NCBI GenBank assembly: GCA_002363515.1
Contig: DEVX01000080.1
Coordinates: 1 to 29,981 of the forward strand
Length of the DNA stretch: 29,981 nucleotides
Reading direction: 5' to 3'
From: Candidatus Saccharibacteria bacterium UBA3225
GTDB lineage: Bacteria; Patescibacteriota; Saccharimonadia; Saccharimonadales; Saccharimonadaceae
Part shown: one piece after another, positions 1 through 29,981 of the stretch
Layout: the number at the start of each line of letters is the position of its first letter
Numbering within the stretch: position 1 is the stretch's first letter
Program-made: the position numbers and the translations under genes
Notes under the pieces: generated by a model
Told to the model about the DNA's origin: nothing
The model's input: only the letters and a program-made list of their open reading frames with translations
Databases searched by the model: none

Positions 1-360
1 CGCGGCAATCTCTTTAAATTCGTCCTCGGTCAACTTCAGCGTGCGACCGTATTCCCAAGTCTCATCATAAGGCATGAGATGCACGTGCGCATGCGGCACA
101 TCCGTACCAATCACTTTCATTAAAGTCCGGCGACCAGAAACTTCCTCGAGGCGCGCCGCGACTTTTTTGACGGTCGCCCAAAGCGCATGATAGTCCTCAT
201 CCGAAAGCTCATAAATCTTATCGACTTCCACCTTCGGAATCACCAGCGTATGTCCCTTACTTTCCGGATTAATATCTAGAAACGCGAGAGTTTTCTCGTC
301 TTCATAAACCTTATAGCAGGGAATTTCACCCGCCACAATCTTCGAAAAAATGCTTGCCAT
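1..360 (-). CDS. HIT family (histidine triad) nucleotide hydrolase, 3'-truncated by window edge
   Basis: The minus-strand reading frame is open from an ATG at 360 to the first base of the window (120 codons, no stop), so the C-terminus lies outside. The catalytic histidine triad HAHVHLMP is at residues 90-97 (His90, His92, His94), and the N-terminal stretch IFSKIVAGEIP is typical of HIT/HINT proteins. These proteins hydrolyse nucleoside phosphoramidates or dinucleoside polyphosphates in the cytoplasm; the substrate cannot be told from sequence. Family length is about 110-145 residues, so little is missing. The start is supported by an AAGGAG site just upstream on the minus strand (about 366-371). 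It is divergent from the MazG-like gene at 400. Confidence 0.93.
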   Translation of the reverse strand, partial: MASIFSKIVAGEIPCYKVYEDEKTLAFLDINPESKGHTLVIPKVEVDKIYELSDEDYHALWATVKKVAARLEEVSGRRTLMKVIGTDVPHAHVHLMPYDETWEYGRTLKLTEDEFKEIAA

Positions 361-386
361 AAATACTCCTTTTCTCTATTTTAGCG

Positions 387-392
387 TATAAT
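387..392 (+). promoter_or_regulatory. -10 element of a predicted leaderless promoter for the MazG-like gene
   Basis: A perfect TATAAT lies seven bases before the ATG at 400, so transcription would be expected to start at or within a base of the start codon. No Shine-Dalgarno-like sequence precedes the ATG. It belongs to the same class as the elements at 2606, 6812, 12707, 14846, 22540 and 24924. Confidence 0.7.
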
Positions 393-399
393 TACCTCG

Positions 400-702
400 A
401 TGAGCGATATTAGCAACTACCAAAAACGCGCGTGGGCAAACAAGATTAAACACAATTTCAACCAGACCGACGTCAATCTCGAATTCAACTACCTCTATGG
501 CGAAGTCGGTGAAGCCTTTGACGCCTGGTACAAAAAGAAAGACGATCTCGGCTCCGAGCTCGCCGATATCGCAATTTATCTCTTTGGCCTCTCCGAAATG
601 CTCGGTTTTGACCTAGACAGCGAAATTCAGAAGAAAATGGCCATCAACGAACGCCGCGTCTACAAAAAAGTCGACGGCAAAGACATCAAGGAACTCCAAT
701 AA
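400..702 (+). CDS. MazG-like nucleotide pyrophosphohydrolase
   Basis: A 100-residue all-alpha protein with the paired acidic motifs of the MazG superfamily: E35-x-x-E38 (YGEVGEAFD) and E53-x-x-D56 (SELADIAIYL), which coordinate Mg2+ for hydrolysis of an NTP to the NMP and pyrophosphate. The size matches single-domain house-cleaning members rather than full MazG. The specific substrate is not predictable. It stands alone, divergent from the HIT gene, and converges on the gene at 741-1325 with a shared hairpin between them. It is probably translated from a leaderless mRNA. Confidence 0.85.
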   Translation: MSDISNYQKRAWANKIKHNFNQTDVNLEFNYLYGEVGEAFDAWYKKKDDLGSELADIAIYLFGLSEMLGFDLDSEIQKKMAINERRVYKKVDGKDIKELQ

Positions 703-704
703 AA

Positions 705-730
705 AAGACCCGCTCCTAAAAGCGGGTCTT
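705..730 (-). terminator. Bidirectional intrinsic terminator between convergent genes
   Basis: A perfect 10-bp stem (AAGACCCGCT / AGCGGGTCTT) surrounds a six-base loop. On the minus strand it is followed by a run of five T, so it mainly ends the gene at 741-1325. On the plus strand it sits three bases after the MazG-like stop codon, with a weak T tail. Confidence 0.85.
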
Positions 731-740
731 CTGGTGGCGA

Positions 741-1325
741 TTACTTGTTCATCTGTTCTAATTCATACTGCATTCTCTTCTCCTGATAGAAGGGAACAGC
801 CATCAACTCTGCGCGCAATTCGTCATACATCTTGTGCAGCTTCGGGTCAACCCACTGCATCCACTTGCGCCGCTGGTCCCAAACCATCAGCTCACGAAGT
901 TGCGTTGCGGAAATCTCTAAACGGCTTCTCGGTATAATAATCTCTGCCATATCCTTAATGTCATTGAGATCAAACCAGCGGCTACGCGCCTCGTCATTGC
1001 CGTAAATCATCAATTCCGGCACCTTAAAAACGTATTTGTCGACGTTTTCCAGAACATAGCGCCCCCAATCAGGAGTAATATCGTTCTCGTTCGTCAAATC
1101 AGCAAGCGCATAAATTTTTACCCTTTTCTCGTCTGGGTAACACTCTCTAATCATTCGCATGCGCGTAGCAACGTTCAGCGGATTGCGCTCCGTCCCAGAC
1201 TCTTGAGACGAACCGACTAAGATAAAAACACGATCACAAAGCAACAGGCCAGTATCGACCAAGCTCTGATGTCCTTTGTGAAAAGTCTGGAATCTTCCAA
1301 CGATCAAACCAGAATCATAAACCAT
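741..1325 (-). CDS. Nicotinamide-nucleotide adenylyltransferase-like nucleotidyltransferase
   Basis: A Rossmann-type nucleotidyltransferase of about 194 residues. The N-terminus carries GRFQTFHKGH, where His16-x-x-His19 is the HxGH nucleotide-binding signature. A second signature, ISATQLR, near residue 140 matches the ISxTxxR motif of NMN adenylyltransferases. The likely reaction is NMN + ATP to NAD+ + PPi, with NadM/NadR-type proteins as the nearest relatives; another adenylyltransferase role is possible. An upstream ATG at 1349 is in frame, but I prefer 1325 because AGAGGTG precedes it at normal spacing (about 1331-1337). The gene ends at the hairpin at 705-730. Confidence 0.82.
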   Translation of the reverse strand: MVYDSGLIVGRFQTFHKGHQSLVDTGLLLCDRVFILVGSSQESGTERNPLNVATRMRMIRECYPDEKRVKIYALADLTNENDITPDWGRYVLENVDKYVFKVPELMIYGNDEARSRWFDLNDIKDMAEIIIPRSRLEISATQLRELMVWDQRRKWMQWVDPKLHKMYDELRAELMAVPFYQEKRMQYELEQMNK

Positions 1326-1434
1326 ATAATCACCTCTTTCAATGTACAAGTAACCACCACTCTTACGGCCATTATATCTTATCTGTTACTATCTGAAAAA
1401 CGCTACTGCTAAACCTAGGCCGCCCATATTTTGG

Positions 1435-2064
1435 CTATACCTCAAGGCTCTCGCCAAACCCGAGCCGTTCAAATCTCGCGTTAATATCCGCGCAGGCCTT
1501 ATTTAGCCAGTTGCAGTTAAAAGTCATCCCGAGATCCGACAAAACCGCATCGTGAAAGGGAATCACCATTCCAGGATGCGCCCTATTCACAAAATCAATC
1601 GTCTCGGAAACCTTATTCCACGGCGAAGCAATCGGCGCCATGAGCACCTTCGCCTCCGTCTCCGGCAAATCAAACGAATCACCAGGATTCACGAGCGCAT
1701 CGTCCACGACAACCCCGATATTATCGCAAGGCACCTGCCCAGGAATAATTGCAGCATGCTTACCACCGAAAAATTGCAGTTTAAAGCCCGCCACATCGCG
1801 TGTGTCGCCCGGAACCGCCACGGACGCTCCATTTAGCGTCTCCGCCGTTTCGGCGCTTGTGATGAGTTCTAGAGCCGGATTCGCAGCCTTAATTCGCTCA
1901 ATTATCACCGGCTGGCAATGGTCACCGTGCTTGTGCGTAATAACGATCGCTACTACATTCGTAAATTCCGGCAATCTCTGCTCAAATTCCACTGGATCAA
2001 ATAGCAACGTTTTGCCGTCTTTCTCGACCGCAAAACCGCTATGCTCAAATTTGGTGATTTTCAT
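1435..2064 (-). CDS. MBL-fold metallohydrolase (UlaG/YcfL-type beta-lactamase superfamily)
   Basis: A 209-residue protein with the metallo-beta-lactamase signature THKHGDH (His44, His46, Asp48, His49) after a strand-rich N-terminus, then GGKHA and a late PFHDA histidine that could be further metal ligands. It is similar in size and layout to small UlaG-like L-ascorbate-6-phosphate lactonase/RNase-related hydrolases, but the substrate is unknown. The ATG at 2064 is chosen over an in-frame one at 2100 because GGAGG lies at 2074-2078. That site is inside the end of the deformylase gene, and the two genes overlap by 20 bases, so they are likely translationally coupled. Confidence 0.82.
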   Translation of the reverse strand: MKITKFEHSGFAVEKDGKTLLFDPVEFEQRLPEFTNVVAIVITHKHGDHCQPVIIERIKAANPALELITSAETAETLNGASVAVPGDTRDVAGFKLQFFGGKHAAIIPGQVPCDNIGVVVDDALVNPGDSFDLPETEAKVLMAPIASPWNKVSETIDFVNRAHPGMVIPFHDAVLSDLGMTFNCNWLNKACADINARFERLGFGESLEV

Positions 2065-2599
2065 TCCGTTTTTCCTCCATAATTTTATAAAACTTATCAC
2101 AAGACACGAACTCCGAACGGTCCACTAGGTCCGTAATAATTCGCCCCACTATATGATCTGCCTCATGCTGCATGACATGTGCCAAAAAACCTTCAACTTT
2201 CTCGTCGTGCGGCCCGCCGTCCACATCGAGATAACTCACGCGCACCGCCTTGTACCTCGGAATCTCTACATAAATCGGCAGGCCATCGTCTCCTGGCACG
2301 CTACAACAACCCTCCCACATCGGCTCTTTCTCGCCAAAACCCTCTTCAACCTTCAGGTTGATGCAAACTTGGTCAAAAACCTCGAGCTCCGGCCGATTCG
2401 GTGTCGGCTTAATCGTAATCGCCGTGATTGCGACCGGCTCCCCAACCTGAATCGCGCTTAGTCCCACCCCGTACTTGCCACTCTTCGAAATCTTCACGAG
2501 CTCAGCAATCAGTTTCTTCGTCTCTTCGCTAGAAATCTCCTCGGAATTAAGCATCCGAGACTTTTGATGCAACACCTCTGGATCTGTCACAATTTTCAT
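2045..2599 (-). CDS. def: Peptide deformylase
   Basis: All three deformylase motifs are present in a 184-residue protein: motif 1 GVGLSAIQ (44-51), motif 2 EGCCSVP (96-102, metal ligand Cys98), and motif 3 QHEADH (144-149; His145, Glu146, His149). The enzyme removes the N-formyl group from nascent polypeptides at the ribosome exit. The doubled Cys in motif 2, where EGCLS is usual, is a minor variation. The gene ends with TGA and overlaps the MBL hydrolase. The mRNA is predicted to be leaderless: a TGG-TATACT element lies six bases before the ATG. Confidence 0.95.
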   Translation of the reverse strand: MKIVTDPEVLHQKSRMLNSEEISSEETKKLIAELVKISKSGKYGVGLSAIQVGEPVAITAITIKPTPNRPELEVFDQVCINLKVEEGFGEKEPMWEGCCSVPGDDGLPIYVEIPRYKAVRVSYLDVDGGPHDEKVEGFLAHVMQHEADHIVGRIITDLVDRSEFVSCDKFYKIMEEKRNENHQI

Positions 2600-2605
2600 A
2601 CTGCC

Positions 2606-2611
2606 AGTATA
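2606..2611 (-). promoter_or_regulatory. Extended -10 element, predicted leaderless promoter of def
   Basis: On the minus strand TGG-TATACT is followed by exactly six bases (GGCAGT) and the ATG at 2599. There is no Shine-Dalgarno sequence. The expected start site is the ATG itself or one base before it. Confidence 0.65.
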
Positions 2612-2626
2612 CCATCAGACAAACTG

Positions 2627-2908
2627 CTACCGGAACAAATCCGAATGAGTGCCCATCCGGATTAGACGAATAGCGGAAAGCCTATCCTCAACTTTATAAA
2701 TTAGCAGTCAGTCTGGCTTTATGTGGCATTCGCGAACACCAGCATAATTACGCGAGCTCACAAGTGCATGATCACGATACTTAGGCGGCAATACCCGCCC
2801 ATTCATCAAAAACTCAAGAACGGCCGCCAGATCTTCGCGCTTGCAACCACGTTTTAAGCAGCGCCTGTAATCCTTCTTAAACTTAGAGTCAAACTCAACC
2901 TTAAGCAT
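2627..2908 (-). pseudogene. YafQ/RelE-family mRNA interferase toxin interrupted by one in-frame UGA
   Basis: The frame starts with an ATG at 2908, overlapping the antitoxin stop by eight bases, and would encode 93 residues to a TAG at 2627-2629, the usual YafQ length. Codon 67 (2710-2708) is TGA. Just after it the frame continues as LLIYKVED and ends GTHSDLF, the typical YafQ C-terminus; the interrupted position follows HIKPD, where the family has Trp (HIKPDWLLIY). So the ribosome would make a 66-residue fragment without the C-terminal active-site strands. YafQ toxins cut mRNA on the ribosome. The simplest reading is a TGG to TGA nonsense mutation inactivating the toxin while the antitoxin stays intact. 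Confidence 0.85.
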
Positions 2909-3176
2909 CGAGGTAATCCATCGCTTCCTCCACCGATTCAAATGGGCCAATTATCCCATCTCCTTGTTCGGCCCTATCTATCGCCCGAAGAGTCCTCGCA
3001 TTCGGCTCAACGCGCGTGATTTCGAATGGAATCCGTTCTTCGCGAACCGAAGTTTTCAAAAACATATTTACAGCCGTACTCATATCTAGCCCAAGATCCG
3101 AGAACAATTCCTGAGCCTGACGCTTCGTCTCGCTATTTACCCTGATTGTCATTGTTGCATCATTCACGCTAGCCAT
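2901..3176 (-). CDS. RelB/DinJ-family antitoxin
   Basis: A 91-residue protein with an N-terminal ribbon-helix-helix type segment (ATMTIRVNSETKRQAQELF), then LGLDMSTAVNMFL, the hallmark of the RelB/DinJ family, and an acidic C-terminal tail that would bind the toxin. Such antitoxins neutralise YafQ/RelE and repress their own operon. The ATG at 3176 is preceded by AAGG at seven bases. It overlaps the toxin gene by eight bases (ATGCTTAA). The partner toxin is truncated by UGA, so this antitoxin may now be an orphan. Confidence 0.88.
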   Translation of the reverse strand: MASVNDATMTIRVNSETKRQAQELFSDLGLDMSTAVNMFLKTSVREERIPFEITRVEPNARTLRAIDRAEQGDGIIGPFESVEEAMDYLDA

Positions 3177-3194
3177 AATATATCCTTGTTATAG

Positions 3195-3224
3195 TACAAT
3201 GTTATCACAATATAATTACAATGT
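3195..3224. promoter_or_regulatory. Direct repeat, possible RelB operator
   Basis: TACAATGT occurs at 3195-3202 and 3217-3224, 22 bp apart (about two helical turns), immediately upstream of the antitoxin start and within its presumed promoter. Toxin-antitoxin operons are normally autoregulated, so this is a candidate operator. The assignment is inference. Confidence 0.35.
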
Positions 3225-3238
3225 AAATAGAGCCAAGA

Positions 3239-3264
3239 AAAACCGGCGCTTTAGCACCGGTTTT
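3239..3264 (-). terminator. Intrinsic terminator of the 72-residue gene
   Basis: An 11-bp stem with one mismatch (AAAACCGGCGC / GCACCGGTTTT) and a TTTA loop. On the minus strand it is followed by T residues and lies 17 bases after the stop at 3282. Confidence 0.8.
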
Positions 3265-3281
3265 GAGACAATGAGCCAATC

Positions 3282-3500
3282 CTAGAGACCACACAGAATA
3301 TCCGCACAGATCTTTTGCGATTCTTCAGTAATCGTCACCTCGCAAGGTGGCGGTCCGGCATTGATCATACCAAATACGGGCTTTGGCGGAATGCCGAGTC
3401 TTTCGTCTTCTTCGGCTTGGCGCAGTTCTTCTTCGATAAGCTGACGAACATTTTTGATATTCTCATCGTTAAAATTATCAGAAACAACGTTTTCGCTCAT
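3282..3500 (-). CDS. Small acidic hypothetical protein
   Basis: A 72-residue protein that I do not recognise. The N-terminal half is acidic and probably helical (LIEEELRQAEEDERLG), followed by IPPKPVFGMINAGPPP and a Cys-containing end. There is no signal peptide or membrane segment. It is supported as a real gene by a strong AAGGAGGA site before the ATG at 3500, a TGA-TATAAT promoter element at 3534-3539 and its own terminator at 3239-3264. It may be a single-gene transcription unit. Confidence 0.7.
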   Translation of the reverse strand: MSENVVSDNFNDENIKNVRQLIEEELRQAEEDERLGIPPKPVFGMINAGPPPCEVTITEESQKICADILCGL

Positions 3501-3533
3501 ACTGTCTCCTCCTTAAGGTACAAAGATAACCCA

Positions 3534-3539
3534 ATTATA
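3534..3539 (-). promoter_or_regulatory. -10 element (extended) for the 72-residue gene
   Basis: TGA-TATAAT on the minus strand, 33 bases upstream of the ATG at 3500. It gives a conventional leader containing the AAGGAGGA ribosome binding site. Confidence 0.55.
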
Positions 3540-3555
3540 TCAAACCTATAAAAAT

Positions 3556-3572
3556 GAGACCCTACGGGCCTC
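3556..3572 (-). terminator. Terminator downstream of tRNA-Ser(CGA)
   Basis: A hairpin of GAGACCC / GGGCCTC with one mismatch and a TAC loop. T-rich runs lie on both sides: seven T on the plus strand and ATTTTTAT on the minus strand. It lies 13 bases beyond the tRNA 3' end. Confidence 0.65.
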
Positions 3573-3585
3573 TTTTTTTACTTCC

Positions 3586-3673
3586 TGGCGGAAGCGAGAG
3601 GATTCGAACCTCCGAGACATTGCTGCCCACACGATTTCGAGTCGTGCGCCTTCAACCACTCGGCCACGCTTCC
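3586..3673 (-). tRNA. tRNA-Ser (anticodon CGA)
   Basis: On the minus strand the acceptor arms GGAAGCG and CGCTTCC pair perfectly, followed by discriminator G and an encoded CCA. The anticodon stem CACGA/TCGTG encloses loop CTCGAAA, giving anticodon CGA (codon UCG). A long variable arm (GGGCAGCAATGTCTC region) is typical of class II Ser tRNAs, and GGTTCGAATCC forms the T arm. Length is 88 nt with CCA. Confidence 0.95.
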
Positions 3674-3680
3674 GTATACT

Positions 3681-3686
3681 ATTTTA
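3681..3686 (-). promoter_or_regulatory. Extended -10 element placing the start at the tRNA-Ser 5' end
   Basis: On the minus strand TGG-TAAAAT is followed by seven bases and then the first base of the mature tRNA-Ser(CGA). The predicted start coincides with, or is within a base of, the mature 5' end, so little or no leader would be made. Confidence 0.45.
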
Positions 3687-3749
3687 CCATAAAAACCGCG
3701 TCAAATCGCTTGCTATGACCCCAAAACGCATATTTTCACTTGCTTATGT

Positions 3750-4673
3750 TTATTTTAAAAATCCATTTATAATCTGCGCTTCAGCCTGCCTGCGCGATAA
3801 GCCCAAAGTCATCAGCTTCATCAACTGTTCACTTGCAATTTTTCCAATCGCCGCCTCATGTACTAATTCTGCATCAACGCTCTGCGCATCTAACGCCGGC
3901 TCAGCATTCACTCGCGCTTTATCCATGATAATCGCATCGCATTCCGAATGCCCCCGACATTTTGCCTTTCCAATAATACGAGAAGAGAAGTTCTGCACCG
4001 AATAGTCCTGTGCAACCGCGCGCGACACAATATCAACCGACGAATTATCACCCAACAAATTTGTCACAATCTTACTCTCCGCTAGCTGTTTGCCATGCGT
4101 AAATAGCCTCTCTTTAATCACGACTTGCGCATCTTTTTTTAATTCCGCCTCGGTCAAGCGTTTAGTTGAATCTACGCCCTTAATCTGTTCCATTAGCAAC
4201 TCCGCACGACTTCCTTCGCTTAAAAATAACTTAGTCGTCGGATTTAGTATCTTGCCAGCTCCTGGCCCAATACCGCAATGCTTTTCAATATAATATACCG
4301 TTGAATTTTTCCCAATGTAAAACGTATGAATACCATCATGTACTGAATCGTCGGCCCCACAGTTATAAATCCCACATCCCGCAATAATCGTCACTTCACA
4401 ATTATCGCCAATATAAAAATCATTATAAACCGCCTCTTTCAGCCCACTCGCACTAATAATTACTGGGATATGCACTATTTCACCCCGAGTATTATTTACT
4501 ATACGAATATCTATACCGCTCTTGCCGTGTTTCGGAATAATATCAATTTTATCTGAGCTATGTCGACCAATCGATTTTCCATTTACGCGAAAATTATATG
4601 CCCCCTCTGGGATTCCAGTTACTCCAGACACCTCACGCATCAAATCACGCTCTATTTTGTCCAAATCCATCAT
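3750..4673 (-). CDS. SufB/SufD-family Fe-S cluster assembly scaffold
   Basis: A 307-residue member of the SufBD beta-helix family. The C-terminal core reads KCRGHSECDAIIMD, then VHEAAIGKIASEQL and GLSRRQAEAQIINGFL, matching the conserved SufB/SufD end with its Glu-His pair. With SufC it should form the Fe-S scaffold complex in the cytoplasm. It is shorter than E. coli SufB (about 495) or SufD (about 420), and there is only one such gene here, with no SufS, SufE/SufU or SufA in the window. This resembles the minimal two-gene SufC/SufB type known from archaea and anaerobic or reduced bacteria. The start overlaps the sufC stop (ATGA), so translation is probably coupled. Confidence 0.85.
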   Translation of the reverse strand: MMDLDKIERDLMREVSGVTGIPEGAYNFRVNGKSIGRHSSDKIDIIPKHGKSGIDIRIVNNTRGEIVHIPVIISASGLKEAVYNDFYIGDNCEVTIIAGCGIYNCGADDSVHDGIHTFYIGKNSTVYYIEKHCGIGPGAGKILNPTTKLFLSEGSRAELLMEQIKGVDSTKRLTEAELKKDAQVVIKERLFTHGKQLAESKIVTNLLGDNSSVDIVSRAVAQDYSVQNFSSRIIGKAKCRGHSECDAIIMDKARVNAEPALDAQSVDAELVHEAAIGKIASEQLMKLMTLGLSRRQAEAQIINGFLK

Positions 4674-5383
4674 TGCGTATCCCTCATCATCTTCATAGCA
4701 TCGCCACTCGATCCATCAAAAGCAATTTTTCCATTTTTTAATAGCAAAATCCGATTCGCCATCTTTATGATTCGCTCTTGATGAGAAATAATCACAATTG
4801 CGCACTCTGGACTATTTTTGCGCATCTCATTGAATACTTTTATTAAATTATTGAAGCTCCAAATATCAATTCCAGCCTCCGGCTCGTCAAAAATAACCAG
4901 CTTCGCATTACGCGCAATCACCGAAGCTATCTCAATGCGTTTTAACTCGCCACCAGAAAGGGAATTATTTATTTCGCGATCCAAGTACTGCTCAGAATCC
5001 AAGCCAACTTTTTCCAGCAAGCCACTCACTTCAGCTAAATTCTCACCACAGAAAGTCTCGCCGCTAGTAGACGCAATCTGCAATAAATCTCGCACTGTCA
5101 AACCTTTGAAGTGCACTGGAGCTTGTAGGGAATAGGCAATCCCCATTCTGGCACGTTCCGTACAATCTTTCGTTGAGACATCTTGCTCGTTCAGGATGAT
5201 TTTGCCGCTACTAAGCATTTCGACACCGGCAATAATTTTCGCCAATGTTGATTTACCGCTACCGTTCGGGCCAGTAATCACTACGAGTTCTCCAGGCTTC
5301 ACCGAAAAAGAAACATCATCAAGAATGACTAGTTTTTTTCGTCCTTTCTTTACCTCAAATGAAACGCTTTCAACTCTCAACAT
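4670..5383 (-). CDS. sufC: SufC-like Fe-S assembly ATPase
   Basis: An ABC-type ATPase of 237 residues: Walker A GPNGSGKST (38-46), ABC signature LSGGE, Walker B LVIFDEPEAGID, and H-loop IVIISHQ near the C-terminus. The EAGID ending of Walker B is characteristic of SufC, which drives Fe-S assembly with SufB/D. I use the ATG at 5383; a TTG at 5389 overlapping the previous stop codon is an alternative. There is no clear ribosome binding site, so coupling to the 67-residue gene upstream is likely. The TGA stop overlaps the next ATG. Confidence 0.92.
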   Translation of the reverse strand: MLRVESVSFEVKKGRKKLVILDDVSFSVKPGELVVITGPNGSGKSTLAKIIAGVEMLSSGKIILNEQDVSTKDCTERARMGIAYSLQAPVHFKGLTVRDLLQIASTSGETFCGENLAEVSGLLEKVGLDSEQYLDREINNSLSGGELKRIEIASVIARNAKLVIFDEPEAGIDIWSFNNLIKVFNEMRKNSPECAIVIISHQERIIKMANRILLLKNGKIAFDGSSGDAMKMMRDTQ

Positions 5384-5385
5384 TT

Positions 5386-5589
5386 TCAATGCTTTTTATC
5401 TAATGAATCCCACTCCGATCCAAAATCATCATCGTCGTTTTCTTCATCGTCACTCGGCTCGTCAAAATTATATCCATCGTCACGATTTCTACCGCTACTA
5501 GTCACCAACGAATTATCATATCCATCGGGCAATTTAACGCCCCATTTATAATTCGTCCCTGGTATCGGCTTTCTTTCTTTTCCATTCAT
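5386..5589 (-). CDS. Acidic small protein at the head of the suf operon
   Basis: A 67-residue protein that I do not recognise. The N-terminus is basic and the C-terminus is very acidic (DEPSDDEENDDDD). It is likely disordered, with no Cys and no membrane segment. It is the first gene of a tight minus-strand operon with sufC and sufB/D: its stop is two bases from the sufC ATG. A TATAAT at 5610-5615 gives a plausible promoter. A role in Fe-S assembly is only suggested by the position. Confidence 0.6.
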   Translation of the reverse strand: MNGKERKPIPGTNYKWGVKLPDGYDNSLVTSSGRNRDDGYNFDEPSDDEENDDDDFGSEWDSLDKKH

Positions 5590-5609
5590 ATCAACATCTT
5601 CTTTTTTAC

Positions 5610-5615
5610 ATTATA
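5610..5615 (-). promoter_or_regulatory. -10 element for the suf operon
   Basis: TATAAT on the minus strand, 20 bases before the ATG at 5589, giving a short leader. No convincing -35 element is seen. Confidence 0.45.
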
Positions 5616-5622
5616 TTATCAC

Positions 5623-6306
5623 CTAAAGTAATTGACTAACCCCGCTATTCCCACGATCACTTTGTTGTCTATCTTCAATATACTTTTCCAAATACCCAAA
5701 CGACGAGCCATTATTAATTCGCTCATTCATAATTTCATTTTGCGCCATAAATATGCCTCTGGCCGTTTCTAGGCTCGTATCTTCCGGCAACTCATATCTC
5801 TTTACTAAAACTTTACGATATTCCTCTGGATGTTTTAGAAAATAATTATCATCTCCTTCATCCAAACTTAATCCGTTGTCCTCACAATCATCAATAAACG
5901 CATCGACATCCTCATCGCGTATATCCTCCCAAGTCGCATCTTTGGGCAAACCATAACGCCGAATATAGTCATTTTTCACTTGTTCATCGAGCATAGAAAT
6001 TATCAATTCTTTCGAACGACCAGCCCCAACCTTTGCCTGAAGCAAAGACATGAAAGCTCCAGGGCCGTACAATATCATACTATCGAGCGTCGCATTCTCT
6101 GAGACTCCCTCTATCCTCGCTATGCGCTGCCTCATACTGCTAATATAAGATGCCTCTCTAGGTATATCTTTTTCACGTGCGTTACTAGCATTCCTAGAAT
6201 CACCAGCAAACGGCTCATTGGCAAGGGCATCCCAAATATTAGCAGGTTCTTCACTAGTACGATCTTCAGCTCCCGCTTCTCGCTTTTTCTTTATATTCTC
6301 GAACAT
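5623..6306 (-). CDS. Hypothetical acidic protein with repeated LPxDxS/TWE-like motif
   Basis: About 227 residues from an ATG at 6306; an in-frame ATG at 6357 is less likely because the upstream part reads across the AT-rich leader. There is no signal peptide or membrane helix. Two related segments, RRYGLPKDATWEDI and KRYELPEDTSLETA, suggest a short repeated helix-entry motif, each followed by an acidic helical part. I do not recognise a family. It stands alone upstream of the suf operon, with the palindromic repeat cluster on its 5' side. Confidence 0.65.
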   Translation of the reverse strand: MFENIKKKREAGAEDRTSEEPANIWDALANEPFAGDSRNASNAREKDIPREASYISSMRQRIARIEGVSENATLDSMILYGPGAFMSLLQAKVGAGRSKELIISMLDEQVKNDYIRRYGLPKDATWEDIRDEDVDAFIDDCEDNGLSLDEGDDNYFLKHPEEYRKVLVKRYELPEDTSLETARGIFMAQNEIMNERINNGSSFGYLEKYIEDRQQSDRGNSGVSQLL

Positions 6307-6365
6307 ATTCTTTTTTATTATTATGCCATAATGGCTTAATCCTAACCATTCCGCCATATTGACAA

Positions 6366-6501
6366 AAGTATTTGCTAGAAAAATCGCCTAGATTGGTATT
6401 TTCTCTCTTCGAAGCGCGCCTCATGGGCGAGCAAGAAGTATTTCGTAGCAAAAAGCCGTAGGTTGGTAATTTCTTCGAGAGAAACGCGCCTCATTAACAG
6501 A
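6366..6501. repeat. Two degenerate copies of the palindromic element at 6503-6612
   Basis: Copy 1 begins with TATTTGCTAGAAAAATCGCC near 6370 and contains a central GCGCGCCTCATGGGCGAGC hairpin. Copy 2 begins near 6438 (TATTTCGTAGCAAAAAGCCG) and ends with ACGCGCCTCATTAACAG. Both share GGTTGGTAaTTTCT-like and CGCGCC blocks with the full element. Together with 6503-6612 they fill the 305-base gap between the gene ending at 6306 and tRNA-Arg. No gene is seen in this stretch. Confidence 0.7.
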
Positions 6502-6502
6502 A

Positions 6503-6612
6503 ATATTTGCTAGAAAAAATCGCCTAGGTTGGTATTTTCTCTCTTTGAAGCGCGACTTTTGGTCGAGCGAGAAGAGAAAAATGCCAAGATAGACGATTTC
6601 TTCTGCAAATAT
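6503..6612. repeat. 110-bp imperfect palindrome next to tRNA-Arg
   Basis: The left half starts ATATTTGCTAGAAAAAATCG and the right half ends CGATTTCTTCTGCAAATAT, its near reverse complement. The arms continue inward through TTGGTATTTTCTCT / AGAGAAAAATGCCAA to a central GCGCGAC TTTTG GTCGAGC. The RNA would be one long hairpin. On the minus strand it directly follows the tRNA-Arg 3' end, so it may end tRNA transcription; a MITE-like mobile origin is the alternative. Confidence 0.75.
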
Positions 6613-6688
6613 GGTATGCCCGATACGATTCGAACGTACGACCTTCAGCTCCGCAAGCTGACGCTCTATCCAACTGAGCTACGGGCAC
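6612..6688 (-). tRNA. tRNA-Arg (anticodon GCG)
   Basis: A minus-strand cloverleaf of 77 nt with encoded CCA. Acceptor arms GTGCCCG and CGGGCAT pair with a terminal G-U, and the discriminator is A. The anticodon stem TCAGC/GCTGA encloses TTGCGGA, so the anticodon is GCG (codons CGC, CGU). The T arm contains CGTTCGAATCG. Most bacteria instead read this box with an A34 tRNA that is deaminated to inosine, so GCG is worth noting. Confidence 0.93.
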
Positions 6689-6784
6689 ATATGTGGATAG
6701 CATCTGTTAAAAACAGATTACTATTCCACCGTTCAAAGATTAAAAGATCATCGCGCAAAAACATTTTTCCACGTGATAAGCCAT

Positions 6785-6790
6785 ATTATA
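6785..6790 (-). promoter_or_regulatory. Extended -10 element, probable promoter of tRNA-Arg
   Basis: TGC-TATAAT on the minus strand, back to back with the plus-strand promoter of the gene at 6824. It would give a leader of about 90 nt before the tRNA, containing a small hairpin (ATCTGTT/AACAGAT, 6702-6718). Confidence 0.4.
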
Positions 6791-6811
6791 GCACATTTCC
6801 CCAAGAGATGA

Positions 6812-6817
6812 TATACT
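6812..6817 (+). promoter_or_regulatory. Extended -10 element, predicted leaderless promoter
   Basis: TGA-TATACT followed by exactly six bases (ATTTTT) and the ATG at 6824. There is no Shine-Dalgarno sequence. Confidence 0.65.
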
Positions 6818-6823
6818 ATTTTT

Positions 6824-7543
6824 ATGGCAGAGCAAAAGAAGACATCCGGACTCAAACCAAAACTTCAAAAAGCCAAGGCAAAATTCCTTGCCACTTATTA
6901 CAGTAATCCAGGCAAAGATCTCAAGATTATCGCCGTAACTGGAGCTAACGGTCGCGATATTACCGCACACTACATTCACGAAATTATCAAATCTCGCGAC
7001 GCTAAGGTCGGTCTCATTATCGACCCTAAAACCACGTCTGACCTATATAAACAAATATATAAAATTTGGAAAACCGGCACCGACCATGTTGTCATTTCGA
7101 TCGATAGCACAGCGCTGGCAAATCACTTATTCTACGGTCTACCAATCTATACTGCCGTATTAACCGAAGATGGCATCGGCGCCCCAGACACCAGCGACCA
7201 CGACGCTCAGTCTATCCTCTTTAATACCGAGCCATACTTTAGTATTATTTGTCGCGACGACAATCTTAAATACGACATTTATTCTAAATACCCAACTAAA
7301 ACCGCCACGCTCACCTATGGTCACGATCGTGACTGCGATCTACGCATAAATCGTCAAAAACTATACAAAATGGGCACCGAGACAAACGTCACCTATAGCG
7401 GCCATAGTTTCGACATGGCTACATATATTACCGGCGAGGCGGCCGTTAACTATATGGCCGCAGCCGCACTCACGGCACTAGCTGTCGGCATCGACGAAGA
7501 CAATATTATCGACGGCATAGCTAATTACGAACCTAAGCAATAA
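6824..7543 (+). CDS. Degenerate, C-terminally short Mur ligase-like protein (probable pseudoenzyme)
   Basis: A 239-residue homologue of the central domain of the MurE in this window. IIAVTGANGRDITAHYI aligns with VIGVTGTNGKTTTSFMI, and IDSTALANHLFYGLPIYTAVLT aligns with ELTSHALAQHRSLGIPIEVAVMT. EAAVNYMAAAALTALAVGI matches the end of the central domain. The P-loop GTNGKTT is replaced by GANGRDI (Lys and both Thr lost), the Glu-x-Ser-His motif is gone, and the C-terminal ligase domain is absent. ATP-dependent ligation is therefore unlikely. The frame is intact, so it is probably expressed. It is cotranscribed with the amidinohydrolase-like gene 12 bases downstream. Confidence 0.75.
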   Translation: MAEQKKTSGLKPKLQKAKAKFLATYYSNPGKDLKIIAVTGANGRDITAHYIHEIIKSRDAKVGLIIDPKTTSDLYKQIYKIWKTGTDHVVISIDSTALANHLFYGLPIYTAVLTEDGIGAPDTSDHDAQSILFNTEPYFSIICRDDNLKYDIYSKYPTKTATLTYGHDRDCDLRINRQKLYKMGTETNVTYSGHSFDMATYITGEAAVNYMAAAALTALAVGIDEDNIIDGIANYEPKQ

Positions 7544-7555
7544 CCAAAGGAGTAT

Positions 7556-8404
7556 ATGATAAACCAAAAGCTGCTAGTTTCTGGTGCCGACTATTTTGCG
7601 GACACATACGAAATCAACCCATATTACACGCAAAATAAAATCGACATCAATAAAGCAATGGCAGAGCACGAGCTGATACTCGATTGTTTTAAAGAAGCAA
7701 ACATTGAACTTATTAAAGTTAAGCCACCAAAAAACTGCCAGGATGGTGTCTATACTGCCAATTGGGCCCTCATAAAAGACGGCACCGCCGTCATGTCACG
7801 CCTTCCAGAAGCTCGCAAAGCAGAAGAAAACTATGCACGCAAAATACTCGAACAGCAAGGAATAAAGACTGTCCTCGTCCCAGGGAATCATCTTTTTTCA
7901 GGGCAGGGCGATTCGCTTCGTTGCGGCAAATATTTATTGGGTGGTTGCGGTTATCGTTCTGACCCAGAAGCCCAGCAATTCGCTGCAGACACGCTCGGTC
8001 TTGAGCTTATTCAGCTTCACGCAAAACCACAACTGAATCCCGATGGGAGCGAACATATTAATCCGGTCACAAATCATGCCGACAGTTTCTGGTACGATAT
8101 CGATCTCGCTGTATCTGTCATTGACGATCATACTATCGCCTATTGTCCTGACGCCCTCGACGACCAATCAAATCAAAAACTCCAATCACTCAACCTTGAT
8201 ACTATCCTCGTCGACTACGAAGAATGCACTAAAGGCTTCGCTAATAATCTCGTAAGCACTGGCAAACATGTCATCATGTCAAATAAAGCCCCAAAACTTC
8301 AATCAGCACTCGAAAAACGCGGACTCATTTGTCTCACGCCGGATGTCACCGAACTCAAAAAAGGTGGCGGATATATCCGTTGTGTCAGCCTTTGGCTCAG
8401 CTAG
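7556..8404 (+). CDS. Dimethylarginine dimethylaminohydrolase / amidinotransferase-superfamily protein
   Basis: A 282-residue protein of the guanidino-group modifying (GME) fold. DGVYTANWAL matches the DGVFxxD/N region near residue 65, FSGQGDSLR matches the xGGD region, and the C-terminal KGGGYIRCVSLWLS contains the expected nucleophile Cys276, as in DDAH. These enzymes act on arginine derivatives. The region where the family has an FHxD-type catalytic His reads FWYDIDLAVSV here, so the His appears to be replaced; this needs an alignment to confirm. AAAGGAG lies just before the ATG at short spacing. It follows the Mur-like gene by 12 bases. Confidence 0.75.
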   Translation: MINQKLLVSGADYFADTYEINPYYTQNKIDINKAMAEHELILDCFKEANIELIKVKPPKNCQDGVYTANWALIKDGTAVMSRLPEARKAEENYARKILEQQGIKTVLVPGNHLFSGQGDSLRCGKYLLGGCGYRSDPEAQQFAADTLGLELIQLHAKPQLNPDGSEHINPVTNHADSFWYDIDLAVSVIDDHTIAYCPDALDDQSNQKLQSLNLDTILVDYEECTKGFANNLVSTGKHVIMSNKAPKLQSALEKRGLICLTPDVTELKKGGGYIRCVSLWLS

Positions 8405-8411
8405 ATATACT

Positions 8412-11345
8412 CTATTTAAAATGTTTCAAATCTTCGTCCTGCGAAATTGACATCCTAATCACTTCGCCAGACTCGCCATAATAGCTATTTGCTTTTGTCG
8501 TACAACTATATTTACTACAGCTCAGCTCAAGATAACGCTTCTCGCCAGGATAACTACTATCATAAACACCAATGTAGTAATGATTTGAATTCTTTGCGTC
8601 TTGCACCAAGTTAATCGCATTCATTGCATGCAAACCACCCGAAAAATAAGCTAATATCACCGGCGCCTCATGTCGCGCAATTCGCGAAGAAAGCAGGGAA
8701 ATGAAATCGTTTGAATTCGTCATGTGCTTCGTGCTATTGTTGACTACCGTCGAATCAATACCAATCGCACTACCAGAGCTATACATTTTTACTGTCGTTT
8801 GACGTATTTGCGATGCATATATGGCATTAAATAAGCTTCTGTCAACGTCATTTATCGTTGCGCTATTTTGCATTTTCGTTTCACTTAAACGCGCCTTTGT
8901 CATCGAAGAGTATGAAAAGCCATATCGCTGAATTTGTGCATCCGACTTATGACTTGGCTTATCGTTGTAGAACTCATATAAACCAGTCTCGTTAATCTTT
9001 GAGCGCATATCCTCCGTATAGCCGATTACTCCATCATTAACCGTATACATATTTGCAGGCTCTTGTTCACCAAAATAATCAAAGCCAAATTGCGGCACAT
9101 ACTTTAGGGCATTAGTCTTCAATTTATAATCATACAAATTCTCATAGTCTTTAAAATACGACCAATTTAGATTATACGCAGACGAACTTAAGCCAGCATT
9201 TTTAATCGCATCATGTCGCAGGGGCATTTTCTTTGCGTAATATAATTGCGCAAATGTTGCCATCCCATAGCAATGACCATCCGTCATTAGATTTGAACTA
9301 TAATTCTTAAATGAAAAACCGTCACGAGTTACAATAAAACCACTGTCGGCCATCACATATCCATCCATCTTCCCATCACCATCAATATCGGCCAACTCGT
9401 CATTTAATAGTATTTCCAGGTTCTTAAATATCTCATCCAAACCACTTACATTAGTACTCGAGAAGTATCGACATCCCGTCCTCGCGGTAATTATAGAGAG
9501 ATTATTACTATAGGCTCCTTCGCCAAAACCTAATACGCATATACGCACATTCTGATTCACCATCTCATTTGTTAAAGCCCCAACCTGCTGAGCAAGATTA
9601 CCATTATCTTGTCCATCCGTTAAAAGAATCAAGGTCTTCAAGCTCGCTTTCGCAGAAAACTCGCGCGCTCCACTTCTGATTGCATTAGTTATATTTGTCC
9701 CAGCCTGTTTTATATATTGATGTTCATTCATGCCATCTAAGGTCTTTTCCATCGTATCAAGCTTAGACCCAATTTTTTCGACCGTCACGTAATCTCCGCT
9801 AAACTCACTTATTCCAACTTTTGCGCCTTTAGAATCTAGTTTTTTTATCAACTCTTTCGTTAGTTTGTAGCGACGCCCCTCTGGATCATTTCCTTCTAGC
9901 TTCTTCGGATAATCCGCCCCCTTCATCTTTTTGTATTGTTCATTCGTATACATGCTCCATGAGTTATCAAGCACAAACAAAATCTCAGAGTCCACGCTGT
10001 CAAGATTAGAGCTCTTTTTTGAGCCAACTACATAATATGAACTTAAATCATCCAACTTGGCCGATATTGTCTTTGCCGCTTTATTAATCTTCGTATCGAT
10101 AGCTACATATTTGTTGTCATTCAGAGCATATTTATACAAAACTAGATCATTCTCTGATATCTTCGCATTAATTAACTCTGCATCTGTATACGAAATCGAT
10201 ACCGTAACATCATTTACCTTGCCATCAGCATAAAAACTATATAACCGCGGTATTAATCCAGTCTTTTTGCTCAACGCTGCACCATTTGTTGTGTCTATTG
10301 TTACATTTGCAATATTGCCGGTTCCACTAATACTAACCGTAACACCATTATCTTTATACACATAACTGGTCGTACGGTCGCCATCCTTAACACCATCGCC
10401 CTTTGAATCTTCTTTTAATGGGTTCAAGTTCATTTTTATTTCGCTTGCATCATTTAGACCATCATTATCCGTATCTGCCTTTAGCGGATCAGTCTTCAGA
10501 GTATCCACCTCATATCCATCAGACAAACCATCGCCATCCGTATCAGTTAAGTCAATCTTCGTTTTTAAAGCTTTTTCACGCTTATTTATCAAACCATCTC
10601 CGTCCTCATCATTATCTGAACCGATATTAACCCGATAAATATCCTCTAAGCCTAAATCTTCGTGCTCCAACTCCTTCGGAACTACTACGAAGCTTTTCTC
10701 GATAACCTTTAAGTTGCGCCGCGCTTTAATGGTGCACTTTCCGACGCCGTCGCTCAAATCCCACACAATACCGCTTTCATCACGCTCCGGCTGTTTAACG
10801 TTTTCGTTTCTATCGCAAAATCCAGAATAGCTGATCCCCTCCAAAATATTGTCATCCGCATCTATGTCTAACTTTATTTTCGTTTGCGTCACATAGTCTA
10901 GCCCAATATCGCCATAAGCTTCTTTCCATTTGAAATCACCACTATTCAACAACCAAAATAACACTCCGCCACCGATTATCAACACGACTGCAATAATCAA
11001 AAAAACAAAAATAGCTTTCGATCTTCTTCTTGGCTCGTGCTCATCCTTTTGTGTCTGTTCTATTTGCGGCTGCGAAATATTATTTACTGGAACATTCGGT
11101 ACGGGCGCGATAGGGACAGCAGATACGGCAGGGGTGAGCGGAGAAGCTTGCGCCGAGGGTGAAGTGGCAACCTGAGTTGGTGTTTCTACTTTCTGTGCCG
11201 ACGTATAGCTATTTACCGGTCTATCAATATTTATTCGTCCACTACTTTGAGCAGGCGCCACTTGTTGACGCTCTTCATTTTTCAAACTATCTTTAGCAGG
11301 CCTAATATAGAGCATCCCGCTATCATCTAGCTTATTCCTATCCAT
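8412..11345 (-). CDS. Membrane-anchored protein with calcium-binding repeats, VWA domain and papain-like C-terminal domain
   Basis: About 977 residues. The N-terminus is cytoplasmic and Pro/Gln-rich, followed by RRRSK and one membrane helix (111-133), so the rest should be outside. Residues about 243-323 hold thrombospondin-type-3/EF-like calcium repeats (DNDEDGDGL, DTDGDGLSDG, DTDNDGLNDA). A von Willebrand A domain begins near 455 with MIDAS motif DNSWS (Asp460) and has LLTDGQD. Another DIDGDGKMDG loop leads to a C-terminal domain with DGHCYGMA (Cys692), GGLHAMN (His906) and VYDSSYPGE (Asp929), the order and context of a papain-like cysteine peptidase. The start at 11345 is chosen because a TATAAT lies at 11365-11370, downstream of the longer ATG (11405). 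Possible adhesin/protease; function not known. Confidence 0.85.
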   Translation of the reverse strand: MDRNKLDDSGMLYIRPAKDSLKNEERQQVAPAQSSGRINIDRPVNSYTSAQKVETPTQVATSPSAQASPLTPAVSAVPIAPVPNVPVNNISQPQIEQTQKDEHEPRRRSKAIFVFLIIAVVLIIGGGVLFWLLNSGDFKWKEAYGDIGLDYVTQTKIKLDIDADDNILEGISYSGFCDRNENVKQPERDESGIVWDLSDGVGKCTIKARRNLKVIEKSFVVVPKELEHEDLGLEDIYRVNIGSDNDEDGDGLINKREKALKTKIDLTDTDGDGLSDGYEVDTLKTDPLKADTDNDGLNDASEIKMNLNPLKEDSKGDGVKDGDRTTSYVYKDNGVTVSISGTGNIANVTIDTTNGAALSKKTGLIPRLYSFYADGKVNDVTVSISYTDAELINAKISENDLVLYKYALNDNKYVAIDTKINKAAKTISAKLDDLSSYYVVGSKKSSNLDSVDSEILFVLDNSWSMYTNEQYKKMKGADYPKKLEGNDPEGRRYKLTKELIKKLDSKGAKVGISEFSGDYVTVEKIGSKLDTMEKTLDGMNEHQYIKQAGTNITNAIRSGAREFSAKASLKTLILLTDGQDNGNLAQQVGALTNEMVNQNVRICVLGFGEGAYSNNLSIITARTGCRYFSSTNVSGLDEIFKNLEILLNDELADIDGDGKMDGYVMADSGFIVTRDGFSFKNYSSNLMTDGHCYGMATFAQLYYAKKMPLRHDAIKNAGLSSSAYNLNWSYFKDYENLYDYKLKTNALKYVPQFGFDYFGEQEPANMYTVNDGVIGYTEDMRSKINETGLYEFYNDKPSHKSDAQIQRYGFSYSSMTKARLSETKMQNSATINDVDRSLFNAIYASQIRQTTVKMYSSGSAIGIDSTVVNNSTKHMTNSNDFISLLSSRIARHEAPVILAYFSGGLHAMNAINLVQDAKNSNHYYIGVYDSSYPGEKRYLELSCSKYSCTTKANSYYGESGEVIRMSISQDEDLKHFK

Positions 11346-11364
11346 CTCCACCTTTTCTACAGTT

Positions 11365-11370
11365 ATTATA
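11365..11370 (-). promoter_or_regulatory. Extended -10 element for the VWA/papain-like gene
   Basis: TGG-TATAAT on the minus strand, 19 bases before the ATG at 11345. The predicted leader of about 13 bases contains AAGGTGG. This rules out the upstream ATG at 11405 for this transcript. Confidence 0.55.
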
Positions 11371-11405
11371 CCAAATAAAACATAATTATTTTCTGGCATC
11401 ATCAA

Positions 11406-11431
11406 AAAATCCCCTCACATGAGGGAATTTT
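11406..11431 (-). terminator. Intrinsic terminator after murE
   Basis: An 11-bp stem with one mismatch (AAAATCCCCTC / GAGGGAATTTT) and loop ACAT. On the minus strand it is followed by a run of T. It lies 10 bases after the murE stop codon. Confidence 0.8.
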
Positions 11432-11440
11432 GTGTATTTC

Positions 11441-12700
11441 TTATTTTTTTATTGCGCGTAGAGCTTTCTTTATTTCGTCCAACTCATAATATGCATGCGC
11501 ACCATCCGCTCGCTCAATAGTTTTTTCATTACCTTTACCGAGAAATAGCACCGTATCACCTTTCTTCGCCATCTTGCATGCTTCAAGAATCGCTTTTGGA
11601 CGATTTAATATCTTAAAAATACTCTCACCATCCTTTTTTCCTTTCTCACGCGCCCCCTCAGCAATCTGTTCAAGTATCTCTTCGCCCGGCGTATCGCGGT
11701 CATCCTCTTCGGTTAAGACTAAAATATCTGCATGCTCGCCAGCGATTTCACCCATCGGTTTTCGCTTCGATGGGTCGCGACGACCACCAGCTGAACCAAA
11801 TACTACAATCAATCTGCCAGTGGTCGCTTTCTTCATGTCTGGGAGCAGCTTTTCAAAAGCATCTGGAGTATGCGCATAATCCATAATAGCTGTAAAATTT
11901 TGTCCTTCGTCAACTTTCACCATACGGCCTTCCACTTCAGCTAAAGCAAAAATACCATCCTTTATTTCACTATCAGACAATCCCAAACGCTTACCTACCG
12001 CTACGCAGGCCAGGGAATTATAGACATTAAAAATGCCCGCAATTTGCGTTTTTATTTTAAGATCCTTCTCGGATGGAATTACGTACTCCACCCCATCGGG
12101 CTTCAACTTGATATTTTCAGCTTTCAGCTCGCCATAATCAACGCCATAGGTTACATATCTCTCAATATCAGATTCAAAATATTCCGCGCTTGGGTCATCG
12201 GCATTTACTACGCCATATTTTGCCTGCTTAAACAGCTTTCGCTTCGCATCGCGATACCTCTCAAATGTCTTATGGTAGTCCAAATGCTCATGCGTTACAT
12301 TCGTCATTACTGCTACCTCTATCGGTATACCTAAACTGCGATGTTGTGCAAGCGCATGACTCGTTAACTCTAAAACCAAATATTCAACCCCAGCATCCGC
12401 TATTTTCTTTATTCGCTTATTCAAGATGCTAGAATCGACCGTAGTCATATGTTCCATTTGCTCGTGTATTTCATCAACACCCCAACCTACCGTTGTCATC
12501 AATCCCGCCTTGCGACCAGCGTTATTTAACATCTTCCAAATCATAAACGAAGTCGTAGTCTTACCATTGGTACCAGTAACACCAATAACCTTCAGTTTGC
12601 GGCCAGGAAAGCCATACCGTGCACCCCAAAACGCCGCTTTTCCAACATGGTAGGGAATCACTAAGCTATCATAAAAAGGAATTTTTTCTTTTACACTCAT
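11441..12700 (-). CDS. murE: MurE-type UDP-N-acetylmuramyl peptide ligase lacking the N-terminal domain
   Basis: A 419-residue Mur ligase: P-loop VTGTNGKTTT near residue 41, ELTSHAL, NVTHEHLDYH (central domain), and the C-terminal domain with MDYAHTPDAF, FGSAGGRRDPSKR and LTEEDDRDTP. It adds the third residue to UDP-MurNAc-Ala-Glu in peptidoglycan synthesis. Typical MurE is about 490 residues and begins with a roughly 90-residue domain binding the UDP-MurNAc part; here only about 35 residues precede the P-loop. The motif EDDRD stands where DNPR marks diaminopimelate-specific enzymes, so the amino-acid specificity is uncertain. The mRNA is predicted to be leaderless (TGA-TATGAT, six bases, ATG). 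Confidence 0.9.
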   Translation of the reverse strand: MSVKEKIPFYDSLVIPYHVGKAAFWGARYGFPGRKLKVIGVTGTNGKTTTSFMIWKMLNNAGRKAGLMTTVGWGVDEIHEQMEHMTTVDSSILNKRIKKIADAGVEYLVLELTSHALAQHRSLGIPIEVAVMTNVTHEHLDYHKTFERYRDAKRKLFKQAKYGVVNADDPSAEYFESDIERYVTYGVDYGELKAENIKLKPDGVEYVIPSEKDLKIKTQIAGIFNVYNSLACVAVGKRLGLSDSEIKDGIFALAEVEGRMVKVDEGQNFTAIMDYAHTPDAFEKLLPDMKKATTGRLIVVFGSAGGRRDPSKRKPMGEIAGEHADILVLTEEDDRDTPGEEILEQIAEGAREKGKKDGESIFKILNRPKAILEACKMAKKGDTVLFLGKGNEKTIERADGAHAYYELDEIKKALRAIKK

Positions 12701-12706
12701 ATAGTC

Positions 12707-12712
12707 ATCATA
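12707..12712 (-). promoter_or_regulatory. Extended -10 element, predicted leaderless promoter of murE
   Basis: TGA-TATGAT on the minus strand, exactly six bases (GACTAT) before the ATG at 12700. There is no Shine-Dalgarno sequence. Confidence 0.6.
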
Positions 12713-12750
12713 TCACTAAACTAATCATGCAAAACAATAGTCACATCACC

Positions 12751-12781
12751 AAAAAGGGCAAGCCTTCGCTCGCCCTTTTTT
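12751..12781 (-). terminator. Intrinsic terminator after the serpin gene
   Basis: AAAAAGGGCAAGC pairs with GCTCGCCCTTTTTT (one mismatch) around a CTTC loop. T tracts lie on both strands, and the hairpin is nine bases beyond the serpin stop codon. Confidence 0.85.
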
Positions 12782-12789
12782 GAAAGATA

Positions 12790-14769
12790 TTATTTTTTAA
12801 CTTTTTCTAGAGGCTCATAGACCGTACCGACAAACCAAACTTCGCCGCTGTTCTTATCGCGAATTAGATATATAAACGGTTTATCAAATGTTAAATCAAT
12901 TTTTTCTACCGGCACATCCCATAGATACTCGAATCCGATACCGCCGCCGCCAAGACCGCCCATTATGGTTGCAGCACCAGCTTTAATGCCTTCATTTGAG
13001 AACTCTATATTAGCTTTATGTTTAGCTACGCCAATATACGATCCTTCTTTCGAGAGACTCGACAAGTCAGCCTTGCCCGATTCGAAAACATCTTTCACGC
13101 CCATCGCAACCAAGTCATCTTTCAGAGCTAAGTTGTAATCATATTTAAAGAGTGGAATATTCGCATCAATACGCGTCACAACTCCATCTTTAAAGTTCTC
13201 CTTCTTCAATTCTTTAAGGCCCTTAATATACTCTGACCCCTTTTCGGCTGTAAAATCACTTATGAAAGTCTTTAAGTCCGTATTTTTCGGCATAATACCG
13301 ACATATTGCAAAGTGTTCCCGTCATACTCTTTTAGGTCTTTTGCGAACACTTTCGCGTCACTCGCATCACTAAAGTAGAAATCGGTTGAAGAATTCTCTC
13401 TACCATAATTGTTCTTCAATTCTTTTATATACTGTTCCACATTTGCTTTTACATCAGAAGGGTCTATTGTATGACGCGTTGGATCTTCCTTATAGTCATC
13501 CAAAACCCACTTACCATCATCGGTCGTCAACCACTTCTTATATTCCTCGGTTACTTTCGTCCTAATAGCATCTTCACCCTTATCCTTAATGATGTCGTAT
13601 TTATTAAAACTTGCACCAATCTTAACAGACTTTCTATTATCTAAATTATTGAACTTCATTGCAGGAAAATCATTTTCATCTACCACAATGGGGATATATT
13701 GGTTATAATTCTCATGATCGTATCTAATATTATACATAGTCGACCCATCGGGTTGCGTTTTACATGGCACGCTTGAGTGTGGCTGACATTGCAACACATA
13801 ATTCCAATTTTGATCAATCGCCAAAGCATTAATTAATGCATAATTTAGCCCATCAAGATCTTCTTGACCTAATGCATTATTAATTAGCCCTAAAGTCTTA
13901 TCACTAATCCAATTATTAATCGCCGTAGGAGCCGCGAAGGAATCGTAGAGTACATCGGCATTATAATTCGTCTTCAAGCCAGTAATATAGCTGTCCAACA
14001 CTTGTTCTTTGTATTCATCACGAATAAACATCGCATTAGCAAGAGAAATGTTCTTACTATTAATATATTTTTTCGCCTTATAATCGCCAATTAAATCTTC
14101 AATTTGCTTCTTTGTTTCACCGCCAGCGCCATCCTTAAGCATCGCCAAAGCATACTTAATCGAAAGTGGGCTATATATTAAATTGTCTTCTTTTCCTTCA
14201 ATCTGCAAGAAACGCAAATCAAAATCACTCAAATCATTTCCGCTCAAGCGATATGAAGATACTTCTTCTTTTTTCTCCTCAGTTTTTTTGTCTTCTTTTT
14301 TATCGCTCGGCTTCGGTAATAACATAAAATATGCGCCTACACAGCCAACCATTATTAGTATTAATACTGCCGCTAGCGCCAAAACACGACCGTGACCTTT
14401 TTTCTTCGTTTCGCCGTTACTAGTATTAATTACACCAACTCCAGCGGTGCTTGTCACGTTTTGTCCAGCTAAACTATCCGCACTAATCTCTGTAGCCTTC
14501 TCCTCAGTTACATCACCAGCACTCGCTTCTGTAGTTTTTCCTTCAGCCGCGTCACTAGCGCCCGCTTCTGTAGTTTTTTCTTCAGCCGCATCGCTGCTAT
14601 CCATCTCAGTAACTTCTTCTCCAGCCGTACTATTCGCTATTACCTCACTAGAATCGCCCCCGGTTACATTATCGACGGTTGAATCTATGGGTTTTTCATC
14701 CATATTTACACCATCTTGCTGACCAAACGAATCTAGAGCTTCATTTTTTTGCTCTTTTTCGAAATCCAT
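12790..14769 (-). CDS. Membrane-anchored serpin-family protease inhibitor
   Basis: A 659-residue protein. Residues 1-128 are acidic and low-complexity, with three 13-residue repeats (59-97, first unit SDAAEEKTTEAGA). A membrane helix at 129-151 and a Lys/Glu linker follow. From about 176 the serpin fold shows IYSPLSIKYALAMLKDGAGG, ALINALAIDQNW, ADLSSLSKEG, the hinge NEGIKAGAAT (592-601) and the closing DKPFIYLIRD plus FVGTVYEP. The hinge has the small residues needed for loop insertion, so it could be inhibitory. The reactive loop is Gly-rich (GGLGGGGIGF). An insertion of roughly 130 residues lies mid-domain. Topology puts the serpin outside the cell. Confidence 0.88.
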   Translation of the reverse strand: MDFEKEQKNEALDSFGQQDGVNMDEKPIDSTVDNVTGGDSSEVIANSTAGEEVTEMDSSDAAEEKTTEAGASDAAEGKTTEASAGDVTEEKATEISADSLAGQNVTSTAGVGVINTSNGETKKKGHGRVLALAAVLILIMVGCVGAYFMLLPKPSDKKEDKKTEEKKEEVSSYRLSGNDLSDFDLRFLQIEGKEDNLIYSPLSIKYALAMLKDGAGGETKKQIEDLIGDYKAKKYINSKNISLANAMFIRDEYKEQVLDSYITGLKTNYNADVLYDSFAAPTAINNWISDKTLGLINNALGQEDLDGLNYALINALAIDQNWNYVLQCQPHSSVPCKTQPDGSTMYNIRYDHENYNQYIPIVVDENDFPAMKFNNLDNRKSVKIGASFNKYDIIKDKGEDAIRTKVTEEYKKWLTTDDGKWVLDDYKEDPTRHTIDPSDVKANVEQYIKELKNNYGRENSSTDFYFSDASDAKVFAKDLKEYDGNTLQYVGIMPKNTDLKTFISDFTAEKGSEYIKGLKELKKENFKDGVVTRIDANIPLFKYDYNLALKDDLVAMGVKDVFESGKADLSSLSKEGSYIGVAKHKANIEFSNEGIKAGAATIMGGLGGGGIGFEYLWDVPVEKIDLTFDKPFIYLIRDKNSGEVWFVGTVYEPLEKVKK

Positions 14770-14797
14770 TTCTTTGACCCTTTTTATCTATACCCGT

Positions 14798-14803
14798 ATT
14801 ATA
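14798..14803 (-). promoter_or_regulatory. -10 element for the serpin gene
   Basis: TATAAT on the minus strand, 28 bases before the ATG at 14769, giving a leader of about 20 bases with a weak AAGGG site. Confidence 0.5.
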
Positions 14804-14845
14804 CATAATTTTTAAGCTTATTTAAATGTCTCTTACGTCTCATGG

Positions 14846-14851
14846 TATAAT
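14846..14851 (+). promoter_or_regulatory. Extended -10 element, leaderless type, of the decayed acyltransferase
   Basis: TGG-TATAAT followed by exactly six bases (CCGATT) and the ATG at 14858. The promoter remains intact although the gene is broken. Confidence 0.65.
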
Positions 14852-14857
14852 CCGATT

Positions 14858-15258
14858 ATGCCTAACCATTCCGTCAATCCGAAGTCGTCCACCGACTATA
14901 AAATCGATTATCGTTTCAAAATTCTTTATGCCATCGGCATGATTATGATCGTGGCAGGGCACTGTAATGGCGGCGGTATAAACATCCTCGCTGACCTGTT
15001 TCCATATTATGGTCAATCATTTTCTCGGTTTCTTTATAATAAATTCATTTTATGGGCTACTGCTCACGAAAATCTTCCACGCCGGGCGTTTTGATGTAGC
15101 TACCTTTAAATCAAATTTGGTATTTATACTATCCTTCCGGTCTACTTCAATCCCAAATTTTCCATCTTATTGCTGGCATTAGTATTCCAATATTAATACA
15201 ACTCTTCCTCAACAATATAACGCGCATCTTTAAGCAACGTTTTAAAATAAGCATTTAG
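14858..15258 (+). pseudogene. Remnant of an acyltransferase (OafA/acyltransferase_3-like) gene
   Basis: The first frame (14858-15094) begins like membrane acyltransferases: YAIGMIMIVAGHCNGGGINI and DLFPYYG, where AGHC is the expected His region. It then runs out of register and stops. The next part of the protein appears in another frame (NSFYGLLLTKIFHAGRFD, about 15040-15100), and a plausible C-terminus appears in a third frame (HLIAGISIPILIQLFL, ending TAG at 15256-15258). At least two frameshifts and a large internal loss are needed, since intact family members are over 300 residues. The remnant runs into the CIRCE operator of groES. Confidence 0.7.
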
Positions 15259-15281
15259 CACTCGACGCTTGACAGTGCTAA
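15255..15281 (+). promoter_or_regulatory. CIRCE operator (HrcA site) of groES-groEL
   Basis: TTAGCACTC, nine bases, then CAGTGCTAA: the CIRCE inverted repeat TTAGCACTC-N9-GAGTGCTAA with one mismatch. It overlaps the -35 element of the groE promoter, as expected for repression by HrcA. The hrcA gene is not in the window. Confidence 0.92.
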
Positions 15282-15297
15282 TTTGCTGCGCTACACT
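15269..15297 (+). promoter_or_regulatory. groES promoter
   Basis: TTGACA (15269-15274), a 17-base spacer and TACACT (15292-15297), a vegetative-type promoter embedded in the CIRCE element. The start is expected near 15304, giving a leader with AGGAGG at 15317-15322 before the ATG at 15329. Confidence 0.85.
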
Positions 15298-15328
15298 GAA
15301 ATCATAACAAAGTATTAGGAGGAAATTC

Positions 15329-15583
15329 ATGGCTATTAAACCACTTGCCGATCGCGTAGTCGCTAAAAAAGACGCCGCCGTCGAGCAAACCGCCTCTGGT
15401 ATCCTTCTCGGCGAAGCAAAAGAGAAGCAGAACACTGCAGTTGTCGAATCGGTCGGTCCAGATGTCAAAAATGTCAAAAAGGGTGACCGCATTCTATATC
15501 GCGATTATTCCGCATCAGAGATAAAGTACGAAAATACCGATTACCTCATTATTAAAGAAGAAGATATCCTAGCAACTCTATAA
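15329..15583 (+). CDS. groES: Co-chaperonin GroES
   Basis: An 84-residue GroES: IKPLADRVVAKK at the N-terminus, SGILLGEAKEK as the mobile loop that docks on GroEL, then GDRILYRDYSASEIKY and the C-terminal EDILATL. It caps the GroEL chamber during folding. It is about ten residues shorter than the E. coli protein. AGGAGG precedes the ATG. It is the first gene of the groES-groEL operon under the CIRCE element; the gap to groEL is 10 bases. Confidence 0.97.
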   Translation: MAIKPLADRVVAKKDAAVEQTASGILLGEAKEKQNTAVVESVGPDVKNVKKGDRILYRDYSASEIKYENTDYLIIKEEDILATL

Positions 15584-15593
15584 AGGAGAACAC

Positions 15594-17216
15594 ATGGCAA
15601 AGAAAGTTTTTTATGACGCCGAAGCTCGCGAGAAAATCCTCGGTGGCGCTAAGGCACTATATGACGCCGTAAAGGTCACTTTTGGTCCTAAGGGCCGTAA
15701 TGTAATTATCGAAAAGAGTTATGGGGCTCCGACTATTACGCATGATGGCGTAACTGTTGCCGAAGCCGTCGAACTTCCAAAAGAAGATGACGAAACTCTT
15801 GGTTACGAGATGGGCGCCAAACTTATTAAGACCGCAGCTCAAAAGCTCAATAAGGTTGCTGGCGATGGCACCACTACCGTAACTGTCCTAACTTATAATA
15901 TTATTGCTGAAGCCAACAAACTTATTGCTGCCGGACATAACCCAATGGACCTCCGTAAAGGCATTGAACTTGCTGGCGCAGAAATCGTTAAAGACATCAA
16001 CAAAACCGCCGAAAAAATCGACGGCGATAGTCAAAAAATCGCTGAAGTTGCCACTATTTCTGCTGGCGACGCCGAAATAGGCAAACTCATCGCTGACGTC
16101 ATCGAAAAAATCGGCAAAGATGGCGTTGTTACAGTAGAGCAGGGGCAAGGCCTCGAAATGCAATCTGAAATCACCGAAGGTTTCACCTATGATAAAGGTT
16201 TTGCATCTGCATTCTTTATTACTGACGCCAACCGTCAAGAAGCCGTTTTCGACAAACCAGAAATTCTCATCACCGACAAGAAGATTTCTGCAGTCAACGA
16301 CATTGTTCCATTCCTCGAAAAAATGGCTCAAACCGGTCGCAAGGATCTCGTAATTATCGCCGAAGAAGTCGAAGGCGAAGCACTTAGCGTCCTCGTCCTC
16401 AATAAACTCAAAGGTGTATTTAATACGCTCGTTCTCAAAGCTCCAGCCTTCGGTGATCGCCGCAAGGAAATTATGGAAGATATCGCCATCCTTACTGGCG
16501 CAACCGTTGTTTCCGCCGACAAGGGTATGAGCCTCGAAAATTCCGGCCTCGAAGTTCTCGGCTCCGCCCATAAAATCATTGCCACTAAAGATGAAACTAC
16601 TATTATTAAGGGCGCAGGGAAACAGGCCGACGTTAAAGCTCGCATCACCCAGATTGAAGCGCAAGCTGAAGCTTCCAATTCCGATTACGAAACTGGCGAA
16701 TTCAACAAACGTGCCGCCGCTCTCAAGGGTCGCGTCGCCGTTATTAAAGTTGGTGGTGCTACCGAAACCGAAATCGACGAGAAAAAATATCGCGTCGACG
16801 ATGCGGTTGCTGCTACCAAAGCCGCGCTCGACGAAGGTATCGTTCCAGGTGGCGGCGTTACGCTTGTCAACCTTAGCAAAAAGCTTAAAGATGACAATGC
16901 CGGCACAACTATTCTAAAGAATGCTCTCAAAGCTCCATTTGTTCATATTACCGAGAATGCCGGTCTAAATAGCCAAGCTCTTCTCGCCGAAGTTGAAGCT
17001 GCCAAAGACGGGCAGGGCATTAATGTTATGACCCCAGAAAAAGGTCTTATCGACCTCAAGAAAGCTGGCGTCATCGACCCAGCCCGCGTTACTCGCGAAG
17101 CCGTTCAAAACGCCGTCAGTATCGCTGCTACTACCATCACTATGGGTGCGCTCGTTGTTGAACTCCCAGAGAAGAACGACGCTACCGCCGGCGCTAACAT
17201 GGGCGGAATGTACTAA
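15594..17216 (+). CDS. groEL: Chaperonin GroEL
   Basis: A 540-residue group I chaperonin with TFGPKGRNVIIEK, HDGVTVAEAVEL, the nucleotide-binding GDGTTTVTVL near residue 85, and EGIVPGGGVTLVNL in the C-terminal equatorial domain. The tail ends AGANMGGMY, a short version of the usual Gly-Met repeat, with a terminal Tyr. It forms the folding chamber for cytoplasmic proteins with GroES. A GGAG site stands just before the ATG. Expression is heat-regulated through the CIRCE element upstream of groES. Confidence 0.98.
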   Translation: MAKKVFYDAEAREKILGGAKALYDAVKVTFGPKGRNVIIEKSYGAPTITHDGVTVAEAVELPKEDDETLGYEMGAKLIKTAAQKLNKVAGDGTTTVTVLTYNIIAEANKLIAAGHNPMDLRKGIELAGAEIVKDINKTAEKIDGDSQKIAEVATISAGDAEIGKLIADVIEKIGKDGVVTVEQGQGLEMQSEITEGFTYDKGFASAFFITDANRQEAVFDKPEILITDKKISAVNDIVPFLEKMAQTGRKDLVIIAEEVEGEALSVLVLNKLKGVFNTLVLKAPAFGDRRKEIMEDIAILTGATVVSADKGMSLENSGLEVLGSAHKIIATKDETTIIKGAGKQADVKARITQIEAQAEASNSDYETGEFNKRAAALKGRVAVIKVGGATETEIDEKKYRVDDAVAATKAALDEGIVPGGGVTLVNLSKKLKDDNAGTTILKNALKAPFVHITENAGLNSQALLAEVEAAKDGQGINVMTPEKGLIDLKKAGVIDPARVTREAVQNAVSIAATTITMGALVVELPEKNDATAGANMGGMY

Positions 17217-17250
17217 AACACGCCTCCAAAAACAAAACCTCACACACAAG

Positions 17251-17279
17251 AATACCCCCAAAAAAAACTAGGGGGTATT
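17251..17279. terminator. Bidirectional terminator between groEL and the BIG2 surface protein
   Basis: A nine-base-pair stem AATACCCCC / GGGGGTATT with an A-rich 11-base loop lies between two convergent genes. The T tails are short on both strands. Confidence 0.65.
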
Positions 17280-17282
17280 TCC

Positions 17283-20200
17283 TTACTTCCGCTTATTGAG
17301 CACAAATAGCACACCGCCACCAATCAGGGTAACTGCAATCAAGGACACAACAACTACTCGCACCATCTCGCTCACGCTACCCATCGGGCCATTTTCAACA
17401 TCATTCTCGCCGCCACTATTGTCAGGGTTACCATTCCCGTCCCCGTTTCCTTCAGAATTCTCATCGAAATTTCCCGAACCACCATTCCCGCCAGGACCAC
17501 CAGAGTCCCCGTTTCCTTCAGAATTCTCATCGAAATTTCCCGAACCGCCGTCACTGCCGCCCCCAGACGGCTTCGATGAAGACTTTTCCACCGTTATTGT
17601 TGCCATTGCCGAGTTGCCGGCGTCATTGGTCTTTACTGTAATTGTCGCTGTACCGACAGATACACCCTTTACGACACCAGATGCGCTTACGGTTGCAACA
17701 TTGCTGTTGCTACTCATCCAAGTTACAGCCTTATTCGTTGCATTCGACGGCGTAACCGTAGCGGTTAAGGTCACTGTACTGCCAACATTAATTGTCGCAC
17801 TCGCCGTATTAAGCTTTATGTTCGCAGTGGGAATCGCGTCAATATCATCATCTGCCGCTTCGTCTTCAGTACCACCGTTGTCCTTAATTATTTCATTGCT
17901 AAACACCGTCACGATTACGGTTGCTTTCTTTCCACCATCATTCGTTGTCGCCGTAATCGTTGCTGTGCCGACGCCCTTCGCTGTCACTATCCCCACACTA
18001 GTAACCGTCGCTACACTCGTGTTGCTACTCATCCAAGTTACAGCCTTATTCGTTGCATTCGACGGCGAAACCGTAGCACTAATCTGACTCGTTTCACCCA
18101 CCTCTAATGTTGCACTATTCTTGCTCAACGTTATCGATTGCACTCTAATCGGCGAGACTGTAACACTTACGGTTGCTTTCTTTCCACCATCATTCGTTGT
18201 CGCCGTAATCGTTGCTGTGCCGACCCCTTCCGCCACTATTGTCCCCTCACCGGTAACAGTTGCCACACTCGTATTGTTACTCGTCCAAGTTACAGCCTTA
18301 TTCGTTGCGTTCGACGGCTTCACTGTCGCCGTAATCTTTTCTGTCGCCCCAATCAACAAACTTATGCTAGTCTTCGATACTTTAATACCAGTCACACTGA
18401 CTGTAGGCTTTACGACGGTCACGGTCGCCGAAGCGCTCTTTCCACCATCATTCGTTGTCGCCGTAATCGTTGCTGTGCCGACGCCCTTCGCTGTTACTAT
18501 TCCCACACTAGTAACCGTCGCTACACTCGTGTTGCTACTTTTCCAAGTCACGGTCTTGTTTGATGCCGCTTTCGGCGAAACGATAGCCTCTAACTTTTCA
18601 GTCTTGCCAGTATTAATTGTGGTGCTCGTTTTCGATAGCTTTACACTAGTCACGGCCGTCGTCACCGTAACCGTTGCCGTCGTTGTTTTTCCCGTATCAT
18701 TAGTCTTTACTGTGATTATCGCTTTTCCATTACCCACTCCTTTTACAATGCCGCTCGCGCTAACCGTTGCTACATTAGTATTGCTACTCGTCCAAGTCAC
18801 GGCCTTATTCGTCGTACTTGAGGGTACAACCGTCGCCGTCAGAGAAGTTGTCTTTCCGGTCAACACCGATAAGCTCGTCTTATTCAACTTTACACTAGTG
18901 GATTTAACGATGATATTTGCCGTTAAATTCGTCGTATCCAGAATTTTGATATATCCACTACTATCCGCCCCCGCTGCCGTCCTAACGGCACTAATGTTTG
19001 GTCCAAATTTTACGCTAATTTTGATTGAATTCTTATTCTTATAATTAAGGTTCTTTATCGCATTCGTAATCTTCGTATTCGTAATATCAGAATAGAACGA
19101 AAATATTGTCGTTTGTCTTGGATATTCATAATACGTTGTGCCATTTATCTCAACTCTAATCGCGTCAATAACATAATTCGTAAACAACGTACCTTTTAGT
19201 CTCTTATTATTCGCAAAATAATCATACAAAGTCTGATTCAAGTTATTATAAGACTTATCTAAAGCCAACCTGGCAACTGGTTTTTCAATTTTGTTCTTCG
19301 CAATATAATTCGTTATATTTTTATATCTAAAAGCATAGTAATTGGAATTAAACAGGGAAGTAAACGAATATTTCAAATTAACCTTGAAAATCGATAACAG
19401 CCCTTTATTCTTATTGTAAAGATCATCTACTGACTTCAAATCCGTCAACTGAGGATTCAGGGTATATTTCCAGCCCGTCTTAGAAGCCGCGATATGCGTT
19501 GCATCTCTCTGGTATACTTTCTGATGGCGAGTGCCAACCTCCGTCGTAATGACATAACTCTTATCTGGATTTATTCCACCATGCGCGTCGCAAAAACCAT
19601 TCTTGTATTTATCTGTCGAAACACCATCCTTTTTGCACACGACATGGCTATATCCAGACACCATCCTCACGTGACCATACACATCGATAATATCACCCGG
19701 CAACGCCAATGCATATCCGTTATAAATCTTCTGATTACCATAAGTGGTCTTGATATACGTCGAATAGTTCGACTTATACATTTCACTGGTCATATGCTGG
19801 CTATTCTTCAATGAACCTTTTTTGCGCAGGTACTTTTCCACCTTATCAGCAGAAACACTCAATCCACCCAACATGGATACCTGCCCATTACTGAAGTACC
19901 TACCCGAGTCCGCCATCGGACTTAATGTCGCCACATCTCTACCGACGGCCAAATAAATCGACGAGCTACAATCAAGGCCTAGGTAATAGCCATCACCCTT
20001 CAAACCAAACGAATTACGAATAAACTGGAGGTTTCCATTTTGCAATTCGGTTTTTCTCGTCCCTATCTTGTCGTTCTTTTCATATGCTTCATTTATATAT
20101 AATGTTTTGTTTGGAATTGCACTTCCAGCATTGAACGTCTTTCCGTGATTACTTGTAACTGTAGCCTGAAAAGTGTCTGCTAACTTATAAGAAAAATATG

Positions 20201-21386
20201 CCGTGTTTTTCTTCTTTGCCGTCGCGACATCATTCACCGTACCATAATGCGTAAATTGTCCAATTGTCGATTTAACTGTATTCACATATGGAATGCCGTA
20301 ATAATTCTGTTTGCTGCTAGGCTTTATTATAATCGGCTCCGTTACGTAGTGGTGATAGAAATGCAAAGTCGTGCCGCCGGACATATTCCACTTTACCGTG
20401 GCATTCTCAAGCATATTATTCACTACATTGTGCCTAATCGCATCCTCCGCCCCATTCACACTTACATAACTTTTTCCACCCCCATATGAGCTGTACCCAT
20501 AGAGCGACAAACTAAACAGCCTAAAAAGCCCCTTTGTGATCGGGTAGTTATAATACGGATATATCTCTATCCCTTTAATAGCCTCGCCCGCCGGTATCCC
20601 CCCTACTAGATTCTTCGAAATCAGCTTATATGTAGTAATTATCTTATTACTGCCATCGGAGGACTGTTCTCTATAATAGTTATCATATTCCGCATCCGCC
20701 ATCGCATATGGACCATATGTACTTTTATTTGTATGAACAAAAAAAGCAATCGAATTATACGCCGCAATATCGGTGTCGATTGTCCTATACGTCGTAACGT
20801 CAGCAGCGGCTACTGATTTTCCATACACCACAAAAAGCCGCAAGTCCCCATACGTATTACTCCTAACTCCTTTACCGCTAACATCAAGATATAGGAACGT
20901 CTTCTCGCCCGGCTTCAACGAATTCAAAGAGTCTCCCATACCCGTCTTCGGCCGATTCGAAACAAAGAAATACGCTCGACTCCCGTAGCTATTAGCATTC
21001 TTGACCAAAACATCATCTGCATATATTTTACTCGACCGCGCCGCCCTCCCATAACGCACATATGCCTCACCTTTTTTAATCTGACTCTCTCTTATAGTGT
21101 ATGTCGACATATTATTACATGTATCAGTAGGCGAATTAAAATAATATCTTTTGCTATCATAATAACCCCTGATACCAATCCTCAAATCCTTATTGGTTTT
21201 CACGGCATCACAAATACCATCTGCGTTATAGCCGACGATTTTGGTATTAGAACTTGCCGCCAGTGCGCCAGTATTGCTACTTACATTATTGCCAAAAAGG
21301 CCTACATTATCTTTAGAAATGACCGCAATCTCAACCCCAAGCGCAGCTGCAACTAAAATCAATAATAAAACAGCCTTCTTTATCAC
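17283..21386 (-). CDS. Large surface protein: NlpC/P60-like domain, five BIG2 repeats, C-terminal membrane anchor
   Basis: 1367 residues from a GTG at 21386 (TATAAT at 21412-21417; GGGAG upstream). An N-terminal signal segment (IKKAVLLLILVAAALGVEI) is followed by about 400 unassigned residues rich in Tyr and Ser. An NlpC/P60-like peptidase/amidase region has GLDCSSS (Cys473) and PGDIIDVYGHVRMV (His572). Residues about 828-1266 hold five BIG2 immunoglobulin-like repeats, each with an AVTWxSxNTxVATV core. A Gly/Asn/Glu linker contains two copies of GGSGNFDENSEGNGD, and the protein ends with a membrane helix and NKRK. No LPxTG motif is seen. A cell-wall-acting or adhesive role is inferred; it was not recognised as a named protein. 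Confidence 0.85.
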   Translation of the reverse strand: MIKKAVLLLILVAAALGVEIAVISKDNVGLFGNNVSSNTGALAASSNTKIVGYNADGICDAVKTNKDLRIGIRGYYDSKRYYFNSPTDTCNNMSTYTIRESQIKKGEAYVRYGRAARSSKIYADDVLVKNANSYGSRAYFFVSNRPKTGMGDSLNSLKPGEKTFLYLDVSGKGVRSNTYGDLRLFVVYGKSVAAADVTTYRTIDTDIAAYNSIAFFVHTNKSTYGPYAMADAEYDNYYREQSSDGSNKIITTYKLISKNLVGGIPAGEAIKGIEIYPYYNYPITKGLFRLFSLSLYGYSSYGGGKSYVSVNGAEDAIRHNVVNNMLENATVKWNMSGGTTLHFYHHYVTEPIIIKPSSKQNYYGIPYVNTVKSTIGQFTHYGTVNDVATAKKKNTAYFSYKLADTFQATVTSNHGKTFNAGSAIPNKTLYINEAYEKNDKIGTRKTELQNGNLQFIRNSFGLKGDGYYLGLDCSSSIYLAVGRDVATLSPMADSGRYFSNGQVSMLGGLSVSADKVEKYLRKKGSLKNSQHMTSEMYKSNYSTYIKTTYGNQKIYNGYALALPGDIIDVYGHVRMVSGYSHVVCKKDGVSTDKYKNGFCDAHGGINPDKSYVITTEVGTRHQKVYQRDATHIAASKTGWKYTLNPQLTDLKSVDDLYNKNKGLLSIFKVNLKYSFTSLFNSNYYAFRYKNITNYIAKNKIEKPVARLALDKSYNNLNQTLYDYFANNKRLKGTLFTNYVIDAIRVEINGTTYYEYPRQTTIFSFYSDITNTKITNAIKNLNYKNKNSIKISVKFGPNISAVRTAAGADSSGYIKILDTTNLTANIIVKSTSVKLNKTSLSVLTGKTTSLTATVVPSSTTNKAVTWTSSNTNVATVSASGIVKGVGNGKAIITVKTNDTGKTTTATVTVTTAVTSVKLSKTSTTINTGKTEKLEAIVSPKAASNKTVTWKSSNTSVATVTSVGIVTAKGVGTATITATTNDGGKSASATVTVVKPTVSVTGIKVSKTSISLLIGATEKITATVKPSNATNKAVTWTSNNTSVATVTGEGTIVAEGVGTATITATTNDGGKKATVSVTVSPIRVQSITLSKNSATLEVGETSQISATVSPSNATNKAVTWMSSNTSVATVTSVGIVTAKGVGTATITATTNDGGKKATVIVTVFSNEIIKDNGGTEDEAADDDIDAIPTANIKLNTASATINVGSTVTLTATVTPSNATNKAVTWMSSNSNVATVSASGVVKGVSVGTATITVKTNDAGNSAMATITVEKSSSKPSGGGSDGGSGNFDENSEGNGDSGGPGGNGGSGNFDENSEGNGDGNGNPDNSGGENDVENGPMGSVSEMVRVVVVSLIAVTLIGGGVLFVLNKRK
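17439..17546 (-). repeat. 42-bp direct repeat in the linker of the BIG2 protein
   Basis: The 42 bases at 17439-17480 recur without change at 17505-17546, a 66-bp period. They encode the duplicated SGNFDENSEGNGD-type linker segment. The identity suggests a recent duplication. Confidence 0.85.
17586..18902 (-). repeat. Five BIG2-encoding repeats
   Basis: About 250-bp units encode the five BIG2 domains. Several blocks are near-identical at DNA level, for example CCACCATCATTCGTTGTCGC at about 17932, 18184 and 18441, and CAAGTTACAGCC at several sites. The similarity suggests unequal crossing-over or gene conversion among the units. Long plus-strand open frames across this stretch are shadows of the repeats. 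Confidence 0.8.
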
Positions 21387-21411
21387 CTTTATTATTTCTC
21401 CCTTTCCAATT

Positions 21412-21417
21412 ATTATA
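21412..21417 (-). promoter_or_regulatory. -10 element for the BIG2 surface protein
   Basis: TATAAT on the minus strand, 25 bases before the GTG start at 21386. Confidence 0.45.
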
Positions 21418-21460
21418 TTAACATAATTATTTTAGCCACTCGGTATATGGCCCATAAAAA

Positions 21461-21485
21461 ACTCCCCTCCGTAGGGAAGGGGAGT
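21461..21485 (-). terminator. Intrinsic terminator after the 161-residue gene
   Basis: ACTCCCC pairs with GGGGAGT, extended by a second short block (TCC/GGGA), and is followed on the minus strand by six T. Confidence 0.8.
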
Positions 21486-21507
21486 CGCAAGCATTCTTAG
21501 ATTAGAT

Positions 21508-21993
21508 TTATTGTTCTTCTTCCTCTTCGGCGCCGACGACCATTTGTATGCCTAGTTTATCAATGCATTCAACAATGAACACTAGAGCCTCCCCCTTCGC
21601 CTTCTCGTCAGTAATCTTGCTGGCTGCATTATATGCCGGCTCAATACAGGCTTTATCCTCGGTAAGATCAATGATGTCTTTATAAATCATAAACTTCTTT
21701 TCAGGAGCAATATCAACTTTCTCAAGAATTGGGCGAAGATCGCTTAATGCCATAGACTTCACCTTATCGAGATCCGGATCCCCATACTGCGCTTTCGCTG
21801 ATACTATTTCCATAGGCGCCGGTGCCGCCTCTGGAGCAGGAGCCGGAGCTGGAGCGGGAGCGGGGGCAGCTCCTAGTATGGAGTTTTCAACCTGCGCAAC
21901 CGCATTGGTCGCATCGTTTTGCGCACCGCCATTCGTAATACTATTTATCGCTTGTTGCAACTCGTCCGGAGTTGCAGTGTTTCCTTGTTCCAT
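21508..21993 (-). CDS. Conserved small protein with Ala-Pro linker
   Basis: 161 residues. The N-terminus is Asn/Ala-rich, followed by a PAPAPAPAPAPEAAPAP linker and a helical C-terminal domain (DLDKVKSMALSDLRPILEKV, then KFMIYKDIIDLTED). It ends in EEEEEQ. From memory, proteins with this DLRPxxEKxD...KF domain are common in Saccharibacteria and have no known function; I could not check this. There is no signal peptide. AAAGGTGG precedes the ATG, and a TATAAT lies at 22031-22036. It has its own terminator. Confidence 0.75.
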   Translation of the reverse strand: MEQGNTATPDELQQAINSITNGGAQNDATNAVAQVENSILGAAPAPAPAPAPAPEAAPAPMEIVSAKAQYGDPDLDKVKSMALSDLRPILEKVDIAPEKKFMIYKDIIDLTEDKACIEPAYNAASKITDEKAKGEALVFIVECIDKLGIQMVVGAEEEEEQ

Positions 21994-22030
21994 TTTTGGC
22001 CCACCTTTTTATCTAATCTTAACCTTAATT

Positions 22031-22036
22031 ATTATA
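22031..22036 (-). promoter_or_regulatory. -10 element for the 161-residue gene
   Basis: TATAAT on the minus strand, 37 bases before the ATG at 21993. Confidence 0.4.
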
Positions 22037-22068
22037 CTAACATGCTAATGCTTTGCGCGCAAGTAAAA

Positions 22069-22533
22069 CTAAATTCTCAAGAAGCGCACTAGTTTATCTA
22101 ACAAATCCAACTTTACTGGCTCCATTGGCAAACGCGCCCCAAATACATCGACTATCTGTTCACCCTCAGTCTCAGGAAAATATACCGTCACCCTTGGCGC
22201 AAAACGCTTCTTCGGAATCAAAACAATTGAGTAATGATTATCCTCGTTCAAAACACCAAAAGAGCGAAAATCGCTAAACACATACATATTGTTACCCTCG
22301 GATAGCCCATTTTCCGTTAGGCTATAATGCAATAATCGTGGACTACGAGAAGTATAAGTAAGCAAAGCAATTACAGCAACAATAACTAATAACAAAAAAG
22401 TCCACTGCTGCAACAAAACTGCAATCAAACATAAACATACCGTGACGATAGCCAAGCCAATATACCATTTAATATTTTTCTTGTATTCAATATATTCGCG
22501 AGCTTCCCAGTTCACTAGTATCTTCTTTGCCAT
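22069..22533 (-). CDS. Two-TM membrane protein with a C-terminal soluble (bPH-like) domain
   Basis: About 154 residues from the ATG at 22533; an in-frame ATG at 22635 lies inside the tRNA-Ser gene and is rejected. A short basic N-terminus (KKILVNWEAREYIEYKK) precedes two adjacent membrane helices (about 23-40 and 45-60). The rest is a soluble domain beginning RSPRLLHYSLTENGL with beta-rich segments (YSIVLIPKKRFAPRVTVYFP), which resembles bacterial PH-like domains. I do not recognise a named family. A TGG-TATAAT element six bases before the ATG predicts a leaderless mRNA. Confidence 0.75.
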   Translation of the reverse strand: MAKKILVNWEAREYIEYKKNIKWYIGLAIVTVCLCLIAVLLQQWTFLLLVIVAVIALLTYTSRSPRLLHYSLTENGLSEGNNMYVFSDFRSFGVLNEDNHYSIVLIPKKRFAPRVTVYFPETEGEQIVDVFGARLPMEPVKLDLLDKLVRFLRI

Positions 22534-22539
22534 ATTGAA

Positions 22540-22545
22540 ATTATA
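22540..22545 (-). promoter_or_regulatory. Extended -10 element, predicted leaderless promoter
   Basis: TGG-TATAAT on the minus strand, exactly six bases (TTCAAT) before the ATG at 22533. There is no Shine-Dalgarno sequence. Confidence 0.65.
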
Positions 22546-22574
22546 CCATAAGTGCAAACTATACAATATACAAC

Positions 22575-22597
22575 AAAAAACGCTCAATTTCTTGAGC
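22575..22597 (-). terminator. Terminator of tRNA-Ser(GCT)
   Basis: GCTCAA / TTGAGC stem (22582-22597) with a four-base loop, followed on the minus strand by G and six T. It lies seven bases beyond the tRNA 3' end and upstream of the next promoter. Confidence 0.75.
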
Positions 22598-22603
22598 ATC
22601 TTT

Positions 22604-22696
22604 TGGCGGAGGGTGAGAGATTCGAACTCTCGCACCAGCTTTCGCCAGTCTAACGATTTAGCAAACCGTCCCCTTCAACCACTTGGGTAACCCTCC
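22604..22696 (-). tRNA. tRNA-Ser (anticodon GCT)
   Basis: Acceptor arms GGAGGGT / ACCCTCC pair perfectly, with discriminator G and encoded CCA. The anticodon stem ACGGT/ATCGT (one G-U) encloses TTGCTAA, so the anticodon is GCT (codons AGC, AGU). A long variable arm (GGCGAAAGC region) and T loop GTTCGAATC are present. Length is 93 nt. A TGT-TAGAAT element at 22707-22712 lies ten bases upstream of the 5' end on the minus strand. Confidence 0.95.
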
Positions 22697-22739
22697 AATA
22701 CAGATTATTCTAACACATTAATAATTAATTTGCACATAT

Positions 22740-22768
22740 TTGCCGTATACTTAATAATAATGTATAAT
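22740..22768 (+). promoter_or_regulatory. Promoter of the plus-strand pilin gene
   Basis: TTGCCG (22740-22745), 17-base spacer, TATAAT (22763-22768). The start is expected near 22775, about 29 bases before the ATG. A further TAAAAT at about 22786-22791 could give a much shorter leader. Confidence 0.55.
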
Positions 22769-22803
22769 TTACTCATCTTTAAGGGTAAAATAGAGCACAA
22801 TAT

Positions 22804-23202
22804 ATGAAAAAATTAATCGAAAAAACAGGGCAAGTTCTCACTGGCGCTGCAACTACCGCGACGCTTTTTGCAGGTCGCGCAATGGCCGCCATGAATTATG
22901 ATAATCCAGCTCAAGCTGGTGCTGACGCTGCTCGCGGCAATGGCATGCCGGCCGAACTAATCGGAGCTTCCGGCGTTTTTACTCGCATTACAAACACCAT
23001 TCTTTTCGCTGTAGGTATCATATCTGTCGTAATGCTCATCTATGGCGGCTTACGCTATATCATCTCTGGAGGCGACAGTAAAAAAGTTACCGACGCCAAA
23101 AACACTATTATGTATGCCATCATCGGCCTAATTATCGCCATCCTTTCATACGCAATAGTCAACTTCGTGATCAGCGCCGTTGGCGGCTCTACTACTGTTT
23201 AA
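22804..23202 (+). CDS. Type IV secretion pilin-like protein (T4SS_pilin / VirB2 type)
   Basis: 132 residues. A Sec-type signal (KKLIEKTGQVLTGAATTATL, then AGRAMA) ends near residue 29, and two membrane helices flank the module signature YGGLRYIISGGDSKKV, then AKNTIMYAIIGLI. The same Gly-Gly / Ser-x-Gly-Asp / Lys-Asn-Thr-Ile-Met-Tyr pattern recurs in the seven minus-strand genes at 24540-29297. Such proteins are assigned to VirB2-like pilins of CPR type IV secretion/pilus systems. It is the only plus-strand copy and stands apart from the cluster. It converges on comF with three bases between the stops. Confidence 0.85.
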   Translation: MKKLIEKTGQVLTGAATTATLFAGRAMAAMNYDNPAQAGADAARGNGMPAELIGASGVFTRITNTILFAVGIISVVMLIYGGLRYIISGGDSKKVTDAKNTIMYAIIGLIIAILSYAIVNFVISAVGGSTTV

Positions 23203-23204
23203 TT

Positions 23205-23873
23205 TTACTCACTTTTAGCAAGCAAAACTACCGAGATTTTTTCCACTCCAGCTTTTTGGAGCTCCGAACATGCAGCCATCATACTACTGCCAGTAGTCCA
23301 TACGTCATCAATTAAGACATACCGTGCATCAAAATTAACCCTATTAGTAACACTATATGCGCCTAATGCTTGTTTTTTACGCACCATCTCATCTGCGCCA
23401 ACCTGTACGGTATTTCCAACTCGCTTTAATACTTTTTCTCACTTGCCGCCACAAACATATGCAATTCTTTTTGCCAAAAACGCCATATGATCAAAGCCAC
23501 GTTCGCGGATATGCTTACTAATCGTAGGTAAAGGTACTACAATTTTTCCCTCAAGGAACAGACCGTACTTTTCTCTTAGCAAATAAGCAAAAGTTTCCGC
23601 GCAGACGCGCACTGATTTATACTTATATATATTTATTAAATCTTTTAATAATCCCATCCTTTTTCCTAAACAAAATTGATCACAAAAAGGAAGCACGCAG
23701 CGTTCGCATTGATTGTTCTTTAGATTGCCGTCGCAACATAAACATTTTCAATAATCATTCGACATGATGTATTTTTTACAACAATCGCATAGTATTCCAC
23801 CAACTTTTCCACAGGAAATACAGGAATAAGGACACAATATATCACCAATTGATACACGTATTGTATTTTTCAC
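23205..23873 (-). pseudogene. ComF-family phosphoribosyltransferase with two in-frame UGA codons
   Basis: A GTG at 23873 preceded by GGAGG (23881-23885) opens one frame of 222 sense positions to TAA at 23205. It encodes the whole ComF plan: N-terminal zinc-ribbon cysteines (CPYSCISCG, LCDCC, KCLCC, CERC), VVPLPTISKHIRERGFDH, NTVQVGAD and the PRPP-binding loop VLIDDVWTTGSS. TGA interrupts codon 42 (23750-23748) and codon 145 (23441-23439). No frameshift and no TAA or TAG is present, and all motifs survive. ComF proteins take part in DNA uptake during competence. The likely reading is a recently inactivated gene; fragments alone would lack a complete domain. It is divergent from hsp20. Confidence 0.82.
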
Positions 23874-23892
23874 AACAAAACCTCCATTTTTC

Positions 23893-23921
23893 TTGATTTT
23901 AAGAATAAACATACATATAAT
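23893..23921 (+). promoter_or_regulatory. hsp20 promoter
   Basis: TTGATT (23893-23898), 17-base spacer, TATAAT (23916-23921). The start is expected near 23928. The leader holds GGAGG (23943-23947) 14 bases before the ATG. No CIRCE element was found. Confidence 0.7.
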
Positions 23922-23961
23922 AAAGCTTAAGAGTGTAAATTAGTGGAGGTTATATAAAACA

Positions 23962-24480
23962 ATGGCTCGCAAACAAGACGAAATGAGCTTAGACGATGAG
24001 CTCACAGCTGCCTTTTTAGAGGGCGATAACTCTGGACTAGTTGCAGAAGAGGAACCGGTGGAAACTCCAGTCAACACTCCAGTTGAAGAAACTGCCATCG
24101 TCGAAGAAGAATATGTCGACGACGGCGACGGTTGGGATGATAGCGCAGATGACATTCCAGGTCAGCTAGCTGTAGATGTTTACGAAACAAACGATAAATT
24201 AATCATCAAAGCTCGCACCGCTGGCATTGAACGCAAGGATCTTGACGTTTCAATTTCTGACAATATCCTTACCATTTCTGGCGTTCTTAACGGTGGGGAA
24301 GACGATAAAGCTACCCAATGGCATATTCAAGAATGTTATTGGGGAGAATTTAGCCGCACTATCGCCCTCCCAGTACAAGTTAAAGAAGATGGCGTAGAGG
24401 CAGTCCTAAAGGATGGCGTCCTTACTATCTCCTTCGAAAAGGAAAAGACTGAAGCTCCAAAACGCATTACGATTAATTAA
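23962..24480 (+). CDS. Small heat shock protein, Hsp20/alpha-crystallin family
   Basis: 172 residues. An unusually long acidic N-terminal arm (about 1-65, rich in Glu/Asp, with PVETPVNTPVEET) precedes the alpha-crystallin domain: QLAVDVYETNDKLIIKA, GIERKDLDVSISDNILTISG, and GEFSRTIALPVQV, then the closing DGVLTISFEK. The C-terminal APKRITIN includes the I-x-I type anchor. It is an ATP-independent holdase in the cytoplasm. GGAGG precedes the ATG at a longer spacing than usual. A terminator follows directly. Confidence 0.95.
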   Translation: MARKQDEMSLDDELTAAFLEGDNSGLVAEEEPVETPVNTPVEETAIVEEEYVDDGDGWDDSADDIPGQLAVDVYETNDKLIIKARTAGIERKDLDVSISDNILTISGVLNGGEDDKATQWHIQECYWGEFSRTIALPVQVKEDGVEAVLKDGVLTISFEKEKTEAPKRITIN

Positions 24481-24489
24481 ATAATCACC

Positions 24490-24517
24490 AAAAAATCGCC
24501 CGAAACGGCGATTTTTT
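24490..24517. terminator. Bidirectional terminator between hsp20 and the pilin cluster
   Basis: AAAAAATCGCC pairs with GGCGATTTTTT around a six-base loop. It serves hsp20 on the plus strand and the pilin gene ending at 24540 on the minus strand. Confidence 0.9.
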
Positions 24518-24539
24518 GATTCTCACAAAAAAATAATAA

Positions 24540-24917
24540 TTAACCCAACAAACTGCTTAACACAAAGTTTACAATTGCGAAAGCAGACAGGACAATTATT
24601 AAACCCACTATACCGTACAGAATTGTATTTTTACCTTTCTGTACTCTCTCTGGCGATCCTTGCGATGTCATATAGTAGAAACCACCAATAATCATCATAA
24701 CTACCGCTATAATACCTACAACTCCAAACGTAGTATTTAGCAAGTTTTTTATTATTGTCATTATATCTGGCCCATCTGGGACTACGATTGAACTTGCTCC
24801 TTCGCGCGCATAATAACTCGGCGTTTCAGCAAAAGTATTACTACAAATTAACAAATTACTAATCATTAAGCCGAAACAAAAGATAGTTTTATTAATTTTT
24901 TTGTTTTTTATACCCAT
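24540..24917 (-). CDS. Type IV secretion pilin-like protein
   Basis: 125 residues from the ATG at 24917. An in-frame ATG at 24950 is rejected because the promoter lies between the two. A signal peptide (KTIFCFGLMISNLLICSNTFA) is followed by a short extracellular part and two helices around IGGFYYMTSQGSPERVQKGK and NTILYGIVGLI. Here Gly-Asp of the module is Gly-Ser-Pro. It is the last gene of the minus-strand series and has its own leaderless-type promoter at 24924, so it is transcribed separately from its neighbours. Confidence 0.85.
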   Translation of the reverse strand: MGIKNKKINKTIFCFGLMISNLLICSNTFAETPSYYAREGASSIVVPDGPDIMTIIKNLLNTTFGVVGIIAVVMMIIGGFYYMTSQGSPERVQKGKNTILYGIVGLIIVLSAFAIVNFVLSSLLG

Positions 24918-24923
24918 ACATTT

Positions 24924-24929
24924 ATCATA
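24924..24929 (-). promoter_or_regulatory. Extended -10 element, predicted leaderless promoter of a pilin gene
   Basis: TGT-TATGAT on the minus strand, exactly six bases (AAATGT) before the ATG at 24917. There is no Shine-Dalgarno sequence. Confidence 0.6.
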
Positions 24930-24939
24930 ACATACAAAA

Positions 24940-24965
24940 ATACCTCCCACTAAAAGGGGAGGTAT
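24940..24965 (-). terminator. Terminator of the pilin gene 24984-25418
   Basis: ATACCTCCC / GGGAGGTAT stem with an eight-base loop, followed by five T on the minus strand. It separates this gene from the promoter of the next pilin. Confidence 0.85.
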
Positions 24966-24983
24966 AGTTACTCGAGTTACCCT

Positions 24984-25418
24984 CTATCCACCAATAAGAC
25001 CGTTTAGAACAAAGCTCACTATTGCAAATGAGAGCAATACAACCACTAAACCGATGATACCGTACATAATTGTATTTTTCGCTTTTTGCAACTTAGCGCT
25101 ATCGCCCTGCGACGTAGTGTAATTTACGCCGCCAATTATAATCATAATTACCGCAACAATACCGATGATACCAAAAACGACATTCAAAATCGTCTGGATC
25201 ATTGACATTAAGTCCGTATTTGCACCTGGGTTTACATTGGAAACACCAGCACGCGCATTCTCGCCCGCTGAGCCAGCCCCCCCATTGCCTCCACCGCCAT
25301 CAGAACCGCCAGCAGTATTACCGCCAGCAAATACACTAACGCCTTGCGTAGAAATAGTCAACGCCGCGATAGTCAAAGCTGCACCTGCCTCTTTCGCGAT
25401 TTCCTTTGTTTTGCTCAT
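24984..25418 (-). CDS. Type IV secretion pilin-like protein with Gly-rich exposed segment
   Basis: 144 residues. A signal peptide (GAALTIAALTISTQGVSVFA) is followed by a Gly/Ala-rich segment (GGSDGGGGNGGAGSAG), then LNVVFGIIGIVAVIMIIIGG, VNYTTSQGDSAKLQKAK, and NTIMYGIIGLVVVLLSFAIV. AAGGAG precedes the ATG at 25418 at a long spacing of about 11 bases. The terminator at 24940-24965 closes the unit. Confidence 0.88.
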   Translation of the reverse strand: MSKTKEIAKEAGAALTIAALTISTQGVSVFAGGNTAGGSDGGGGNGGAGSAGENARAGVSNVNPGANTDLMSMIQTILNVVFGIIGIVAVIMIIIGGVNYTTSQGDSAKLQKAKNTIMYGIIGLVVVLLSFAIVSFVLNGLIGG

Positions 25419-25469
25419 TATGTAATAATCTCCTTATCTATAAATCATAATAACATAAACTACCCAAAA

Positions 25470-25495
25470 AAAGCACCCCCTAGAAGAGGTGCTTT
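25470..25495 (-). terminator. Terminator of the pilin gene 25519-26004
   Basis: AAAGCACC / GGTGCTTT stem with a ten-base loop, followed by a run of T on the minus strand. Confidence 0.8.
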
Positions 25496-25518
25496 AAGAG
25501 AAGTTGTTTTTTCGTATA

Positions 25519-26004
25519 TTAACCGTTAGTAAGAGCGGCAAGTATGAAGTTAACAATAGCGTAAGCCAAAATGGCGATTACGAGACCGATAATACCATAA
25601 AGAATCGTGTCTTTACCTTTCTTAACCTTCGTAGTGTCACCTTGGGAAGTAGCATAGCTAACGCCACCAAGAATCACCATAATAACAGCAACCATACCCA
25701 CAACAAAGATGATAGTATTAATTATTACTTTAACCATGTCATTAAGGTCGTCACCATTACAGCTATCCGGATCAGACGCTAACGTACCAGCCTGTGCACA
25801 ATCAGCCGATGTCTTGCCATAGATGGAAACATATTCATCGCCAACCTTAATGCGTTGACAATATATACCCTCGCTAGTAGACAGATTTGGATATTTCTTA
25901 CCCTCACCTATACATTCGTCTATAGCGAAAATTGGACCACCGAGCAATACGACGCTAAAGATCGCCAAGACCGCCACCTTTATTATTTTATTAATTGTTT
26001 TCAT
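25519..26004 (-). CDS. Type IV secretion pilin-like protein with a Cys-containing exposed domain
   Basis: 161 residues. The signal peptide (VAVLAIFSVVLLGGPIFA) is followed by an exposed segment of about 65 residues with four Cys (DEC, YCQ, DCA, SCNG), which could form two disulfides. The pilin module reads LGGVSYATSQGDTTKVKKGK, DTILYGIIGLVIAIL, with KDT in place of KNT. AAAGGAG stands eight bases before the ATG. A 78-base gap separates it from the next gene upstream. Confidence 0.88.
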   Translation of the reverse strand: MKTINKIIKVAVLAIFSVVLLGGPIFAIDECIGEGKKYPNLSTSEGIYCQRIKVGDEYVSIYGKTSADCAQAGTLASDPDSCNGDDLNDMVKVIINTIIFVVGMVAVIMVILGGVSYATSQGDTTKVKKGKDTILYGIIGLVIAILAYAIVNFILAALTNG

Positions 26005-26081
26005 TCGTATTTCTCCTTTATTAATAACGAAAAAACTTTAGTTTAATTTTATCACACCACTATGCTTATTTGTAAATAAAT

Positions 26082-26387
26082 TTAGAACGAATTAAGCACA
26101 AACGACACAATAGCGAATGCTAAAAGAGTAACAATCAGGCCAATAATACCGTACATTATAGTATTTTTACCTTTCTTTATTTTTTCAGCATCACCGTTCG
26201 ATGTAATGTAATAAACACCACCAATAATAATTACAATAACTGCGATTACGCCCACCAACGTAAATACTACTGACAATACATTATTAACCGTAGTTTGTAA
26301 GTTTGTGCCACCACCGTCAACCTGCGTCACTTGTTTGGATGGGTCGGTAGGAGCGTTGCCTGTTATTAGAAAAAATATCTTATCCAT
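26082..26387 (-). CDS. Short type IV secretion pilin-like protein
   Basis: About 101 residues, the shortest of the set. It lacks a clear cleavable signal: the N-terminus is MDKIFFLITGNAPTDPS, then helix 1 (VFTLVGVIAVIVIIIGG), VYYITSNGDAEKIKKGK, and NTIMYGIIGLIVTLLAFAIV. Two ATG codons are adjacent; the second (26387) has better spacing from AGAGG. It lies only 14 bases after the stop of the pilin-SGNH fusion and is likely cotranscribed with it, which supports a joint role. Confidence 0.83.
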   Translation of the reverse strand: MDKIFFLITGNAPTDPSKQVTQVDGGGTNLQTTVNNVLSVVFTLVGVIAVIVIIIGGVYYITSNGDAEKIKKGKNTIMYGIIGLIVTLLAFAIVSFVLNSF

Positions 26388-26401
26388 CATTACCTCTTTA
26401 A

Positions 26402-28066
26402 TTAATTATAACATTCCTGCTTGGCTATTGACTTCAATGCGCTTAAAGAGTTTTTCTCAGACGAAGAGAAGCTTCCAGGAATATATGTAATAGTCGTCGG
26501 ATCGATTTTAAACATTTTCGAAACAATACAGGCTGCTGCCGTGTAGGCTCCCATTTTACTCTGATGCCGATCATCCTTAAAAGCTTTACGCCCACTCGCT
26601 TTAAGTTTATATAGAGCATCACCATCATCAGTCGTATCCGAAAAAACTCCAGCGTTTAAGGCAATTTTACGAGCTACATTTGTTGCTATTTTATTTACAG
26701 TATCTCTAGTGCTGGTACTAGAATCCCTTAAGTACCAAACTTTACGTACGTATACTCTTACGTCGCTATTTTTTGCCTTTACTGCCTTAGCTATTGCAAG
26801 AGCCCCGTCGTAAAATTGGCTCTCACTTTTAGCAGATCCAGTCCGCTCCTGTAAAACGACGTAGTCGTAGTATTTCTTAATATTCGTTCCTTGATTCGTA
26901 TAATTCCACTTCAAAGATTTTCCGCCTTTAGTTACTCTTGTCGTATTAACGCTATAGCCACGTCCCTTCAGCATTTCAGCCGCTTTCTTATCAATATCTT
27001 CCACGTAAGTCTTACTATTCCCAACCCATAGTATCTTTATTTCCCGCACTGTAATACTCTTGGTTAGCGTGACACTGTTGCTCTTTGCATCTAAAGTCTT
27101 AGCCGTCAAAGTAGCAGTCCCAGGCTTTTTGCCTGTAACTACGCCATTAGAGTTTACCGTCATTACCGCACTATTACTTGACGACCATCTTACAACACCT
27201 TTATTGCCAGTAACCTTTGCCGTAGTTGTATGCTCATCTAGAATTGACGTAGAACCCACAGTTAGTGTTACTTTCGTAGAGCCACTAGGGTTACTAGGCG
27301 TACTCGGTGTCGACGGGGTACTAGGAGTTCCTGTTCCAGATTCTTCCTTTTTTGCCGGATCATTTACGGTTACTATGGCCTTATCGGCGACGCCGTTTCT
27401 GCTGGTTGCCGAAATAGTCGCTTTACCACTACTTTTTGCCACAATTTTGCCACTTTGATCAACGGTTGCCACTTTTCCATTATCCGACGACCATGTTATA
27501 GAAGTATCCACCGCGTTTTTCGGATAAACTTCTGCTTTTATCGTTTCTGTATCGCCAATATCCATTACTATAGTTCGCTTCGACAAACTAACCGCGCTAA
27601 TTTGCCATTGCTCCTCAGTTGACGGTCGCGGAGTAGCCGGAACGGTATTCTGGCCAGACCCGCCCCCTCCGCCAGCTGGGGCTTGCCCATCAAGTGCACC
27701 TATTACCAAATTCGTAATAGCAAACGCCGCCAAAGCCACCACTAATCCGATAATGGCATACATGATAGCATTTTTTGCACCCGCTATTTTATTCGTATCA
27801 CCAGCCGAAATCATGTAAAATATCCCGCCTATCACTATTACAATGACGGCAATAATACCAATCCAAAGATATACGGTATTTAAAATATTTCTTATTCTAT
27901 TTTCCAGGGCAACCTCATTTGCCCCTTTTCCGTAACCACAGACTAACGGATCATTAAATCCAGCCACGCCACAAGCGGACTGATGCGCAAAAGTCACATT
28001 TTTAATACCCAGACAAGATATTATCGACAATACAATAACGGCAAAAACGATAATTATTTTCTTCAT
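26402..28066 (-). CDS. Fusion: pilin module, two BIG2 domains and C-terminal SGNH/DUF4886-like hydrolase
   Basis: 554 residues. Signal peptide 1-27; pilin module 55-126 (GGIFYMISAGDTNKIAGAK, then NAIMYAIIGLVV); Gly-rich linker; BIG2 domain at about 154-235 (ITWSSDNGKVATVDQSGKIV); Pro/Ser/Thr linker (GTPSTPSTPSTPSNPSG); second BIG2 at about 265-340; hydrolase at 341-554. The hydrolase has ILWVGNSKT (Ser351 in the GDS-like block), YDYVVLQERTG, and DDRHQSKMGAYTAAA (Asp498, His501), the order expected of SGNH esterases of the DUF4886 type. Two adjacent ATGs; the second (28066) suits AGAGG better. It begins eight bases after the double-pilin stop, so it belongs to the same operon. The substrate is unknown; deacylation of a surface glycan is a guess. 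Confidence 0.85.
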   Translation of the reverse strand: MKKIIIVFAVIVLSIISCLGIKNVTFAHQSACGVAGFNDPLVCGYGKGANEVALENRIRNILNTVYLWIGIIAVIVIVIGGIFYMISAGDTNKIAGAKNAIMYAIIGLVVALAAFAITNLVIGALDGQAPAGGGGGSGQNTVPATPRPSTEEQWQISAVSLSKRTIVMDIGDTETIKAEVYPKNAVDTSITWSSDNGKVATVDQSGKIVAKSSGKATISATSRNGVADKAIVTVNDPAKKEESGTGTPSTPSTPSTPSNPSGSTKVTLTVGSTSILDEHTTTAKVTGNKGVVRWSSSNSAVMTVNSNGVVTGKKPGTATLTAKTLDAKSNSVTLTKSITVREIKILWVGNSKTYVEDIDKKAAEMLKGRGYSVNTTRVTKGGKSLKWNYTNQGTNIKKYYDYVVLQERTGSAKSESQFYDGALAIAKAVKAKNSDVRVYVRKVWYLRDSSTSTRDTVNKIATNVARKIALNAGVFSDTTDDGDALYKLKASGRKAFKDDRHQSKMGAYTAAACIVSKMFKIDPTTITYIPGSFSSSEKNSLSALKSIAKQECYN

Positions 28067-28074
28067 CATTACCT

Positions 28075-28803
28075 CTAGCCACCATTAACGGCTGATACAA
28101 CCAAATTAACAATCGCCGCCGCGAGCAGGGTAATAACAAGACCAATCGCCGCGTACATAATTGTGTTTTTTGCTTTTTGCACTTTTCCAGAGTCGCCGAC
28201 ACTCGTTACATACGAAATACCGCCAATCACCATCACTACCGCACAGACAATACCAGCCCACATAAATGCGTGATTAAATATTTCCGCAAAGAAGTTCGCA
28301 TCGTTTGCTGCACCTGAAGCAATATCTACAATTGCCCCAGATATCAATGAAGCCGTCACGCAGATTACAATGCCAATCAAAGCATTAGTAATCGTTTTCT
28401 TACCATTAGCAACCTTTCCGCTATCACCTCGCGCCAACATATACTGATAACCACCCCATATCACAAAGCCAACACAAACATAGCCTGCAATCTGGAGCAC
28501 CATCGTCGCAATATTTAATACAATCATCCAGACAAGCTGACGAATTTCACCCTCGTTCGCCGGTTGCTCACCTCCACAAACTACATTATTTAGAAGCTCG
28601 CCATCGTACCAAGCGCGCAACCCCATAAAATGCGTTTTTGGGCATGTCGCATTTCCAAAACCCGTACCGCCAGAATTATTACCACTATCGCCACCACTAT
28701 TACCACCAGCATTACCCCCCTCAGCAATCGCGATAGGAGCAACTAGCAACTGAGCAAAAACCATGCTCAATCCCATCAGCAATATCAGTAACTTTTTCTT
28801 CAT
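28075..28803 (-). CDS. Tandem double pilin-like membrane protein
   Basis: 242 residues. A signal peptide (LLILLMGLSMVFAQLLVAPIAIA) and a Gly/Asn-rich segment are followed by two copies of the pilin module: WGGYQYMLARGDSGKVANGK with KTITNALIGIVI, then IGGISYVTSVGDSGKVQKAK with NTIMYAAIGLVI. Each is flanked by two helices, giving four in all. The second copy is much closer to the single-module pilins. AAGGAG lies five bases before the ATG, which overlaps the stop of the upstream gene (ATGA). It could act as a base or adaptor for the pilus, but that is inference. Confidence 0.85.
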   Translation of the reverse strand: MKKKLLILLMGLSMVFAQLLVAPIAIAEGGNAGGNSGGDSGNNSGGTGFGNATCPKTHFMGLRAWYDGELLNNVVCGGEQPANEGEIRQLVWMIVLNIATMVLQIAGYVCVGFVIWGGYQYMLARGDSGKVANGKKTITNALIGIVICVTASLISGAIVDIASGAANDANFFAEIFNHAFMWAGIVCAVVMVIGGISYVTSVGDSGKVQKAKNTIMYAAIGLVITLLAAAIVNLVVSAVNGG

Positions 28804-29297
28804 TTTATCTCCTTAATTTTTATAATAGCACCGCTATTTACATAACCAGGGGTTTCTTCATCTGGAATAAATAAGACAAGCAGCAAAGCGCCCGCCGCCC
28901 ACAATACGATACCTATTACTATCTCTACCATACGTTTTTTCGCTAGAGCAACTTGCCCATCATTCCCCTTTGCCGTCATAATCATATAGCCGCAAATTAT
29001 AAAACCAATTGTCGCCAATAACCCAATACCTACAGATAGAATCGATATAGCGAAAATAATAATATCTTTTATAGTAGCTTCGCCATCATTTTCCGCATCG
29101 TCACACCAAAAGCTCAAGACAGTTGCGCATTTTTTATTATTATCTGGAGCAATCTTTATATCTAAAAAGCCAAAGTATTCACCACTATCCGCCCAAGCCG
29201 TACCTCCAACAAAAAAGACGCTGGCTAATAAGGCTACCAATAATAACCCAACTCTTACAACCGAACTCTTTTGTTTAGCTTTCATTAATCCAAACAT
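28800..29297 (-). CDS. Divergent pilin-like membrane protein, first gene of the operon
   Basis: About 165 residues from an ATG at 29297 (a downstream ATG at 29285 is possible). Signal segment VGLLLVALLASVFFVGGTAWA, then an exposed part with two Cys (KKCATVLSFWCDD), and two helices around ICGYMIMTAKGNDGQVALAK and KRMVEIVIGIVLWAAG. The module is recognisable but drifts: GNDGQV for GDxxKV and KKR for KNT. The C-terminal tail (IPDEETPGYVNSGAIIKIKE) follows helix 2, unlike in the others. The promoter lies in the 130-base divergent region shared with the VirB6-like gene. Confidence 0.75.
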   Translation of the reverse strand: MFGLMKAKQKSSVVRVGLLLVALLASVFFVGGTAWADSGEYFGFLDIKIAPDNNKKCATVLSFWCDDAENDGEATIKDIIIFAISILSVGIGLLATIGFIICGYMIMTAKGNDGQVALAKKRMVEIVIGIVLWAAGALLLVLFIPDEETPGYVNSGAIIKIKEIK

Positions 29298-29389
29298 ATA
29301 ATTATATACACACATTATAACATAAGCATTCGCAATTAATTATGGGGTAGTGTATAATTGGATTTCTAACTTAATAGACAGCATAATAC

Positions 29390-29418
29390 TTGACTAAAAA
29401 GCTTATGTGTGATATAAT
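29390..29418 (+). promoter_or_regulatory. Promoter of the VirB6/TrbL-like gene
   Basis: TTGACT (29390-29395), 17-base spacer, TGA-TATAAT (-10 at 29413-29418). Nine bases separate the -10 from the ATG at 29428, so the leader is at most about two bases. This is the best consensus promoter in the window. A second TGTATAAT at 29351-29358 has no gene close to it. Confidence 0.75.
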
Positions 29419-29427
29419 TAAATAGCT

Positions 29428-29981
29428 ATGGGTAGGTGGTTAAAAAGAATAGCCTTATCTCTATTAATTACTGCTTTGAGCATTAGCCTTATAAGTAGTC
29501 CTGTTTTTGCAACCGCTACAGATCCGGCCACTACAAACCCAGATACTTCCACTACAACTCCCGCAGACACTACAGACGACGAAAACACAGAAGAGAATAC
29601 CGACGAAGCCACCAATGGCACCACGGCGGCAGAACAGACCACCGACAATCCAACCTGCTACGATCAAGTTGGCGGTATCGGCTGGCTAGTCTGTCCGGGT
29701 ACTGGACTTCTAGCTAATATTATTGACGGAGCATACGGCGTTCTCGATAACCTATTATTAGTAGACCCTATACCAAACGATCCAACCTCGCCAATCCATG
29801 TCGTTTGGGATTATATTCGCAATATCACCAATCTTATTTTCGTGCTTTTCTTCTTGGCAATCATCTTCTCGCAACTTACCGGTGTCGGCATAAACAACTA
29901 TGGTATCAAACGTATGCTACCGCGTTTAGTTATTGCCGCAATCTTAATTAATCTTAGTTACACCATCTGTACAGTAGCCGT
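29428..29981 (+). CDS. VirB6/TrbL-like polytopic membrane protein, 3'-truncated by window edge
   Basis: Open from the ATG at 29428 to the window end (184 codons, no stop). The signal peptide (LKRIALSLLITALSISLISS, then PVFA) is followed by a Thr/Asp/Glu-rich segment (about 31-75), TCYDQVGGIGWLVCPGTG with a likely disulfide, then GAYGVLDNLLLVDPIPNDP and two membrane helices (ITNLIFVLFFLAIIF; MLPRLVIAAILINLSYTICT). The layout, with a long exposed N-terminal segment and GINNYGIKRMLPRLVIA, is that of the large CPR membrane proteins annotated as type IV secretion VirB6/TrbL. Divergent from the pilin operon, it is probably the inner membrane channel component. The start is leaderless or nearly so. 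Confidence 0.78.
   Translation, partial: MGRWLKRIALSLLITALSISLISSPVFATATDPATTNPDTSTTTPADTTDDENTEENTDEATNGTTAAEQTTDNPTCYDQVGGIGWLVCPGTGLLANIIDGAYGVLDNLLLVDPIPNDPTSPIHVVWDYIRNITNLIFVLFFLAIIFSQLTGVGINNYGIKRMLPRLVIAAILINLSYTICTVA

Follow-up and report, generated by a model that had tools for sequence, protein, structure and literature searches.

Gene content of the pilin locus

The window, that is, the whole stretch of 29,981 nucleotides that was analyzed, is one whole contig of a draft genome. Its minus strand carries an array of seven pilin genes, the third of which (slot 3) is separated from its array neighbors by gaps of 5 and 11 bases and encodes a pilin joined in frame to BIG2 domains and an SGNH hydrolase domain (Table 1). 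The table follows the 555-residue reading. A second ATG at 28066, the start used in the first-pass annotation, gives a product of 554 residues and is, by our own reading of the sequence, the likelier start because AGAGG lies five bases upstream. The residues called Ser352, Asp499 and His502 below correspond to Ser351, Asp498 and His501 in that annotation.

Table 1. Coordinates of the pilin genes, the fusion gene and its parts in the window.
Feature	Position	Strand	Description
Start of divergent membrane protein	29428..29981	+	Cut by contig end; VirB6-like by position only
Array slot 1	28800..29315	-	171 aa; weak pilin match (21.7 bits), below cut-off
Array slot 2	28075..28803	-	242 aa; two pilin modules
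Array slot 3, whole fusion gene	26402..28069	-	555 aa; slot-3 pilin, BIG2 domains and SGNH hydrolase
Signal peptide	27986..28069	-	About residues 1-28, end TFA; read from sequence
N-terminal Cys pair	27938..27973	-	Residues 33 and 44, ahead of helix 1
T4SS pilin module (PF18895)	27704..27901	-	Residues 57-122
Gly-rich linker	27605..27700	-	About residues 124-155; pLDDT <50 at 124-153
BIG2 domain 1	27365..27595	-	61.5 bits
BIG2 domain 2	27098..27277	-	29.3 bits
SGNH hydrolase domain	26405..27046	-	Residues 342-555
Ser352 codon	27014-27016	-	
Asp499 codon	26573-26575	-	
His502 codon	26564-26566	-	
Array slot 4, pilin	26082..26390	-	102 aa
Array slot 5, pilin	25519..26004	-	161 aa
Array slot 6, pilin	24984..25418	-	144 aa
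Array slot 7, pilin	24540..24950	-	136 aa
Further pilin, opposite strand	22804..23202	+	132 aa

The contig ends inside the divergent membrane protein, and the draft's own VirB4 is therefore found on a separate contig (C62). In a relative (L117), the counterpart of this membrane protein has 935 residues, is without a Pfam match and is VirB6-like by position only. PrgI, an unmatched protein, VirB4 (PF19044, 1e-29) and another unmatched protein come after it, so that PrgI and VirB4 adjoin the array in this relative. Further on lie a protein matching Phage_lysozyme2 and a weak hit to PEGA; the AAA, DnaN and DnaA genes that come next are encoded on the opposite strand. Published saccharibacterial T4SS loci, as far as the available parts of the reports go, resemble this layout (PMC12102498; PMC10633639).

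Terminator-like hairpins were found 10 times in the window against 4.5 by chance. On the minus strand they occur between slots 5 and 6 (25495-25470) and between slots 6 and 7 (24965-24940), where they might set the pilin ratio; from slot 2 to the end of slot 5 we saw only weak ones, one within slot 1 (28902-28875) and one within slot 5 (25863-25836). The number of promoter-like sites, 17, was close to the chance mean of 14.6. Of all the pilins, the one encoded on the opposite strand shows the strongest conservation: its 14 copies share a single branch (SH-aLRT 99) whose terminal branches are short, and for this reason it could be the main pilus subunit. Slot-1 pilins with N-terminal extensions of about 180-220 residues were seen in several lineages, at L077:3991-4998, L083:4569-5540, L074:4889-5758 and L091:5083-5997. 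Elsewhere on the minus strand, the window encodes a 659-residue protein with a serpin domain (12790-14769; 2e-44), unusual in so small a genome, a 1367-residue protein with five BIG2 stretches (17283-21386), similar to a 1379-residue frame on draft contig C40, and a likely surface protein of 997 residues with VWA and TSP3 repeats (8412-11405).

Integrity of the fusion gene

The same frame was present in three public records (L047-L049) at 95-96% identity and also in more distant records. The one continuous gene described in the first-pass annotation is thus upheld, and an assembly error joining two genes was rejected. Against L047-L049, dN/dS ranged from 0.018 to 0.043 in the pilin part, from 0.148 to 0.169 in BIG2 and from 0.105 to 0.129 in SGNH, which indicates that the pilin and enzyme parts both evolve under purifying selection. 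The draft around the window is fragmented (88 contigs), which would suit an assembly artefact or a decaying fusion; however, the frame shared with near and distant records and the low dN/dS in all domains argue against this explanation, and we give it practically no weight. The observation of one pilin-BIG2-SGNH gene is confirmed as real.

Pilin module and its plain counterparts

The pilin module matched T4SS_pilin (PF18895) with 36.8 bits against a curated Pfam cut-off of 26.6, and BIG2 (PF02368) matched with 77.2 bits over two stretches, above its cut-off of 22.8, in agreement with the domains first read from the letters alone. A match to the Mbov_0395 pilin-like family (NCBIfam) fell just below its cut-off (39.7 vs 40). 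The full-length model predicts a two-helix hydrophobic hairpin (helices 50-87 and 92-126), and a module-only model has helices at 17-54 and 59-93 with pLDDT mostly above 80. Cys33 and Cys44 are invariant in 53 aligned fusions, and the Cys-pair pattern recurs in 73/73 pilin-BIG2 proteins. When the fold of the hairpin was compared with solved structures, no match was obtained at E <= 0.001; the rows were general helical hairpins, with conjugative pilins absent from those listed, a result that excludes nothing. Two chance-level rows were obtained when the pilin profile was searched against the sequences of solved structures. The signal peptide, two hydrophobic helices, basic loop and T4SS_pilin profile are shared with TraA/VirB2 conjugative pilins, and other array members match the TrbC/VirB2 profile. 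However, known TraA/VirB2 pilins are short and single-module, whereas the present gene has 420 further residues.

To compare array positions, we ran our own pilin profile over 54 loci from genome contigs, five stretches of the own genome and the window, which yielded 227 frames. Slots were numbered by their order from the double pilin, which was possible in 19 loci; L085 and L095 were mislabelled where a slot is missing, and arrays lacking a clear double pilin were left unnumbered. In six of the 19 numbered loci (the window and L047-L051, with the window and L047-L049 near-identical) the SGNH fusion occupies slot 3. Among the other 13 loci, ten have a plain pilin of 120-161 aa there (L074, L076, L077, L078, L081, L083, L087, L090, L091, L093); the remaining three are L075, cut by a contig end, and L085 and L095, without a clear slot 3. 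The short slot-3 pilins were on average the best match of the fused slot-3 modules (87.9 bits; next group 79.1), and the top-scoring unfused match was, for all six fusions, a frame without a slot number, a group that also contains frames truncated at contig ends.

A tree of 139 modules grouped 31 of 37 fusions with seven short slot-3 pilins (SH-aLRT 91 for the shared branch); two more grouped with other slot-3 pilins, and the remaining four (two GH114, VanY and L053:2943) sat on long branches elsewhere. For a thinned tree of 110 modules, we left out long branches (L095, L084, L053:2943, L091:3840, L012:5937, L085:6273), L011 and L065:776, near-copies (L047, L049, L060, L061, L063) and modules with unknown residues; fusions and slot 3 again lay on one side of a branch (78.9). 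Topology tests on the thinned set rejected a grouping of the fusions with slot 4, 5, 6 or 7 (p 0.005 or less) and rejected neither the opposite-strand pilin (p 0.475) nor slot 2b (p 0.321) as partner. The tree support for fusions with slot 3 (91 and 78.9) is moderate. Given synteny and phylogeny in combination, the pilin half is most likely the orthologue of an ordinary array pilin.

SGNH domain

Fold comparison of the predicted model identifies the C-terminal domain as an SGNH fold. The more specific DUF4886 label of the first-pass annotation held only in a looser sense: because the PF16227 matches (18.1 and 22.2 bits) are below the curated cut-off of 26.7, we call the domain DUF4886-like and not a member. 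From DUF4886 SGNH hydrolases (4i8i) and SGNH carbohydrate esterases it differs both in this score and in its attachment to a pilin. The SGNH profile gave two chance-level rows against sequences of solved structures.

Ser352, Asp499 and His502 (blocks I and V), previously noted to follow the right order, proved invariant in 13/13 aligned sequences, and Gly383, a candidate for the block II Gly, is invariant as well. SGNH hydrolases carry a Gly in block II and an Asn in block III, the latter in a GxND-type motif. No GxND-type block III was seen in this alignment, where an invariant Gln407-Glu408 stands at a position at which the Asn might be looked for. This replacement would suit a domain that binds or adheres and is non-catalytic, as would the listing of DUF4886 without a known activity in the available part of a review (PMC9487903). 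Nevertheless, the invariance of the Ser, Asp and His residues and the fact that other cargoes on this pilin type are hydrolase families make a purely binding domain highly improbable.

A family with varied C-terminal cargoes

Searching with the pilin part alone returned 76 proteins, 73 of which had both PF18895 and Big_2. We scanned 72 full-length members (68 of these 76 and four more SGNH proteins), leaving out five apparently cut proteins and three without BIG2. T4SS_pilin and Big_2 matched in 72/72; the pilin-BIG2 architecture is conserved in these relatives, with C-termini that vary. The last 190 residues of 80 proteins (the 72 and the eight left out) fell into 19 clusters, or 15 once cut, poly-pilin and BIG2-less ones were set aside, several of which are probably one broad cysteine-peptidase kind. 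Among the 25 of 49 families listed, cargo matches in the 72 proteins were to C39 peptidase (11), NlpC/P60 (9), DUF4886 (9), CHAP (3) and three families of abhydrolase type, each with 3 matches that may come from the same proteins. Precomputed domains added YkuD (P0039) and GH43 (P0142), our own reading of the sequence suggested GDPD-like ends, and a metallo-lactamase match was weak. Most of the named cargoes belong to families that cut peptides, peptidoglycan or glycans, in keeping with a bacterium living on other cells.

Pilin-BIG2 proteins of the own draft end in SGNH, in C39 and, twice, in a CHAP- or NlpC-like part; the profile matches of these last two are weak, but they fall into one BLAST cluster. 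The draft also encodes a BIG2-GH114 protein and a phosphatase protein with pilin hits that hmmscan scored under the cut-off, as well as further frames cut by contig ends. BIG2-less fusions carry VanY (L091) or phosphodiester glycosidase and lysozyme (L156, L158). The cargo is C-terminal; in the phosphatase protein L014 it is N-terminal, ahead of the pilin. Of note, a 746-residue protein (L157:1778-4018) has a pilin module and, by our own reading, two cargoes, one CHAP-like and one of esterase/peptidase-S9 type, and a 641-residue Peregrinibacteria protein (P0151) has tandem pilin-like modules in its C-terminal part. Two long frames from other genera were rejected as pilin-enzyme proteins: L162:583-1863 (426 aa), with a pilin-like module and several further hydrophobic helices, VirB6-like by look, and the frame of L163, a pilin with an N-terminal extension.

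SGNH relatives were taken from 120 of 517 matches. Among the matches listed, P0013 and P0014 carry the same kind of SGNH domain (46-47% over the covered part) behind BIG2, with a single N-terminal hydrophobic stretch replacing the pilin, which counts against a necessary role of the pilin for this domain. Protein P0121 also combines BIG2 with this kind of SGNH domain (33% identity over the domain), with a dockerin replacing the pilin.

Distribution

Five of the 392 genomes of the class, counting the own one, contained the SGNH domain, and all five belong to the own genus (5 of 24 there); L052, named UBA2834, has such a domain as well. Pilin-BIG2 fusions with any cargo were present in at least 10 of the 392 class genomes, at least eight of them in the own genus, both counts being minima as only the three best candidates per genome were scored. 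A sample of the phylum yielded one of 239 genomes, the own one, at E 1e-40. Given this narrow confinement in both samples, the BIG2-type fusion looks local and recent. Genome G186 (96% complete) has seven of its 15 pilin matches in frames >300 aa, the other eight being the array's own, and no free slot-3-like pilin was found there alongside the fused ones. In G218 a short slot 3 stands in the array and a fusion elsewhere, G062 has an array without slot 3 and two fusions elsewhere, and G060, G063, G087 and G092, out of nine genomes of the genus that were examined, had no pilin frame >300 aa. Since many fusions are off-array and G062 keeps its fusions without a slot 3, the array position is not needed.

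Interpretation

We read the gene as a slot-3 T4SS pilin lengthened by a linker, two BIG2 domains and an SGNH esterase-type hydrolase, serving as a display chassis with exchangeable cargo, and we assign this reading a probability of roughly 0.55. The interpretation in the first-pass annotation is thereby supported in part. By analogy with known conjugative pilins, the hairpin would insert into the membrane and leave its two ends on the outer side. According to the available part of PMC7555446, F pilin in the membrane has its loop toward the cytoplasm, and both ends lie outside the filament. Since both F pilin ends lie outside, a cargo at either end would be outside too, and outside display is by this analogy likely. 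The tether would hold the enzyme at the base of the T4SS or, as part of a decorated subunit, on the filament itself, and the linker with its two BIG2 domains would extend outward from the membrane or filament. It may cleave acyl esters, most likely O-acetyl groups, on glycans of the host cell or the rumen, with sister pilins alongside carrying peptidases, amidases and glycosidases. In this very small bacterium, from a lineage that depends on hosts, the in-frame pilin-enzyme genes suggest that pilus subunits hold cutting enzymes at the cell surface.

Alternatively, the pilin module could be a re-used membrane anchor holding surface enzymes, with no part in a pilus or T4SS. Most fusions lie away from the array, the SGNH domain of P0013 and P0014 sits on a plain hydrophobic stretch, and an addition of 420 residues could hinder packing. 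However, six numbered loci (four near-identical) have the fusion in the slot of a plain pilin among tightly spaced pilin genes, and the pilin part has the lowest dN/dS of the domains, which would be more than an anchor needs. We regard a mere anchor as the main rival, plausible but less likely than display on a pilin.

The pilin part might also act as a targeting signal by which the T4SS releases the enzyme or delivers it into or onto another cell. A signal peptide followed by a hairpin of two hydrophobic helices would rather mark a membrane substrate, and to our knowledge it is not a T4SS signal. T4SS do deliver proteins in other bacteria, and such delivery has been discussed for Saccharibacteria in the available part of PMC10633639. 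Overall, delivery appears improbable.

The components are each known, and their combination and its scale appear to be new. In Patescibacteria, 441 VirB2-like arrays of 2-11 pilin genes have been reported, the same array kind beside VirB4/PrgI, and the pilin array is reported to be essential in Ca. S. epibionticum; the available parts of these reports mention no pilin with a BIG2 or enzyme domain (PMC10633639; PMC12102498). VirB1/PrgK-type wall hydrolases of Gram-positive T4SS are likewise envelope-cutting T4SS enzymes, as described in part of PMC12102498, but they are separate proteins, whereas the present enzyme is joined to a pilin. We found no account of enzyme-bearing T4SS pilins in the accessible portion of the open-licence literature. 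In one cultivated Saccharibacterium, T4SS pilins have been reported as essential, with their role left open in the available parts of the reports (PMC10633639; PMC12857230).

Enzymes fused to one pilin type suggest that this T4SS acts at the surfaces of other cells or polymers. The fusions indicate which subunit ends must be outside, and the fused enzymes provide a natural tag for finding the filament. More tentatively, the T4SS pilus may be an enzyme-decorated filament, with each genome arming one pilin lineage with its own set of enzymes that cut envelopes and glycans. If so, it would bear exchangeable hydrolases on a fibre, cellulosome-like in principle and built on secretion-system pilins. 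A pilin chassis for exchangeable enzymes would, if true, be a new way of arming a secretion system.
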